DNA of 64,000 bases, from assembly GCF_003337735.1 (NCBI RefSeq), contig NZ_QPJY01000009.1, positions 62,001-126,000 of the forward strand, read 5' to 3'. The translations under genes were made by a program, and so were the position numbers. Every line of letters begins with the position of its first letter. Positions within the stretch are counted from its first letter, which is position 1. Below are positions 1-64,000 of this stretch, in pieces. Origin of the DNA: Thioalbus denitrificans. Its GTDB lineage: Bacteria > Pseudomonadota > Gammaproteobacteria > DSM-26407. The notes beneath the pieces were generated by a model, which worked only from the letters and a program-made list of their open reading frames with translations, was not told the origin of the DNA and did not search any database.

Positions 1-914
1 TGCTGGCGGCGCGCGCGGTCCAGGCCGCGGGCGGCGCGGCGGTGGCGGTCACGGTGCCGGCCCTGGTGCGGGACCTGTTCGACAAGGACGAGTATGCCCG
101 GGTCATGGGGCTGGTGATGATTGTGATGGCCATGGCGCCGCTGGTGGCGCCGATGCTCGGCAGCGCCATCGTCGCCACCGCCCACTGGCGCTGGGTGTTC
201 GTGGCCCTGGCGGCCATCACCACCGCGGCCGCCGTCCTGTTCCAGGCACGGGTCCCGGAGACGCTGGCCGCCGCCCGGCGCCAGCGCTTCGACCTGGGGC
301 AGATCAGCCGCAACTACCTGCGCCTGCTGACCCACGCCGCGGGGCTGGGCTACATGCTGACCGGGGGGCTGGCCTTCGCGGGCATGATGACCTTCATCGT
401 CTCCTCGCCCTACGTCTACATGGAGCTCTACCACGTCCCGGCGCGCTACTACGGTTTCCTCTTCTCCCTGCACATCCTGGCGGCCGTCCTGGCGGGCTTC
501 GTCAACACCCGCATCGTGCGCCGCCTCGGGGCCGAGCGGCTGCTGCGGATCGGTCTCGGCGTGCAGGCGACGGCCGCGCTGCTGCTGCTCGGGCTGGCGC
601 TGGGCGGGGAGCCGCCCCTGTGGGTGGTGGCCGGCGCCTCGATGCTGTTCATCGGCACCAACGGCCTGGTGCTGGGCAACTCGCTGGCCGGGTTCATGGC
701 CTATTTCCCGCAGCTGGCGGGGACCGCCTCGGCGTTCGCGGGAACCCTGCGCTTCGGCCTGGGGGCGCTCATCGGCACCGTGGTCAGCCTGGTGCACGAC
801 GGCACCGCCGCGCCCATGCAGGTGGCGATGGGCCTGTGCGGGCTGCTCGCCGTGACGGTCTACCTGCTGCTCTGCCTGCCGGCCCAGCGGCGGCAGGCGC
901 GCGCGGGTGCCTGA
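1..914 (+). CDS. MFS drug-resistance transporter, Bcr/CflA type, 5'-truncated by window edge
   Basis: The reading frame is open from base 3 (CTG GCG GCG...), so the start lies upstream of the window. About 303 codons remain of a family that is usually near 400 residues. The visible part begins at the RAxQAxGGAA-type loop, followed by PALVRDLFD, and then has at least eight hydrophobic segments with the short charged loops typical of 12-TM MFS exporters. The conserved R-D pair and the motif around TM4-TM5 resemble the Bcr/CflA multidrug efflux group. It would act at the inner membrane as a proton-driven exporter; the substrate cannot be read from sequence. It ends 41 bp before the next gene on the same strand. 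Confidence 0.85.
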   Translation, partial: LAARAVQAAGGAAVAVTVPALVRDLFDKDEYARVMGLVMIVMAMAPLVAPMLGSAIVATAHWRWVFVALAAITTAAAVLFQARVPETLAAARRQRFDLGQISRNYLRLLTHAAGLGYMLTGGLAFAGMMTFIVSSPYVYMELYHVPARYYGFLFSLHILAAVLAGFVNTRIVRRLGAERLLRIGLGVQATAALLLLGLALGGEPPLWVVAGASMLFIGTNGLVLGNSLAGFMAYFPQLAGTASAFAGTLRFGLGALIGTVVSLVHDGTAAPMQVAMGLCGLLAVTVYLLLCLPAQRRQARAGA

Positions 915-919
915 TTCCC

Positions 920-925
920 TATAAT
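920..925 (+). promoter_or_regulatory. possible -10 box upstream of the P-loop gene
   Basis: An exact TATAAT sits 31 bp before the GTG at 956, just after the MFS stop codon. No good -35 hexamer is visible 17 bp upstream, so this is only a candidate promoter. Confidence 0.35.
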
Positions 926-955
926 CGGACCATCCGAATCCCCGGGGGAGAGTGT

Positions 956-1810
956 GTGAAGCTGACCGTCGAAGAGTTCCGCGCCTGGCGCAACCGCAGC
1001 GTGACCCTGCTGGGCATGTCCGGGGTGGGCAAGACCCGCCTCTCGTCCCTGCTGCGGCGCCACGACTGGTTCCACTATTCGGGCGACTACCGCATCGGCA
1101 CCCGCTACCTGGACGAGCCGATCCTGGACGTCATCAAGCAGCAGGCCATGCAGGTGCCGTTCCTGCGCGACCTGCTTCGCAACGACTACATCTACATCCG
1201 CAACAACATCACCGTGGACAACCTCGGCTCCGTGCTCAGCTTCGTGGGCAAGCCGGGCGACCCGGCGCGCGGCGGCCTGCCGCTGGCGGAGTTCGCCCGC
1301 CGCCAGGCCCTCTACCGCCAGGCGGAGGTGGACGCCATGCGCGACGTGCCCGAGTTCATCCGCAAGGCCCACGACATCTACGGCTACCCCCACTTCGTCA
1401 ACGACGTGGGCGGCAGCCTGTGCGAGCTGGACGAGCCGGGCATCCTGGATCTGCTGGCCGAGCACACCCTGTTCCTCTACATCCGCGTCACCCCCCGCGA
1501 CGAGGCGGAGCTGTTCCGCCGCGCCGAGGCCGATCCCAAGCCCCTCTACTTCCGGCCCGCCTTCATCGAGGAGGCCATCGGCGTCTACCTGGCGGAGCGG
1601 GAGCTGGATTCGGTGGCCCGGATCGAGCCCGACGACTTCATCCGCTGGGTCTTCCCGCGCCTGTTCCGCTCCCGGGTGCCCCGCTACGAGGCCATCGCCG
1701 CCGAGTACGGCTACACCGTCACCTCCGAGGAGCTGGCGCAGGTGCGCGACGAGCAGGACTTCATCGGGCTGCTGGAGACCGCCATCGCCCGCACGCCCGC
1801 GGCGGCGTGA
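956..1810 (+). CDS. P-loop ATPase/kinase-like protein of unknown function
   Basis: The protein has 284 residues. A Walker A motif, GMSGVGKT, lies near residues 19-26, so it should bind ATP or GTP. The rest is soluble, rich in Arg and acidic residues, and I recognise no catalytic domain beyond the P-loop fold. The GTG at 956 was chosen because GGGGGAG lies a few bases upstream and the protein then begins KLTVEEF, just before the P-loop; longer versions would run through the MFS gene. It stands alone between the MFS gene and a convergent DUF4242 gene, with a strong hairpin at its end. I cannot assign a function. Confidence 0.75.
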   Translation: MKLTVEEFRAWRNRSVTLLGMSGVGKTRLSSLLRRHDWFHYSGDYRIGTRYLDEPILDVIKQQAMQVPFLRDLLRNDYIYIRNNITVDNLGSVLSFVGKPGDPARGGLPLAEFARRQALYRQAEVDAMRDVPEFIRKAHDIYGYPHFVNDVGGSLCELDEPGILDLLAEHTLFLYIRVTPRDEAELFRRAEADPKPLYFRPAFIEEAIGVYLAERELDSVARIEPDDFIRWVFPRLFRSRVPRYEAIAAEYGYTVTSEELAQVRDEQDFIGLLETAIARTPAAA

Positions 1811-1862
1811 CGCCGGGGGCTGACCGCCGTCCATCGCGGCGCCGGCCGAACGGGCAGTGTCC

Positions 1863-1890
1863 AGGGGGGGGCGGTCTCCCGCCCCCCCTT
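1863..1890. terminator. bidirectional terminator hairpin between convergent genes
   Basis: A run of eight G plus CGG pairs with CCG plus seven C across a 4-base loop, flanked by A and TT. It lies between the P-loop gene (plus) and the DUF4242 gene (minus), where a shared terminator is expected. The U tract is short. Confidence 0.6.
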
Positions 1891-1895
1891 CGCAC

Positions 1896-2198
1896 TCAGG
1901 CCGCCCTGATCTCCCGCCCGGAGTCCTCGCGGATCACCACCGTGCTGGCCACCGGCGTGATCTCGTCGGCCGGCATTTCCGCACGGCGGGCATGCTCCCG
2001 GAGGGCCTCCTCGTTCACGGCCTGGTAGATGCAGAGCGCTCCCAGCGTGCCGTCGGCCTCTTCCAGCACGTAGGTGCGGATCCAGCGCACCTCGTCCGGC
2101 ATCTCCTCGTTGCCGACCCGGGTGGCGAGGCCCGCGGTATTCTCGAGCTCCTGTGGGGTCTTCCAGGCATTGCGGCGGCGAATGATGAAAGTCTTCAT
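1896..2198 (-). CDS. DUF4242 small protein (SCO4226 nickel-binding-like family)
   Basis: The product has 100 residues, the usual size for DUF4242. It shows the family pattern: an N-terminal strand (KTFIIRR), the RWIRTYVLEEADGT block with the conserved Tyr, and CIYQAVNEEALREHA followed by a DEI-P motif. It is probably a small ferredoxin-fold dimer. One family member is described as nickel-binding, but I would not transfer that role. The ATG at 2198 is preferred over the GTG three codons upstream because GAGGTGA sits at the right distance from it. It is monocistronic. Confidence 0.7.
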   Translation of the reverse strand: MKTFIIRRRNAWKTPQELENTAGLATRVGNEEMPDEVRWIRTYVLEEADGTLGALCIYQAVNEEALREHARRAEMPADEITPVASTVVIREDSGREIRAA

Positions 2199-2370
2199 GC
2201 TGGTCACCTCATTCTCGTGGTTGCCGTCGGGTCAAGTGTTCCGGGGCCGGACCGAAAGGGATATCCGTCCCCACACGCTTCCAGCCTAGGCACCGTTCGC
2301 CCCGGCGTCCCTTGCATGCACCTATCAATTCCCTAAGTTTTTCCTAAACGAGCCCGTGCCGACGGGGGGC

Positions 2371-2402
2371 TTGACTCTGTAGTCGACTACAGGGTTTATG
2401 CT
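2371..2402 (+). promoter_or_regulatory. MerR-family copper promoter/operator (20-bp spacer)
   Basis: A -35 TTGACT (2371-2376) and a -10 TATGCT (2397-2402) are separated by 20 bp. The spacer carries a perfect 16-bp palindrome, CTGTAGTCGACTACAG (2377-2392). Overlong spacers with a central dyad are the signature of promoters that MerR-type proteins activate by DNA distortion. The regulator is the first gene downstream, so the operon is probably autoregulated. Confidence 0.85.
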
Positions 2403-2468
2403 TTTGCCGTACCTCACGAATCCATCCGCCCGTCGGCAGCCGACCTGCCGCGGGCCCGGGGAACCGAC

Positions 2469-2905
2469 ATGGACAACCTCACCATCGGCAGGCTGGCGAA
2501 ACAGACCGGGCTGGGCGTGGAGACGCTGCGCTACTACGAGCGCCGCGGCCTCATCGAGCCCGAGAGCCGCACGGCCGCCGGCTACCGTCTCTTCGCGCCG
2601 GACGCACTGCGCCGGCTGCGCTTCATCCGCCGCGCCCAGGCGCTCGGCTTCTCCCTGGACGAGATCGCGGAGCTGCTGGCCCTGAGCGAGCGGCCGGCGG
2701 AGAGCGCCGCGGAGGTCAAGCGCCTCACCCAGGCGAAGATCGACGACATCGAGAACCGCATCCACGACCTGGAGCGGATGCGATCGGCGCTGCAGGCGCT
2801 GGAGGTCACCTGTCCGGGACATGCCGGCACCACCGCCGAGTGTCCCATCCTGGCCGCACTCAACGACGGCGAGCCCGGTGTGAAGGCGTCCCGGAGGGCC
2901 AGCCC

Positions 2906-2909
<4 letters not shown>
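2469..2909 (+). CDS. cueR: MerR-family Cu(I)-type metalloregulator
   Basis: The protein has 146 residues: a winged HTH ([23 protein letters not shown]), a long dimerisation helix, and a C-terminal metal loop. The loop has two Cys in TCPG...AECPIL, nine residues apart. The position equivalent to the Cys that ZntR uses for divalent metals is Ser here (AESAAEVKR), which points to the monovalent-ion (Cu/Ag/Au) class. The loop is two residues longer than in E. coli CueR (Cx7C). It overlaps copA by ATGA and follows a MerR-type promoter, so it should sense cytoplasmic Cu(I) and activate the whole operon. Confidence 0.85.
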
Positions 2910-5428
<2,519 letters not shown>

Positions 5429-5469
5429 AATCGCCTTGTGCGAACAATCAGCCACTGGAGGCAATAGCG

Positions 5470-5670
5470 ATGGAAACGAAACTGAAGGTGACCGGCATGA
5501 CCTGCATGCACTGCGTGGGCGCGGTGAAGAAGGCCCTGCAGCAGGTGCCCGGCGTGGAGGCGGCCGAGGTGAGCCTGGAGGAGGGGCGGGCGGTGGTCAC
5601 CGGCACCGCGGACGTGGCGTCCATGGTGGCGGCCATCAAGGAGGAGGGCTACGGCGCCGAGGCGCAATAG
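5470..5670 (+). CDS. copZ: CopZ-type copper chaperone (HMA domain)
   Basis: A single 66-residue heavy-metal-associated domain with GMTCMHCVGAVKKAL near the N terminus, almost exactly a free-standing copy of the CopA metal-binding domains. It should carry Cu(I) in the cytoplasm to CopA and perhaps to the regulator. The ATG at 5470 has GGAG nine bases upstream; the upstream in-frame start at 5425 lacks such a site and would add a non-HMA tail. It is the third gene of the copper operon. Confidence 0.88.
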   Translation: METKLKVTGMTCMHCVGAVKKALQQVPGVEAAEVSLEEGRAVVTGTADVASMVAAIKEEGYGAEAQ

Positions 5671-5721
5671 CCTGGTCACGCCGCCGTTCCCCGGACGGGA
5701 GCGGCGGCCGGGGGAGACGCC

Positions 5722-5964
5722 ATGGCCAGTGAAATCCTGATCTACACCAGTCCCGGCTGTCCCGACTGCGCCGCCCTCAAGCGGTGGCTCGACGAACGCG
5801 GCCGGCCCTATGCGGAGAAGGACCTCTCCCGCCCCGGCATCGCCGACGAGGCGAAGGCCCGTTGCGGGGTGCGGGTGGCGCCGGTGACCGTGATCGGCGA
5901 GTCGTGCCTCTACGGCACCTTCGCGGAGCAGAAGCCCCGCATCGAGGCGATCCTGGGGGAATGA
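5722..5964 (+). CDS. glutaredoxin-like thiol-disulfide protein (CPDC)
   Basis: The protein has 80 residues with a CPDC redox motif after the first strand (YTSPGCPDCAALKRWL) and the cis-Pro TVxI motif (VAPVTVIG), as in class I glutaredoxins and NrdH-like proteins. The start has GGGGGAG upstream. It lies 51 bp after copZ and is probably in the same transcript, where it could help keep thiols reduced under copper stress. That link is inference from position. Confidence 0.8.
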   Translation: MASEILIYTSPGCPDCAALKRWLDERGRPYAEKDLSRPGIADEAKARCGVRVAPVTVIGESCLYGTFAEQKPRIEAILGE

Positions 5965-5991
5965 AGCCCGCGCGGGCTGCGGCAACGCCGA

Positions 5992-6005
5992 TTGACGATC
6001 GTCAA
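5992..6005 (+). promoter_or_regulatory. FNR/CRP-family-like dyad upstream of the pentapeptide gene
   Basis: TTGACGATCGTCAA is a perfect 14-bp palindrome of the TTGAC-N4-GTCAA type, related to FNR/DNR boxes. It lies 63 bp before the TTG start at 6068. No clear -10 is placed for class II activation, so its role here is uncertain. Confidence 0.45.
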
Positions 6006-6067
6006 TGACCCGGGCGGACGCCTGGCACAACCTTGCCCGCCAGTGAATCCGCCACCGGAGAAGGCCA

Positions 6068-6832
6068 TTGTCCCGTCGCTCACCCGCGCTCGCCGCACTG
6101 CTGCTCCTGCTGCCCGTCGTCGCCACCGCCACTGCCCTTCCCCGGGGAGACTGTGACGCGCCCGCACCCCGGACCGACCTGACCCACTGCTCCTTCGCCG
6201 GACGCAATCTGTCCGCGACCGACCTGAGGGGCGCGGTTCTCGATGGCGTCAATTTCCAGAATGCCGTGATGCCGGGCTGCAACCTGGACGGGGCGAGCCT
6301 GCGCAAGAGCGATCTGCGCTGGACCAACCTCGGCGGCTGCCGGCTCAACGGCGCCGACCTGAGCGGGGCGAACCTGTTTCACACCACCCTCGATCACGCC
6401 GTCCTGGACGAGGCGCGGTTCAGCAGGACCTTCATGTTCGGCGTGAAGATGAACGCGGCCAGGGTCCGCAATGCCCGCTTCGAGGGGGCGCACATGAAGG
6501 ACAGCAACCTGGAGGCGACGGATCTCTCCGGCAGCGTCTTCCGCGACGTCTACCTCCTGCGCACGGTGATGATCGGGGCGCGGCTGATCGGCGTCGATGT
6601 CCGCAATGCCGATCTGACCGGGGCGATGCTGGACGAGGCCGATCTCAGCGACGCGGTGATCCGGGATGCGAACTTCTCCGGCGCCTACCTCGGATTCACC
6701 CGCTTCAAGGGTGCGGACCTGGAGGGCAGCCGGTTCCCCAACGCCGTTTTCGAGGCCACGGACTTCACCGCGGCGAGCAACCTGGACCCGGCGGTTTCGG
6801 CACGGCTCGACAACGCAGGAAGGGTGCCCTGA
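6068..6832 (+). CDS. exported pentapeptide-repeat protein
   Basis: The protein has 254 residues. An N-terminal signal peptide (SRRSPALAALLLLLPVVATATA) is followed by roughly 30 pentapeptide repeats of A(D/N)LxG type, for example LSATDLRGAVLDGVNF and LNGADLSGANLF. Such repeats fold as a right-handed quadrilateral beta helix. The start is TTG at 6068 with GGAG seven bases upstream; no closer ATG exists before the signal peptide. Cys residues occur early in the mature part (GDCD, THCSF, PGCN). The function is unknown. An FNR-like palindrome lies upstream, so redox-linked expression is possible. Confidence 0.75.
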   Translation: MSRRSPALAALLLLLPVVATATALPRGDCDAPAPRTDLTHCSFAGRNLSATDLRGAVLDGVNFQNAVMPGCNLDGASLRKSDLRWTNLGGCRLNGADLSGANLFHTTLDHAVLDEARFSRTFMFGVKMNAARVRNARFEGAHMKDSNLEATDLSGSVFRDVYLLRTVMIGARLIGVDVRNADLTGAMLDEADLSDAVIRDANFSGAYLGFTRFKGADLEGSRFPNAVFEATDFTAASNLDPAVSARLDNAGRVP

Positions 6833-7076
6833 GGGGCGCCGGCGCATGCCGTTCCGCGGGAGCGTGGTATCCGTGTCCCGTGACCCCGGAGAGCCTGGGA
6901 GGACTGACAGCGGCTGTTTCCCGGCTATTCGATATGATGCGCCTGCCGGGCATGGGCACTTTTTCCTGCGCTGGTATTCCGACTCCTGTAACCTAGTGAA
7001 GCAGTACACCAGTTGCTGAAATCCATGGTGGCCATCACCAACGTAAGGGTCTACCGGCTGACGAGGTCTGTAAAAC

Positions 7077-7355
7077 ATGCACCCCGGTCATGCGAGTATC
7101 GTTCTGGCACCCGGTGACAAGCTCACCCGCAGCGTACTCGACAAGCCTCTCTGGCCCCTCATCTGGCACCACTACCGCGACAAGCAGGTGTGGCGCTGGG
7201 AGATCAGCCGCGACAACATGACCGGCGTGGCGGAGTGCGGCGAGGCGGAGTCCTCCGAAGCGGCCATCGCCGCGGTTCGCGACTGGGCGGCGGAGCACTC
7301 CGGCTATCTTCTCATCCACACCCGGATGCGCCGCAGCCCGCCCCTCGGGCTTTGA
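7077..7355 (+). CDS. hypothetical protein, 92 residues
   Basis: A short ORF with codon use like its neighbours, starting at an ATG after a GAGG-containing leader. It is Trp-rich in the first half (PLWPLIWHHYRDKQVWRWEIS) and ends in a basic tail. I see no signal peptide, membrane segment or known motif. It ends 2 bp before the stop codon of the convergent methyltransferase gene. It may be a genuine small gene, but no family can be named. Confidence 0.5.
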   Translation: MHPGHASIVLAPGDKLTRSVLDKPLWPLIWHHYRDKQVWRWEISRDNMTGVAECGEAESSEAAIAAVRDWAAEHSGYLLIHTRMRRSPPLGL

Positions 7356-7357
7356 CC

Positions 7358-8029
7358 TCAATCCGTATTTTCCTGCCCCGTGTCGTTCCGCCGGGCCGCC
7401 GCGCGCGCCAGCTGCGCCGCCTCCCCGGCGTCCAGGTGACGCCAGGGCAGGGGGATGAGTCCCGGCACCCGTTCCCGGTAGCGGCGGTAGGCCTCGCCGT
7501 GGTAGAGGAGGAGCTTGCGCTCCTCGAACCGGGAGCCGATCCAGAGATAGGCGCTGGCGAACGCCGCGGTCAGAAGCCAGGCGGCGTTCATGTCCCGGGT
7601 CCAGAGGATGATCAGCCCGAGAAAATACCAGGGGTGGCGGACCCAGCGGTGCAGGGGCGAGAGATGCAGCCGCTCCTGGTCCTCCACCGACGTCTCCCGC
7701 GCCCGCCACTGGCGCAGCCCCAGGAACTCCTGCCCGTCGTACCAGCGCAGCGACCAGAGGAAGCCCGCCGCCGCCAGCGCCGCCAGGCCGTTGGCCACCC
7801 AGAACCACGCCCCCCGCCACGCCCACAGCATCGCCCCCTCGTAGCTGTAGGTGAGCCACAGCGGCGGCAGCAGCAGGATCGCCGCCTGCAGGTTGAACAG
7901 CAGCCGGTAGGCCGGCATCCAGCCCGGCCGGCGCGCCGCCACCCACCGCTTCGCCCCCAGCGAGGCCAGCAGCGTGTGGACGATAAAATAGAACAGCCAG
8001 GCCAGGGCAAGCAGCGCGAGATGGGTCAT
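7358..8029 (-). CDS. ICMT/PEMT-like membrane methyltransferase family protein
   Basis: The protein has 223 residues with about five hydrophobic segments. The C-terminal half has the SAM-binding signature of the isoprenylcysteine/phospholipid methyltransferase family: RHPWYFLGLIILW, then EERKLLLYHGEAYRRYRERVPGLIP. It is probably an integral inner-membrane methyltransferase or a related NnrU/MddA-type protein; the substrate is unknown. Its promoter region, in the minus direction, would contain the 9-bp repeat island at 8035-8233. Confidence 0.75.
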   Translation of the reverse strand: MTHLALLALAWLFYFIVHTLLASLGAKRWVAARRPGWMPAYRLLFNLQAAILLLPPLWLTYSYEGAMLWAWRGAWFWVANGLAALAAAGFLWSLRWYDGQEFLGLRQWRARETSVEDQERLHLSPLHRWVRHPWYFLGLIILWTRDMNAAWLLTAAFASAYLWIGSRFEERKLLLYHGEAYRRYRERVPGLIPLPWRHLDAGEAAQLARAAARRNDTGQENTD

Positions 8030-8034
8030 TTTTC

Positions 8035-8233
8035 AAAAATAGACAGGATTTACAGGATTGACAGGATGAATAGAAAAACCTGTTATCCGCAGATTACGCA
8101 GATTGCGCAGATTACGCACCGTACAACCAACTGCCCGATACCAAGACGATTCTGGTTTTCAACAATCAGCGTAATCAGCGTAATCTGCGGTTAAACAGGT
8201 CCTTATCCTGTGAATCCTGTCTATTGAAAAACT
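8035..8233. repeat. inverted island of 9-bp tandem repeats (copy A)
   Basis: The left arm has tandem CAGGATTTA-like 9-mers followed by GCAGATTAC-like 9-mers. A roughly 60-bp unique centre follows. The right arm is the same words in reverse complement and reverse order (GTAATCAGC..., then ATCCTGTGA...). The two arms could fold into a long imperfect hairpin. Related copies occur at 9764, 25318, 29129, 29302, 40267 and 47981. Confidence 0.85.
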
Positions 8234-8237
8234 GACC

Positions 8238-9719
8238 CTATCGTTTTCCGCCCAGCAGCGAGCCGAGGACGCCGCGCAGGAGCTGGCGGCCCAGGGAGCT
8301 GCCGATGCTGCGGGCGGCGGACTTGATGAAGGCCTCGGTGACGCTCTGGCGGCTGCGCCCGCGGGCGGGGGCCTGCGCCGCCTTTTCGCGGGCGCGGCCC
8401 GGTTCGGCCCCGGCCTGCCGGCGCCCGGCGGCCACGGCGGTCTCCTCGGCCCGGGCCTTGAGGATCTCGTAGGCCGACTCGCGGTCCACCGGGGTGTCGT
8501 AGACGCCGCGGACCAGGGAGTCGTTCATGAGGGCGCGACGCTGCGCCGGGTCGATGGGCCCGATCCGGCTGTGGGGCGGGGCCACGAGCACCCGCTCCAC
8601 GATGCCGGGGCGGCCCTTCTCGTCCAGGGTGGAGACCAGCGCCTCGCCCACGCCGAGCTCGGTGATGACCCGCTCGGTATCGAGCGCGGGGTTGCTGCGG
8701 AAGGTCTGGGCGGCGGCCTTGACCGCCTTCTGGTCGCGGGGGGTGTAGGCGCGCAGGGCGTGCTGCACCCGGTTGCCGAGCTGGCCGAGGACGGCGTCCG
8801 GCACGTCCAGGGGATTCTGGGTGACGAAGTAGACGCCCACGCCCTTGGAGCGGATGAGGCGCACCACCTGCTCGATCTTGTCCAGCAGCACCTCGGGGGC
8901 GTCGTCGAACAGCAGGTGGGCCTCGTCGAAGAACAGCACCAGCCGGGGCTGCTCCGGGTCGCCCACCTCGGGCAGGCGCTCGAACAGCTCGGCCATGAGC
9001 CAGAGCAGGAAGCTGCCGTAGAGCTGGGGGGTGCTCATCAGCTTCTCGGCGGCGAGGATGTTGACCAGCCCGCGGCCCCGGTCGTCGGTCTGCATCAGGT
9101 CGTCGAGGTTCAGCGCGGGCTCGCCGAACAGGCGATCGCCGCCCTGGTCCTCCAGGCCGATGAGGCGGCGCTGGATGGCGCCCACGCTGGCGGCGGAGAC
9201 GTTGCCGTAGAGCGTGCGGAACTCCGCGGCATTGTCGGCCACGAACTGCAGCATGGCGCGGAGATCCTTCAGGTCCAGCAGCAGCCAGCCGTTGTCGTCG
9301 GCCACCCGGAACACCAGGTCGAGCACGCCGCGCTGGGTGTCGTTGACGTTCAGCAGCCGCGCAAGCAGCAGCGGGCCCATCTCGGAGATGGTGGTGCGCG
9401 CGGGATGGCCCTGTTCGCCGTGGACATCCCAGAAGGTGACCGGGACCCCCTCGAAGGTGAAGTCGTTGAGCCCGAGGCGCTGCACCCGCTCATCCACCTT
9501 CGGGTGGGGCCGGCCGGGCTGGCTGATGCCGGCGAGATCGCCCTTCACGTCGGCCAGGAACACCGGCACGCCGAGGCGGCTGAACTGCTCCGCCAGCACC
9601 TGCAGGGTGACGGTCTTGCCGGTGCCGGTGGCCCCGGTGATGAGGCCGTGGCGGTTCGCCATGCGCGGCAGCAGGTGAATGTGCCGGTCGGCACCGCCGA
9701 TCAGGATGGGTTCGGCCAT
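8238..9719 (-). CDS. HerA-like ATPase, DUF853 family (YjgR-like)
   Basis: The protein has 493 residues. An N-terminal Walker A motif, GATGTGKT (near residues 30-37), is followed by the DVKGDLAG block. A Walker B-like [12 protein letters not shown] lies near residue 265, and an arginine/sensor region reads [29 protein letters not shown]. This is the helicase HerA C-terminal-like (DUF853) architecture of bacterial YjgR proteins. They are FtsK/HerA-type hexameric ATPases of unclear role. The last ~90 residues are basic and low in complexity, ending in a Gly/Arg tail. Both flanks carry 9-bp repeat islands. Confidence 0.85.
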
Positions 9720-9763
9720 GACATGCTCCTCCGCCGGTCGGACAGCCCCGGTTGGTTGTTATT

Positions 9764-9970
9764 GAAATAGACAGGATTTACAGGATTTACAGGATAAAGG
9801 CAAAGGACGGTTTATCCGCAGATTACGCAGATTGCGCAGATTGTTGTTGTGGGGCTTGTGTGGCCGGAGTGAGCGCGGACCGGTCGTGGGGCGAAAGCGT
9901 CGGCAGGCAGCCGTAAACCACGAACGAAAATCCTGTGAATCCTGAAAAATCCTGTCAATCCTGTCCATTC
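9764..9970. repeat. 9-bp tandem repeat island (copy B), running into the nikO 3' end
   Basis: The left arm has ACAGGATTT-type and GCAGATTAC-type 9-mers. The right arm keeps only the reversed ATCCTGT words (9930-9970). The last right-arm unit overlaps the final codons and the stop codon of the nickel ABC ATPase gene. Confidence 0.8.
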
Positions 9971-10620
9971 GGATGTTCAAGCAGGCCCCGCGCCAGGCGG
10001 CAGCGGCGGGTGCATAGCGCGTCGAGGAAGGCGTGGTCGTGGGAGCAGACCAGCAGTGCCTGGGGCAGGCCCTCGAGGACCTCCAGCAGCCGTCCCTGGG
10101 CCACCTCGTCAAGGCCGTTGGTGGGTTCGTCCAGCAGCAGGGCCTCGGGCTCCATGGCCAGCACCGCGGCGAGGGAGACCAGCCGTTTCTCGCCCCCGGA
10201 GAGGTGGTAGGTGACCCGATCGGCGAGGCGGGCGAGATCGAGTGCCGCCAGGGTGCGTTCGACGATGGCATGGGCCTCGGCATGGCTGCGGCCGAGGTTG
10301 AGGGGGCCGAAGGCCACGTCCTCGGCCACGGTGGGACAGAACAGCTGGTCGTCCGGGTCCTGGAACAGGAGCCCGGCCCGGGTGCGCACCTCGCGGAAGT
10401 CGGCCTCGGTGCGCCGTTCCCGGCCGAAGGCGCGGAGCGTGCCCGCCGCCGGTTTCAGCAGCCCCACCATGAGCTGCAGCAGGGTGGTCTTGCCGGCGCC
10501 GTTGGGGCCGGTCAGTGCCAGTCGCTCCCCGGCCGCCAGGGTCAGGTCTATGCCCTCCAGCACCGGCCGCCCGCCGCGCTGCAGGTGGATTCCTTCCAGC
10601 TGGAACAGTGGTTCGCTCAC
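9955..10620 (-). CDS. nikO: ECF nickel/cobalt transporter ATPase subunit (CbiO/NikO)
   Basis: The protein has 221 residues with a full ABC ATPase set: Walker A GPNGAGKTT, Q-loop LFQDPDDQLF, signature LSGGEKRLVSLA, Walker B ALLLDEPTNGLD, and a switch His in VCSHDH. The FQDPDDQLF motif is typical of ECF energising subunits. The GTG at 10620 overlaps the nikQ stop (GTGA). The last residues (HPNGQD) and the TGA are encoded by a 9-bp repeat island, so the C terminus was probably remodelled by repeat insertion. It powers the NikM/NikQ membrane complex in the inner membrane. Confidence 0.9.
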   Translation of the reverse strand: MSEPLFQLEGIHLQRGGRPVLEGIDLTLAAGERLALTGPNGAGKTTLLQLMVGLLKPAAGTLRAFGRERRTEADFREVRTRAGLLFQDPDDQLFCPTVAEDVAFGPLNLGRSHAEAHAIVERTLAALDLARLADRVTYHLSGGEKRLVSLAAVLAMEPEALLLDEPTNGLDEVAQGRLLEVLEGLPQALLVCSHDHAFLDALCTRRCRLARGLLEHPNGQD

Positions 10621-11405
10621 AGGCTGTGCTCCAGGGTCAGCAGCAGGGCCAGCAGCAGGGTGCCGAGAGCCCCGGCAATCCAGTCCGCGGCGCCCGCGCG
10701 GGGATGGTGGAGCCGGTGGAAGCGGCCGTCGAAGCCCCGGCACTTCATCGCCGCCAGCACCCGGTCGGAACGGTCCAGGCTGCGCACCAGCAGCATGCCG
10801 AACAGGTAGCCCACGCTGCGCCAGGTGTGCAGGTCGCTGCGCAGCCGGAAGGCGCGGGCCTGCATGGCCAGCCGCAGGCGCAGGTATTCCCGGTGGAGCA
10901 CCTCCAGGTAGCGCACGGTGAACAGCAGCAGCTGGATGAGCCGCTGGGGGACGCGCAGGTGGTCCAGGGCATGGCCCAGCGCCGGCGCCTCCAGGGTGCC
11001 CACCAGGGCCAGCAGCGCGATGACCACGGCATTGGCCTTGAGAGCGATCGTCACCGCCCGCAGCAGCCCCTCGCGGCTCGCCTCCAGGCCGCCGAGGGTG
11101 AACAGCGTCTCCCCGGGGAGGGTGAAGGGCAGCAGGAGCAGCACCAGGACCATCAGCGCATCCATGGCCAGGATGCGCTTCAGCGTCGTGGCGGGGGGCA
11201 GCCGCGCCGCCAGCGCCAGCCCCAGGGCCAGCCCCAGGCCGAGCAGGAGCAGCGGCAGGCGGTGGAGGGAGACCACCACCAGGGCGAAGCCCACGCCGAG
11301 CAGGATGCGCAGGCGCGGATCGCGCCGGTGCACGAAGCTGTCGCCGGCCGCGCTGTGGTCGAGGCGCCAGGAGGCGTTGCGCGTGTCCTGTGTGCCGGTG
11401 GTCAT
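10617..11405 (-). CDS. nikQ: ECF nickel/cobalt transporter T component (CbiQ/NikQ)
   Basis: The protein has 262 residues with several hydrophobic segments and the paired Ala-Arg-Gly-type coupling motifs of ECF T proteins: AMQARAFRLR and AMKCRGFDGR near the C terminus. These helices contact the ATPase subunits. The N terminus is a soluble 25-residue lead (RRDPRLRILLG). It overlaps nikO by 4 bp and is separated from nikL by an inverted-repeat element. It is part of the nikKMLQO operon. Confidence 0.9.
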   Translation of the reverse strand: MTTGTQDTRNASWRLDHSAAGDSFVHRRDPRLRILLGVGFALVVVSLHRLPLLLLGLGLALGLALAARLPPATTLKRILAMDALMVLVLLLLPFTLPGETLFTLGGLEASREGLLRAVTIALKANAVVIALLALVGTLEAPALGHALDHLRVPQRLIQLLLFTVRYLEVLHREYLRLRLAMQARAFRLRSDLHTWRSVGYLFGMLLVRSLDRSDRVLAAMKCRGFDGRFHRLHHPRAGAADWIAGALGTLLLALLLTLEHSL

Positions 11406-11419
11406 TTCGCCTCCGTGTC

Positions 11420-11507
11420 AATTCGGGGACAGTTTACTTATTTCCCGGCAATGCGGAGTGCCGTTTGGACGGATTCATGCGGGTAATAAGTAAACTGTCC
11501 CCGAATT
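11420..11507. repeat. 28-bp inverted-repeat element (REP/MITE-like)
   Basis: The arms at 11420-11447 and 11480-11507 are reverse complements with a single mismatch, built on GGGGACAGTTTACTTATT. The 32-bp loop contains a small CCG-TTTGGA-CGG hairpin. It sits in the 105-bp gap between nikQ and nikL inside an otherwise tightly packed operon. There is no coding sequence, so it would be a non-autonomous element. Confidence 0.8.
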
Positions 11508-11510
11508 CAA

Positions 11511-12092
11511 TCAGCGGCGGGCGTGGAGCCATGCGGCGAGCCCGAACAGGCCGAGGATCCAGCCCAGGCCGCCGAGCACGTCGTGGAGGCGGACCTTCTC
11601 CTCGTAGGCCTCGAGCTGCTCGCGCAGCGGGCGGACATGGCGCGCCACGGCGCGGTCCACGAGCTGCTCCAGGGCCGCGTCGGCGGTGCCGGCCGGGGCC
11701 TCCGGGGCGTTCCTGGCAGCGGCCGTGGCGGGGGCGGCCCCGGCGCCGGCGGGCGGAGCGCCGCCCAGCTCCGCGGCGCTGACCACGTATTCACCCCGGT
11801 GGCCGTCGCCGCTGTCCACCACCACCCGGTGATCCACGGCGCTGGCGGCCTCGTAGCGGAAGCGTCCGTCGGCGTCCGTGGCCGTCTCGCCGAGGCGGGC
11901 CCCGTCGGGGCCGAGGAACAGGACCTGCAGGTTCCGGCCGCGGCCGCCGCCCGGGAAATAGACATAGCCCTCGATGGTGCGGCCCTCGGCGGTGGCGAAG
12001 ACCTTGATCTTGTGGGCCAGCGCCGCCTGCAGGGGGAGGGCGGCGAGAAGCAGCGCCAGCACGCCGCGCAGCAGCGCCGCTCCCGGCCTCAT
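11511..12092 (-). CDS. nikL: NikL/CbiL-like accessory protein of the nickel ECF transporter
   Basis: The protein has 193 residues: a signal peptide (LALLLAALPLQAALA) cleaved before HKIKVFA, a small beta-sandwich domain with the carboxypeptidase-regulatory-like pattern (GYVYFPGG...TDADGRFRYEA), an Ala/Pro-rich linker, a coiled segment (LEQLVDRAVARHVRPLREQLEAYEEK), and a C-terminal membrane anchor. This is the layout of NikL/CbiL extracytoplasmic helpers found with Ni/Co ECF importers lacking NikN. It overlaps nikM by 4 bp. The mature N-terminal His may matter for metal handling, by analogy with nikK. Confidence 0.8.
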   Translation of the reverse strand: MRPGAALLRGVLALLLAALPLQAALAHKIKVFATAEGRTIEGYVYFPGGGRGRNLQVLFLGPDGARLGETATDADGRFRYEAASAVDHRVVVDSGDGHRGEYVVSAAELGGAPPAGAGAAPATAAARNAPEAPAGTADAALEQLVDRAVARHVRPLREQLEAYEEKVRLHDVLGGLGWILGLFGLAAWLHARR

Positions 12093-12718
12093 GCGCCCAG
12101 TTCCCCGGTGTTGAGGCGCGGCGCGGTCAGCAGCTCCGGCCTGACCCGGTGGACCAGCCCGACGGCGGCGGCCGTGAGCAGCGCCTCCACCACCATCACC
12201 GGGATGTGGGCGGTCATGATGAGCTGGGCGGCCACCACGTATTCGCGTCCACTGAGGGAGAGGGACAGGCCGGTGAGGGCCGCGTCGAGGGCGATGGCGA
12301 GGGCCCCGGCCAGCGCCCCCAGCAGCGCGGCGGGGCGGGCGCCGGCCCGCGCCAGCAGGGGCCGGAAGAGGAAGCCGCAGAGCACCGCGGGCAGGGCCAT
12401 GTTGAGGGTGTTGACGCCGAGCACGGTGATGCCGCCGTAGCCGAAGAAGACCGCCTGCAGCAGCAGCGCCACCAGGATGACGGGAAACGCCGTCCAGCCC
12501 AGCAGCACCCCCATCAGGCCCGAGAGCACCAGGTGGACGCTGGCCGGCCCGACCGGGACGTGGATGAGGGAGGCCACGAAGAAGGCCGCGCTGAGCAGGG
12601 CGGCCTGGGGCAGCCGCTCGGGCTCCAGCCGCTTCAGGCCCAGCGCCACGCCGCCGGCGGCCAGCACGGTGGCGGTGACGATGACCGGGGTGGTGAGGGC
12701 GCCGTCGACGAGGTGCAT
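12089..12718 (-). CDS. nikM: ECF nickel/cobalt transporter S component (CbiM/NikM)
   Basis: The protein has 209 residues and begins MHLVDG, the conserved CbiM/NikM N terminus in which His2 helps form the metal site. Six or seven hydrophobic helices follow, with the conserved HVPVGPASVHLVLSGLMGVLLG and LQAVFFGYGGITVLGVNTLNMA blocks. It is the substrate-binding membrane subunit. The neighbouring NikR, hydrogenase and hyp genes favour nickel over cobalt. It is preceded by nikK with a 4-bp gap. Confidence 0.92.
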   Translation of the reverse strand: MHLVDGALTTPVIVTATVLAAGGVALGLKRLEPERLPQAALLSAAFFVASLIHVPVGPASVHLVLSGLMGVLLGWTAFPVILVALLLQAVFFGYGGITVLGVNTLNMALPAVLCGFLFRPLLARAGARPAALLGALAGALAIALDAALTGLSLSLSGREYVVAAQLIMTAHIPVMVVEALLTAAAVGLVHRVRPELLTAPRLNTGELGA

Positions 12719-12722
12719 GGGA

Positions 12723-13517
12723 TCACTCCATATCCACGGTGCGGACCCAGATGAGCCCGCCCAGTTCCACCGGGACGGATTCGCCGGTGGGCGCGGTCAT
12801 GGGCGTGGCGCCCTCCACCAGCGCGGCGAAGCCCCACCAGCCGGCCCGCGGCATGGTGTAGCTGAATACGCCGTTGCCATCGGCCTTGATGACCTGGGTG
12901 GCGAAGGGGCCGGCGGGCACGGCGACCGCGCCGTCGCTGTTGAGGTACTCCACCTCCACTTCCGCGAAGGGCACCGGCTCGCCGTCGCGGCGGACGATGC
13001 CGCGGAAGCTGTTGCCGGTCCACAGGCCGTAGGGGCGCACCAGGGGCTCGATCTCCACCGGGAAGCCCACCAGCGCGTCCCACCCCTCTTCGGCTTCGAA
13101 GGCGTCCACCACCACCTTGGTGTAATGGACAATCATCTTGCCCTCGGCGGGCTCCCAGTAGGGAGCCGGCTCGATGTAGAAGACATGGTCGGCGGGCGCC
13201 TTGAACCGGTAGCGGGTCTGGTAGGTGGTCCGGCCCTCCACGGTGACCGGCTGGAGGCTCGCCTTCAGATCCCGGTGTTCGCCGCCGGCCAGGACGCCGA
13301 AGCGGGTCGGCACCCCCATCTCCATCACCGGGCCGTTGGCCATGGGATGGGTGAAGCGCAGGTCGATGCCGATTTCCGTCCCGGTTTCCGGACTGACCAT
13401 GTCCGTGGACGGGATCAGGGTCTGGAAATGGGCGGCCGCCGGCAGCGGCGCCAGGGCGCTGAGGATCAGCAGGACAGGCAGGGTGCGGTGACGGCATCCG
13501 CGGGGCTTGGTGGACAT
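12723..13517 (-). CDS. nikK: NikK-like periplasmic DUF4198 protein of the nickel ECF system
   Basis: The protein has 264 residues with a cleavable signal peptide ending PLPAAAHFQ, so the mature protein starts with or near His. The DUF4198 pattern includes DLRFTHPM, YRFKAPADHVFYIEPAPYW and AGWWGFAAL. Proteins of this family are found with NikM/NikQ/NikO importers as extracytoplasmic components. It is the first gene of the operon: ATG at 13517 with AAGGAG upstream, and a NikR-type operator about 29 bp before the start. Confidence 0.85.
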   Translation of the reverse strand: MSTKPRGCRHRTLPVLLILSALAPLPAAAHFQTLIPSTDMVSPETGTEIGIDLRFTHPMANGPVMEMGVPTRFGVLAGGEHRDLKASLQPVTVEGRTTYQTRYRFKAPADHVFYIEPAPYWEPAEGKMIVHYTKVVVDAFEAEEGWDALVGFPVEIEPLVRPYGLWTGNSFRGIVRRDGEPVPFAEVEVEYLNSDGAVAVPAGPFATQVIKADGNGVFSYTMPRAGWWGFAALVEGATPMTAPTGESVPVELGGLIWVRTVDME

Positions 13518-13545
13518 TCCTTTCTCCTTGCAGCCAGCGAGATGA

Positions 13546-13572
13546 GTATTACAAAAAATCAGCGAGTAATAC
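13546..13572. promoter_or_regulatory. NikR-type operator between nikK and nikR
   Basis: GTATTAC and GTAATAC (13546-13552 and 13566-13572) form an inverted repeat with a 13-bp spacer. This half-site and spacing pattern resembles predicted NikR operators of the GTRTTAC-N13-GTAAYAC kind. It lies 29 bp before the nikK start and just over 100 bp before nikR, so NikR could repress both. Confidence 0.75.
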
Positions 13573-13678
13573 CAGCGTATGAGGAAATTTGTTGGAGTGA
13601 TCCGGATCGGCCGATGCCGCGGTTGACTCTGCGATGGGTGCGGGGGAAAGTGGGGCGGCCACCAGGGGGAGGGAAACC

Positions 13679-14137
13679 ATGCACGATACCACTCGCCGGA
13701 CCGCGGCGGAAAAGGCGGTCGAGAAGGAGGAGATCATCCGCTTCACGGTCTCCCTGCCCCGCTCCCTGCTGGACGCCCTCGACGAGCGGGTCATCGGCCG
13801 CGGCTACGCCTCGCGCTCGGAGTTCGTGCGCGATTTCATCCGCGAGCGCATCGTGGAGGATGTGTGGGCCCAGGGGGCGGAGGAGGTGGTGGGGGTGCTG
13901 ACCATCATCTACGACCACCACCAGCGCGAGCTGACCCAGCGCATGATCGACATCCAGCACAGCGACCAGGTGCACGTGCTCTGCACCACCCACGTGCACA
14001 TGGACCATCACAACTGCCTGGAGACCATCATCATCCAGGGCCAGCCGCCGGAGATCGAGCGCATCGCCATCGAGATCGGCGGCCTCAAGGGCGTGCGCTT
14101 CGCCAAGCTGACGCGGGCGTCGAAGGTGACGGTCTGA
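13679..14137 (+). CDS. nikR: nickel-responsive transcriptional repressor NikR
   Basis: The protein has 152 residues: an N-terminal ribbon-helix-helix domain ([20 protein letters not shown]) and a C-terminal ACT-like nickel domain. The four high-affinity ligands are all present: His94, His105, His107 and Cys113, matching His76/His87/His89/Cys95 of E. coli NikR. The ATG at 13679 has GGGGGAGGG upstream; the longer version starting at 13634 would add an unusual lead. It is divergent from the importer operon with a dyad operator between. When nickel is sufficient it should shut down nikKMLQO. Confidence 0.95.
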
Positions 14138-14174
14138 CGGTGACGGCTGATGGAGAAGGCGGGTACGGTGTTCC

Positions 14175-14341
14175 GTGAATGCGTGAATGCGTGAATGCGT
14201 GAGTGCGTTGGTACGTAGGGCCGGATTCATCCGGCCGGGCAGGGCGTCGGTTCCTGGCTGTTCCTGTGCAGATGAATCTGCACCTACAATCCCTTACCCC
14301 TTACCCCTTACCCCTTACCCCTTACCCCTTACCCCTTACCC
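14175..14341. repeat. composite short-tandem-repeat island
   Basis: This non-coding gap contains four kinds of repeat. GTGAATGC/GTGAGTGC octamers lie at about 14175-14207. A copy of the GTAGGGCCGGATTCATCCGG element starts at 14215. A perfect palindrome, GTGCAGATGAATCTGCAC, lies at 14266-14283. About seven CTTACCC heptamers lie at 14292-14341. The same octamer and GTAGGGCC words recur near 27850, 29489 and 48034-48229. Confidence 0.85.
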
Positions 14342-14348
14342 CCTGGCC

Positions 14349-15851
14349 TTACATCCCGCCGGGGGCGGGCAGGGCCGGGAACGGCCCCAGGTACTCCCGC
14401 GTCCACCAGTCTCCCGTCTCCGCGCGGGTCCTCGCGTCGGTGAAGCGATAGCGCCACAGGCTCGCCCGCAGGAACCGCGGCGGCGCGCCGGGGAAGGGGT
14501 TCTCCGCCAGCAGTCCGGTGACCGCCGGGCTATTCTCCCGCAGCCGCTCCAGGAAGCGTCCGTACCAGTTCCAGTTCACCGGGTGTCCCAGGGGCACGAA
14601 CCAGATCATCCAGTCCAGCCGCGGCTGGCGGGGGATGACCACCGCCGGGCGCCGGGCCGGGTCGCCGGGCTTGTAGCGGAAAACATAGGGACGCCAGCTC
14701 CGCCCGTCGCGGGAACCCTCGATGCGGATCTCCAGCCGCTCGGTGAGCATGTTGGGGAAGACGTGGTAGCGGTTGGCGATGCGCCAGGGCTGCAGCCAGC
14801 CGGCCAGCGCCGCCAGCGGGGCGGGGGCCGGACGCTGGAGGATCATCTCGCCCGCCAGGGTGGCGCTCACCGTCACCAGCAGCAGCGCCATTGCGCCGAG
14901 GCCGGCGGCCCGTAGAACGCTCCCGATGCCGCCGCGCGGGAGCGCGGGGTGCAGGGCGAGGCGCCGCGCGAGTGCGACGGGCACGACCCGGCGCAGGGCC
15001 CGGTCGTCGAACAGGAACAGGCACAGGACGATGGTGAGCAGGTTGAAGAAGTTGTGGTTGCTGGTGAGGATGATGAGCAGCTGCATGGCGATGGTCGCCC
15101 AGGCGGCGAACAGCCGCCAGGGACGCGGCAGGAACATCATGAAGGGCACCACCAGCTCGGTGAACAGCGCCGCACCGGTGCCGGCCCGCAGCAGCCACTC
15201 GGGCAGCTGGTGGGCGTACCAGCTGCCCACGTGGGGCAGCGGCTGGGTCTCGAAGTAGTGGTTCAGGGCCGTCAGGCCGGCCCAGGAGGGATCGCCGCTC
15301 ACCAGCTTGGAGATGCCGGACAGGAAGCGCAGCCGGAACAGCAGCCAGCGGTAGAGCCAGATCACCACCCGCGACCCCCCGGGCAGGAAGATGCCCAGGA
15401 AACCCGCCTCCAGCAGCAGGTAGTCCCACTGGAAGTTCATGAATACCTGGCCGGCGTGGAACAGGGACAGGTAGAGGGCGAACAGGGCCGCCAGCGCCAG
15501 GCGCGGAAAGATGTTCAGCAACAGCAGCAGGGAGAAGCCGCAGCCGGCCACCGCGGCGGCGCGCAGGGCGCCGTCGCCGGCGTCGATCCAGAACAGGGTT
15601 GGCAGCTGCAGGAAGCACCATGCGCCGTGCAGGGCCTCCGCCGCCCGCAGCTGGTCGGTGAACGGCAGGATGCCCTGGCTGCCGGCCAGGCCGGTGATCT
15701 GCCCCGCCAGCGAGGCGAAGGCGGCGAGGTAGACCAGGGCCAGCAGGCACAGGAACAGTCCGCTGATCAGCCGGTAGTCTTCCGCCGGCCGCGCGGCCGC
15801 GGCGATTGCGCCGCGCAGCCGCGTAGCGGGTGTGGATCGGGTCACGCTCAT
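14349..15851 (-). CDS. lipase maturation factor (LMF1)-family membrane protein
   Basis: The protein has 500 residues. The N-terminal two thirds are highly hydrophobic with at least eight membrane segments and the family signature around GQVFMNFQWDYLLLEAGFLGIF and RLRFLSGISKLVSGDPSWAGLTAL. The C-terminal third is soluble, with RLEIRIEGSRDGRSW...YKPGDP and PRQPRLDWMIWFVPLG, ending in the WWTREYLGPF motif. This is the bacterial version of the LMF1/DUF1222 family, whose bacterial role is unknown. The ATG at 15851 gives the usual length; an in-frame ATG at 15896 is possible. It is not obviously tied to the hydrogenase genes. Confidence 0.85.
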   Translation of the reverse strand: MSVTRSTPATRLRGAIAAAARPAEDYRLISGLFLCLLALVYLAAFASLAGQITGLAGSQGILPFTDQLRAAEALHGAWCFLQLPTLFWIDAGDGALRAAAVAGCGFSLLLLLNIFPRLALAALFALYLSLFHAGQVFMNFQWDYLLLEAGFLGIFLPGGSRVVIWLYRWLLFRLRFLSGISKLVSGDPSWAGLTALNHYFETQPLPHVGSWYAHQLPEWLLRAGTGAALFTELVVPFMMFLPRPWRLFAAWATIAMQLLIILTSNHNFFNLLTIVLCLFLFDDRALRRVVPVALARRLALHPALPRGGIGSVLRAAGLGAMALLLVTVSATLAGEMILQRPAPAPLAALAGWLQPWRIANRYHVFPNMLTERLEIRIEGSRDGRSWRPYVFRYKPGDPARRPAVVIPRQPRLDWMIWFVPLGHPVNWNWYGRFLERLRENSPAVTGLLAENPFPGAPPRFLRASLWRYRFTDARTRAETGDWWTREYLGPFPALPAPGGM

Positions 15852-15924
15852 GGCGACATCGGTTTGGCGGAGTGGAGCCGTGCCTGTCTTCAGCATGGAC
15901 CCGCGCGGCGCAGCCCGCCAGTGT

Positions 15925-16149
15925 TCAGCCGCAGCAGTCGCTGCGGGATTGCTGGATGGGCGGGCAGGGGACATCCCCGTAGGAACAGAACACGCAGCAG
16001 TCGCCGGGCTGCGGGCGCAGCAGGGCGCCACAGCCGCGGCACTCGTAGAAGAACTGGCAGGCGTCGGTGGGCATGGTCTCCGTCGCCTGGTGTCCGCACT
16101 CGGGGCAGGTCAGGGTGGAGCGGAGCCGGAGCGGAGTCGGTTCGGACAT
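15925..16149 (-). CDS. GDCCVxC-domain small cysteine-rich protein (Cys form)
   Basis: The protein has 74 residues with nine Cys: a CPECGH knuckle, a CRGCG knuckle, the family motif GDCCVFCSYGDVPCPP, and a terminal CCG. The family is known as GDCCVxC (seleno)proteins because some members have selenocysteine; here every motif position is encoded by a Cys codon. It is a probable zinc-ribbon or thiol-redox protein of unknown role. The ATG at 16149 has GGAG upstream. It follows the hynL terminator, so it may be outside the hydrogenase transcript. Confidence 0.8.
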   Translation of the reverse strand: MSEPTPLRLRSTLTCPECGHQATETMPTDACQFFYECRGCGALLRPQPGDCCVFCSYGDVPCPPIQQSRSDCCG

Positions 16150-16188
16150 GGCGGTCTCCATGCGGGGCGCGGCCGGATAGCCGGAAAC

Positions 16189-16220
16189 GAGGAAAGGCCG
16201 CCCGGGGGCGGCCTTTCCTC
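16189..16220 (-). terminator. terminator hairpin downstream of hynL
   Basis: A perfect 15-bp stem (16189-16203 with 16206-16220) around a 2-base loop, GC-rich at the tip with an AAAGG/CCTTT base. It lies 31 bp past the hynL stop and just before the GDCCVxC gene on the same strand. The U tract is weak. Confidence 0.65.
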
Positions 16221-16250
16221 GGGCTGCGGCATGGGCCGCAGGCCGGGGGG

Positions 16251-17999
<1,749 letters not shown>

Positions 18000-18020
18000 T
18001 GTTGTCAGGCTCCAGGGTCA

Positions 18021-19328
18021 TCAGGCTCCGGTGGATTCCGCTGCGGCCTTGGCGACCGGGTCGGACTCTTCGTCCTCCACCAGGTAGTCGGCCAGCAGCT
18101 CGGTGAGGCCCAGCACCTCCACGTCCATGTTGTAGTGCTCCAGCCCCTCCTCGAGGACGATGCGGCAGTTGGCGCAGGCGGTGACCATGGTGGTCACGCC
18201 CAGCTCCTCCAGCTGGCTCTTCTTGCGCTTGAAGGCCTTCAGCCGGAGCTCCTCGGCGCGTTCGTTCGCCGACACGCCGCCGCCGCCGCCACAGCACCAG
18301 TTCATCACGCCGTGGTCGTTCATCTCGCGGAAGTCCGTGGCCACCATGTTCAGCAGGTTGCGCGGCTGCTCCACCACGCCGCCGCGGCGCACGATCTGGC
18401 ACGGGTCGTGGAAGGTCAGGGGGATGTCCTTGTGGCCCCGGGTGCGCAACTTGCCCTGCCGGCGCAGTTCGTCGAGCACCTCCAGGATGTGCTTGACCTC
18501 GAAGGTGAAGGGCCGGCCCATGAGGTTGGGCCCCTCCCAGCGGATGGCGGAGAAGGCGTGGCCGCACTCGGGGCTGATCACCGTCTTCACCTTGAGCTTC
18601 TCGGCGGCGTTGACGATGCGCGAGACGATCTCCCGGGCGATGTCCGAGGCGCCTATCTGGATGCCGCTGTTGGTGGCCTCGAAGGCGTCGGAGGAGAGCG
18701 TCCAGGTGACCCCCGCCTGCTTGAAGATGCGCGCCAGGGCGGCCAGGTACTCGGGGAAATTGATGATCTCCATGGAGGAGAGCAGCGGCATGTACTCCAC
18801 CCCCTCCTGGTCCACGGGAATCTCCAGCCCGGTGTCGGCCTGCACGTGCTTGATCTGGGCCTGCACGGCCGGCCACTTGACGCCCATGGGGCTGCCGATG
18901 GTCACGGTGCGTTTGGTGGCGCCGATGACGCCCTCGGGCGCGTGGCCGGCGGCCGACATGCCCTCGCGCATCTTGCGCACCATGTAGGCGATGTCGTTGC
19001 CCACCGGGCAGACCATGGAGCAGCGTCCGCACAGGGTGCAGCTGTCATAGACCAGTTCGGACCACTCGGCCAGCTCCTCGTCGGTCACCGCCTTGGACAG
19101 GCCCACCAGCTTGCCCAGCCTGCCGAACAGGGTGTACTCCTGCTTCCACGTCCGGCGCAGGGGCTCGAGCTTGTGGATCGGGGTGTACTTCGGATCGCCG
19201 GTCTCGGTGTAGAACAGGCACGCCTCGGCGCACAGGCCGCAGTGGACGCAGCTCGAGAAGAAGCTGGCGATGGGGGCATCGAGCACCTCGCGGAAGGCAT
19301 TGATGCCGCGTTCGAATGAAGCACTCAT
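18021..19328 (-). CDS. isp2: Isp2: HdrD-like iron-sulfur protein of the hydrogenase
   Basis: The protein has 435 residues. Two N-terminal [4Fe-4S] motifs, CVHCGLCAEAC and CTLCGRCSMVCP, are followed by two CCG-type halves, with SPECGHAF in the first and HDPC...NWCCGGGGG in the second. This is the heterodisulfide-reductase-D-like fold. With the Isp1 cytochrome b it is thought to link HynSL to the quinone pool or a cytoplasmic thiol/disulfide reaction. A close paralogue, nearly identical around EACLFYTETGDPKYTPI, ends the formate dehydrogenase operon at 57813. The ATG overlaps the stop of the 69-codon repeat ORF. Confidence 0.92.
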   Translation of the reverse strand: MSASFERGINAFREVLDAPIASFFSSCVHCGLCAEACLFYTETGDPKYTPIHKLEPLRRTWKQEYTLFGRLGKLVGLSKAVTDEELAEWSELVYDSCTLCGRCSMVCPVGNDIAYMVRKMREGMSAAGHAPEGVIGATKRTVTIGSPMGVKWPAVQAQIKHVQADTGLEIPVDQEGVEYMPLLSSMEIINFPEYLAALARIFKQAGVTWTLSSDAFEATNSGIQIGASDIAREIVSRIVNAAEKLKVKTVISPECGHAFSAIRWEGPNLMGRPFTFEVKHILEVLDELRRQGKLRTRGHKDIPLTFHDPCQIVRRGGVVEQPRNLLNMVATDFREMNDHGVMNWCCGGGGGVSANERAEELRLKAFKRKKSQLEELGVTTMVTACANCRIVLEEGLEHYNMDVEVLGLTELLADYLVEDEESDPVAKAAAESTGA

Positions 19329-19534
19329 GACGCCACCTCCGTAAGACGGTTCCCATTGTTCATGACGCCGCTGTTCATGACGCCGCTGTTCATGACGCCG
19401 CTGTTCATGACGCCGCTGTTCATGACGCCGCCTCCGTTGGGGGAGTGCGGGTTGAGGGGGCGATCCGGTCGGCGGCCGGCGTCATTCACGGCCGTTCGCA
19501 TCCCCGCTGCGCGGGGCCCCTGCTCTCTGATCAT
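19325..19534 (-). CDS. 69-residue repeat ORF wedged between isp1 and isp2
   Basis: The ATG at 19534 overlaps the isp1 stop as ATGA, and its TGA overlaps the isp2 ATG as ATGA, so ribosomes could pass through all three genes. The product starts MIREQGPRAAG, then a Pro/Arg-rich stretch, then GVMNS repeated five times (last copy GVMNN), and ends TEVAS. Isp1 itself ends KGVAS, so both ends match the same stop/start junction. There is no known domain. It may be a real small protein, a coupling spacer, or a by-product of junction duplication. Confidence 0.5.
   Translation of the reverse strand: MIREQGPRAAGMRTAVNDAGRRPDRPLNPHSPNGGGVMNSGVMNSGVMNSGVMNSGVMNNGNRLTEVAS
19358..19432. repeat. five tandem 15-bp repeats between isp1 and isp2
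   Basis: Five in-register copies of GTTCATGACGCCGCT (the last ends GCC) at 19358, 19373, 19388, 19403 and 19418. On the coding strand each unit reads GGCGTCATGAACAGC and so contains a GTCATGA resembling the isp1-stop/isp2-start overlap. Confidence 0.95.
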
Positions 19535-20196
19535 GACGCCACCCCCTTCCGGCCGGAGATGTCGCCGTTGTACCAGCGGGCGGCGAAGAGGCTGAAGGTG
19601 TGGAACAGCTTGGTGAAGGGCAGCGCCACCAGCAGCAGCTCCACGGTGAGGATGTGCAGCGCCAGCAGCAGGGTGTAGTTGAGGAACAGGTGGTGATAGG
19701 CCAGGTAGCCGGTCAGCAGCGGCAGCAGCGTCAGCGTCCAGGTGAGGTAGTCCTCGAAGGTGGAGAGGAAGCGCTTCACCGGGTCGGTGATGCGGTTGGC
19801 CAGCACCACGATGAGGGCGATGATGCTGATGATCGCCGCGGCGTCCACCACCGGGCTGGGCAGCCCCGGCCAGCTGAGGCCGATGAGGTTGCGGATGAGC
19901 TCGATGTGGGGCTCGAACAGCAGCACGGTGATGAACAGCCCGATGTGGAAGATGTAGCCGCCGATATAGGTGATCGGCGAGCGTTTCAGCATCCCCTCCG
20001 GGGGCAGGGAGCGGCCGAGGATGGTGCGGCCGCCCGAACCCCTGGACTCGGTGCGGGCGACGGCCAGGTCCGGCTTGCGTCCCAGGGAGTAGATCTCGAT
20101 GAGACGCAGCGCGATCCCGAACAGGAAGATGGCCACGGCGATGATGAAGCCGGGGCCGCGCACCCACGTGAGGAGGTCCATGGCAGTCGAACTCAT
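19531..20196 (-). CDS. isp1: Isp1: cytochrome b-like membrane subunit of the hydrogenase
   Basis: The protein has 221 residues with about five membrane helices and His residues at helix positions (YIFHIGLFI, LAYHHLFLNY, LALHILTVELLLV, TKLFHTFSLF), like NarI/HdrE haem b proteins. It should take electrons from HynS or Isp2 and reduce quinone. The ATG at 20196 is 2 bp after the hynS stop, with GGAG inside the hynS end. The last codons (GRKGVAS, then TGA) overlap the start of the repeat ORF. A paralogue lies at 57152. Confidence 0.9.
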   Translation of the reverse strand: MSSTAMDLLTWVRGPGFIIAVAIFLFGIALRLIEIYSLGRKPDLAVARTESRGSGGRTILGRSLPPEGMLKRSPITYIGGYIFHIGLFITVLLFEPHIELIRNLIGLSWPGLPSPVVDAAAIISIIALIVVLANRITDPVKRFLSTFEDYLTWTLTLLPLLTGYLAYHHLFLNYTLLLALHILTVELLLVALPFTKLFHTFSLFAARWYNGDISGRKGVAS

Positions 20197-20198
20197 GG

Positions 20199-21284
20199 CT
20201 ATTTCTCCAGGTCGTCGATGGTGACGGTTTGGTGCTTGGACTTGGCGTCGGCCTTGGCCTTGCGGTTGCGCATGGCCATGGCGGCCCCGGCGGCCACGCC
20301 CGCTGCGGCGGCGGCGCCGGCGACCAGGGTGACCGGGTCGTTGGGCACCGAGAGCGCCTTGTAGAAGCCGCCCATATCCCAGAAGTTCGGCTCGGAGCAG
20401 CCGATGCAGCCGTGGCCGGACTGGATGGGGAAGCTGGTGCCGGCGTTCCACTTGGTGGTGGCGCAGGCGTTGTAGGTGACCGGCGCCTTGCAGCCGAGCT
20501 TGAACAGGCACCAGCCCTTGCGCGCGCCCTCGTCGTCGAAGCTCTCGGCGAACAGGCCCTTGTCATAGAAGGGCCGGCGGTAGCAGCGGTCGTGGATGGT
20601 CTCGCCGTAGAAGACCTTCGGGCGGCCCACGGCGTCCAGTTCCGGGATGGTGCCGAAGGTCAGGTAATGGGCCAGCACGCCGGTGATGACCACCGGGATG
20701 GGCGGGCAGCCGGGCACGTTGATGATGGGCTTGTCCTTGATCAGGTCGCTCACCGCCACCGCGCCGGTGGGGTTCGGGTTGGCCTTCGGGATGCCGCCAT
20801 AGGCCGCGCAGGTGCCCACCGCGACGATGGCCGCGGCGCCCTTGGCCGTCTCCAGCAGCATGTCCTTGTTGCTGATGCCGGCGATGGTGGAGTAGCCGGG
20901 GTTGCCCAGCGGGATGGAGCCGTCGACGATGAGGAGGTACTTGCCGTAGTTCTCCTTCATGGCCTCTTCGCGGGCGTGCTCCGCGGCGCTGCCGGCGGCG
21001 GCCTGGAGGGTGTGGTGGTAGTCCAGGGAGATCTGGCCCAGGATCAGACTTTCCACGGTGGGCGAGTGGGAGCGGGTCAGCGACTCGGTACAGCCGGTGC
21101 ACTCCTGGAAGGAGAGCCAGATGACCGACGGTCGGCGGGCCTGCTCCAGGGCCGCGGCGATGGCCGGTACCATGCTGGGGGGCAGGGCCATGAGTGAAGC
21201 CGTGGTGGCGCAGAACTTCATGAAGCCGCGGCGGCTTACACCCTGGCGCCGGAGCGCTTCACCCAGGGTCTTGTCGTATGACAT
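20199..21284 (-). CDS. hynS: [NiFe] hydrogenase small subunit with Tat signal
   Basis: The protein has 361 residues. A Tat signal (SRRGFMKFC) is followed by a hydrophobic stretch ending near PAIAAALEQ. Fe-S ligands are visible in QECTGCTE, GTCAAYGG, GCPP, IHDRCYRR, FKLGCKAPVTYNAC and SGHGCIGCSEPNFWD, which supply a proximal, a medial [3Fe-4S]-like (CATTKWN, CIGC) and a distal cluster. A C-terminal hydrophobic segment (LVAGAAAAAGVAAGAAMAM) can anchor it, followed by a basic tail. It exports HynL by hitch-hiking and passes electrons to the Isp proteins. It is the first structural gene of the minus-strand cluster, 33 bp after the HyaF-like gene. Confidence 0.95.
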   Translation of the reverse strand: MSYDKTLGEALRRQGVSRRGFMKFCATTASLMALPPSMVPAIAAALEQARRPSVIWLSFQECTGCTESLTRSHSPTVESLILGQISLDYHHTLQAAAGSAAEHAREEAMKENYGKYLLIVDGSIPLGNPGYSTIAGISNKDMLLETAKGAAAIVAVGTCAAYGGIPKANPNPTGAVAVSDLIKDKPIINVPGCPPIPVVITGVLAHYLTFGTIPELDAVGRPKVFYGETIHDRCYRRPFYDKGLFAESFDDEGARKGWCLFKLGCKAPVTYNACATTKWNAGTSFPIQSGHGCIGCSEPNFWDMGGFYKALSVPNDPVTLVAGAAAAAGVAAGAAMAMRNRKAKADAKSKHQTVTIDDLEK

Positions 21285-21317
21285 GGTGTCTTCCCTCCCT
21301 CGTCTGGAAGCGGATAC

Positions 21318-21746
21318 CTATTCGTTTGCCTGCTGCTGCAATTGTTCCGAAAGCGCGTCGATCCCCTCCCGGATGTCCTCGGACTGGCTCCGGAGTATGG
21401 CCGGTACCTCGGTCACCTCGATGAAGCGGGACAGGATCTGGTCCTCGCTGTTGTAGTGGGTGATGAGCCATACCCCGGGGAAGCGCGTCTCCATGACGAC
21501 GCTGGGACCGATGGCCGTCTCCAGCCGGGCGTTGATTTCTCCGGTCCCGAGTTCGGCCTCCAGGCGCGCCTCGTCGCCCGGTCCCATGGGAATGGAGCGC
21601 AGATCGATGACGGTCTCATCGCCGGCGGCGAGCAGCCGTTCCAGGGCGTGCCGGACCTCGTGCAGGAGGGGCAGTGCGTTGCCGTGGCTGACGGGTTCGC
21701 CGCCGCTTTCGGCACGGATGGGGATGTCGATGGGGCGTCCGGTCAT
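21318..21746 (-). CDS. HyaF/HupH-like hydrogenase formation protein
   Basis: The protein has 142 residues and resembles the C-terminal half of HyaF/HupH: a leading LLHEVRHALERLLAAGDETVIDLRSIPMGPGDEARLEAELGTGEINARLE block, then PGVWLITHYNSEDQILSRFIEVTEVPAILRSQSEDI. Such proteins assist maturation or cluster assembly of the small subunit. It is shorter than full HupH (about 280 residues), so it is a single-domain version. It is the first gene after the FNR-type site at 21817 and is probably cotranscribed with hynS. Confidence 0.75.
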   Translation of the reverse strand: MTGRPIDIPIRAESGGEPVSHGNALPLLHEVRHALERLLAAGDETVIDLRSIPMGPGDEARLEAELGTGEINARLETAIGPSVVMETRFPGVWLITHYNSEDQILSRFIEVTEVPAILRSQSEDIREGIDALSEQLQQQANE

Positions 21747-21816
21747 TGTTTTATGACGCCTGGAAATATTAAGCAGTCCTTATGAAGCATTGTCGTGACT
21801 CCCGGAATCGTCAACC

Positions 21817-21830
21817 TTGACGATAATCAA
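21817..21830 (-). promoter_or_regulatory. FNR-type box upstream of the hydrogenase structural genes
   Basis: TTGACGATAATCAA matches the FNR consensus half-site TTGAT/ATCAA at 9 of 10 positions. Taking a class II layout (centre at -41.5) for minus-strand transcription, the -10 would fall on GACAAT (21794-21789). It is 71 bp before the HyaF-like start and would make hyn expression oxygen-sensitive. Confidence 0.6.
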
Positions 21831-21841
21831 GAAATTTCCAT

Positions 21842-22318
21842 TTAGGTGGCGTCCTCGCGCCAGCGGCCGAGGAGGGAGGTCACGGCGGCGGCCGCCTCGG
21901 GGATGGATCTCGCCACGGCCGGCGAGGGCGCCTGCCCCCAGTCCAGGGACTCCGGTTCGATGCCCACCAGGGCCCGGTTGGCGGGAAAGCGGCCGCGGAG
22001 GAGGGCCATGGCCAGCAGGTCGCTGATGCTCACCTCGTGGGGCGTGCGCTTGCCGCTGTTCAGGTAGCGGTCCATCTCCTCGCCCTCGAACACGTGCACC
22101 GTCCCCGGCGCGCTGTCCATCCGGGCGGCGTCGATGACGATGAGGCTGTCGGCCTCCTCGATGGGAATGGCCAGGGTGAAGCTCAGGGTGCCGCCGTCCA
22201 TGTACTCGACACCGGGCAGGTCGGGATGGTGTTCCTGGAGATAGGACAGCGCGTGGATCCCGGCGCCCTCGTCGGTCAGGAGGGTATTGCCGATCCCGAG
22301 CACCAGTGTAGTGTTCAA
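21842..22318 (-). CDS. HyaD-type hydrogenase maturation endopeptidase
   Basis: The protein has 158 residues with the family motifs VLGIGNTLLTDEGAGI (Glu and Asp nickel-recognition residues), VEYMDGGTLSF, and HEVSISDLLAMALL with the conserved His. It checks that nickel is loaded into HynL and then cuts off the 15-residue tail after His567. The ATG at 22318 gives the usual length. It lies upstream of the HyaF-like gene on the same strand, separated by 95 bp that hold an FNR-like box. Confidence 0.9.
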   Translation of the reverse strand: MNTTLVLGIGNTLLTDEGAGIHALSYLQEHHPDLPGVEYMDGGTLSFTLAIPIEEADSLIVIDAARMDSAPGTVHVFEGEEMDRYLNSGKRTPHEVSISDLLAMALLRGRFPANRALVGIEPESLDWGQAPSPAVARSIPEAAAAVTSLLGRWREDAT

Positions 22319-22458
22319 GTCCCTGGGTCCTTAGAGGCCTGGCATGCCCCATCGGTTGTTATCGCGCCGGCTGGCAGTGCCCGGCTTTTTCGGCAGTGTA
22401 GTACAAATCGGCAGGGGCGTGAGGGACCGGCCGCGACTTTTCCGGGATTGCGCCGATT

Positions 22459-22499
22459 TTGACTATCGTCAAGGTGCGCCCGCGTTGCCCCGCTAGAAT
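22459..22499 (+). promoter_or_regulatory. class II FNR-type promoter of the hyp operon
   Basis: TTGACTATCGTCAA (22459-22472) is followed by a TAGAAT -10 (22494-22499). The spacing puts the dyad centre at about -41 from the expected start near 22506, the classic class II geometry. The rest of the 343-bp hynD-hypC gap shows no gene; it should also hold the promoter of the minus-strand protease gene. Confidence 0.65.
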
Positions 22500-22662
22500 T
22501 GAAAGCCCCGCGATGCAATCCATCGCCCGGGAACCGGCGCCCGGCCCGGTGGCGCCATGGGGGGGAGTGGTTCCGGCCTCCGCCTGTGGCTTTGCCGGTG
22601 TCGGGGGCGGTACCATGACAGCCCCGGCTACAGCAGTGCGGCAGCGAGGTGAGTGCAGGCCT

Positions 22663-22902
22663 ATGTGTCTCGGAATTCCAATGCAGGTGGATGAGGTCAA
22701 CGGTTTCGTGGCCCGCTGCTCGGCCAAGGGCGTGGAGCGGGAGGTCAACCTCTTTCTGATGCAGGGCGAGCCGGTGGATGTGGGCGACTACGTCATGGTC
22801 CACGTGGGCTACGCCATCCAGAAGATGACCGAGCAGGAGGCCCGTTCGGCCTGGGAGCTCTACGACGAGATGCTCGCCGCCGCCGGTCCCGCGGGGGGCT
22901 GA
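22663..22902 (+). CDS. hypC: hydrogenase maturation chaperone HypC
   Basis: The protein has 79 residues beginning MCLGIPMQV, the HypC/HupF signature in which Cys2 carries the Fe(CN)2CO unit with HypD and binds the large-subunit precursor. The middle part fits the OB-like fold (VNLFLMQGEPVDVGDYVMVHVGYAIQ). GAGGTGA lies upstream of the ATG. It is the first gene of the hyp operon behind the FNR-type promoter; hypA follows after 7 bp. Confidence 0.95.
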   Translation: MCLGIPMQVDEVNGFVARCSAKGVEREVNLFLMQGEPVDVGDYVMVHVGYAIQKMTEQEARSAWELYDEMLAAAGPAGG

Positions 22903-22909
22903 GGCCCCG

Positions 22910-23275
22910 ATGCACGAGCTCGCCCTGTGCCAGGCCCTGCTGCGCCAGGTGGAGGCGGTGGCCGCGGAGCACAACGCCAGCTCGGTGAGCCGCATCCTGC
23001 TCCGCTACGGCCCGCTCTCGGGCGTGGAACCCCACCTGCTGCGCCAGGCCTACCCGCTCGCCGCCGCCGGCACGCCGGCCGAGGGCGCCGAGCTGGTGAT
23101 GGAGGAGTCCCCCGTGCGGGTGCGCTGCCGGACCTGCGGCGTGGAGTCGGAGGCGGTCCCGAACCGGCTGGTATGCGCCGCCTGCGGCGACTGGCACACC
23201 GATCTCGTCAGCGGCGACGAGCTGCTGCTGGCGAGCCTGGAGCTGGACATCCCCGAAGATCCCGCGCCGGAGTAG
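22910..23275 (+). CDS. hypA: nickel insertion protein HypA
   Basis: The protein has 121 residues starting MHEL, where His2 and the following acidic residue form the nickel site. The zinc domain has two CxxC pairs, CRTCG and CAACG, and the latter is followed by DWHTDLVSGDELLLASLEL. It partners with HypB to deliver nickel into HynL. The hypC-hypA-hypB order puts both metal-centre steps on one transcript. Confidence 0.95.
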   Translation: MHELALCQALLRQVEAVAAEHNASSVSRILLRYGPLSGVEPHLLRQAYPLAAAGTPAEGAELVMEESPVRVRCRTCGVESEAVPNRLVCAACGDWHTDLVSGDELLLASLELDIPEDPAPE

Positions 23276-23344
23276 TCTATTCTTGAGTACCGTGACCGCG
23301 CCCCCGCGGCGGGTCGCGAAACTTGCACCGGAGACGCTACCCCC

Positions 23345-24184
23345 ATGTGTGACACCTGTGGCTGCAACATCACTCCCGGCAACCGGCACCTCATCATCGG
23401 CGAGGGCAAGCTGGCCCGCACCGAGGACGGCCGCACCGCGGTGAGCGTCCTCCAGGGCCTGCTGTCGGAGAACGACCACCAGGCCGCCCACAACCGCGAG
23501 CACTTCGACCGTCGCGGCATCCTCGCGCTGAACCTCATGTCCTCTCCCGGCGCGGGCAAGACCCGGCTGCTGGAGGCCACCATCGACGCCCTCAAGGGCG
23601 AGCTCGGCATCGCCGTCATCGAGGGCGACCTGGAGACGGAGAACGACGCCGAGCGGGTGCGCGCCCGCGGTGTCCCGGCCATCCAGATCGCCACCGGCAG
23701 CGCCTGCCACCTGGATGCCCACATGGTCCACGACGCGCTCCACCACCTGCCGCTGGAGGGGGTGGACATCGTCTTCATCGAGAACGTGGGCAACCTGGTC
23801 TGCCCGGCCAGCTTCGACCTCGGCCACCACCGCAACGTCATCCTGCTGTCGGTGGTGGAGGGGGACGACAAGCCGGCCAAGTACCCGGTGATGTTCCGCG
23901 CCGCGGACCTGATGCTCATCACCAAGACCGACCTGTTGCCGTTCCTGGACGACTTCGAGCCCGCCGCGGCCGAAAGGCACCTGCGCGCACTGGCCTGCGA
24001 GGCCCCCGTGCTGCAGCTCTCCGCCAGCAAGGGCCCCGGCATGGAGGAGTGGCTGGGGTGGCTGCGCGGGGAAGCGGCCGCCCAGCGCGAGCGCGCCACC
24101 CGCGGCGAGAGCCTGCGCCCCAGCGTGGCGCCCGACGCCCACGGGCATGATCACGATCACGCCCACCACCACGCCCACCCCTGA
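23345..24184 (+). CDS. hypB: GTPase HypB, nickel delivery, with C-terminal His tail
   Basis: The protein has 279 residues. The N-terminal CDTCGC is the high-affinity nickel motif (Cys2, Cys5, Cys7). The G domain shows SSPGAGKT (P-loop), EGDLETENDAERV, IENVGNLVCPA and TKTDLLP. A His-rich nickel-storage stretch (HGHDHDHAHHHAH) is at the C terminus rather than in the usual position near the N terminus. It hydrolyses GTP during nickel transfer with HypA. hypD starts 17 bp downstream. Confidence 0.95.
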   Translation: MCDTCGCNITPGNRHLIIGEGKLARTEDGRTAVSVLQGLLSENDHQAAHNREHFDRRGILALNLMSSPGAGKTRLLEATIDALKGELGIAVIEGDLETENDAERVRARGVPAIQIATGSACHLDAHMVHDALHHLPLEGVDIVFIENVGNLVCPASFDLGHHRNVILLSVVEGDDKPAKYPVMFRAADLMLITKTDLLPFLDDFEPAAAERHLRALACEAPVLQLSASKGPGMEEWLGWLRGEAAAQRERATRGESLRPSVAPDAHGHDHDHAHHHAHP

Positions 24185-24201
24185 ACCGGGAGAACGACAC
24201 C

Positions 24202-25314
24202 ATGCCGCAGACCGCCAGGCAGTGGCTCGAACACATCCGCGCCCTGGAGCTCCCGGAGCGGGTGCGCATCATGAACGTCTGCGGCGGCCACGAGCGCTCC
24301 ATCACCATGGCCGGGCTGCGCGGCGCGCTGCCGGACAACCTGGAGCTGATCCCCGGCCCCGGCTGCCCGGTCTGCGTCTGCCCCGAGGAGGATGTCTACA
24401 CCGCCATCCAGCTCGCCCTGCGCGAGCAGGTGACCCTGGTGGCCTTCGGCGACATGCTGCGGGTGCCGGTCAATGTGCCCAAGTCCGAGGCCCGTTCCCT
24501 GGACCAGGCCCGCGCCCGCGGCGGCGACGTGCGCCCCATCGCCTCGCCCACCGAGGCGGTGCGCATCGCCGAGGCCGATCCGCAGCGCCCGGTCGTGTTC
24601 TTCGCCGCCGGTTTCGAGACCACCACCGCGCCGGTGGCGGGCATGGTCGCCGAGGGCATTCCCGACAACCTCTCCATCCTGCTCTCCGGGCGCCTGACCT
24701 GGCCGGCGGTGGCCATGCTGCTGGACTCCGAGGCGCCGGGCTTCGACGCCCTCGTCGCCCCGGGCCACGTGGCCACGGTGATGGGGCCGGAGGAGTGGGA
24801 GTTCGTGACCGAACGCCACCACATCCCCGCCGCGGTGGCCGGTTTCAGCCCCGACAGCCTGCTGGCGGCCACCTACTCGGTGCTGCGCCAGCTCCAGGAG
24901 GAACGGCCGTTCCTCGACAACTGCTACCCGGAGCTGGTGCGCCCCGGCGGCAACCCGGCGGCGAAATCGTGCCTGGAGCAGACCATGCGCGTCGGCGACG
25001 CCACCTGGCGCGGCATCGGCACCATCCCCGATTCCGGCTTCCACCTGCGGCCCGAATACGCCGCCCACGACGCCCGCGTCCTGTTCCCCGGCTACGCCGA
25101 CGAGGGCCGCAAGCGCGCCGGCGAGATGCCCCCCGGCTGCGACTGCGCCCGGGTGGTGCTGGGCAAGCTCTACCCCACCGACTGCCGCCTCTACGGCAAG
25201 GCCTGCACCCCCCGCAATCCCGTCGGCCCGTGCATGGTCTCCGACGAGGGCGCCTGCCGCATCTGGTGGTCCGCCGGCGCCCGGCCCGATCCCGAGGCCG
25301 CGACGGGATCCTAA
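24202..25314 (+). CDS. hypD: hydrogenase maturation factor HypD
   Basis: The protein has 370 residues. Conserved parts include the NVCGGHERSI motif (HypD catalytic Cys), GPGCPVCVCP, FAAGFETTT, and the C-terminal [4Fe-4S] region with CDCARV, DCRLYGKACTPRNPVGPCMVSDEGACRIWW. With HypC it scaffolds assembly of the Fe(CN)2CO unit. Its stop is followed at once by a 9-bp repeat island, which separates it from hypF. Confidence 0.95.
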   Translation: MPQTARQWLEHIRALELPERVRIMNVCGGHERSITMAGLRGALPDNLELIPGPGCPVCVCPEEDVYTAIQLALREQVTLVAFGDMLRVPVNVPKSEARSLDQARARGGDVRPIASPTEAVRIAEADPQRPVVFFAAGFETTTAPVAGMVAEGIPDNLSILLSGRLTWPAVAMLLDSEAPGFDALVAPGHVATVMGPEEWEFVTERHHIPAAVAGFSPDSLLAATYSVLRQLQEERPFLDNCYPELVRPGGNPAAKSCLEQTMRVGDATWRGIGTIPDSGFHLRPEYAAHDARVLFPGYADEGRKRAGEMPPGCDCARVVLGKLYPTDCRLYGKACTPRNPVGPCMVSDEGACRIWWSAGARPDPEAATGS

Positions 25315-25317
25315 GAA

Positions 25318-25556
25318 AGCAACAAATAGACAGGATTTACAGGATTGACGGGATTAACCCGCTATCCGGTATTGGGTTTTATTGCACGCAACCGGCGGAT
25401 GTAACCAGATGCCGTGCTGCGACTACCGAAACGGGGACCGCGATTCTGTTGGCTTTTCACTATTTGCGTAATCTGTGTAATCTGCGGATAACTGTTTTTT
25501 TGAATCCTGTAAATCCTGTAAATCCTGTAAATCCTGTAAATCCTGTCTATTCATGA
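25318..25556. repeat. 9-bp tandem repeat island (copy C) between hypD and hypF
   Basis: The left arm is ATAGACAGGATTTACAGG. The right arm ends with five tandem AATCCTGTA-type 9-mers (25502-25550), preceded by reversed CAGATTACG-type words. About 90 bp of unique sequence lies between. The island sits inside the hyp operon. Confidence 0.85.
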
Positions 25557-25563
25557 AAAACCC

Positions 25564-27837
25564 GTGACGAGTGACGAGAAAGGCGCCGTGGTGGCGCGGC
25601 GGCTGACCATCACCGGGCGGGTGCAGGGGGTGGGGTTCCGGCCGTTTCTCCACCGGCTCGCCCATGACACCGGGGTGCGGGGCTGGGTGCGCAACGTGGC
25701 CGGGCGGGTGGAGGCCCACGTGGAGGGCCCGGCGGAGTCGGTGGCGGCCTTCGTGGCGGGAGTGACGGCGCAGGCGCCGCCGCTGGCGCGGCCACGGCTG
25801 GAGACGGATGTCGAGGGTGTGCCCGGGGGGGCGGCTGAGTTCCGTATCCTCGGCAGCGGCGAGGGCTCCCCCGACCAGGCCAGCGTGCCGCCGGATCACT
25901 TCGCCTGCGACGACTGCCTGGCGGAGATGCGCGACCCGCACGCCCGCCGCCACCGCTATCCCTTCATCAACTGCACCCAGTGCGGCCCCCGCTACACCAT
26001 CATCGACCACTTGCCCTACGACCGGCCCAATACCAGCATGGCCGGTTTCCCCCTCTGTCCCGAGTGCCGGGCCGAGTACGAGAATCCCCTCGACCGGCGC
26101 TTCCATGCCCAGCCCCTGGCCTGCGCGGCCTGCGGTCCGCGGCTGGAGTTCCGCGCGCCCGGGGTGGAGCCGGTGACGGGCAACGAGCCGGCCCTGGCCG
26201 CCTGCGTGGCGGCGCTGCGGGCGGGCCGGGTGGTGGCGGCCAAGGGCATCGGCGGCTACCACCTGCTCTGCGACGCGGCGAGCGCCGCCGCGGTGGCGCG
26301 GCTGCGGGCCAACAAGCCGCGCCCCCACAAGCCGCTGGCGGTGCTGGTGCCCCAGGCGGGCGCCGACGGGCTCGACGGCGTGCGCGCCGTGGCCGCGCCG
26401 GAGCCGGCGCACGCCGCCGCCCTGGCCGACCCCATGCGCCCCATCGTGCTGACGCCGGTGCGCCCCACCGCGCCGCTGGCCGAGGGCATCGCCCCCGGGC
26501 TCGGCGAGGTGGGGCTGATGCTGCCCTACAGCCCCCTTCACCACCTGTTGCTGGAGGCCTTCGGCGGTCCGCTGGTGGCCACCTCCGCCAACCTCAGCGG
26601 CGAGCCGGTGCTCACCGACGCCGGGGCGGTGGAGTCGCGCCTGGGGCGGGTGGCGGAGGGGTATCTGCACCACGACCGGCCCATCCGCCGGCCGGCGGAC
26701 GACGCGGTCTACCGGGTCATCCGCGGCCGCCCCCGGCCCATCCGCCCGGGCCGCGGCGGGGCGCCGCTGGAACTGGAGCTGTCCCGGCCGGTGGCGCGGC
26801 CGGTGCTGGCGGTGGGGGGGCAGATGAAGAACACCATCGCCCTGGCCTGGGGGCGGCGGGCGGTGGTCTCGCCCCACATCGGCGAGCTGGGCGCGCCGCG
26901 CAGCCAGGCGGTGTTCGAGCAGGTCGTCACCGACCTGCAGGCGCTCTACGGGGTGCGGGCCGAGCGGGTGGCCTGCGATGCCCATCCCGACTACAGCGCC
27001 TCGCGCTGGGCGCGGGGCTGCGGACTTCCGGTCATCCCGGTGTTCCACCACCATGCCCACGCCGCCGCCCTGGCGGGAGAGCGCGGCCTGGACGAGGCGC
27101 TGCTGGTCTTCGCCTGGGATGGTACCGGCTACGGCGCCGACGGCACCCTCTGGGGCGGCGAGGCGCTGCTGGGCCGGCCCGGCGGCTGGGAGCGGGTGGG
27201 CGCCCTGCGCCCGTTCCGGCTCCCCGGCGGGGACAAGGCCGGGCGCCAGCCCTGGCGCAGCGCCCTGGCGCTGGCCTGGGAGACGGGCAGCGACTGGGAT
27301 GCCGCCCCGGGTGACCGGGCGCTGCTGCGGGCCGCCTGGGAGCGGGGACTCAACACTCCGCTCTCCAGCGCCGCGGGACGGCTCTTCGACGCCGCCGCGG
27401 CCTGGGTGCTGGGCATCACCGAGGCGAGTTTCGAGGGCCAGGGCCCCATGTGGCTTGAGGCGGCCGCGACCGGCGCCCTGGCGGACACGGCGCCGGCAGT
27501 GCCGCTAATCCGGGATGAATCGGGCCTGTGGCGCAGCGACTGGGCGCCGCTGGTGCCCTGGCTGCAGGACGCCGGGCTCCCGGCGCAGGTGCGCGCCGCC
27601 GGCTTCCACGCCGCGCTGGCCGGCGCCCTCCTGGACCAGGCCCGCGCCGTGCGCCATGATTGCGGCGTCACCCGGGTGGGCCTCACCGGCGGGGTGTTCC
27701 AGAACCGCCTGCTCACCGAGCTGGCGGCCGACCGGCTCGAGGCCGACGGCTTCGAGGTCCTTCTCCACGAGCGCGTCCCGGCCAACGACGCCGGCATCAG
27801 CTTCGGCCAGATCGTGGAAGCCACGGCTGCGGATTGA
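25564..27837 (+). CDS. hypF: carbamoyltransferase HypF
   Basis: The protein has about 757 residues and makes thiocyanate-type CN ligands from carbamoyl phosphate. In order it has an acylphosphatase domain (GRVQGVGFRPF), two zinc-finger pairs (CDDCLAEM...CTQCGPRY, CPECRAEY...CAACGPR), a YrdC-like domain (KGIGGYHLLCDA), and a Kae1-like carbamoyltransferase domain with HHHAHAAAL and GLTGGVFQNRLL. The start is uncertain: GTG at 25564 or GTG at 25588, the latter with GAGAAAGG upstream and closer to the usual family N terminus. It begins 7 bp after a repeat island. Confidence 0.93.
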   Translation: MTSDEKGAVVARRLTITGRVQGVGFRPFLHRLAHDTGVRGWVRNVAGRVEAHVEGPAESVAAFVAGVTAQAPPLARPRLETDVEGVPGGAAEFRILGSGEGSPDQASVPPDHFACDDCLAEMRDPHARRHRYPFINCTQCGPRYTIIDHLPYDRPNTSMAGFPLCPECRAEYENPLDRRFHAQPLACAACGPRLEFRAPGVEPVTGNEPALAACVAALRAGRVVAAKGIGGYHLLCDAASAAAVARLRANKPRPHKPLAVLVPQAGADGLDGVRAVAAPEPAHAAALADPMRPIVLTPVRPTAPLAEGIAPGLGEVGLMLPYSPLHHLLLEAFGGPLVATSANLSGEPVLTDAGAVESRLGRVAEGYLHHDRPIRRPADDAVYRVIRGRPRPIRPGRGGAPLELELSRPVARPVLAVGGQMKNTIALAWGRRAVVSPHIGELGAPRSQAVFEQVVTDLQALYGVRAERVACDAHPDYSASRWARGCGLPVIPVFHHHAHAAALAGERGLDEALLVFAWDGTGYGADGTLWGGEALLGRPGGWERVGALRPFRLPGGDKAGRQPWRSALALAWETGSDWDAAPGDRALLRAAWERGLNTPLSSAAGRLFDAAAAWVLGITEASFEGQGPMWLEAAATGALADTAPAVPLIRDESGLWRSDWAPLVPWLQDAGLPAQVRAAGFHAALAGALLDQARAVRHDCGVTRVGLTGGVFQNRLLTELAADRLEADGFEVLLHERVPANDAGISFGQIVEATAAD

Positions 27838-27849
27838 TTATTAACGCGA

Positions 27850-28001
27850 AGATGCGTGAGTGCGTGAGTGCGTGAATGCGTGAGTGCGTGAATGCGTGAA
27901 TGCGTGAATGCGTGAGTGCGTGAAGGGTCAATGGATAATGGACAAAGGATAAAGGTGGCTGGAGCCGAACGGGGACGCTCTGAACACGGAACACGGAACA
28001 C
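27850..28001. repeat. GTGAATGC/GTGAGTGC octamer array and GAACACG heptamers
   Basis: About nine tandem octamers (27850-27924) follow the hypF stop. A short array of GAACACG heptamers lies at about 27981-28001, before the hypE leader. The hypF-hypE gap (28,000 region) is otherwise without a gene. Confidence 0.85.
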
Positions 28002-28116
28002 TTTACGCGATACGCATGTGGGGGACGGTGCCGCCTTTTCCCACCACTCATCACTCATTACTCAATCCGTTCTTGGCGTCGTCGCGTTGAAAACAACAGA
28101 CCAAGGGAACCGAACG

Positions 28117-29121
28117 ATGGAATTCAGTCATATCTCCCTGGCCCACGGCAACGGCGGGCGGTTCATGCGCGAGCTGATCACCGGGCTGTTCGCCCGCCAC
28201 CTGGGCAACCCGTGGCTGGACACGGACGTGGACGCGGCGCGGGTGCCCATCGGGGACCATGGCGAGATCGTGGTGACCACCGACGGCTTCACGGTGCAGC
28301 CGCTGGAGTTCCCGGGCGGCAATATCGGCAGCCTGGCGGTGCACGGGACGGTGAACGACCTGGCGGTGGCCGGCGCCCGGCCCCTCTACCTCACCCTCAA
28401 CGCCTTCATCGAGGAGGGGCTGGAGCTGGCGCAGCTGGAGCGATTCCTGGCGGCCATGTCGGCGGCGGCCACCGAGGCGGCCGTGCACATCGTGGCCGGC
28501 GACACCAAGGTGGTGCCGCGGGGTCAGGGCAGCGGCGTCTACTTCGCCACCACCGGCATCGGGGTGCGCGAGCACGGGATCGAGCTGGGCATGGGCCGGA
28601 TCCTGCCCGGTGACCGGGTTCTCGTGAGCGGTCCGGTGGGGGATCACGGCACCGCCGTGATGCTGGCCCGGGAGGAGTTCGGCCTGCGCGGGGACCTGGC
28701 CTCGGACGCCGCCTCGGTGCTGCCCGTGACCCAGGCCCTGCTCGGCGTGCCGGGCCTGCGCTTCATGCGCGATCCCACCCGCGGCGGTCTGGCCACGGTG
28801 GTGCACGAGATCGCCCATGCCACCGGCGCCACCGTGCGGCTGCAGGAGCCGGACATCCCGGTGCGCGATCCCGTGCGTTCGGTGTGCGAGATGCTCGGCT
28901 ACGATCCCATGTATCTCGCCTGCGAGGGCCGGGTGGTGTCGGTGGTGGCGCCGGAGTCGGCGGACGCCGCCCTGGCGGCCATGCGCTCGGTCGGCTGCCC
29001 CGAGGCCGCCATCGTCGGCGAGGTGGCGGCGGGCCGCGCCCAGGCGGTGCTGGTCACCGAGCTCGGCGGCGAGCGCCTGCTGGAGGAGCTCGAGGACGAC
29101 CCCCTGCCGCGCATCTGCTGA
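28117..29121 (+). CDS. hypE: hydrogenase maturation factor HypE
   Basis: The protein has 334 residues ending PLPRIC, the HypE C-terminal Cys that is carbamoylated by HypF and dehydrated to thiocyanate. The N-terminal AHGNGGRFMRELI and VGDTK-like HIVAGDTKVVPRG blocks are the PurM-type ATP site. The ATG at 28117 matches the family start (LAHGNGG soon after). It is the last hyp gene, set 279 bp after hypF by a repeat island, so it may need its own promoter or long read-through. Confidence 0.95.
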   Translation: MEFSHISLAHGNGGRFMRELITGLFARHLGNPWLDTDVDAARVPIGDHGEIVVTTDGFTVQPLEFPGGNIGSLAVHGTVNDLAVAGARPLYLTLNAFIEEGLELAQLERFLAAMSAAATEAAVHIVAGDTKVVPRGQGSGVYFATTGIGVREHGIELGMGRILPGDRVLVSGPVGDHGTAVMLAREEFGLRGDLASDAASVLPVTQALLGVPGLRFMRDPTRGGLATVVHEIAHATGATVRLQEPDIPVRDPVRSVCEMLGYDPMYLACEGRVVSVVAPESADAALAAMRSVGCPEAAIVGEVAAGRAQAVLVTELGGERLLEELEDDPLPRIC

Positions 29122-29128
29122 GTGTTTT

Positions 29129-29335
29129 GTTAATAGACAGGATTCACAGGATTAACGGGATTTTTATTGTGCGCTCCCCGGAAAGGGGGATGTGGTGTCG
29201 GCCGGAGTCATCCGGCCGGACACCCTCCGGTTTTACGCCGTTTCATGGATGGACCCGTGACCAGTCTCCGTTCCCTGTTATCCGTAACCTGTAACCCTGA
29301 TTCTTAATAGACAGGATTTACGGGATTGAACGTGC
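29129..29335. repeat. two partial 9-bp repeat copies downstream of hypE
   Basis: AATAGACAGGATTCACAGGATT at 29132 onward and TAATAGACAGGATTTACGGG near 29305 are partial left-arm copies in the same orientation, with about 130 bp of unique sequence between. I see no gene in 29122-29554. Confidence 0.7.
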
Positions 29336-29361
29336 ATGTATCGTGATTGGGCAATACTCTG

Positions 29362-29577
29362 ACGGAACACGGAACACGGAACACGGAACACGGAACACGG
29401 AACACGGAACACGGAACACGGAACACGGAACACGGAACACGGAACACGGAACACGGAACCATCCGCACCGCGGCGCTCCGATTCGATGCCCTGCCCGGCC
29501 GGATGAATCCGGCCCTACGCACTGACGCACTCACCCACTCACGGACTCACGCACTCACGCACTCACGCACTCACCCA
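29362..29577. repeat. GAACACG heptamer array, GTAGGGCC element and octamer array
   Basis: Fourteen or so tandem GAACACG heptamers run from 29362 to 29460. A reverse-strand copy of the GTAGGGCCGGATTCATCCGG element lies at 29489-29518. CACTCACG octamers fill 29520-29577. The last octamers overlap the 3' end of the Rieske gene and provide its stop codon. Confidence 0.85.
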
Positions 29578-29896
29578 TCACCACCCATCCGTCCCGCTCC
29601 TCCACCGGCAGCGGCTGCAGGCCCCGGCCGGCGCAGGGGCCGGCGATGCAGTGGCCGTCCCCGATGCGGAACAGGGCGGCGTGGGTGGCGCACTGGAGGT
29701 GTTCGCCCTCCGGGTCCAGGAACGCGTCCGGGAGCCACTCCAGCGGTACACCCGTGTGGGGACAACGGTTGCGGTAGGCGCGCAGCAGGCCGTCGCGGCG
29801 CACCACCACCACGCCGTAGCCCTCCGGGTCGGCGGGGTTGTCGAAGCCCCGGGCCGCGCCCTCCGGCAGCGCCTCCGCCGGACAGAGCCGCCTCAC
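29555..29896 (-). CDS. Rieske-type [2Fe-2S] protein
   Basis: The protein has 113 residues with the Rieske ligand pairs CPHTG (Cys, His) and CATHAALF (Cys, His) about 20 residues apart, plus the family ending GPCAGRGLQPLPVEERDGWVV. It is a small soluble ferredoxin-like protein of the NirD/biphenyl-dioxygenase ferredoxin kind. The GTG at 29896 overlaps the stop of the upstream kinase (GTGA). Its final residues (GECVSA) and TGA lie in the octamer repeat array, so the natural C terminus was replaced or extended by repeat sequence. Confidence 0.85.
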   Translation of the reverse strand: MRRLCPAEALPEGAARGFDNPADPEGYGVVVVRRDGLLRAYRNRCPHTGVPLEWLPDAFLDPEGEHLQCATHAALFRIGDGHCIAGPCAGRGLQPLPVEERDGWVVMGECVSA

Positions 29897-30771
29897 CCGG
29901 CGTCTCCCGCCAGGCCGTCCAGCCCCGCCTGACCGCACTTGCGTCCCGCCAGCCGGCCGGCACGGTCGATGGCCTGGCCGACGGGGGCGCCGTCGAGGAG
30001 GGCGTGGATGATGCCGGCGTTGAACACATCGCCCGCGCCCAGGGTCTCCACCACCCGCGGCGGCGGATAGGCCGGGCTCTGGTGCAGGGTGCCGTCGGGC
30101 TCCAGGGCCCAGGCGCCGGCCTCGCCCCAGGCGCATACGAGCAGGGCGTCCGGGTTGCGCGGCTGCAGATCCGCCAGCAGGTCGGGTGCGCTGCCGTAGC
30201 CGCGGGCCTGGGCGAAACGGCGCGAGAACAGCAGCACGTCGGCCAGCGGCAGCAGCGCGTCGATGCCCTCGTGGGGCTTCTCCACCTCCAGCGAGCGCCG
30301 GGCGCGGGGCGCGGTCCGCGCGGCGTGCTCCAGCATGCGCCGGGTCTCCGCCAGGTTGCGCCCCTCGAAGTGAATCCAGTCGAAGGGGGCGAGGTCCACC
30401 ACCGCGAAGTCGAGGAAGCCGAACTCGGGCAGATCGCGGTAATGGATAATGGTGCGCGATCCATTGCGCCGATTCAGCGTAACGTAGGAGGTGGGAACCC
30501 TGCCCCCCGCGACGACCCGGCAGGGGGTGGTGACGACGCCGTGGCGCTCCAGGTCGCCACGGATGCCGGCGGCGTCCGCCTCGTCGCTGAGCACGCCGCC
30601 CCAGTGGCAGCGGTGGCCGTGCTGGGCGAGGACCACGAGGGTGTTGGTGGCGTTGCCGCCGCGGGCGCGGCGCTGCGCCAGCGCGCGCACCTCGGCGTCC
30701 TCGGCGGGGTAGCCGTCCACCTCGTTGATGATGTCCAGGGTCGCGATACCGATGCCGAGCACGGTGGCCAT
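29893..30771 (-). CDS. PfkB-family carbohydrate kinase (ketohexokinase-like)
   Basis: The protein has 292 residues with both PfkB signatures: GGNATNTLVVLAQHG near residue 39 and ETLGAGDVFNAGIIHAL near the C terminus (catalytic Asp in GAGD). The layout and RNxxSRTIIHYRDLPE resemble ketohexokinases, but the sugar substrate is not proven. The ATG at 30771 has GGAG six bases upstream. It is followed by, and overlaps, the Rieske gene. Confidence 0.85.
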   Translation of the reverse strand: MATVLGIGIATLDIINEVDGYPAEDAEVRALAQRRARGGNATNTLVVLAQHGHRCHWGGVLSDEADAAGIRGDLERHGVVTTPCRVVAGGRVPTSYVTLNRRNGSRTIIHYRDLPEFGFLDFAVVDLAPFDWIHFEGRNLAETRRMLEHAARTAPRARRSLEVEKPHEGIDALLPLADVLLFSRRFAQARGYGSAPDLLADLQPRNPDALLVCAWGEAGAWALEPDGTLHQSPAYPPPRVVETLGAGDVFNAGIIHALLDGAPVGQAIDRAGRLAGRKCGQAGLDGLAGDAG

Positions 30772-30832
30772 GGGAACTCCTCGGTTACCGGGGGATCTCA
30801 TTCATGAAGAGGGCCAGGCAGGTTAACAGACC

Positions 30833-31258
30833 ATGAGCGATACGCGCTATCCCACGCCGGAGGCGGCCGAGGCCGCCTTCTACCAGGCATTCGAGGCGGC
30901 CGACCTCGCTGCCATGCTGACACTCTGGGCCGATGACGACACCATCGCCTGCGTCCATCCGGGGGCACCCCTGCTGCAGGGACGCTACGCGGTGTCCGAG
31001 AGCTGGCGCGGGATTCTCACCGACCCCGGCCGGATGAGCATCCACACGGAGACCCTGTCCCGGCACGTGGGCGACGGGATGGCGGTTCATGTCCTCCACG
31101 AACACATCACCCTGCCGGGGGAGGAGACGCCCCGCGATCCGGTGATGGTCACCAATGTCTATCGCGAAACGCCCGCCGGCTGGCGCATGGTGCTCCACCA
31201 CGCCTCCCCGGTCCTGCGCCGCAACCCGGAGCCGGAGGCGCGGGCAACGGTGCACTGA
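30833..31258 (+). CDS. SnoaL/NTF2-like DUF4440-type protein
   Basis: The protein has 141 residues with the cone-shaped NTF2-like pattern: an EAAEAAFYQAFEAADLAAMLTLWADDD helix pair, then IACVHPGAPLLQGRYAVSESWRGIL, and paired strands ending GWRMVLHHASPV. Such proteins are small dimeric enzymes or ligand binders. Nothing in the neighbourhood gives a substrate. It is divergent from the kinase gene. Confidence 0.75.
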   Translation: MSDTRYPTPEAAEAAFYQAFEAADLAAMLTLWADDDTIACVHPGAPLLQGRYAVSESWRGILTDPGRMSIHTETLSRHVGDGMAVHVLHEHITLPGEETPRDPVMVTNVYRETPAGWRMVLHHASPVLRRNPEPEARATVH

Positions 31259-31349
31259 GTCGCCGCCGCTCGGCAGTCCTTCAGTCGCCGATCCGGTTGC
31301 GCAGGCCGGCTACCGGTTCCCGGAGCAAACCCACAGCCAAGGAGATCCG

Positions 31350-31730
31350 ATGATGCATCGATTACCGGTCGCAGGCCTGATCCTGCTGCTCACCGCCTGC
31401 GGTGGCGGTCCGTCCCTGGACGGCACCTATCTCGGCGATCCCGCCCCGGCGCGTGACGCCCTCGCCGGTCCGGCGGCGCGCATCGCCGCGGGCACCAGCG
31501 GGGAGATCGTCGACGTCAGCCTGGTGGTGGAGCGGGATGCCGCCCACCTGCTCGTTCGCGCCGCCGGTGGCGAGAACCTGGACTCCTTCGCCGCCGCGCG
31601 TGATGGCGCCGTCCTGGATGTCGATCCCGGCACCGGCGCCTCCCTCCGCTTCGTCCTGCAGGAGAGCGGCGACCTGGAGTGCACCGGCTGCGGCGCGCTG
31701 GGCCTGCCGTCCCGCTGGTACCGGCAGTAG
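31350..31730 (+). CDS. predicted lipoprotein, 126 residues
   Basis: A short signal ends at an LTAC lipobox (LILLLTACGGG), so the mature protein would be lipid-anchored at the Cys near residue 16. The rest is a small predicted beta-rich domain with GTYLGDPAPARDAL and a Cys pair ECTGCGALGLPSRWYR at the C terminus. GGAG lies upstream of the ATG pair at 31350. The family is unknown. It is convergent with moeA. Confidence 0.65.
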   Translation: MMHRLPVAGLILLLTACGGGPSLDGTYLGDPAPARDALAGPAARIAAGTSGEIVDVSLVVERDAAHLLVRAAGGENLDSFAAARDGAVLDVDPGTGASLRFVLQESGDLECTGCGALGLPSRWYRQ

Positions 31731-31740
31731 CAAGCGTGGT

Positions 31741-33012
31741 TCAGATCAGCCCGTGGAAGGGCTGTACCTCCACCGGGTCGCCGGGCTCCACCCCGCCCTG
31801 GTCGTGGCCGAGGACGACGAAGCAGTTGGCCTCGCTCATGGAGCGCAGGATGCCCGAGCCCTGGGCGCCGGTGGTGCGCACCACCAGGCGGCCGTCGGCG
31901 TCCCGGTGCAGCACGCCGCGCTGATACTCGGTGCGGCCGGGGCGCTTCTTCAGGGCGGTGAGGCAGGGCACGGTGAAGCGGACGGGGTCGGTGTCCGTTT
32001 CGCCCTGCAGGCGGCGCAGCAGGGGCTGGGCGAACTGGTAGAAGGCCACCATCACCGCCACCGGGTTGCCGGGCAGGCCGATGAAGGTGGACGCACCCAG
32101 GCGGCCGAAGGCGAGGGGGCGCCCCGGCTTCATGGCGATTTTCCAGAAGTCGACCCGGCCGAGCTCGGCCAGGGTCTCCCTCACGTAGTCGGCCTCGCCC
32201 ACGGAGACGCCGCCCGAGGTTATCACCACGTCGGCCATGGCGGCGGCCTCGCCGAAGGCGGTGCGCAGCGCCGCCGGGGTGTCCCGCACCACCCCCATGT
32301 CCAGCACTTCGACGCCCAGGCGCGTGAGCATGCCGTGCAGGGTATAGCGGTTGCTGTCGTAGATCTCCCCTTCACCGAGGGACTCGCCGATGGAACGCAG
32401 CTCGTCTCCGGTGGAGAAGAAGGCCACCCGCAGGCGCCGCCGCACCCGTACCTCGGCCACCCCCAGGGAGGCGAGCAGCCCCAGCTCGGCCGGGCCGATC
32501 CACTGGCCGGCGTACAGCGCCGGCTGGCCGGCGGCCAGATCCTCGCCGGCCTGGCGGACGTTCTGGCCGCGGCGGTGGCCGCCGTCGATGCGGATGGTGT
32601 CCCCGTGCCGCTCCGCATGCTCCTGCATCACCACTGAATCGGCCCCGGCGGGCATCATCGCACCGGTCATGATGCGCACGCACTGGCCGGCGGCAACCGC
32701 GCCGGGAAAGGGCGTTCCGGCGTAGGCGGTGCCGATGACGGCCAGCTCGGCGCTGCCCCCGGCGGGCAGGTCGGCGCCGCCGAGGGCGTAGCCGTCCATG
32801 GCGGAGTTGGTATGGGAGGGGACGTTGACCGGGGAGAGCACCTCCCCGGCCAGGACCCGGCCCAGCGCGCTGCGCAGGGCGATCTTCTCCACCCCGGCCA
32901 CGGGGGCGATATCGGCGCCCATGCGCGCCAGGGCCGCCGCCACGCTCAGCACCCCGGCTTCCGCGTCATCGGCGCAGCTGGGCTGTCGGGCCACCGGTTT
33001 CGTGTCGTTCAT
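31741..33012 (-). CDS. moeA: molybdopterin molybdenumtransferase MoeA
   Basis: The protein has 423 residues. Motifs include NSAMDGYAL, the GTAYAGTPFPG region, RIMTGAMMPAGADSVV, FFSTGDEL, YDSNRYTLHGML, the ITSGGVSVGEADYV catalytic loop, and GLPGNPVAVMVAFYQF. It inserts molybdate, or here possibly tungstate, into adenylylated molybdopterin. The ATG at 33012 overlaps the mobB stop. It is the last gene of a six-gene tup-mob-moeA transcript. Confidence 0.95.
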   Translation of the reverse strand: MNDTKPVARQPSCADDAEAGVLSVAAALARMGADIAPVAGVEKIALRSALGRVLAGEVLSPVNVPSHTNSAMDGYALGGADLPAGGSAELAVIGTAYAGTPFPGAVAAGQCVRIMTGAMMPAGADSVVMQEHAERHGDTIRIDGGHRRGQNVRQAGEDLAAGQPALYAGQWIGPAELGLLASLGVAEVRVRRRLRVAFFSTGDELRSIGESLGEGEIYDSNRYTLHGMLTRLGVEVLDMGVVRDTPAALRTAFGEAAAMADVVITSGGVSVGEADYVRETLAELGRVDFWKIAMKPGRPLAFGRLGASTFIGLPGNPVAVMVAFYQFAQPLLRRLQGETDTDPVRFTVPCLTALKKRPGRTEYQRGVLHRDADGRLVVRTTGAQGSGILRSMSEANCFVVLGHDQGGVEPGDPVEVQPFHGLI

Positions 33013-33545
33013 AGGCTGTCCTTCCGCAGGTAGTCGAGGATGAAGCCGGCCACCTGCGCCGGGGCGTCGAGGTCCAGCACCGGGATGGCGGGGACCGGCT
33101 CCAGCGGCGCGTCGGTGGCGACGGCGAGTACGCGCGCATCCCGAGGATACAGCAGGGGCTGGCCCAGGGCAGGCCGGTGCAGCTCGATTTTCGGGATCGG
33201 CGCGCGCTTGAAGCCTTCCACCAGTACCAGGTCCGCGGCGTCCGGGTCGAGGCGGCCCAGCATCTGCGCCAGGTCGGGGCGCTCCGTGCGCTCCGGCGTC
33301 TCGGCCATCAGGACCCAGCGCTGGCGGGAGGCCACCAGCACCTGCTCGGCGCCCGCCTCGCGCAGCCGGTAGCTGTCCTTGCCCGGGTGGTCCACGTCGA
33401 ACTCGTGGTGGGCGTGCTTGAGCAGGGCGATGCGCAGCCCCTCGCCGCACAGGAGCGGGATGACCCGCTGCAGCAGGGTGGTCTTGCCGGTGCCGCTCCA
33501 GGCGGCGATGCCGAGGATGGGGACGGGGAAGGCGGGCGCGGTCAT
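33009..33545 (-). CDS. mobB: molybdopterin-guanine dinucleotide adapter MobB
   Basis: The protein has 178 residues with a Walker A motif GIAAWSGTGKTTLL and the KHAHHEFDVDHPGKDSYRLREAGA block typical of MobB. It binds GTP and assists MobA. It overlaps moeA and mobA by 4 bp each (ATGA), so the three cofactor genes are translationally coupled. Confidence 0.93.
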   Translation of the reverse strand: MTAPAFPVPILGIAAWSGTGKTTLLQRVIPLLCGEGLRIALLKHAHHEFDVDHPGKDSYRLREAGAEQVLVASRQRWVLMAETPERTERPDLAQMLGRLDPDAADLVLVEGFKRAPIPKIELHRPALGQPLLYPRDARVLAVATDAPLEPVPAIPVLDLDAPAQVAGFILDYLRKDSL

Positions 33546-34162
33546 GGTTCCTGGCGCAGCCGCTGTTCCAGCGCCTGCAGCTCTTCGGGCGTGTTCACGT
33601 TGAGGAAGGTCTCGGGCCGGTCGCTGAAATCCACCCGGGCGACGCGGTGACGGGCGAACCAGCGGTCGATCTTGCGCTCGCCGCTGTCGAGGTAGCCGGT
33701 CAGGTCCTCCAGCAGCCGGGTGTGCAGCAGCGAGAAGACCGGCTGCAGGCGCTCGCCGTCGTGGGCGACCGCGAGGTCGGCCCGTTCCGCCTCCAGGGCG
33801 GACAGCAGCCGCTGCGCCAGGTCGCCCGGGAGCAGGGGCGAGTCGCAGGGGGCGGTGAGGATGAGCGGGGTGGGGGCGGCCTGCATGGCGCTGGCCATTC
33901 CGGCCAGCGGTCCGGCGAAGGAGCCGTCCAGGTCGGGCACGACGGGGTAGCCGAACCCGGTATAGCGGTCGAGATTGCGGTTGGCGTTGATGAGCAGGTC
34001 GCCCACCTGGGGAGCGAGGGCGGCGATGGCGTAGGTGATGAGCGGCCGGCCGCCGAGCTCCAGCAGCCCCTTGTCCATACCGCCCATGCGCCGTGCCCGG
34101 CCCCCGGCCAGGATCACGCCGGTGATGCGGCTGCGGGCTCCGGAGCGGAGGGGCTGGCTCAT
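33542..34162 (-). CDS. mobA: molybdenum cofactor guanylyltransferase MobA
   Basis: The protein has 206 residues with the nucleotidyltransferase signature GVILAGGRARRMGGMDKGLLELGGRPLI, and VPDLDGSFAGPLAGMASAM and APCDSPLLP (the metal-binding Asp). It attaches GMP to molybdopterin, making the guanine dinucleotide cofactor needed by the formate dehydrogenase. Its ATG overlaps the tupC stop. Confidence 0.93.
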   Translation of the reverse strand: MSQPLRSGARSRITGVILAGGRARRMGGMDKGLLELGGRPLITYAIAALAPQVGDLLINANRNLDRYTGFGYPVVPDLDGSFAGPLAGMASAMQAAPTPLILTAPCDSPLLPGDLAQRLLSALEAERADLAVAHDGERLQPVFSLLHTRLLEDLTGYLDSGERKIDRWFARHRVARVDFSDRPETFLNVNTPEELQALEQRLRQEP

Positions 34163-34890
34163 GCCAGCGCGGTCGCCATGGCCGGTTGGAGCGGGACCGC
34201 GCGGATTCTCCGCGGCGTGTCGTCCTCCTGCCGCAGCCGGCCCTCCTCGAGGGTCAGGATCAGGTCGGCCAGGGGCGTCATCTCCTGCAGCTCGTGACTG
34301 CTGATGAGGATGCCCATGCCCTCGTCGCGCAGGCGCCGGACCAGGGCCTGGGTCTGATCCCGGGCGGCCTGGTCCATGCTGGCGGTGGGCTCGTCGAGCA
34401 GCAGCAGGCGCGGCTGCAGCACCCGGGCGCGGGTCAGCGTCACCCGCTGTTTCTCGCCGCCGGAGAGGGTGCGCGCGTTGCGCCCGGCCAGGTGCGAGAG
34501 GCCGGCCCATTCCAGCGCCTCGCCGACCGTCGCCCGGATGCGGCGTCGGGGCCAGCCCGCCTGTTCCAGGCCGTAGGCCACGTTGGCCTCCACGCTGCGG
34601 TCGAACAGGTAGGGCTGCTGGTGCACGTAGATCGCCTGGCTGCGGCAGAGCTGGCGGGCGGCATGCCACGGCCGCCGTTCGCCGCCGGACTCCACCAGGC
34701 CGCCGTCCGGGGCCTCGAGGCCGGCGAGGATCTTCATCAGGGTGCTCTTGCCGGCGCCGTTGCGGCCCTTGAGCAGGAGGCAGGTGCCGGGATGGATGCT
34801 CAGCTCCGGGATGCGGAACAGGCAGCGCCCGTCGAAGGACTTGTGCAGGTCCAGGAAGCGCAGCACCGGGGTGTTCGGTTCGGGTGTCAT
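34159..34890 (-). CDS. tupC: tungstate ABC transporter ATPase
   Basis: The protein has 243 residues with Walker A (GRNGAGKST), the Q-loop (YVHQQPYLF), the signature LSGGEKQRVTLTRA, Walker B (LLLLDEPTAS) and the switch His (SSHE). It is paired by ATGA overlaps with the TupB-like permease upstream and mobA downstream. It should power tungstate import. A small C-terminal tail carries no regulatory MOP domain, unlike ModC. Confidence 0.88.
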   Translation of the reverse strand: MTPEPNTPVLRFLDLHKSFDGRCLFRIPELSIHPGTCLLLKGRNGAGKSTLMKILAGLEAPDGGLVESGGERRPWHAARQLCRSQAIYVHQQPYLFDRSVEANVAYGLEQAGWPRRRIRATVGEALEWAGLSHLAGRNARTLSGGEKQRVTLTRARVLQPRLLLLDEPTASMDQAARDQTQALVRRLRDEGMGILISSHELQEMTPLADLILTLEEGRLRQEDDTPRRIRAVPLQPAMATALA

Positions 34891-35588
34891 GTGCGTAGTT
34901 CGCCCTTGCCCTGGAACACGCCCAGGGTGAAGTTCAGGACCAGCGCCATCAGCAGCAGGACCAGGCCCAGGGCGATGCCCTGGGCGAATTCGCCCTTGCT
35001 GGTTTCCAGCGCGATGGCGGTGGGGATGTTGCGGGTCACATTGAGGATGTTGCCGCCCACCATCATGGAGCTGCCCACCTCGGCGATGATGCGCCCGAAG
35101 GCGGCCAGCACCGCCGCCAGCAGGCCGAAGCGCAGCTCGTGCATCAGCGTGAGCATGGCCCGCCACGGCGGGGCGCCCAGGGTCAGCGCCGTCTCCCAGG
35201 CGCGCCGGTCGGCGCCCTGGATGGCGGCGTGGCCCATGGCCACCAGGATGGGGAAGGCGAGCAGGAACTGGCCGATGATCATCGCCTCCTGGGTGAACAG
35301 CAGGCGCAGGTCCCCCAGCGGGCCGTTGCGCGAGAGCGCCATGTAGACGCTCAGCCCCACCACCACCGCCGGCACGGCCAGCAGGGTGTTGAAGGTGGAG
35401 ATGAGCGCCCGCCGCCCGGGAAAGCGCCCGTGGGCGAGGAGGAAGGCCAGCACCAGGCCGGGCGGCGTGGCGTAGAGGATCGCCTGCAGGGAGACCTTCA
35501 GGGAGATGCCGATGATGGCCCACAGGGCGGCGTCGCCGCTGAACAGCAGCGCCAGGGCGCGGGTCGTGGCCTGTCCCAGGCTCTCCAT
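34887..35588 (-). CDS. tupB: tungstate ABC transporter permease
   Basis: The protein has 233 residues with five or six membrane helices and the EAA-like cytoplasmic loop AWETALTLGAPPWRAML that docks with the ATPase. It has the family sequence IIAEVGSSMMVGGNI and ALETSKGEFAQGIALG, typical of TupB rather than ModB. It overlaps tupC by 4 bp and follows tupA by 19 bp. Confidence 0.9.
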   Translation of the reverse strand: MESLGQATTRALALLFSGDAALWAIIGISLKVSLQAILYATPPGLVLAFLLAHGRFPGRRALISTFNTLLAVPAVVVGLSVYMALSRNGPLGDLRLLFTQEAMIIGQFLLAFPILVAMGHAAIQGADRRAWETALTLGAPPWRAMLTLMHELRFGLLAAVLAAFGRIIAEVGSSMMVGGNILNVTRNIPTAIALETSKGEFAQGIALGLVLLLMALVLNFTLGVFQGKGELRT

Positions 35589-35607
35589 GGACGGTGTCAG
35601 CTCCGGT

Positions 35608-36435
35608 TCATTTCTTCGCCATGGTCACCGCCACCGGGGTGAACAGCGGCTGGTCGTTGATGGTGAAGTCGCGGATGATGGCCTGGCCCTCCGGCGAGGT
35701 GATCCAGGCGATGAGCTCCAGCGCGCCCATGTAGTTGGTGTCCGGATAGCGCTGCGGGTTCACCGCCATGACGCCGTAGGGGTTGAACAGGCGCCTGTCG
35801 CCCTCGGTGAGCACCTCGAGCGGCAGCTTGCCGCTGTAGGCCAGCCAGGTGCCGCGGTCGGCGAGGGTGTAGGCGTCGAGCTCGCCCGCCATCTGCAGCA
35901 CCTTGCCCATGCCCTGGCCGGCCTCCCGGTACCACTCGCCGCCGGGCTGCACGCCGGCGTCGCTCCACAGGGCGCGCTCCTTCTTGTGGGTGCCCGAGTC
36001 GTCGCCGCGGGAGATGAACACGGCCTGTTTCGCGGCGATCCGCTTGAGGGCCTCCGTGGCGTCGCTCAGCCCCTTGATGCCGGCCGGATCGGAGGCCGGA
36101 CCGACGATGACGAAGTCGTTGTACATCACGTCACGGCGGTTGACGCCGTAGCCGGCCTCCATGAAGGCGTCCTCGGCGGGGCGCGCGTGGACCAGCACCA
36201 CGTCCACATCGCCCTCCTGGCCCATGCGCAGGGCCTTGCCGGTGCCCACCGCGATCACGTGCACCTTGGTGCCGGTGCGGGCCTCGAAGGGGGGCAGCAG
36301 CTTGGCCAGCAGGCCGGAATTGTCGGTGCTGGTGGTGGTGGCGAGCCGGATGACGCCCTGTTCCGTCGCCAGCGCATTGGTGCCCAGGCACAGCCCGAGC
36401 GCCGCCGTGGCCGCGATCAGAATCTTCCGTAGCAT
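35608..36435 (-). CDS. tupA: periplasmic tungstate-binding protein
   Basis: The protein has 275 residues with a signal peptide ([18 protein letters not shown]). Immediately after it comes the TupA hallmark [12 protein letters not shown], the oxyanion-binding loop that favours tungstate. [12 protein letters not shown] is the second ligand loop. The ATG at 36435 has GGAGAAA upstream; longer frames lack a signal. It is the first gene of the tup-mob-moeA operon, 53 nt downstream of the predicted sigma-54 transcription start. Confidence 0.92.
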
Positions 36436-36499
36436 GGGTTTCTCCTTATATGGCGAAGTAATGAAAAACATTGTCGTTCGCAATCAGCCACGGATAAGA

Positions 36500-36516
36500 T
36501 GCAATCGAGGTGCCAG
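36500..36516 (-). promoter_or_regulatory. sigma-54 promoter of the tup operon
   Basis: On the minus strand, CTGGCAC (36516-36510), five bases, then TTGCA (36504-36500). It is an essentially perfect -24/-12 element, with GG and GC spaced as required. The start site would be near 36488. Confidence 0.85.
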
Positions 36517-36580
36517 CGCGACGGTGTCCGTGAGAGCCGCGCGCCGAGGGGGGCAACACCCCGGCATCGTGCCGAGTGTG

Positions 36581-36593
36581 GGTCAATTTGTCG
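36581..36593. promoter_or_regulatory. regulator-binding dyad, tup proximal copy
   Basis: Minus strand CGACAAATTGACC, fitting GGWCA-N3-YGWCC apart from the first base. It is centred 74 bp upstream of the tup -24 GG. Confidence 0.65.
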
Positions 36594-36611
36594 TAGTCCG
36601 CGGTCCGCGGC

Positions 36612-36624
36612 GGACACTTTGACC
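36612..36624. promoter_or_regulatory. regulator-binding dyad, tup distal copy
   Basis: GGACACTTTGACC, a full match to GGWCA-N3-YGWCC, centred 31 bp from its partner at 36581. The remainder of 36436-36708 holds no gene. Confidence 0.7.
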
Positions 36625-36708
36625 TATGCGCTTCGGCACGGCGGTCGTCCCGGGATGGGATTTTTCCCGGGCCGCGCCGCACGGGACAGATGCGGATGTG
36701 AGGCGGAT

Positions 36709-38127
<1,419 letters not shown>

Positions 38128-38200
38128 GTGGCGATGAGCGGGATGCCGGCCCGCGGCGGCCGGCGCCGCCTGCGCCGCCCCTGAGCGGGGTCCGGGAGAT

Positions 38201-40264
38201 GTGTCTGCCGTGATGGGCCTGCGTCGCTGGCTGCCCGACACGCTGCCCCTGCGCTACAAGCTCCTGGCGCTGGCCCTGGTGCCCGTGCTGCTGGTGATTC
38301 CGGGCATCCTGGCGCTCACCATCCACTGGGGCAGCGGCCTCAATATCCAGTACCTGCTGCTCAAGTCCAACACCGATCTCTCCGTGGCCCGGGATGCCTT
38401 CCAGCGCACCCAGCGGGACTACCTCGAGCGCCTCGGCCGCCTGGCCGACTCCCGCGCCTTCCGCCTCCACCTGGACCGTGGCGATCTCGTGGCCGCCCAG
38501 GCCCAGGTGCAGTCGCTGGTGCGGCGATCCGGGTTCGACTTCGCCCGCCTCACCGACACCCACGGCCGGCCCCTGGCCGGGGACGGGCCCGCCAGGCCGT
38601 CGTCGCTGCAGGGCCGCGCCGCCGGGGGGGTGCCGGCGATGGGAGTGGAGATCTACAGCCACTCGGAGCTGGCGCGGGAGGACCCCCACCTGGCCGACCG
38701 GGTGCAGCTGCCGCTGGTGCGCACGCCCCGGGCGGGGCCCACGGATCGCACCCTGGAGGACCGCGGCATGGTGCTGCACGCGGTCTACCCGGTGATGGAT
38801 GCGGACGGCAGGGTGAATGCCCTGCTGGAGGGAGGGGTGCTGCTCAACGGCAACCTCGCCTTCGTGGATGCCATCCGCGATCTCGTCTACGGGCCGGGCA
38901 GCCTGCCGGAGGGCGGGATCGGCACGGTGACGGTATTCCTGGACGACGTGCGCATCGCCACCAACGTGGAGCTGGAGCCCGGCGTGCGCGCCGTCGGCAC
39001 CCGGGTCTCGGCGGCGGTGCGCGAGCAGGTGCTGGAGCGCGGCGAGCCCTGGTCCAACCGCGCGTTCGTGGTCAACGACTGGTACATCGCCGCCTACGAG
39101 CCCATCACGGATGTGCGCGGCGAGCGGGTGGGAATGCTCTACGCCGGGTTCCTGGAGGCGCCGTTCAAGAACGACTACCAGGAGACCCTGGCGGTGCTGC
39201 TGCTGATGTTCGCCCTCGCCCTGGCGTTCGCCGCCTGGCTCGCGGTCGCGGGAGCGGGCTCCATCTTCAAGCCCATCGAGACCCTCACCGCGGTGGTGCG
39301 CGCCACCCAGGCGGGCCAGCACGTGCGCATCGGCCCGGTGGGCGCCCGCGACGAGGTGGGCGAGCTGGCGCGCCAGTTCGACGCCATGCTCGACCTGCTC
39401 GAGGAGCGCAACCGCCAGATCCGCCAGGCCGCCGACGGCCTCGAGCAGACGGTGGAGGCGCGCACCGAGGAGCTCAGGCGCAAGAACCGCGAGCTGGAAG
39501 GCACGATCCGGACGCTCCATGAAACCCGCCAGCAGCTGGTGACGGCGGAGAAGTTCGCGGCGCTGGGCAAGCTCTCCGCGGGCATCGCCCACGAAATCAA
39601 CAATCCCACGGCCATCCTGCTGGGCAACCTGGAGCTGCTGGTGCAGGAGCTGGGGGAGGCCGCCCGGCCCGCCCAGGGCGAGATCGAGCTCATGTACGAG
39701 CAGATCGAGCGCATCAACACCCTGGTGAAGAACCTGCTCAACTACGCCCGTCCCGCCGAGTACGCCGCCCAGCTCGACACCGCCGACCTGGGCAACGTGC
39801 TGGAGCGCGCCGGCACGCTCTCCCGCCACCTGGCCGGCAAGGCCGGGGTGCGGGTGAGCATCGAGCACCGCGCCCGCACCCCGGTGCGGATCAACACCAG
39901 CGAGCTGCAGCAGGTGCTGATGAACCTGGTCATCAACGCCATCCAGGCCCAGCCCGGTGGTGGAGTGGTGGAGGTGACCAGCGACGACTGGGAGGACCGG
40001 GGGGTGGTGATCGGGGTGCGGGACGAGGGCCACGGCATCCCGTCCGAGCAGCTGGCCAAGGTGTTCGATCCCTTCTTCACCACCAAGGACCAGGAGGGCG
40101 GCACCGGCCTGGGCCTGGCCATCAGCTACGGCCTCGTGCGCCGCACCGGCGGCCACATCACCGCGGAGTCGGAGGTGGGGCGCGGCACCCTGTTCCAGGT
40201 CTGGCTCCCCCGCGAGCCGCGCACGGAGAACGCCGGCGAGGGCTGGCTCAACCTGTTCGGCTGA
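38201..40264 (+). CDS. membrane sensor histidine kinase (Cache-HAMP-HisKA)
   Basis: The protein has about 687 residues. TM1 lies near residues 20-42, then a ~280-residue extracytoplasmic Cache-like sensor, TM2 near 325-350, a HAMP segment (FKPIETLTAVVRATQAGQHVRIGPVGARDEVGELARQFD), a coiled coil, an H-box (AGIAHEINNP), and a HATPase domain (NLVINAIQAQPGG, DEGHGIP, GGTGLGLAI). The start may be the GTG/ATG at 38210/38213, which fits GGGAG better than 38201. It would phosphorylate the adjacent sigma-54 regulator. The ligand is periplasmic and unknown. Confidence 0.9.
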   Translation: MSAVMGLRRWLPDTLPLRYKLLALALVPVLLVIPGILALTIHWGSGLNIQYLLLKSNTDLSVARDAFQRTQRDYLERLGRLADSRAFRLHLDRGDLVAAQAQVQSLVRRSGFDFARLTDTHGRPLAGDGPARPSSLQGRAAGGVPAMGVEIYSHSELAREDPHLADRVQLPLVRTPRAGPTDRTLEDRGMVLHAVYPVMDADGRVNALLEGGVLLNGNLAFVDAIRDLVYGPGSLPEGGIGTVTVFLDDVRIATNVELEPGVRAVGTRVSAAVREQVLERGEPWSNRAFVVNDWYIAAYEPITDVRGERVGMLYAGFLEAPFKNDYQETLAVLLLMFALALAFAAWLAVAGAGSIFKPIETLTAVVRATQAGQHVRIGPVGARDEVGELARQFDAMLDLLEERNRQIRQAADGLEQTVEARTEELRRKNRELEGTIRTLHETRQQLVTAEKFAALGKLSAGIAHEINNPTAILLGNLELLVQELGEAARPAQGEIELMYEQIERINTLVKNLLNYARPAEYAAQLDTADLGNVLERAGTLSRHLAGKAGVRVSIEHRARTPVRINTSELQQVLMNLVINAIQAQPGGGVVEVTSDDWEDRGVVIGVRDEGHGIPSEQLAKVFDPFFTTKDQEGGTGLGLAISYGLVRRTGGHITAESEVGRGTLFQVWLPREPRTENAGEGWLNLFG

Positions 40265-40266
40265 TT

Positions 40267-40432
40267 TGGATTTATCCGCAGATTACGCAGATTACGCCGA
40301 TGTAAAGGACGGGAGTTGTCCGGTTCGTCCCTGTGACCGTCAGTGCGCCTCCGATGCCAGTGCGCTGACAGTACGTACAGTCCTGCAACCCCAATCTGCG
40401 AAATCTGCGTAATCTGCGGATAAATCGAATAA
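40267..40432. repeat. GCAGATTAC inverted repeat island (copy E)
   Basis: The left arm TTTATCCGCAGATTACGCAG and the right arm CTGCGTAATCTGCGGATAAA are reverse complements around about 110 bp. Only the GCAGATTAC words are present; the CAGGATTTA words are missing. It separates the convergent kinase and HTH/PBP genes. Confidence 0.8.
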
Positions 40433-40436
40433 CCGG

Positions 40437-41357
40437 CTACTCGGCCCAGACCAGCCGGCCGTGCTCGGCGAAGTCGTAGCCGCCGAGGTCGCGGGCGATG
40501 GCCTCGCACTCGGGCTCGGCGAGGTGTTCCATCAGGCGCTGGAACAGGTGGCGGAAGTAGATCTTGCGGTTCAGGACCAGGTCGAAGGCTTCCCAGCCGA
40601 GGTGTACGAAGCCCAGCCCGAACTCGGTGGCCGCCGCGCGCACGCCGGGGGCCGCGTCCGCCAGCCCCATGGCCAGGGCCGCGGCCGCCTCGCGCTCGGA
40701 ATGGGCGGTGAGCGCCGGGCGCAGGAGCGACTCCTCCAGGCCGTCGCGGGCCAGCGCCTCCTGGAGGAAGCGCCGCGAGCCCGCGCCCTCCTGGCGCATG
40801 GCCCAGCGCAGGCCGCCGTGGAACAGCGCCTGGGGGTCGTGGTCGGCGGCGGCGCCCGGGGCCACCATCAACCCCTGTTCACGCAGGAAGACCCGCACCA
40901 TGACCCAGTCGTGGTGCTGGGGATAGTGCTTGATCAGTCCCGGGTGGCGGTTGCGGCTCTCCTCCACGGGGCCCCAGTGGATGCCGCAGGCGTCGGCGCG
41001 GTGGCGGGCCAGCAGGGAGAGGCCGAGGCGGGTGCCGGTGCTGGTGTAGCTGATGAGGGCGTTGCCGCCGATCTCGGCGGCCAGGTGCATCACCGCGCGG
41101 TAGAGCAGGGGGTCGTCGCTGCCGGCCAGCACCAGGCGGTCGGTCAGCACGCCGCCGTGGCTGGTCTCCACCATCCACTGGTCCACGAGCTCGCGGGGGA
41201 ACATCCACTTGCCGGTGATCTTGGTGCCGGGCAGCTTGCCCTCGGCCACCAGGGCGTAGACCTTCTTCTCGTTCAGGCTCAGGTAGTCGGCCACCTGGCG
41301 CACGGTCATGAAGCGCGGCGGCGCCTGGTCCCCCGTTCCCTGGGCCTTGTCGTTCAT
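40437..41357 (-). CDS. HTH (excisionase-type) plus PBP-like sensor protein
   Basis: The protein has 306 residues. Residues ~16-70 are a MerR/excisionase-like HTH (MTVRQVADYLSLNEKKVYALVAEGKLPGTKITGKWMFPRELVDQW). The rest is a periplasmic-binding-protein-like domain related to TupA/ModA-type oxyanion proteins (LVLAGSDDPLLYRAVMHLAAEIGG, SYTSTGTRLGLSLL, GFVHLGWEAFDLVL) but without a signal peptide. It is therefore probably a cytoplasmic DNA-binding sensor of a cofactor oxyanion such as tungstate or molybdate. It is the third gene after moaA and fdhD on one transcript. The ligand assignment is inference. Confidence 0.8.
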   Translation of the reverse strand: MNDKAQGTGDQAPPRFMTVRQVADYLSLNEKKVYALVAEGKLPGTKITGKWMFPRELVDQWMVETSHGGVLTDRLVLAGSDDPLLYRAVMHLAAEIGGNALISYTSTGTRLGLSLLARHRADACGIHWGPVEESRNRHPGLIKHYPQHHDWVMVRVFLREQGLMVAPGAAADHDPQALFHGGLRWAMRQEGAGSRRFLQEALARDGLEESLLRPALTAHSEREAAAALAMGLADAAPGVRAAATEFGLGFVHLGWEAFDLVLNRKIYFRHLFQRLMEHLAEPECEAIARDLGGYDFAEHGRLVWAE

Positions 41358-41383
41358 GCCTGAACCCGCACCGCGCGCCGCCC

Positions 41384-42268
41384 CTACTCCCCGGCGGCCC
41401 GCGACAGGCGGGTCACCGCCGCCTCGTTCCGGCGTTCGGGCGGGGCGTCGTAGTCCAGGTTTTCGCTGCCGTTGAAGACCAGGAAGTGGCGGCCCTTGGC
41501 CCGGGCGATCATGGTCATGCCCAGGTCGCGGGCCAGCTCCAGCCCCATGTGGGTCACGCCGGAGCGGGACAGCAGCACGGGGATGCCCATCAGGGCGGTC
41601 TTCATCACGATCTCGGAGGTCAGCCGGCCGGTGGTGTAGAAGATCTTGTCCCCGCCCCCGATGCCGTCCAGCCACATGAGCCCGGCGATGGCATCGGCGG
41701 CGTTGTGGCGGCCCACGTCCTCCACGAAATGCACGATCCGGCCCTCGCCGCACAGGGCGCAGCCGTGCACCGCGCCGGCGGAGCGGTAGACGTCGTTGTG
41801 CCCGGAGAGGGTCTCCAGCAGGTCGTAGATGCGTGACTGGCGCAGCGACACGGCCGGCAGGCGCCGATCGTAGAGGTGGTCGATGGTGCAGCTGAACACG
41901 GTGCCCTGGCCGCAGCCGGTGGTGACGGTGCGCTGCTTGAGCTTCTCGTCCCAGCCCTCCACGCCGTGGTGGGTGGTGACCCGGACCGACTCCCGCTCCC
42001 AGTCCACCTCCACCGCCGCGATCTCCTCCAGCGCGTACACGAAGCGCTGGGTGCGGAGATAGCCGATGGCGAGCGCCTCGGGGCGGCTGCCCAGGGTCAT
42101 CAGGGTGACGATTTCGCGATCGTCCACGAACACGGTCAGGGGCGACTCGCCGGCGATGTGCACCTCGCGGCGGTCACCGTATTCGTCCCGCACCTGCACC
42201 GCGCGGGTGGGCGCCAGGGCCGCATCGCTCATGCGCGGCCGGTAGGGCTGCCGGGTGTCGTCCGCCAT
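41384..42268 (-). CDS. fdhD: formate dehydrogenase sulfurtransferase FdhD
   Basis: The protein has 294 residues with the FdhD sulfur-transfer Cys pair in GCALCGEG, the DVGRHNAADAIAG motif, and TGRLTSEIVMKTALMGIPVLLSRSG. It passes sulfur from IscS to the bis-MGD cofactor to form the sulfido ligand needed by formate dehydrogenase. It lies between moaA (6-bp gap) and the PBP-like sensor, tying it functionally to the fdh locus at 48470. Confidence 0.94.
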   Translation of the reverse strand: MADDTRQPYRPRMSDAALAPTRAVQVRDEYGDRREVHIAGESPLTVFVDDREIVTLMTLGSRPEALAIGYLRTQRFVYALEEIAAVEVDWERESVRVTTHHGVEGWDEKLKQRTVTTGCGQGTVFSCTIDHLYDRRLPAVSLRQSRIYDLLETLSGHNDVYRSAGAVHGCALCGEGRIVHFVEDVGRHNAADAIAGLMWLDGIGGGDKIFYTTGRLTSEIVMKTALMGIPVLLSRSGVTHMGLELARDLGMTMIARAKGRHFLVFNGSENLDYDAPPERRNEAAVTRLSRAAGE

Positions 42269-42274
42269 GGGCTG

Positions 42275-43303
42275 TCAGCCTCCGGTCATGTTCATGTGCC
42301 GCATCAGCACCGGCTGCCCCTGCAGGTCGAAATCGTGGCCCTTGGGCTTGATCTGCATGGCGTCGACGATGGCGGCCTTGAGCGCCTCGGGCTCGCCGGG
42401 GTGGGCGCGCAGCACGCGGCGCAGGTCCACGGAGTGCTCCTGGCCCAGGCACAGCAGCAGCCGGCCCTCGGCGGTGACCCGCACGCGGTTGCAGGTGCCG
42501 CAGAAGTTGTGGCTGTGGGGGGAGATGAAGCCCACCCGGGTGGAGGTGCCCTGCACCCGGTAGTAGCGGGCGGGACCGCCGCTGTTCTCGGTGGTGGGGA
42601 GCAGCTCGTAGTGGTTCCCCAGGTCGGCGCGGATCGCGTCGCTGGAGTAGTAGGCCTCGGCCCGGTCGTGATCGCCGATGACGCCGAGCGGCATCTCCTC
42701 GATGAAGCTGATGTCGATGCCGCGCCCGACGGCGAAGTCCACCAGGTCGTGGACCTCGTCGTGGTTGCGGTTCTTCAGCACCACGCTGTTGAGCTTGATG
42801 CCCTCGAAGCCGGCCGCCAGCGCCGCGTCGATGCCGCGCAGCACCTGGTCCAGGTCGCCGGTGCGGGTGATGCGCCGGAAGCGGTCCGGGCGCAGGGAGT
42901 CGAGGCTGATGTTGACCCGCCGCACGCCGGCGGCGCGGATGGCGGTTGCCATCCGCTCCAGCTGGGAGCCGTTGGTGGTGATGACCAGTTCGCGCAGTCC
43001 ATCCAGCTCGCCGATGCGCTCCAGCAGCCAGAGGATGTTGCGCCGGACCAGCGGCTCGCCGCCGGTGAGCCGGATCTTGGCAACGCCCAGCTCGCGGAAC
43101 GCCCGCGCCACCTGCAGCAGCTCCTCCAGGGTCAGGATCTGGGCGCGGGGCAGGAAGGTCATGTCCTCGCTCATGCAGTAGACGCAGCGGAAATCGCAGC
43201 GGTCGGTCACCGACAGGCGCACATAGTTGACGTGGCGCCCGAAGCGATCCACCAGCGCGGCGCCGGGTGTGGACGGTGCGGTTGGTTCGAAAACTGTCGC
43301 CAT
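42275..43303 (-). CDS. moaA: GTP 3',8-cyclase MoaA
   Basis: The protein has 342 residues, a radical SAM enzyme with CDFRCVYC (Cys36, Cys40, Cys43) for the N-terminal [4Fe-4S] cluster and [18 protein letters not shown] for the C-terminal one. The C-terminal GG is present (NMTGG). It makes the cyclic pyranopterin precursor of molybdopterin. The ATG at 43303 has GGAGGGAG upstream, and a sigma-54-like promoter lies about 60 bp further up. It is divergent from the aor operon, with shared dyads between. Confidence 0.94.
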
Positions 43304-43358
43304 GCAGGGTCTCCCTCCGCGCCGGCCCGCAGCCGGCTACTGGACTCCAGGGCAATAA

Positions 43359-43374
43359 AGCAAGATTCGAGCCG
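43359..43374 (-). promoter_or_regulatory. sigma-54-like promoter of the moaA operon
   Basis: On the minus strand, CGGCTC (43374-43369), five bases, TTGCT (43363-43359). The GG/GC spacing is right, but the -24 box is weaker than the others. The start site would be near 43348. Confidence 0.6.
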
Positions 43375-43458
43375 CCTGTCTGTACCCCGGAATGGTTAAC
43401 CCCCGGGTCGATATTCCGGCCCCGCCGCCCGCCGGATCGGGATCACCCGGCGGGATTG

Positions 43459-43471
43459 GGTCATTCCGACC
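43459..43471. promoter_or_regulatory. regulator-binding dyad, moaA side
   Basis: GGTCATTCCGACC within the longer palindrome TGGGTCATTCCGACCCA. It is centred 92 bp from the moaA -24 and 123 bp from the aor -24. Confidence 0.75.
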
Positions 43472-43490
43472 CACTCCGCCGCCCCGCCGG

Positions 43491-43503
43491 TGACAGTTTG
43501 ACC
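43491..43503. promoter_or_regulatory. regulator-binding dyad, aor side
   Basis: TGACAGTTTGACC, extended by CA to TGACCCA. It is centred 91 bp from the aor -24 and 124 bp from the moaA -24, and 32 bp from its partner. The 422-bp moaA-aor gap contains no gene. Confidence 0.65.
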
Positions 43504-43585
43504 CAGTGCGGAGGCGGCGGCTCCGCCGCGGGGGAGAGGCGGACGGTGAACGCCTCCGCCTCGGTCCCGATCTTCGCATCGGAAA

Positions 43586-43602
43586 CTGGAACGTCCCTTG
43601 CG
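43586..43602 (+). promoter_or_regulatory. sigma-54 promoter of the aor operon
   Basis: CTGGAAC, GTCCC, TTGCG with correct GG/GC spacing. The expected start is near 43613, about 113 nt before the aorA ATG. Confidence 0.8.
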
Positions 43603-43725
43603 TACAGGTCCGTGTCACGCCGCTGCGGTTCAGGGCGGCGGCATAACGACGGCGCAATGCTACGCGGGCAAGGAACCAGAACAACTCCGCGGACACGGTC
43701 CAATAACTGGAGAGGAGGAACCCGA

Positions 43726-44211
43726 ATGCTCCGGTCGCTGCACATCGAACCGAGAAAATGCACCGGCTGTCTGCAGTGCGAGATGGCCTGCTCCTACGAG
43801 AACGAGGGGGTGTTCAACCCGGCCCGCTCGCGCATCAAGGTGTTCAATTTCCACGAGGAGGGGCGCATGGTCCCCTACACCTGCACCCAGTGCGCGGAGG
43901 CCTGGTGCCTGCACGCCTGCCCGGTGGAGGCCATCGTGGTCAACCACGCCACCGGCGCCAAGGAGGTGCTGGAGTCCCGCTGCGTGGGCTGCAAGGTCTG
44001 CACCATCGCCTGCCCGTTCGGCACGGTGAACTACCAGCAGGCCAGCGGCAAGGTGATCAAGTGCGATCTCTGCGGCGGCGATCCGGCCTGCGCCAAGGCC
44101 TGTCCCACCCAGGCCATCACCTACGTCGACGCGGACTGGACCGGCTACGACCGCATGCGCGCCTGGGCCTCCCGCACCGACGCCCAGCCCGCCACCGGCA
44201 CCCCCGCCTGA
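43726..44211 (+). CDS. aorA: AOR iron-sulfur electron-transfer subunit
   Basis: The protein has 161 residues and is a polyferredoxin with four Cys clusters: CTGCLQCEMAC, CTQCAEAWCLHACP, CVGCKVCTIACPFG and CDLCGGDPACAKACP. It should pass electrons between the tungsten subunit and the flavoprotein encoded two genes later. The ATG at 43726 has GAGGAGG upstream, and the first cluster begins at once. It is the first gene of a five-gene operon with the order known for AorABCDE of Aromatoleum. Confidence 0.9.
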   Translation: MLRSLHIEPRKCTGCLQCEMACSYENEGVFNPARSRIKVFNFHEEGRMVPYTCTQCAEAWCLHACPVEAIVVNHATGAKEVLESRCVGCKVCTIACPFGTVNYQQASGKVIKCDLCGGDPACAKACPTQAITYVDADWTGYDRMRAWASRTDAQPATGTPA

Positions 44212-44224
44212 GAGGAGACACACC

Positions 44225-46072
44225 ATGGGATGGCACAACAAAGTCCTGCGGGTGAACCTCACCGCGGGCACCTGCACCCCCGAACCGCTCAACACGGAGT
44301 GGGCCCAGCAGTACCTGGGCCAGCGCGGCCTGGCCACCAAGTACCTGGTGGAGGAGGTGGACCCGAAGGTCGACCCGCTCGCGCCGGAGAACAAGATCAT
44401 CTTCGCCACCGGTCCCCTCACCGGCACCGCCGCCTCCACCGGCGGGCGCTACTCGGTGATCACCAAGGGCGCCCTCACCGGCGCCATCGCCTGCTCCAAC
44501 TCGGGCGGCTACTTCGGCGCCGAGCTGAAGATGGCCGGCTGGGACATGATCATCTGCGAGGGGCGGGCGGCGAGTCCCGTCTACCTGTTCATCGAGGATG
44601 ACCGCGCCGAGCTGCTGCCGGCCGACGGACTGTGGGGCAAGTCGGTGTGGGAGGCCGACGAGATCATCCACCGCACCCACCAGGATCCGCTGATCCGCAT
44701 CTCGGCCATCGGCCGGGCCGGCGAGGAGGGGGTGATGTACGCCGGGGTGGTGAACGATCTCCACCGCGCCGCCGGCCGCTCCGGGGTGGGCACCGTGATG
44801 GGCTCCAAGAACCTCAAGGCCATCGCCGTGCGCGGCACGTTGGGCGTGACGGTGAAGGACCCGGCGCGCTTCATGCAGGCCGCCACCGCGGCCAAGCAGG
44901 TGCTCGCCGGCAACGCGGTCACCGGCCAGGGGCTGCCCAAGTACGGCACCCAGGTGCTGATGAACGTCATCAACGAGGTGGGCGCGCTGCCCACCCGCAA
45001 CCACCGCGATGTCCAGTTCGAGGGCGCCGGCCACATCTCCGGCGAGGCCATGCACGAGCCGCGGCCCAGCGACGGCAAGCCCAACCTGGTGACCAACCAG
45101 GCCTGCTTCGGCTGCACCATCGCCTGCGGGCGCATCTCGCGCATCGACCAGAAGCACTACACGGTGGTGAACCGGCCCGAGTACTGGAGCGCCTCCGGCG
45201 GACTGGAGTACGAGGCGGCCTGGGCGCTCGGCGCGGCCACCGGGGTGGACGACCTGGAGGCGCTGACCTACGCCAACTTCCTCTGCAACGAGCAGGGCTT
45301 CGACCCCATCTCCTTCGGCGCCACCGTGGGCGCGGCCATGGAGCTCTACGACATGGGGGTCATCACCGACGCCGAGACCGGCGGCCTCAAGCTCACCTTC
45401 GGCTCCGCCGAGGCCCTCACCACCCTGGCGGAGCTCACCGGCCGCGCCGAGGGGTTCGGCCGCGAGATCGGGCTCGGCTCCAAGCGCCTGTGCGAGAAGT
45501 ACGGTCACCCGGACCTCTCCATGAGCGTCAAGGGCCAGGAGTTCCCCGCCTACGACTCCCGCGGCATCCAGGGCATGGGACTCACCTACGCCACCAGCAA
45601 CCGCGGCGCCTGCCACCTGCGCAGCTACACCGTCTCCTCGGAGATCCTGGGCATTCCCGAGAAGACCGACCCGCTGGCCAGCGAGGGCAAGGCGGGGCTG
45701 GTCAAGGCGTTCCAGGACGCCACCGCCGCGGTGGACTCCTCGGGCCTGTGCCTGTTCACCACCTTCGCCTGGACCCTCGGGGACATCGCGCCCCAGCTGG
45801 ACGCGGCCTGCGCGGGCGAGTGGAGCATCGAACGGCTGCTGGAGACGGGCGAGCGCATCTGGAACATGGAGCGGCAGTTCAACCTCGCCGCCGGCTTCAC
45901 CGCCAAGGACGACACCCTGCCGAAGCGCCTGCTCACCGAGCCGGCCAAGACCGGGCCGGCCAAGGGCAAGGTGAACGAGCTGCCGAAGATGCTGCCCGAG
46001 TACTACCAGCTGCGCGGCTGGGACACCGAGGGCGTGCCCACCGGCGAAACGCTGTCACGGCTGGGCCTGTGA
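44225..46072 (+). CDS. aorB: tungsten-dependent aldehyde:ferredoxin oxidoreductase catalytic subunit
   Basis: The protein has 615 residues. The N-terminal domain starts with GWHNKVLRVNLTAG and has GLATKYLVEEVDP and TGPLTGT. ACFGCTIACGRISR supplies three Cys for the [4Fe-4S] cluster next to the bis-pterin tungsten site, with a later Cys in the NRGACHLRSY region. It oxidises aldehydes to acids, and related enzymes can also reduce acids. It is the only W-enzyme type in the window and explains the tup genes. aorC follows after a strong hairpin. Confidence 0.93.
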   Translation: MGWHNKVLRVNLTAGTCTPEPLNTEWAQQYLGQRGLATKYLVEEVDPKVDPLAPENKIIFATGPLTGTAASTGGRYSVITKGALTGAIACSNSGGYFGAELKMAGWDMIICEGRAASPVYLFIEDDRAELLPADGLWGKSVWEADEIIHRTHQDPLIRISAIGRAGEEGVMYAGVVNDLHRAAGRSGVGTVMGSKNLKAIAVRGTLGVTVKDPARFMQAATAAKQVLAGNAVTGQGLPKYGTQVLMNVINEVGALPTRNHRDVQFEGAGHISGEAMHEPRPSDGKPNLVTNQACFGCTIACGRISRIDQKHYTVVNRPEYWSASGGLEYEAAWALGAATGVDDLEALTYANFLCNEQGFDPISFGATVGAAMELYDMGVITDAETGGLKLTFGSAEALTTLAELTGRAEGFGREIGLGSKRLCEKYGHPDLSMSVKGQEFPAYDSRGIQGMGLTYATSNRGACHLRSYTVSSEILGIPEKTDPLASEGKAGLVKAFQDATAAVDSSGLCLFTTFAWTLGDIAPQLDAACAGEWSIERLLETGERIWNMERQFNLAAGFTAKDDTLPKRLLTEPAKTGPAKGKVNELPKMLPEYYQLRGWDTEGVPTGETLSRLGL

Positions 46073-46079
46073 AATCCGG

Positions 46080-46105
46080 TCCCGCGGGGCGCCCGCCCCG
46101 CGGGA
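46080..46105 (+). other. perfect hairpin between aorB and aorC
   Basis: A 12-bp perfect stem (46080-46091 with 46094-46105), very GC-rich, with no T tract after it. It could stabilise the 3' end of an aorAB mRNA or lower expression of aorC-E, rather than end transcription. Confidence 0.6.
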
Positions 46106-46150
46106 TCGGCCTCAGCCGGCTGATTCCATCGAGCACAAGGAGACGAACGG

Positions 46151-47422
46151 ATGCGCTACCTGGTAGTCGGCGCGGGTCCGGCGGGGGTCATCGCCGCCGA
46201 GACGCTGCGCAATACGGATCCGGGGGGAGAGGTGGTGCTGGTGGGCGGGGAGCCCGAGCCCGCCTACTCCCGCATGGCCATCCCCTACTACCTGGCCGGC
46301 AGCATCGGCGAACCGGGCACCTATCTGCGCCCGGAACCCGATCATTTCAGCCGCGCGGGGATCGATTTCCGCCACGACCGGCTGCTGCGTCTCGACGCCG
46401 CCGCCGGACAGGCGCACCTGGCCAAGGGCGGCGCGACCCCCTTCGACCGGCTGCTCATCGCCACCGGCTCCAGTCCGGCGGTGCCCCCGGTGCCGGGGCT
46501 GACCCAGCCCGGCATCCACACCTGCTGGACCCTGGCCGACGCGCGGGCCATCGCCGCGGCCGCCAAGCCGGGCGCCCGGGTGGTGCTGGTGGGGGCCGGC
46601 TTCATCGGCTGCATCATCCTCGAGGCGCTGGTGGAGCGGGGCGTGCAGCTCACCGTGGTGGAACAGGCCCCGCGCATGGTGGCGCGGATGATGAACGACG
46701 TCGCCGCGGGGATGATCAAGCGGCGCTGCGAGCAGAACGGCGTGGAGGTGCTCACCGACACCCTGGTGGACGGGGTGGCCGAGCGCGGCGGCAACGGCGA
46801 GCCGTTCAAGGTCCATCTCAAGAGCGGCCGGGTCCTGGAGGCGGATCTCGTCATCACCGCCACCGGCGTGCGGCCCAACCTGGAGTTCCTTGAGGGCTCC
46901 GGCATCGAGACCGGGCAGGGCGTGCTGGTGGACGAGACCCTGCGCACCAGCGTCCCGCACGTCTACGCCGCCGGCGACGTGGCCGAGGGCCGCGACTTCT
47001 CCACCGGCGGCCAGTCGGTGCACGCCATCCAGCCCACCGCCAGCGAGCACGGCCGCATCGCCGCGCTCAACATGGCCGGGGTGGAGAGCGCCTACACCGG
47101 CAGCCTGATCATGAACGTCCTCGACACCCTCGGCCTCATCTCCAGCTCCTTCGGCCGCTGGGACGGCGTGGCGGACGGCGAGGAGGTGGCGCTGCGGGAC
47201 GATGTCCGCCAGCGCTACCTGCAGCTGCAGTTCGCCGACGATGTGCTGGTGGGAGCGAACAGCGTGGGGATGACCCAGCACGTGGGGGTGCTGCGCGGCC
47301 TGATCCAGGGCCGGTTCCGGCTCGGCGTGTGGAAGCGGCGCCTGCAGGCGGATCCCACCCGGGTCATGGAGGCCTACCTCGCCTGCGCCGGCTCCCCCCT
47401 GCCCGTGGGCGGCGCGCAGTGA
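46151..47422 (+). CDS. aorC: AOR FAD/NAD(P)-binding oxidoreductase subunit
   Basis: The protein has 423 residues. It has two Rossmann dinucleotide folds (VVGAGPAGVIAAE for FAD, VVLVGAGFIGCIILEALVERG for NAD) and the FAD-binding VYAAGDVAEG motif. It resembles NADH-dependent ferredoxin/nitrite-type reductases and the AorC subunit that lets AOR use NAD+ or NADH. It follows aorB by 78 bp, with its own RBS region (ACAAGGAGA). The GTG of the next gene overlaps its stop. Confidence 0.9.
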   Translation: MRYLVVGAGPAGVIAAETLRNTDPGGEVVLVGGEPEPAYSRMAIPYYLAGSIGEPGTYLRPEPDHFSRAGIDFRHDRLLRLDAAAGQAHLAKGGATPFDRLLIATGSSPAVPPVPGLTQPGIHTCWTLADARAIAAAAKPGARVVLVGAGFIGCIILEALVERGVQLTVVEQAPRMVARMMNDVAAGMIKRRCEQNGVEVLTDTLVDGVAERGGNGEPFKVHLKSGRVLEADLVITATGVRPNLEFLEGSGIETGQGVLVDETLRTSVPHVYAAGDVAEGRDFSTGGQSVHAIQPTASEHGRIAALNMAGVESAYTGSLIMNVLDTLGLISSSFGRWDGVADGEEVALRDDVRQRYLQLQFADDVLVGANSVGMTQHVGVLRGLIQGRFRLGVWKRRLQADPTRVMEAYLACAGSPLPVGGAQ

Positions 47423-47667
47423 GGATCACCTTCAAGCTCTACGCCTCCCTGGCCGAGTACCTGCCGCCGGGGGCGCGGGATCACAAGATCGAGCTGGAAG
47501 TGCCGGAGGGATGCACCCCGATCCGGGTTCTCGAGGACCACCGGGTGCCGGACGGGCTGGTGCACCTGGTGCTGGTCAACGGCGTCTACCTGGCGCCCGC
47601 GGAGCGGAACCGGCCGCTGGCGCCGGGGGACGAACTGGCCGTGTGGCCCGCCATCGCCGGGGGGTGA
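47419..47667 (+). CDS. aorD: MoaD/ThiS-like sulfur carrier of the AOR operon
   Basis: The protein has 82 residues with a ubiquitin-like fold pattern (KLYASLAEYLPPG...LVNGVYLAPAERNRPLAPGDELAVWPAIAGG) and the C-terminal Gly-Gly that is thiocarboxylated. The GTG at 47419 overlaps the aorC TGA (GTGA). It probably supplies sulfur for the pterin of the tungsten cofactor, as the AOR-linked MoaD paralogue. Confidence 0.88.
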   Translation: MRITFKLYASLAEYLPPGARDHKIELEVPEGCTPIRVLEDHRVPDGLVHLVLVNGVYLAPAERNRPLAPGDELAVWPAIAGG

Positions 47668-47952
47668 GTGGCCGATCTCATCCGCGAGATGGGGCTTGAT
47701 CGGGCCGAGTTCCTGCGCCTGCTCCCCGCCGCGGTGGCTCCCCGTCCCTACCGCCTGGAGGGCGATTCCATCCAGGTGGAGGATCCCGGCGGCGGCATCC
47801 GCATCCGCCTTCATCCCACCACCGAGCGCCGCATCGCCGGCCTCGGCCTGCCCGTCACCCGGGTGGAGTTCCGGTTCCAGGGCCTCGACGAGACGGCCCG
47901 CCGGTTATTCATGGAACAGTTCGAGCGCCACTTCCAGCGCGGCGGGGGGTGA
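47668..47952 (+). CDS. aorE: AorE-like small protein at the end of the aor operon
   Basis: The protein has 94 residues, starting with GTG at the base after the aorD stop. It has a leading helix (MADLIREMGLDRAEFLRLLPAAV), a beta segment with GGIRIRLHPTTERRIAGLGLPVTRVEFRF, and a C-terminal helix. A small gene in this place is known from AorABCDE operons; its function is not established. It ends just before a repeat island, and its stop is its own. Confidence 0.7.
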   Translation: MADLIREMGLDRAEFLRLLPAAVAPRPYRLEGDSIQVEDPGGGIRIRLHPTTERRIAGLGLPVTRVEFRFQGLDETARRLFMEQFERHFQRGGG

Positions 47953-47980
47953 AGCCCGCGGCGCACCGGGCAAAGGGTCG

Positions 47981-48229
47981 ATAGACGGGATTTACGGGAT
48001 CGAGAGGATATTTGGTGTTCCGTGTTCCGTGTTCCGTGAGTGCGTGAGTGCGTGAGTGCGTGAATGCATGAATGCGTGAATGCGTGAGTGCGTGAGTGCG
48101 TGAATGCGTGAATGCGTGAATGCGTGAATGCGTGAATGCGTGAATGCGTGAATGCGTGAATGCGTGAATGCGTGAGTGCGTGATGCGTGTGTTGTAGGGC
48201 CGAATTCATTCGGCCGGGCAGGGCATCGA
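47981..48229. repeat. composite repeat island downstream of aorE
   Basis: A partial left arm of the 9-bp family (47981-48010) is followed by three GTTCCGT heptamers, then about 18 GTGAATGC/GTGAGTGC octamers (48034-48186), and a GTAGGGCC element (48194-48229). The 517-bp aorE-DUF3305 gap holds no gene; its right part is the sigma-54 control region. Confidence 0.9.
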
Positions 48230-48303
48230 ACTCCGGCATCCGTTGCCTGGGAGTGCATTCGTTTCAACCTTCCCCATGCCTCCGTGTCCCTCCGTCACCC
48301 GAC

Positions 48304-48316
48304 GGACAGATTGACG
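48304..48316. promoter_or_regulatory. regulator-binding dyad, fdh distal copy
   Basis: GGACAGATTGACG, 12 of 13 positions of GGWCA-N3-YGWCC. It is centred 30 bp from the next copy. Confidence 0.6.
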
Positions 48317-48333
48317 CGCCGGACCCGTGACTG

Positions 48334-48346
48334 GGTCATTCTGACC
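48334..48346. promoter_or_regulatory. regulator-binding dyad, fdh proximal copy
   Basis: GGTCATTCTGACC within the perfect-ended palindrome TGGGTCATTCTGACCCA, nearly identical to the copy at 43459. It is centred 84 bp upstream of the -24 GG. Confidence 0.75.
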
Positions 48347-48420
48347 CACGAACGGGCTTTTCGCCTGGCCCCTTTGTTCCCTAATCCCCGCCCTGTCGCC
48401 GCTCCGCTCCCTCACGCCGG

Positions 48421-48437
48421 CTGGCATGACTATTGCC
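48421..48437 (+). promoter_or_regulatory. sigma-54 promoter of the fdh locus
   Basis: CTGGCAT, GACTA, TTGCC with correct spacing. The start would be near 48448, leaving a leader that includes the CGGAGG before the ATG at 48470. Confidence 0.85.
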
Positions 48438-48469
48438 CCACTCTCCGGGAGGAAACCCGGAGGTGTGTC

Positions 48470-48988
48470 ATGGCCGATCCCCTATTGGACAGCGTCGATG
48501 CCTTCGACGAACAGGATGTACTGCCCCTGGCGGTGGTGCTGGTCCGGCGACCTTCCCGGAGCCGCTGGCAGAGCCACAGCTGGACGGTGACCGGCGTGGT
48601 GGCGGGCGAGGTGGCCGCCACCCTGGGGCGGGATCGCCTCTGCGTCCACAACGCGCCGGAGGAGACCCGTTACCTGTGCGGCGGGCTGAATCTCGAGCTG
48701 CACGAGGATGAAGGCGAGAGTTACCACCACAACCTCACCACCGACGCCCCCGCCGTATTCGTCATCTCCCGGGCGGACGGGAACGGCGAGCCGCGGCCGT
48801 TCCTGGCCACGGTCAGCTACGCCGAGGCCTCCGCCTACCTGGAGGGCGACGCCGAGGTGCAGCCGGTGCCCATGCCCCCCGAGATCTATCGCTGGGTGGA
48901 GGCCTACGTGGTGCACAACTACGTGCCGCAGGAACGCAAGAAGCGCAAGCGCCAGGACTGGTTCCGGGAGGATGCCCGTGAAGGATGA
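48470..48988 (+). CDS. DUF3305 protein of the formate dehydrogenase locus
   Basis: The protein has 172 residues with the DUF3305 pattern: LPLAVVLVRRPSRSRWQSHSWTVTGVV near the N terminus, then a YLCGGLNLELHEDEGESYHHNL segment. DUF3305 genes are regularly found with DUF3306 and formate dehydrogenase genes; their role is unproven. The ATG at 48470 has CGGAGG upstream. It is the first gene behind the sigma-54 promoter and overlaps the next gene by 11 bp. Confidence 0.8.
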   Translation: MADPLLDSVDAFDEQDVLPLAVVLVRRPSRSRWQSHSWTVTGVVAGEVAATLGRDRLCVHNAPEETRYLCGGLNLELHEDEGESYHHNLTTDAPAVFVISRADGNGEPRPFLATVSYAEASAYLEGDAEVQPVPMPPEIYRWVEAYVVHNYVPQERKKRKRQDWFREDAREG

Positions 48989-49532
48989 GCCCGGGACGGT
49001 GACCGGTCCGCCCGCGGAGGGGGATTTCCTCGACCGCTGGTCGCGGCGCAAGCTCGCCGCCGCCCGGCCGTCGCCGGAGCCGGCGGCGCCGGCGAGTCCA
49101 CCGGGGGAACCGGGCGCGGAGGGAGCGACGGCGGGCGGCGAGGCCGGACTGCCGCCGCTCGAGTCCCTGGATGCCGACAGCGACTACCGGGGCTTCCTGT
49201 CGCCCGAGGTGGACGAAGTGCTGCGCCGGGTGGCGCTGCGGCGGCTGTTCCATCTGCCGGCCTTCAATGTCACCGACGGGCTCGACGACTACGCCGAGGA
49301 CTTCACCCAGTTCGCGCCTCTCGGGGACACCGTCACCCACGAGATGCGCCGGATGCTGGAGCGTGAAGCGGAGCGCGCGGCCGCCGCGGAGCACGCCGGG
49401 CGCGCCGGCGTCGCGGATGGGTTGCCGCCCGAGCCCGCAGCGGGCGAAGCGGTACCAGCCCCGGATCCGGTAAGCGGCACAGGCCCTGCCGACACCGACC
49501 ACGAAGAGGACGAGACCCAGGATGCTGTCTGA
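48978..49532 (+). CDS. DUF3306 protein of the formate dehydrogenase locus
   Basis: The protein has 184 residues. The FLDRWSRRKLAA motif near residue 15 and the DSDYRGFLSPEVDEVLRRVALRRLFHLPAFNVTDGLDDY block are the DUF3306 signature. The flanks are Ala/Pro/Glu-rich and probably disordered. The GTG at 48978 is favoured because GGGAGG sits at the right distance from it and only directly abuts the ATG at 48972. It overlaps both neighbours, so expression is coupled. Confidence 0.8.
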   Translation: MKDEPGTVTGPPAEGDFLDRWSRRKLAAARPSPEPAAPASPPGEPGAEGATAGGEAGLPPLESLDADSDYRGFLSPEVDEVLRRVALRRLFHLPAFNVTDGLDDYAEDFTQFAPLGDTVTHEMRRMLEREAERAAAAEHAGRAGVADGLPPEPAAGEAVPAPDPVSGTGPADTDHEEDETQDAV

Positions 49533-51225
49533 CAACCCCCTGAACCAGCTGCTCACCCGCACCGGCCCCGAGGGGCAGGCCCGTCACGCCGCCCTGGCGG
49601 CCGCCGCCGCACGCCTGGAGCGCGCCGCGCCCACTGCCCTGGTGGGGTACGCCTCCCGCGGCGCCGTGCTCATCATCGGCCCGGAAGCGGAGGCCCTGGA
49701 CGCGGCCGGGCGGCTTGCCGGCCTGCCCCGACGGGTGGTCCTGGCAACCGAGCCCGCCACGGAGGCCGGCGGCGCGCCGGAAGCGGTCATCTGCCTGCAC
49801 GGCCGGCTGGCCGGGCTGGCCGGCCACCTGGGCGGGTTCTCCGCCACGGCCGAGACCACCGCCGGGGTGCAGGACCTGACCGCGGTGCTGGACGACGGCC
49901 ACAATGCCTTCGACCTGGTCCTGGATCTGCAGCCGGAGCCGGCGCTGGCGGGCCGGGTGGCGCCCCCCGGCTACTACGCGCCCGCCACCGGCGCCACCAC
50001 CCTGGAGGCGGCCCTGGAGGAGCTGCCCGGGCTCGTCGGGGAGTTCGAGAAGCCCACCTATTTCCACTACGATCCGGACCTCTGCGCCCATGGACGACGC
50101 GGCGTCACCGCCTGTACCCGCTGCATCGACGCCTGCCCCACGCGGGCCATCACCTCCCTGGGGGACCAGGTGGCGGTGGACCCCCATCTCTGCCAGGGCT
50201 TCGGCAGCTGCGCCAGCGCCTGTCCCAGCGGCGCCATCCGCTATTCGCAGCCCTCGCTGCAGGATTCCCTCGAGGCCCTGCGCGCCCTGCTGTGGGCCTA
50301 CCGCGAGGCGGGCGGCGCAACTCCACGCCTGTTGATCCACGACCGTGGCGAGGGGCTGGAGTGGCTCACCGCCAGGGCGACCGGGCTTCCCGAGTCGGTG
50401 GTGCCGTTTGTTGTGGAGGAGGCGGGCAGCCTGGGGCTGGAGGCCTGGCTGGGCGCCCTGGCCTATGGCGCGGCCGAGGTGATGGTTCTGTTCACTCCCG
50501 CGACCGCCCCCCTGGTGCGGGCCGAGATGGAGCGGCAGGTGGGAGTGGCCGGGGCGCTGCTGGAGGGCATGGGGCACGGCGCCGAACGGGTGCGGACCAT
50601 CACCGCCGCCAGCGCGGAGGGCCTGGTGGCGGCGCTGGGGGAAGGGGCCGCCATGGCGCCGGTCTCCGCGGCCGCCTACCGGGGCACCAACAGCAAGCGC
50701 GAAATGGCCTTCTGGGCCCTGGACCATCTCCATGGGAACGCGCCGGAGCCGCGGCCGCTGACAAGCCTGCCGGCCGGCGCCCCGTTCGGCACCGCCCAGG
50801 TGGATGCCCAGAGCTGCACCCTGTGCCTGTCCTGCGTCGGCGTCTGCCCCGGCCGCGCGCTCCAGGACGGCTACGACCGGCCGCAACTCAATTTCATCGA
50901 GGCCAACTGCCTGCAGTGCGGGATGTGTACCCGGGTCTGCCCCGAGGACGCCATCTGGATCTCGCCCCGCCTGCTGTTCGATCCCCAGGCCCGGGCGCGG
51001 CCGCGCGTGCTGCACGAGGAGGAGCCCTTCCACTGCGTCGGCTGCGGCAAGCCCTTCGCCACCCGCAAGGTGGTGGACCGCATGACCGAGAAGCTGCGCG
51101 GGCACTGGATGTACCAGGACGGCCGCGCCATGGCCCGCCTGCAGATGTGCGAGGACTGCCGGGTGCGCAGCCTGTTCGAGGAGCAGGGGGGGCAGTTCAT
51201 CACCCCCGGCAGCCCGTCGGCCTGA
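49522..51225 (+). CDS. large polyferredoxin of the formate dehydrogenase locus
   Basis: The protein has 567 residues. Cys motifs occur in two pairs: CTRCIDACP and CQGFGSCASACP in the middle, then CTLCLSCVGVCP and CLQCGMCTRVCP, and a C-terminal CVGCGKPF...CEDCRVR knuckle. That suggests four [4Fe-4S] clusters plus a zinc-like site. Such 4Fe-4S proteins often accompany DUF3305/3306 in formate dehydrogenase regions and may feed electrons to the enzyme or to biosynthesis. It is soluble, with no signal peptide. Confidence 0.85.
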   Translation: MLSDNPLNQLLTRTGPEGQARHAALAAAAARLERAAPTALVGYASRGAVLIIGPEAEALDAAGRLAGLPRRVVLATEPATEAGGAPEAVICLHGRLAGLAGHLGGFSATAETTAGVQDLTAVLDDGHNAFDLVLDLQPEPALAGRVAPPGYYAPATGATTLEAALEELPGLVGEFEKPTYFHYDPDLCAHGRRGVTACTRCIDACPTRAITSLGDQVAVDPHLCQGFGSCASACPSGAIRYSQPSLQDSLEALRALLWAYREAGGATPRLLIHDRGEGLEWLTARATGLPESVVPFVVEEAGSLGLEAWLGALAYGAAEVMVLFTPATAPLVRAEMERQVGVAGALLEGMGHGAERVRTITAASAEGLVAALGEGAAMAPVSAAAYRGTNSKREMAFWALDHLHGNAPEPRPLTSLPAGAPFGTAQVDAQSCTLCLSCVGVCPGRALQDGYDRPQLNFIEANCLQCGMCTRVCPEDAIWISPRLLFDPQARARPRVLHEEEPFHCVGCGKPFATRKVVDRMTEKLRGHWMYQDGRAMARLQMCEDCRVRSLFEEQGGQFITPGSPSA

Positions 51226-51379
51226 AGCAAGGGGCAGCCCTGCCCTTGACCCGCAAGTCGGCCAGCAGCGAGTCGCTGGGCGGTCAGGCCCAAGGCGCAA
51301 CCTCGCCGGGGCAGTTGTTCTGCCTCACGAGGATGCAACGTCGCGGATGGCCGTCCAGCCCCCAAAATGGCGCAGGACG

Positions 51380-51392
51380 GGACATTTTGTCC
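51380..51392. promoter_or_regulatory. regulator-binding dyad upstream of the TorD-like gene
   Basis: GGACATTTTGTCC is the most symmetric copy of GGWCA-N3-YGWCC, with only the three central bases breaking the palindrome. It is centred 81 bp upstream of the -24 GG. A clear second copy about 31 bp away is not visible. Confidence 0.6.
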
Positions 51393-51464
51393 GCCATCGC
51401 CGCAGTTCCCGCAGGGGGTGTGAGGTTGGCATCCCCCTCGTTTCCGCTTTCAGTGCCTCGATTC

Positions 51465-51481
51465 CTGGCGCGTATGTTGCT
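51465..51481 (+). promoter_or_regulatory. sigma-54-like promoter before the TorD-like gene
   Basis: CTGGCGC, GTATG, TTGCT with correct spacing and a good sequence match. The start would fall near 51491-51492, only 4-5 bases before the ATG at 51496 and after the apparent AGGAG. The mRNA would therefore be nearly leaderless unless the true start differs. Confidence 0.55.
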
Positions 51482-51495
51482 GTAGGAGAAGCGTG

Positions 51496-52125
51496 ATGGA
51501 AACCGCTACGAAGATATTCCCGTCCCGCCCGGAGCCCGGCGTCCCCACCGGGGAGGACGCCCTGCGTGCCGGGGTCTATGCGCTGCTGGGCCGGCTGCTC
51601 ACGGCGCCGCCCGACGCGGATCTGCTGCTGCGGCTCGGCGGGCTGCCCGCGGAGACCGGCGGCGGTGACGAGCTCGCCGCCGCCTGGGGCGCCCTGGGGC
51701 TGGCGGCCGGGCGCACCAGCCCGGAAGCGGCCGCGGATGAGTATCAGAACCTCTTCATCGGCCTGGGCCGCGGCGAGCTGGTGCCCTACGGCTCCTGGTA
51801 TCTCACCGGTTTCCTGATGGAGAAGCCCCTGGCGCAGCTGCGCCGCGACCTGGCCCGCCTCGGCTTCAACCGCCGGGAAGGCGTCAACGAGCCCGAGGAC
51901 CACGCCGGCGCCCTGTGCGAGGTGATGACCATGTTGATCGGGGACGGTGAGCCCGCCTCGGCGGCGCGCCAGCAGGCGTTTTTCGAGGCGCACATGGCCA
52001 ACTGGATGGGGCGTTTCTTCAATGACTTGCAGGGGGCGAAGACAGGCCGTTTCTACCGCGCGGTGGGCCAGCTGGGCGAGGCCTTCATCGAGGTGGAGCG
52101 GCAGTACTGGGCCATGCCTGTGTAA
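51496..52125 (+). CDS. TorD/NarJ-family molybdoenzyme chaperone
   Basis: The protein has 209 residues, all-helical in pattern, with the TorD-type blocks RAGVYALLGRLLTAPPDADLL, DEYQNLFIGLGRGELVPYGSWYLTGFLMEKPLAQLRRDLARLGF, NEPEDHAGALCEVM and FFEAHMANWMGRFFNDL. It should bind the FdhA Tat signal until the cofactor is in place. The ATG at 51496 has AGGAG upstream. It leads the structural fdh genes. Confidence 0.88.
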   Translation: METATKIFPSRPEPGVPTGEDALRAGVYALLGRLLTAPPDADLLLRLGGLPAETGGGDELAAAWGALGLAAGRTSPEAAADEYQNLFIGLGRGELVPYGSWYLTGFLMEKPLAQLRRDLARLGFNRREGVNEPEDHAGALCEVMTMLIGDGEPASAARQQAFFEAHMANWMGRFFNDLQGAKTGRFYRAVGQLGEAFIEVERQYWAMPV

Positions 52126-52159
52126 AGCACTACTGACCGACCAAGCGAGGTGTGCAGCG

Positions 52160-52384
52160 ATGAGCGACAAGACAGAAGGCAAGACCCCGGAACAGGGGCG
52201 GCGCGCCTTCCTCAAGGGGGCCCTGGCGGCCGGGACCGCCACCACGGTGGCGGCGGTGGTGGTCGGCGGCGGAGCGCCGGTGCAGGAAGCCGAGGCGGCC
52301 GCGGCGCCGGGCGCCAGCGCCGGCCCGAAGGGCTACCAGGAGAGCGAACACGTGCGGGACTACTACCGCACGGCGCGCCTGTGA
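52160..52384 (+). CDS. formate-dehydrogenase-region Tat-target small protein
   Basis: The protein has 74 residues. It begins with a Tat-like signal (GRRAFLKGALAAGTATTVAAVVVGGGAP) and has a short polar tail ending HVRDYYRTARL. This matches the small 'formate dehydrogenase region TAT target' proteins seen just upstream of fdhA. Its role is unknown; it might be a membrane-inserted helper. fdhA begins 46 bp later. Confidence 0.8.
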   Translation: MSDKTEGKTPEQGRRAFLKGALAAGTATTVAAVVVGGGAPVQEAEAAAAPGASAGPKGYQESEHVRDYYRTARL

Positions 52385-52430
52385 CGCCGGCCTGAACCGA
52401 ATAAAGCGGACTGCTGCGAGGAGTTTGGCC

Positions 52431-55340
52431 ATGAAGCTCATGAAAAAGACCGCGGGTGCGGCCGCTGCCGCGACCGCCAATGCTGGAAGCGCCATCGACC
52501 GGCGCACCTTCCTGCGCCGTTCCGGCATGGGTATCGGCGGCGCCGCGCTGGCGGGCTTCCTGCCCGGCGGCACCATGATGCGCAGGGCCTCGGCCGCCGA
52601 GCAGGGCGCCATGGCCACCGGCAGCGTGGAGACGGCCCGGACCATCTGCACCCACTGCTCCGTTGGGTGCGGCATCCTGGCGGAAGTGGACAACGGCGTG
52701 TGGACCCGCCAGCAGCCCGCCTTCGACCATCCCTTCAACGCGGGTGCCCACTGCGCCAAGGGCGCCTCCGTGCGCGAGCACGGCCACGGCGAGCGGCGCT
52801 TGAAGTACCCCATGAAGCTGGAGGGGGGGAAGTGGAAGCGCATCTCCTGGGAGGACGCCGTCAACGAGGTGGGTGACCAGATGCTCAAGATCCGCGAGCA
52901 GTCTGGTCCCGATTCGGTCTACTGGCTCGGCTCGGCCAAGCACAACAACGAGCAGGCCTACCTGTTCCGCAAGTTCGCGGCCCTGTGGGGCACCAACAAC
53001 GTGGACCACCAGGCGCGCATCTGTCATTCCACCACCGTGGCCGGCGTGGCGAACACGTGGGGCTACGGCGCCATGACCAACTCCTACAACGATATCCACA
53101 ACTCCCGGGCCATCCTCATCATCGGCGGCAATCCCACCGAGGCCCACCCGGTGAGCATGCTGCACGTGTTCCACGGCAAGGAGCGCAACAACGCCCCGCT
53201 CATCGTCATCGATCCGCGCTTCACCCGCACGGCGGCCCATGCCGATCTCTTCGTGCGCATCCGGCCCGGCACCGACGTGCCCCTGGTCTGGGGCATGCTC
53301 TGGCACATCTTCCAGAACGGCTGGGAGGACGACGCCTTCATCAAGCAGCGGGTCTACGGCATGGACGAGATCCGCAGGGAGGTGGCCAAGTGGACGCCGG
53401 CCGAGGTGGAGCGGGTCACCGGCGCCCCCGAGGAGATGGTCTACCGGGCGGCCAAGATCATGGCCGACAACCGCCCCGGCACCTTCATCTGGTGCATGGG
53501 CGGGACCCAGCACACCATCGGCAACAACAACACCCGCGCCTACTGCGTGTTCCAGCTGGCGCTGGGCAACATGGGCGTGTCCGGCGGCGGCACCAACATC
53601 TTCCGCGGCCACGACAATGTCCAGGGCGCCACCGACCTGGGCGTGCTCTCCCACACGCTGCCGGGCTACTACGGCATCTCCGAGGGCGCCTGGAAGCACT
53701 GGGCGCGGGTGTGGGACGTGGACTACGAATGGCTGGCCGGGCGCTTCGACAAGGAGTCGCAGCCGGGCGAGTACTTCGGCGAGGAGGGCGGCAGCGAGGG
53801 CAAGCCCCTCGCCTCCATGAACCAGAACGGAATCCCCGTCTCGCGCTGGATCGACGGCGTGCTGGAGGAGAAGAACAACATCGCCCAGCGCGACAACGTG
53901 CGCGCCATGGTGTTCTGGGGCCATGCCCCCAACAGCCAGACCCGCGGCGAGGAGATGAAGCGGGCCATGGAGAAGCTGGACCTGCTGGTGGTGGTGGACC
54001 CCTACCCGACGGTCACCGCGGTCATGCACGACCGCACCGACGGCGTCTACCTGCTGCCCGCCTGCACCCAGTTCGAGACCTACGGCTCGGTCACCGCCTC
54101 CAACCGCTCGCTGCAGTGGCGCGACCGGGTGATTCCGCCGCTGTTCGAGTCGCTGCCCGATCACACCATCATGTACAAGATGGCGAACAAGCTCGGCTTC
54201 GCCGACCAGCTGTTCAAGCACATCCAGGTGAACAACGACGAGCCGCTCATCGAGGACATCACCCGCGAGTTCAACCGGGGGATGTGGACCATCGGCTACA
54301 CCGGCCAGAGCCCGGAGCGGATGAAGAAGCAGCAGCAGAACTGGGGCACCTTCGACTTCACCACGCTGAAGGCCGAGGGCGGTCCCTGCGACGGGGAGCA
54401 CTACGGCCTGCCCTGGCCCTGCTGGGGCACCCCCGAGATGGGCCACCCCGGCACCCCCAACCTCTACGACACCAGCAAGCCGGTGGCCGATGGCGGACTC
54501 ACCTTCCGCGCCCGCTTTGGCGTGGAGCGCGACGGGGTCAGCCTGCTGGCCGACGGCTCCTGGAGCGAGGGATCGGAGATCCGGGACGGCTATCCCGAGT
54601 TCACCGCCGACCTGCTGCAGAAGCTCGGCTGGTGGGACGACCTCAGCGCCGAGGAGAAGGCGGCGGCCGAGGGCAAGAACTGGAAGACCGACCTCTCCGG
54701 CGGCATCCAGCGGGTGGCCATCAAGCACGGCTGCGCCCCCTTCGGCAACGCCAAGGCCCGCTGCGTGGTGTGGAACTTCCCCGACCCGGTGCCCATCCAC
54801 CGCGAGCCCCTCTACACGCCGCGCCGCGACCTGGTGGAGCAGTACCCCACCTACGAGGACCGCAAGGTCTTCTACCGGCTGCCCACCCGCTACCAGTCCA
54901 TCCAGGCCAAGGACTACTCCAGGGACTACCCGCTCATCATGACCAGCGGGCGCCTGGTGGAGTACGAGGGCGGCGGCGACGAGACCCGCTCCAATCCGTG
55001 GCTGGCGGAGTTGCAGCAGGAGATGTTCGTGGAGATCAACCCCAAGGACGCCAACGACGCCGGCGTGCGCGACGGCCAGGACATCTGGGTCGAGGGCGCC
55101 GAGGGCGCGAAGGTGAAGGTCAAGGCGCTGGTGACCCGGCGGGTGGCGGCGGGCGTGGTCTTCATGCCCTTCCACTTCGGCGGCCACTTCGAGGGCAAGG
55201 ACCTGCGGGACAAGTACCCGGAGGGTGCCGATCCCTACGTCCTCGGCGAGGCGTGCAACACCGCCTTCACCTACGGCTACGACTCGGTGACCCAAATGCA
55301 GGAGACCAAGGTGTCCCTGTGCCGCGTCTACAAGGCCTGA
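52431..55340 (+). CDS. fdhA: formate dehydrogenase catalytic subunit, Cys form
   Basis: The protein has 969 residues. A Tat signal (DRRTFLRRSGMG) precedes the [4Fe-4S] motif Cys73, Cys76, Cys80 and Cys108 (CTHCSVGC...HCAKG). The metal ligand is Cys198 in QARICHS, followed by His199, where many homologues use selenocysteine; its codon is TGT, one base from TGA. The C-terminal molybdopterin-binding domain includes PLIMTSGRLVEYEG. It is exported folded with FdhB and oxidises formate to CO2. It could carry Mo or W; the tup and aor genes make W plausible. Confidence 0.94.
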   Translation: MKLMKKTAGAAAAATANAGSAIDRRTFLRRSGMGIGGAALAGFLPGGTMMRRASAAEQGAMATGSVETARTICTHCSVGCGILAEVDNGVWTRQQPAFDHPFNAGAHCAKGASVREHGHGERRLKYPMKLEGGKWKRISWEDAVNEVGDQMLKIREQSGPDSVYWLGSAKHNNEQAYLFRKFAALWGTNNVDHQARICHSTTVAGVANTWGYGAMTNSYNDIHNSRAILIIGGNPTEAHPVSMLHVFHGKERNNAPLIVIDPRFTRTAAHADLFVRIRPGTDVPLVWGMLWHIFQNGWEDDAFIKQRVYGMDEIRREVAKWTPAEVERVTGAPEEMVYRAAKIMADNRPGTFIWCMGGTQHTIGNNNTRAYCVFQLALGNMGVSGGGTNIFRGHDNVQGATDLGVLSHTLPGYYGISEGAWKHWARVWDVDYEWLAGRFDKESQPGEYFGEEGGSEGKPLASMNQNGIPVSRWIDGVLEEKNNIAQRDNVRAMVFWGHAPNSQTRGEEMKRAMEKLDLLVVVDPYPTVTAVMHDRTDGVYLLPACTQFETYGSVTASNRSLQWRDRVIPPLFESLPDHTIMYKMANKLGFADQLFKHIQVNNDEPLIEDITREFNRGMWTIGYTGQSPERMKKQQQNWGTFDFTTLKAEGGPCDGEHYGLPWPCWGTPEMGHPGTPNLYDTSKPVADGGLTFRARFGVERDGVSLLADGSWSEGSEIRDGYPEFTADLLQKLGWWDDLSAEEKAAAEGKNWKTDLSGGIQRVAIKHGCAPFGNAKARCVVWNFPDPVPIHREPLYTPRRDLVEQYPTYEDRKVFYRLPTRYQSIQAKDYSRDYPLIMTSGRLVEYEGGGDETRSNPWLAELQQEMFVEINPKDANDAGVRDGQDIWVEGAEGAKVKVKALVTRRVAAGVVFMPFHFGGHFEGKDLRDKYPEGADPYVLGEACNTAFTYGYDSVTQMQETKVSLCRVYKA

Positions 55341-55365
55341 CCGCGAGACTCGAGGAGAACTGGCA

Positions 55366-56004
55366 ATGGCACGTATGAAATTCCTGTGTGACGCCGAGCG
55401 CTGCATCGAGTGCAACGGTTGTGTCACCGCCTGCAAGAACGAGCACGAGGTGCCCTGGGGGGTCAACCGGCGCCGCGTGGTGACCATCAACGACGGCGAG
55501 CCCGGCGAGCGCTCCATGTCGGTGGCCTGCATGCACTGCTCCGACGCGCCCTGCGCCGCGGTCTGCCCGGTGGACTGCTTCTACACCACCGAGGACGGCG
55601 TGGTCCTGCACGACAAGGACATCTGCATCGGCTGCGGCTACTGCTTCTACGCCTGTCCGTTCGGCGCCCCCCAGTTCCCGACCGCCGGGGCCTACGGCTC
55701 CCGTGGCGCGATGGACAAGTGCACCTTCTGCGGCGGCGGTCCGGAGCCCGACGGCTCGGCCGAGGAGTTCAAGAAGTACGGCCGCAACCGCCTGTCCGAG
55801 GGACGGCTGCCCCTGTGCGCGGAGATGTGCTCCACCAAGGCCCTGCTGGCCGGCGACGGCGACAAGGTCTCCGACATCTTCCGCGAGCGGGTCACCTACC
55901 GGGGCATCGGGACGCTGGCCTGGGGCTGGGGGGTCGCCTACGGGAAGGGCGGTGTGCGCCAGTCCGCGGGTCTCGGCGGCAAGGCCTCCAGCACCAAGGA
56001 GTGA
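55366..56004 (+). CDS. fdhB: formate dehydrogenase iron-sulfur subunit
   Basis: The protein has 212 residues with four [4Fe-4S] sets: CIECNGCVTACKNEH, CMHCSDAPCAAVCP, CIGCGYCFYACPFG and CTFCGGG...CAEMC. It has no signal and would cross the membrane with FdhA. It has no C-terminal membrane anchor of the FdnH kind, so it must dock on the cytochrome b subunit encoded next. It begins 25 bp after fdhA with a GAGGAG-type site. Confidence 0.92.
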   Translation: MARMKFLCDAERCIECNGCVTACKNEHEVPWGVNRRRVVTINDGEPGERSMSVACMHCSDAPCAAVCPVDCFYTTEDGVVLHDKDICIGCGYCFYACPFGAPQFPTAGAYGSRGAMDKCTFCGGGPEPDGSAEEFKKYGRNRLSEGRLPLCAEMCSTKALLAGDGDKVSDIFRERVTYRGIGTLAWGWGVAYGKGGVRQSAGLGGKASSTKE

Positions 56005-56071
56005 GCAGGCAGGCGGAGCGGTGCGGGGCCAGGTGCGCCCGCACCGGTCCGGTCTCTGAGAAGGAGTGCCC

Positions 56072-57130
56072 ATGGGCAAGAAGAGTCCCGAGGACGCCGG
56101 GCGCCGGCGCCGGATGATGTTCCGCGCCTTCGCGCTGATGCTGGCCGCGGTGCTGCTGTTGCCGCTGGTGCCCTACGCGGTGGCGTATGTCGGCGGCATC
56201 ACCAACCCCAATCCCGGCGCCGACCTGTGGCGCCAGGTGCGGCAGCGGGAGGCGCCGCCCGAGGTGCGCACCCAGGTGCAGGGGGTGGACACCAGCGTCC
56301 TGATCAATGCCCGCGGGGAGAGCTGGCGGCAGTTCCGCATGGAGCAGCTCATTCCCTGGAGCGGCTGGTTCCTGGGCGGAATGCTGGTGGCCATCGCCCT
56401 GTTCTACCTGCTGCGCGGGCGCATCCGCATCGACAATGGCCGCAGCGGCATCCTGGTCCAGCGCTTCACGGTGAACCAGCGCATGGCCCACTGGTTCATG
56501 GCGGTGGTGTTCACCATCCTCGGCCTCACCGGGCTGGTGCTGCTCTACGGCCGCTTCGTCCTCATCCCCCTGCTGGGTCCGGAGGGCTTCTCGGTCACCG
56601 CCGCGGCCTGCAAGGAGATCCACAACCTGTTCGGTCCCATCTTCCCGCTGGCGGTGCTGCTGATCATGTTCTATTTCGTGCGCGGCAACGGTTTCCGCTG
56701 GGTGGACTTCAAGTGGCTGGCCAAGGGCGGCGGACTGCTCGGCGGACACGCCAGCGCCGGCCATTTCAACATGGGGCAGAAACTCTGGTTCTGGGGCACG
56801 CTGCTGTTCGGGCTGTCGCTGGTGGTCTCCGGCCTGATTCTCGACTTCCCGGTCTTCGGCCAGGGCCGGCCCATCATGGAGTGGGCCCACTTCTCCCACG
56901 GCATCGCCGCGGTGCTGTTCATCGGCGGCGCCTTCGCCCACTCCTACATCGGCACCCTGGGCATGGAAGGCGCCCTGGAGGCGATGACCAACGGCTACGT
57001 GGACGCCAACTGGGCGAAGGAGCACCACGACCTCTGGTATGCGCAGATGGAGGCCGAGGGCAAGGTGGGCGTGGCGCCCGGGCAGGAAGCGCCGGCATCC
57101 CCCGGCAGCCCCGAGACGGCGGGCGGTTGA
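56072..57130 (+). CDS. fdhC: formate dehydrogenase cytochrome b556 subunit
   Basis: The protein has 352 residues with five predicted membrane helices: a leading one, then four in a FdnI/FdoI-like core. Haem-ligand-type His residues lie in RMAHWFMA, KEIHNLFGP and HFSHGIAAVLFIGGAFAHSYIG. A periplasmic loop follows the first helix. The ATG at 56072 has AAGGAG. It should take electrons from FdhB to quinone. It is unusual that a second membrane b-type subunit follows in the same operon. Confidence 0.9.
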   Translation: MGKKSPEDAGRRRRMMFRAFALMLAAVLLLPLVPYAVAYVGGITNPNPGADLWRQVRQREAPPEVRTQVQGVDTSVLINARGESWRQFRMEQLIPWSGWFLGGMLVAIALFYLLRGRIRIDNGRSGILVQRFTVNQRMAHWFMAVVFTILGLTGLVLLYGRFVLIPLLGPEGFSVTAAACKEIHNLFGPIFPLAVLLIMFYFVRGNGFRWVDFKWLAKGGGLLGGHASAGHFNMGQKLWFWGTLLFGLSLVVSGLILDFPVFGQGRPIMEWAHFSHGIAAVLFIGGAFAHSYIGTLGMEGALEAMTNGYVDANWAKEHHDLWYAQMEAEGKVGVAPGQEAPASPGSPETAGG

Positions 57131-57151
57131 GGTTCCCTGGAGAGAGCGATC

Positions 57152-57793
57152 ATGTTTCTGGATTTCGTCGAAGGGCCCCTCTGGTACACGGCGGTGGCGG
57201 TGTTCCTGGTCGGGGTGGCCTGGCGCCTGGCGGCCATCGCCCGCGCCGGACTGAAGGACGACCTTTCGGTCCCGCGCACCTCGGGCACCCCGGGCGCCGT
57301 GGCGACCGTGTTCCGCCGCTTTCTGCCGCACCGGGAGTTCATGCGTCCCGCCGCGTTCCAGATGGTCGCGGGCTACGCCTTCCACATCGGCCTGTTCGTG
57401 CTGGTCCTGTTCGCCGCCCCGCACGTGGAGTTCATCGAGCAGCGCATCCTCGGTTTCGGCTGGACCCCGGCGCCCCACTGGGTGTTCCTGCTGGCGGCGA
57501 ATTTCGCCTTCGCCGGCCTGCTGCTGCTGTGGCTGCGGCGCATGCTCGACCCGGTGCTGCGGCGCATTTCGACCCTGGACGATCACATCGGCACCGGCCT
57601 GACCTTCGTGGTGATGTTCACCGGCTGCATGGCGCTGTTCGAATCCCATGACTTCCTGCGCGCCCTGCACATGCTGTTCGTGGATCTCCTGCTCATCTAC
57701 TTCCCCTTCAGCCGCCTGATGCACGCCTTCACCTTCATCTTCAGCCGCGGCTTCACCGGCGCCACCATGGCGCGCAAGGGGGTGAGCGCATGA
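57152..57793 (+). CDS. Isp1-like cytochrome b protein of the fdh operon
   Basis: The protein has 213 residues and is a paralogue of hydrogenase Isp1 (19531-20196). About five membrane helices carry matching His positions (YAFHIGLFVLVLF, FESHDFLRALHMLF, RLMHAFTFIF). It ends ARKGVSA where Isp1 ends GRKGVAS. It lies 21 bp after fdhC and 19 bp before an Isp2 paralogue, so the Isp1-Isp2 module has been attached to the formate dehydrogenase. Confidence 0.85.
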   Translation: MFLDFVEGPLWYTAVAVFLVGVAWRLAAIARAGLKDDLSVPRTSGTPGAVATVFRRFLPHREFMRPAAFQMVAGYAFHIGLFVLVLFAAPHVEFIEQRILGFGWTPAPHWVFLLAANFAFAGLLLLWLRRMLDPVLRRISTLDDHIGTGLTFVVMFTGCMALFESHDFLRALHMLFVDLLLIYFPFSRLMHAFTFIFSRGFTGATMARKGVSA

Positions 57794-57812
57794 ACCCCGA
57801 GGGAGCCCAGTC

Positions 57813-59081
57813 ATGAGTGAACGCTTCGAGCAGGGCGTGGCGGCGCTGCGGCGCCAGATGGACGCCCGCATCGTCTCCTACTTCTCCAGCTGCGTGCACT
57901 GCGGCCTGTGCGCCGAGGCGTGCCTGTTCTACACCGAGACCGGGGACCCGAAATACACGCCCATCTACAAGCTCGAGCCCATGCGCAAGCTGTGGCGCCA
58001 GGAGAACACCTTCTGGGGGAAGCTGGGAGTGAAGCTCGGCCTCACCGAGCCCCTCACCGAGCAGGACCTGGCCGACTGGGAAACCCTGGTCTACGACAGC
58101 TGCACCCTGTGCGGGCGCTGCTCCATGGTCTGCCCGGTGGGCAACGACATCGCCTACATGATCCGCAAGGAGCGCGAGGGCATGTCGGCGGCCGGCTACG
58201 CGCCGGACGGGATGAAGGAGGCCACCCGCCGGGCGCTCGAGATCGGCAGCCCCATGGGCGTCACCCTCAAGACCCTGCAGGCCACCCTCAAGGGGGTGGA
58301 GCGCAACACCGGCCTCACCATCCCGGTGGACGTGCAGGGGGCGGAGTACATGACCCTGTTCTCCTCCATGGAGGTGGTGAACTTCCCCGAGTACATCGAG
58401 AGCATCGCCCGCATCTTCGCCGCCGCGGGGGTCTCCTGGACCATCAGCAGCGAGGCGTTCGAGGCCACCAACAGCGGCATCCAGATCGGCGACTCGAAGG
58501 CCGCCGGCGAGCTGGTGGGGCGGGTGGTGTCCGCCGCCGAGAAGCTGGGCGTGCAGACTGTCATCAGCCCCGAGTGCGGCCACGCCTTCACCGCCATCCG
58601 CTGGGAGGGCGCCAACCTCATCGGCCGCCCGCTGCCGTTCAGGGTGATCCACATCCTCGAGCTGCTCGAGCAGCTCAAGGAGGAGGGGCGGCTGAAGCTG
58701 GAGGGGCAGACCGACATCCGCCTCACCTTCCACGACCCGTGCCAGATCGTGCGCCGCGGCGGGGTGGTGGAGCAGCCGCGGCAGCTGCTCCGGGAGGTGG
58801 CCCCCGGGTTCGTGGAGATGCGCGATCACGGCGTCATGAACTGGTGCTGCGGGGGCGGGGGCGGCGTCTCGGCCAACGAGCGGGCCGAGCCCCTGCGGCT
58901 GCAGGCGTTCCAGCGCAAGAAGAAGCAGCTCGACGAGCTGGGGGTCGAGACCATGGTCACCGCCTGCGCCAACTGCCGCATCATCCTCGAGGAGGGCATC
59001 GAGCACTACGGCATGGACGTGCAGGTCACCGGCCTCACCGAGCTCCTGGCGGAGCACCTGGCCGGGTCCGCCAGGTCCTGA
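57813..59081 (+). CDS. Isp2-like HdrD-type protein of the fdh operon
   Basis: The protein has 422 residues and is a close paralogue of hydrogenase Isp2. It shares FSSCVHCGLCAEAC, EACLFYTETGDPKYTPI, CTLCGRCSMVCPVGNDIAYM, SPECGHAFTAIRWEG and HDPC...NWCCGGGGG. It differs from Isp2 mainly in linkers and the shorter C terminus. It should accept electrons from formate via the b-type subunit and FdhB, or exchange them with a cytoplasmic partner. It is the last gene of the fdh transcript, with a hairpin after it. Confidence 0.9.
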   Translation: MSERFEQGVAALRRQMDARIVSYFSSCVHCGLCAEACLFYTETGDPKYTPIYKLEPMRKLWRQENTFWGKLGVKLGLTEPLTEQDLADWETLVYDSCTLCGRCSMVCPVGNDIAYMIRKEREGMSAAGYAPDGMKEATRRALEIGSPMGVTLKTLQATLKGVERNTGLTIPVDVQGAEYMTLFSSMEVVNFPEYIESIARIFAAAGVSWTISSEAFEATNSGIQIGDSKAAGELVGRVVSAAEKLGVQTVISPECGHAFTAIRWEGANLIGRPLPFRVIHILELLEQLKEEGRLKLEGQTDIRLTFHDPCQIVRRGGVVEQPRQLLREVAPGFVEMRDHGVMNWCCGGGGGVSANERAEPLRLQAFQRKKKQLDELGVETMVTACANCRIILEEGIEHYGMDVQVTGLTELLAEHLAGSARS

Positions 59082-59133
59082 GTGCCGGCCCGGCGCCGGT
59101 CCGGAAGTCCCCGCCCATACCAGACCTTCCCGC

Positions 59134-59158
59134 CGGGGCTGTCCAGGTGACAGCCCCG
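59134..59158 (+). terminator. hairpin terminator after the fdh operon
   Basis: A perfect 10-bp stem (59134-59143 with 59149-59158) around a 5-base loop, followed by a weak pyrimidine run. The rest of the 308-bp gap before the ATPase genes shows no gene and should hold the V-ATPase promoter. Confidence 0.6.
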
Positions 59159-59389
59159 CCGCTCTTGCCTACCCTTTACTCAACCGGTCCTTCCAGGTCT
59201 TGGAACAGCATTGTTTGGGTACTCAGCGCGATTATCGTTCCGACTTCTGATCTATGTCATGACCGGAGGAAAATATTCGCGTTAGCTTATATTCCGGCGG
59301 GCCGGCACGGCCCCCGGACCAGCACCGATAACCACAACGAGCGATTGTCCGCCGACCGGACACTACGCCCGGGACAGCTGGGAGGCTGT

Positions 59390-59710
59390 ATGGAAGACAC
59401 CCTGAAGCGGCTCCTCGACGCCGAGGTGCATGCCGAGAAGCTGGTGCAGGAGGCGGATGCCGAGCGCGAGCGCCTGATACGCCAGGCGCTGGCCGACGCC
59501 CGGGCCGCCGAGGAGCAGTTCGACGCCCGTATCCCGGAACTCCACGCCGCCTTCGTCAGCAAGGCCGAGGGGCGCGCGGAGCAGACTGTCAGCGAGCTGA
59601 AGCGCCGCTACGCCGAGCGCAGCCGCTACCTGCGCAGCCTGGCCGAGGAGCGCGAGGCGGTGGCCGTGGAGGCGGTCCTCGATCTGATCATCAACCCCGA
59701 GCGGGACTGA
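59390..59710 (+). CDS. V/A-type ATPase peripheral-stalk subunit (G/H-like)
   Basis: The protein has 106 residues, almost entirely charged heptad helix (EDTLKRLLDAEVHAEKLVQEADAERERLIRQALADARA), as in the G/H subunit that pairs with subunit E in the outer stalk. The ATG at 59390 has GGGAGG. It starts the ATPase operon; subunit C follows 3 bp after its stop. Confidence 0.82.
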   Translation: MEDTLKRLLDAEVHAEKLVQEADAERERLIRQALADARAAEEQFDARIPELHAAFVSKAEGRAEQTVSELKRRYAERSRYLRSLAEEREAVAVEAVLDLIINPERD

Positions 59711-59713
59711 GCC

Positions 59714-60754
59714 ATGGGTGCGGTCGCCCGCTATGCCTACCTCAACGCGAGGGTCTCGGTGATGGCCGCCCGGCTGCTGCCCGAGGCCCAGATCGAGTCC
59801 CTCATCGAACAGCCCCTGCGCGAGGGGGCCGGCATGCTCGCCGAGTCCGGCGTCGACCTGGGGCTGGACGAGAGCGAAATCGAGCCCACGGTGCTCGAAC
59901 AGGCCTGGCTGCTCTCCCTGCTCGAGGATCTGAAGGTGCTCGGCCGCTGCCTCAGCGGCAATGCCCGTGACCTGCTCATCTACTGGATCCGGCGCTTCGA
60001 GCTGGGCAACCTGAAAGCCATCATCCGCGGCAAGATGGCCGGCAGCTCCGCCGCGGCCATCCGCGAGGAGCTGCTCGATCTCGGCTCCTTCACCACCCTC
60101 AGGCTGGACCAGCTGCTGGCCTCCGAGGACGTGGCCGAGCTGCTGCGCCTGCTGGAGGACACGCCCTACGGCGACATCGCCCGCCAGGCCCGCGCCGTGT
60201 TCGAGGAGCGCCATGACTCCTTCATGCTCGACGCGGCCCTGGATAGGCGCTACTACGCCGGCCTGGCCAAGCGGGTGAAGGCCTTCCGCGGCGAGGATCG
60301 GCAGCATCTCGATCGCCTGCTGGGCGCCGTCATCGACCACGTCAACCTGGTCTGGCTGCTGCGCTACCGGCTCGCCTACGGCCTGCCGCCGGCGGAGACC
60401 TACTACCTGCTGGTGCAGGGCGGCTACCGCATCTCCAGCAGCGACTGGCAGGAGCTGGCCCGGATGGGGAGCCTGCTCGAGGTGCTGGAGGCCCTGCCGC
60501 CCGGCCTGCGCGAACTGCTGGACGGGGCGGATACCGTCAGCGAGGTGCAGCTGCGGCTGGAGCAGGAGAGCCGCCGGATCGCCGAGAGCATCCTGACCCG
60601 CACGGCCTTCAACCTGGCCCGTGCGCTGGCCTACCTGGTGCTGCGGGAGAAGGAGATGCACCAGGTGCTGGCGGTGCTCAAGGGTCGCCGGCTCGGGTTG
60701 AGTCCGTCGCTGATCCGGTTCGCCGCCGGGTTCGCGGCCCTGGGCGCCGTTTAG
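59714..60754 (+). CDS. V/A-type ATPase subunit C (AC39-type)
   Basis: The protein has 346 residues, helical throughout, with the threefold repeat pattern of the V0 d/A-type C subunit: YAYLNARVSVMAARLLP at the start, then WIRRFELGNLKAIIRG and LLRYRLAYGLPPAETYYLLVQGGYRIS. It forms the funnel linking the central stalk to the c ring. Confidence 0.88.
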   Translation: MGAVARYAYLNARVSVMAARLLPEAQIESLIEQPLREGAGMLAESGVDLGLDESEIEPTVLEQAWLLSLLEDLKVLGRCLSGNARDLLIYWIRRFELGNLKAIIRGKMAGSSAAAIREELLDLGSFTTLRLDQLLASEDVAELLRLLEDTPYGDIARQARAVFEERHDSFMLDAALDRRYYAGLAKRVKAFRGEDRQHLDRLLGAVIDHVNLVWLLRYRLAYGLPPAETYYLLVQGGYRISSSDWQELARMGSLLEVLEALPPGLRELLDGADTVSEVQLRLEQESRRIAESILTRTAFNLARALAYLVLREKEMHQVLAVLKGRRLGLSPSLIRFAAGFAALGAV

Positions 60755-60765
60755 GGAGACTGCCC

Positions 60766-62685
60766 ATGTTCCGGCCATTGCCCATGCAGCGGGTCACTCT
60801 CCAGGTGCTGCGCGAGGATGCGCCCCATGCCGCCCTGGTGCTGGCGGAAAACGGCCTGTTCGATCCCGAGCCCAGCCACAAGCTCGAGGAGCAGCTGCCC
60901 GAGGCGCCGAGCGAGCACTACCGCGAGCTCTACCGCAGCGCCCGCGCACGGCTCGACAAGATTCTCGCCTGCTGCGGCCTGCTGCGGGAGGAGCCCCTCA
61001 CCCGGACCCGGGTGGTGGAGGAGCAGGAGCTGGAGCAGGTCAACGAACGGCTGGGCGAGCTGTGGCGGGAGCTGTCGGAAAAGGAGGAGCGGCTGCACCG
61101 CCTCCAGGAGGAGCGCAAGAGCGCCGAGCAGCTGCTCGGGACCCTGGACAAGTTCTCCAACCTGGACCTGGACCTGGGCCTGCTGCAGGGGCAGAAGCGG
61201 TTCCTCGATATCCACATCGGCACCCTGCCCTCGGCCAACCTGCAGCGCCTGAGCGAGGCGGCCGGCCTGGCCGGCTACTTCATGAAGCCGTTCCTCGAGA
61301 ATGAGGAGACCGCCTACGTGGTGGTGGCGGGCCCCATGGGCCAGCAGCAGGAGGAGCTCAACCGCCTGCTCGAGGCCGCCGGGTTCCACCCCCTGACCAT
61401 CCCGGGCGAGTTCCGCGATCATCCCGAGAAGGTCCGTTCCGGCCTCGATCAGCGCATCCGGCGCAACGAGGAGGAGTTCGCGGCGCTGGACCGCGAAATC
61501 CAGGCCCGGGCGGTGCGCTACCGCGACGAGCTCACCTACCTGGAGGAGACGCTGGAGCTGGCCCAGCCCTACGCCGAGCTCACCGACGCCCTGCGCGGGC
61601 GCGGCGGCCTGTCGCTCATCAGCGGCTGGGTGCCGACGCGGGAGCTGCCGCGACTGCAGTCCCTGCTGGAGGAGGCCCTGCCCCATCCCTTCGTGCTCGA
61701 CGCGCGCGACCCGTTCCCCGACGAACGCTCCCGGGTGCCCTCGTTCGTGCGCCATTCGCGCCTGCTGCGCCCCTTCGCCGAGCTGGTGAAGAACTACGGG
61801 GTGCCGCGCTACGGCGAGGTGGACCCCACCGTGCTCTTCGCGCTGACCTTCACCGCCATGTTCGGCATGATGTTCGGCGACGTGGGCCACGGACTGATCT
61901 TCACCGCCGCGGGGATCTACCTCCTGTTCACCCCCCTGCGCCGCTTCAGCCCCTGCGTGGTGGGCGCGGGCCTCTCCTCCACCCTGTTCGGCTTCCTCTA
62001 CGGCAGCGTCTTCGGCTACGAGGAGATCATCCACCCGATCTGGGTGGCGCCGCTCTCCGACCCCATGCTGATGCTCACCGTGGCGCTCTACTGGGGCGTG
62101 GGCTTCATCCTGCTGGTGACCGCCATCACGGTCATCAACCGCATCAGCGACGGGCGCTGGCTCGATGCGCTGCTGGACGGCAAGGGCGTGGCCGGCGGGC
62201 TGCTCTACCTGGGCGGGCTGGCGCTGGGCCAGAGCTGGTTCAGCGGCGAGCCGGTGGGCTGGCTCCACTGGGTCGGGGTGGCGGCGCCGCTGGGGGTCAT
62301 CCTCGGCTACAGCTGGCGCCACCAGAAGGCGGGCCTGGGGGAGAAGATCCTGGTGGTGTTCATGGAGGGCTTCGAGACCCTGCTCGGCTACATTGCCAAC
62401 ACGCTCTCGTTCCTGCGCGTGGCGGCCTTCAGCCTCAACCACGTGGCGCTCGCCATCGCCGTGTTCACCCTGGCCGAGATGATGGGGACCACGGGGCACT
62501 GGATCACGGTGGTGCTGGGCAACGTGTTCATCATGGTCCTGGAGGGCGCCATCGTCGCCATCCAGGTGCTGCGACTGGAGTACTACGAAGGGTTCTCGCG
62601 CTTCTTCGGCGGCGAGGGGAGGGAGTTCTGCCCGCTCAAGCTGCAGACGCGCAAGCCGGGCGGCAAGGCAACCGGCGCCGGGTGA
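60766..62685 (+). CDS. V/A-type ATPase subunit I (a subunit)
   Basis: The protein has 639 residues. An N-terminal cytoplasmic half holds long coiled coils (about residues 75-130). A C-terminal membrane half has seven or so helices, including LFALTFTAMFGMMFGDVGHGLIF and IANTLSFLRVAAFSLNHVALAIAVF, where the buried Arg in SFLRV faces the c ring. It forms the ion half-channels. Ion specificity (H+ or Na+) cannot be read with confidence. Confidence 0.93.
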   Translation: MFRPLPMQRVTLQVLREDAPHAALVLAENGLFDPEPSHKLEEQLPEAPSEHYRELYRSARARLDKILACCGLLREEPLTRTRVVEEQELEQVNERLGELWRELSEKEERLHRLQEERKSAEQLLGTLDKFSNLDLDLGLLQGQKRFLDIHIGTLPSANLQRLSEAAGLAGYFMKPFLENEETAYVVVAGPMGQQQEELNRLLEAAGFHPLTIPGEFRDHPEKVRSGLDQRIRRNEEEFAALDREIQARAVRYRDELTYLEETLELAQPYAELTDALRGRGGLSLISGWVPTRELPRLQSLLEEALPHPFVLDARDPFPDERSRVPSFVRHSRLLRPFAELVKNYGVPRYGEVDPTVLFALTFTAMFGMMFGDVGHGLIFTAAGIYLLFTPLRRFSPCVVGAGLSSTLFGFLYGSVFGYEEIIHPIWVAPLSDPMLMLTVALYWGVGFILLVTAITVINRISDGRWLDALLDGKGVAGGLLYLGGLALGQSWFSGEPVGWLHWVGVAAPLGVILGYSWRHQKAGLGEKILVVFMEGFETLLGYIANTLSFLRVAAFSLNHVALAIAVFTLAEMMGTTGHWITVVLGNVFIMVLEGAIVAIQVLRLEYYEGFSRFFGGEGREFCPLKLQTRKPGGKATGAG

Positions 62686-62732
62686 ACGGGCGGCGGCTGG
62701 TGACCGATTGACTGACTGACAAGGAGATGACC

Positions 62733-63188
62733 ATGTACTGGCTGGTGGGACTGATGACGGCGAGCCTGGTGGGGATCATGGCCCTCGGGGTCTACCTGGA
62801 GTTCCGGCCCCTGACCCGGGGCAGCAACGGCCCCGGCTGGCTGAAGGGCACGCTGGGGGTGAACCTGCTGACCTTCGTGCTGGCGGAGATCGGCCTGCTG
62901 GTGGTGGGCATGCAGGATGTCCTGGCCCAGCCGGCGGCGGCAGCGGCGGGCGCCGCCCCCGAGATCTCGGTGGGCATGGGGCTGGCGCTGATCGGCACCG
63001 GCATCCCCACCGCGCTGGCCACCATCGGCGCGGGCATCGCCGTGGGCCCGGTGGGCGCCGCGGCCCTGGCCGTCATCGCCGAGAAGCCCGAGGTGTTCGG
63101 CCGCAGCCTCATCTATCTCGGCCTCGCCGAGGGCATCGCCATCTACGGCCTGGTGGTCACCATCCTCATGCTGGGCCGGCTGGGATGA
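62733..63188 (+). CDS. V/A-type ATPase proteolipid subunit K (c)
   Basis: The protein has 151 residues with four predicted helices. The last two are the typical proteolipid hairpin (GTGIPTALATIGAGIAVGPVGAAALAVIAEKPEVFGRSLIYLGLAEGIAIYGLVV), with the ion-binding Glu in GLAEGIAIYG. The first pair has a Glu in TFVLAEIGLL, so a second site is possible. The ATG at 62733 is chosen over 62727, which directly abuts the AAGGAG. Confidence 0.88.
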   Translation: MYWLVGLMTASLVGIMALGVYLEFRPLTRGSNGPGWLKGTLGVNLLTFVLAEIGLLVVGMQDVLAQPAAAAAGAAPEISVGMGLALIGTGIPTALATIGAGIAVGPVGAAALAVIAEKPEVFGRSLIYLGLAEGIAIYGLVVTILMLGRLG

Positions 63189-63505
63189 AGAACATCGCCA
63201 TGGGCAGCGCCGCGCTCACCCGCGGCTTCGCCCTGCTGGGTTTCGAGACCTATCCGGACGCCACCCCCGAACTGGTGGAGAAGGTCCTGGAGGGTCTGGT
63301 CAACCGGCGTGAAAAGGCGCTGGTGCTGCTCGAGCACCAGCTGGCCCGGAGCCACGGCCCCGTCCTGGCCCAGGTGCGCAGCGAAGGCGGGCGCATCGTC
63401 GTGGGCGAGGTGCCGCCGCTCGCCACCCCGGCCGATTACCATCCGCCGGTGGAGGACCTGGTGCGGCGGATTCTCGGGCCCTCGGCACTGGAGGAGCAAC
63501 CGTGA
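63185..63505 (+). CDS. V/A-type ATPase subunit F-like
   Basis: The protein has 106 residues, overlaps subunit K by 4 bp and ends in a GTGA overlap with subunit E. The pattern MGSAALTRGFALLGFETYPDATPELVEKVLEGLVNRREKALVLLEHQLA matches the central-stalk F subunit. Confidence 0.8.
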   Translation: MKNIAMGSAALTRGFALLGFETYPDATPELVEKVLEGLVNRREKALVLLEHQLARSHGPVLAQVRSEGGRIVVGEVPPLATPADYHPPVEDLVRRILGPSALEEQP

Positions 63506-64000
63506 GCGAAACCGAACGAGTCGGCGAACTGGAATCCGCGTTGATTATGCGGGCCCGGACACTGGCCGAGGAATACCTGGAGCGGGGCCGGCGCAGCGCC
63601 GACCACGTCATGGAGGACGCCAACGCCCGCCTGCGCCTGCGCGAGGAGCGCGAAGTGCTGGCGGCCAAGTCCGACGCGGAGCGTTCCTACCGGCGCCGGG
63701 TGCAGGCCGCCGAGCTGAAGCTGCAGGAGGAGATCGACCACCTGCGCTGGACCCTGGCCCAGTCGGTGCTCGACGGTCTGAACGACCGTCTCGAAGCCCT
63801 GGTGGCCGACAACGACCGCTACCTGCCGGTGCTCAAGGCCCTGCTGAAACAGGGCATCGACGCCATCGACGCGCCGGAGCTGGTCATCCGGGTCAGCCGC
63901 AACGACCTGGAGTGGCTGCGGGAGTTCTGGGACGAGTTCGCCCAGGAACTCGCGCCGGGCCGCAAGCTGGTGCTCTCGGACGAGGCGCTGGAGACCGCCG
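63502..64000 (+). CDS. V/A-type ATPase subunit E, 3'-truncated by window edge
   Basis: An open frame begins at GTG 63502 (overlapping the F stop as GTGA) and runs off the window. The visible ~166 residues start SETERVGELESALIMRARTLAEEY, with a long charged N-terminal helix and then a more compact domain around LVADNDRYLPVLKALLKQG, as in peripheral-stalk subunit E. Subunits A, B and D are expected beyond the window. Confidence 0.85.
   Translation, partial: MSETERVGELESALIMRARTLAEEYLERGRRSADHVMEDANARLRLREEREVLAAKSDAERSYRRRVQAAELKLQEEIDHLRWTLAQSVLDGLNDRLEALVADNDRYLPVLKALLKQGIDAIDAPELVIRVSRNDLEWLREFWDEFAQELAPGRKLVLSDEALETA

Follow-up and report, generated by a model that had tools for sequence, protein, structure and literature searches.

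The 69-codon open reading frame (ORF) between isp1 and isp2 in a [NiFe] hydrogenase operon of Thioalbus denitrificans is probably, judged from sequence comparison, a copy, decayed and rearranged in tandem, of a dispersed palindromic element that enters the stop/start overlaps of operons in a form transparent to translational coupling. Stop/start overlaps are thought to be hardly tolerant of insertions, which uncouple genes. The element family appears to fill overlaps of this type in operons for basic functions (cell wall, tRNA charging, complex I) with the ribosome's path left open, and the filled and empty sites of close relatives would constitute natural experiments on coupling and on the site matching of a tiny element.

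The hydrogenase operon and its insert

The window, the whole 64,000-nt stretch of DNA that was analysed and to which all positions refer, carries the operon on its minus strand in the order [NiFe] hydrogenase small subunit, isp1, isp2 and large subunit. The small subunit gene is of the hynS/hydA type (20199..21284; TIGR00391, E=6e-129), isp1 encodes a TmcC/HmcE-like membrane electron-transfer subunit (19531..20196; its 3' end supplies the 5' arm of the outer stem described below), isp2 encodes the iron-sulphur subunit, a DsrK/HmcF-like Fe-S protein (18021..19328), and the large subunit gene lies at 16251..17999. The first-pass annotation had described a 69-codon ORF joined by ATGA overlaps to both neighbours and open across five 15-bp repeats; this is confirmed, with the ORF at 19325..19534 on the minus strand. 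Its peptide reads MIREQGPRAAG...GVMNSGVMNSGVMNSGVMNSGVMNNGNRLTEVAS*. The 3' end of isp1 is GTGGCGTCATGA, and the ORF starts within that ATGA; the 3' end of the ORF is again GTGGCGTCATGA, and isp2 starts within that second ATGA.

The five perfect 15-bp repeats (19357-19431, minus strand; Tandem Repeats Finder: period 15, 5.0 copies, 100% match) have the unit ATGAACAGCGGCGTC, and such an array is not a chance product. That each repeat contains the junction sequence, as had been noted earlier, was borne out: GGCGTCATGA occurs seven times within the isp1-isp2 junction, and GGTGGCGTCATGA is present at either end of the insert. A last-unit remnant (19329..19363, minus strand), which ends GGAACCGTCTTACGGAGGTGGCGTC and includes the Shine-Dalgarno-like GGAGG for isp2, is common to the window genome and a sister genome of the same genus, as is the terminal GGAACCGTCTTACGGAGGTGGC(G/C)TCATGA of the insert. 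A Pfam search of the ORF gave no family at or above the cut-off; a likeness to Pentapeptide_2 (E=0.006, below the cut-off) was rejected as a by-product of the 5-residue repeat. Elsewhere in the window, long tandem arrays of 7- and 8-bp units, perfect or nearly so and with up to 19.5 copies, lie at 14291-14342, 27852-27924, 29362-29459 and 48035-48189, and from these the T. denitrificans genome seems prone to tandem-repeat growth.

Two further features touch the operon. A second isp1/isp2-like pair lies ~38 kb away on the plus strand (57146-58210), with 38% and ~70% identity to the first and a 19-nt gap without the element at its junction; this pair is also found in the sister genome. Antisense to the hydrogenase genes runs a 1456-codon open frame (14949-19319, plus strand), which is probably a codon-phase by-product of the high GC content.

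Structure of the element

The ORF's opening ~65 nt recur in the nuoA-nuoB spacer of the same genome, where a DNA search and an exact hairpin pattern locate three tandem copies of 114 bp, and because of these copies the front of the ORF can be identified as a dispersed hairpin sequence. At the hydrogenase junction, unit 1 of the element spans 111 bp from one ATGA to the next (19424..19534, minus strand), as delimited by alignment with the same-genus loci L019 and L040. The conserved 80-nt hairpin core, counted with the host arm, lies at 19468..19547 (minus strand; covariance model R1, 99 bits). Its outer stem, P1, is 9 bp long. One side is the extreme 3' end of the upstream host gene, taking in the AT of the ATG that overlaps it; the other is an arm internal to the element. 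In the window the 5' arm, TGGCGTCAT, spans the isp1 end plus the first two letters (AT) of the element's ATG (19533..19541, minus strand), and the internal 3' arm, ATGACGCCG (19477..19485, minus strand), pairs with the isp1 end at nine of nine positions. The inner hairpin, P2, is CCCCGC-GCA-GCGGGG (19502..19516, minus strand).

Across the family P2 takes the form CCCCGC-nnn-GCGGGG, the loops between P1 and P2 are conserved in sequence, and the alignment of 13 units is nearly gap-free. The ~80-nt hairpin is followed by a ~45-nt tail, giving units of ~110 nt, every one of which carries a Shine-Dalgarno-like sequence and a stop/start overlap of its own. Both sides of stem pairs changed together 24 times, versus 6.6 in shuffled alignments and 2-6 with slid partners; on 99 rows the figures were 183 versus 46, in an alignment fitted to the covariance model. 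Folding of the whole 261-nt junction was no better than that of shuffles (z=0.26). Five loci (L189, L196, L203, L179 and L185) carry a nested second repeat of 19 additional codons, RAEGSLRSNGAPTGLLLA-like in some, which sits just 5' of the internal arm and maintains the frame. A related hairpin subfamily from the same families (L281, L289, L295, L301, L209 and L277) has another foot (CGGAGGGCGGAGCAGGGGCCCC...GGGGATG.GACCCCGGAGA).

Distribution and host contexts

Covariance-model searches found 2-10 copies in each of eight genomes. In the Gallionella family, 43 of the 150 genomes searched had the element; for the order the figure was 39 of 300, and for the class to which the window genome belongs it was seven of 274, its own genus included. 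Copy number is low, at 1-10 per genome, and the element-bearing genomes that could be named are mostly metagenome-assembled genomes (MAGs). Neighbours confirmed by HMM include nuoA-nuoB, metX-metW, glyQ-glyS, prpB, rnfB-rnfC, ftsW-murG and murD-ftsW, as well as murC, murE, dusB, rfbA, dctM and hypD; the remaining neighbours were identified by inspection. Oligopeptidase-like (prlC-like) genes, so named from a reading of the HEFGHG region and not from an HMM, contain six stop-free copies in frame, at two different places. Since the same junctions recur, some of the occupancy is inherited and the loci are not independent of one another.

Rfam covariance models run against the window junction and the searched element loci returned no relevant family, and the plasmid and phage collections searched with an 80-nt consensus-like element gave no match. 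A literature search on the peptide and the DNA core gave one unrelated text hit, and literature searches on repeat elements and on HEARO yielded no account of the family, which thus appears to have gone undescribed so far.

Filled and empty isp1-isp2 junctions

The sister comparison covers a single same-genus genome (L019/L040), whose Isp1 is 98% identical to that of the window genome. Counted from the GTC that precedes the first ATGA up to and including the second ATGA, the junction stretch is 435 bp in the sister and 213 bp in the window. The sister's insert is thus 222 nt (74 codons) longer, forming 143 open codons in the same frame as the window ORF, and it is made up of element units, the first of 111 bp, each starting GTCATGAACAGAGAGCAGGGGCCCC. 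Their 5' end is ATGAACAG and their 3' end CGGCGTC, and the 15-bp array is absent from this insert.

Among 80 scored isp1-isp2 junctions, 58 have the bare 4-nt overlap with no insert. The same element occupies this junction in six named beta-proteobacterial MAGs (Gallionella, Gallionellaceae, Thiobacillus and Sulfuricella), in several of them as two units, and in a close pair of Thiobacillus genomes the site is filled in one and empty in the other. Mapped onto a tree built from 96 Isp2 proteins, occupancy requires at least 14 changes (gains or losses), 12 of them forced by well-supported branches. From this distribution alone we infer that the element is mobile. Two relatives (L042 and L066) carry other palindromic repeats between isp1 and isp2, with an open frame that closes in an ATGA overlap; this junction tolerates several repeat types.

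These comparisons bear on the proposal, made in the first-pass annotation, that an ATGA junction was duplicated and amplified in place. A purely local origin of this kind would account for the seven copies of GGCGTCATGA and for GGTGGCGTCATGA at both ends of the insert, but we consider it very improbable, since the first ~65 nt match the hairpin repeat of the genome's own nuoA-nuoB spacer as well as many junctions in other genomes, and the sister genome has the units without the 15-bp array. The proposal stands for the 15-bp array itself and fails as an origin of the insert, which belongs to a family of dispersed elements. Under the reading as a decayed element, a second unit in the window genome would have lost its middle, fusing the unit ends into 15 bp (5' ATGAACAG plus 3' CGGCGTC), and the fused ends would then have multiplied by slippage in frame-keeping steps of 15 bp. 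Such collapsed and re-amplified unit ends would be the simplest history of the array.

Reading phase and peptide

Elements whose ATG (or GTG) overlaps the host stop comprise 89 units, and in 75 of these the mini-ORF closes in an NTGA overlap with the following open frame; the expectation for such a coupled end is ~0.11 (1/3 for phase times 0.33 for an open frame, from composition-shuffled inserts), and since related copies sharing a junction do not count as independent, 75/89 is not to be read as a formal probability. The length of the mini-ORF is most often 37 or 38 codons. Together with the sister insert, 222 nt longer and still in phase, these coupled ends strongly support the earlier suggestion that coupling phase was retained.

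The idea that the ORF is a young small gene found no support. A new small protein gene, born between isp1 and isp2 and kept for its peptide, would fit with the frame being open in both species of the genus and with the recurrence of an MSxEQGPRxAGM start across the family. Substitutions are, however, not concentrated at third codon positions. Of the seven that separate the sister species in unit 1, six affect the second codon position and one the third (in isp1, the third position takes 15 of 21). Family-wide, variability is lowest at the third position, with entropies of 0.69, 0.61 and 0.54 for positions 1-3. Where a single base of the P2 loop is altered, the copy encodes a different peptide (MSREQGPHVWGCERPR) and retains the ATGA overlap at its end, and no Pfam family reaches the cut-off for the ORF. 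We therefore give a peptide-based origin very little credence. What is kept in the element, as far as these sequences indicate, is the ribosome's path and not the peptide.

For the decayed element we propose the following hypothetical sequence of events, in which (i) a ribosome terminating isp1 at the UGA of AUGA would restart at the overlapping AUG; (ii) the restarted ribosome would read through the insert, repeats included, opening the hairpin; and (iii) it would terminate at the second AUGA and restart on isp2. With restart at both overlaps, the insert would be transparent to translational coupling. The stem may at the same time conceal the AUG from free ribosomes, in which case translation of isp2 should depend on ribosomes fresh from isp1. 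Copies that leave the ribosome's path open would survive, and others would be lost.

A host-matched outer stem

The internal arm of P1 is matched to the end of the particular gene that each copy follows. Over 55 distinct host ends, the arm forms on average 6.27 of nine Watson-Crick pairs with the host end, versus 4.42 (sd 0.15) when arms are permuted among loci, the maximum of 5000 permutations being 4.96; outside the 9 nt of the arm no complementarity was found. Because the covariance model rewards stem pairing, copies were also collected by a core-only pattern. The signal persists in that set (5.42 versus 4.06, sd 0.18; maximum of 5000 permutations 4.75), and an artefact of the covariance model was rejected as its source. 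In second units the match is weaker, with a mean of 4.95. The arm also matches at the in-frame prlC-like insertions and at junctions without an ATG, which argues that hiding of the start codon is not the sole cause.

Within P1, G.U pairs outnumber A.C mismatches (25 versus 11, p=0.03), a modest hint that pairing matters in the RNA. This excess, which is expected for pairing in the sense-strand RNA, the strong covariation of the stem and the position of the start codon within it would also suit a conserved cis-regulatory RNA that sets downstream translation in selected operons and is inherited and not mobile. We regard this as unlikely, since the host genes share no common function, occupancy has changed at least 14 times at a single junction, and copies lie inside coding sequence.

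The arm match could have arisen by templating or choice at insertion, by later quasi-palindrome correction, or by selection on the RNA. Speculatively, and as a possibility that we do not favour at present, the 9-nt arm may specify its target or be copied from it: the element would either enter by pairing with the host gene's end or write the complement of that end into itself, and every copy would in this way come to match its own stop/start overlap. If so, the element would represent guided or templated insertion in minimal form, combined with transparency to coupled translation. Short direct repeats from the host junction flank the element; they are more alike than expected by chance, with 4.25 of seven positions identical versus 3.31 (sd 0.12), and are perfect in a few copies. 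They resemble a target-site duplication, although selection on the Shine-Dalgarno sequence and the start codon may contribute.

Relation to known systems

Going by their descriptions, the Rickettsia palindromic elements (RPEs) are the nearest known kind; the cited accounts portray them as short DNA palindromes that have an open frame and are placed such that translation proceeds across them (Ogata et al. 2000, 2002, as reviewed in PMC10969869). The present element is likewise dispersed, palindromic and open-framed, and a minority of its copies lie in frame within protein genes. Its main sites, however, are stop/start overlaps and not gene interiors, and it further differs in having a host-matched outer stem and a low copy number, in belonging to a different lineage, and in carrying a Shine-Dalgarno-like sequence and a stop/start overlap in each unit. 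As a general mechanism, termination-reinitiation at ATGA overlaps is established by the work cited (PMC6728339, PMC10666635). It is to this class that the host junctions belong, and the 4-nt overlap is recreated at each end of the insert; in contrast to such gene pairs, a hairpin mini-ORF of ~37 codons is interposed between the coupled genes.

Similar to miniature inverted-repeat elements (MITEs), the element is short and has no transposase of its own, and the direct repeats at its ends may be a target duplication; it differs in being complementary to the host gene that flanks it. REP/BIME sequences and RAYT-associated palindromes are also small GC-rich hairpins, mostly intergenic and sometimes tandem. 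The element departs from these in its variable, host-matched stem and preserved reading phase, and in place of a fixed foot of the GTAG/CGTC type, which was not encountered, its foot varies with the host site. Mobilisation as a REP-type repeat by a RAYT/Y1 transposase is in keeping with a short imperfect palindrome located mostly in gene junctions and with positive results in 11 of the 13 genomes tested for a Y1 transposase. Yet the outer stem follows the host site, and a Y1 match is absent from the element-bearing genomes G056 and G058 (one of them with ~10 matches to the element; both drafts), so that REP/RAYT mobilisation is probably not generally required, and we consider it highly improbable as an explanation.

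Annotated genes of 35-75 codons at stop/start junctions may themselves be elements of this kind. As a separate observation, in sdhA-like genes (L139 1501-1723, L258 and L267) the element lies 3' of a partial duplicate of the gene start and the gene restarts after the insert, the unit period in L139 being 144 bp.
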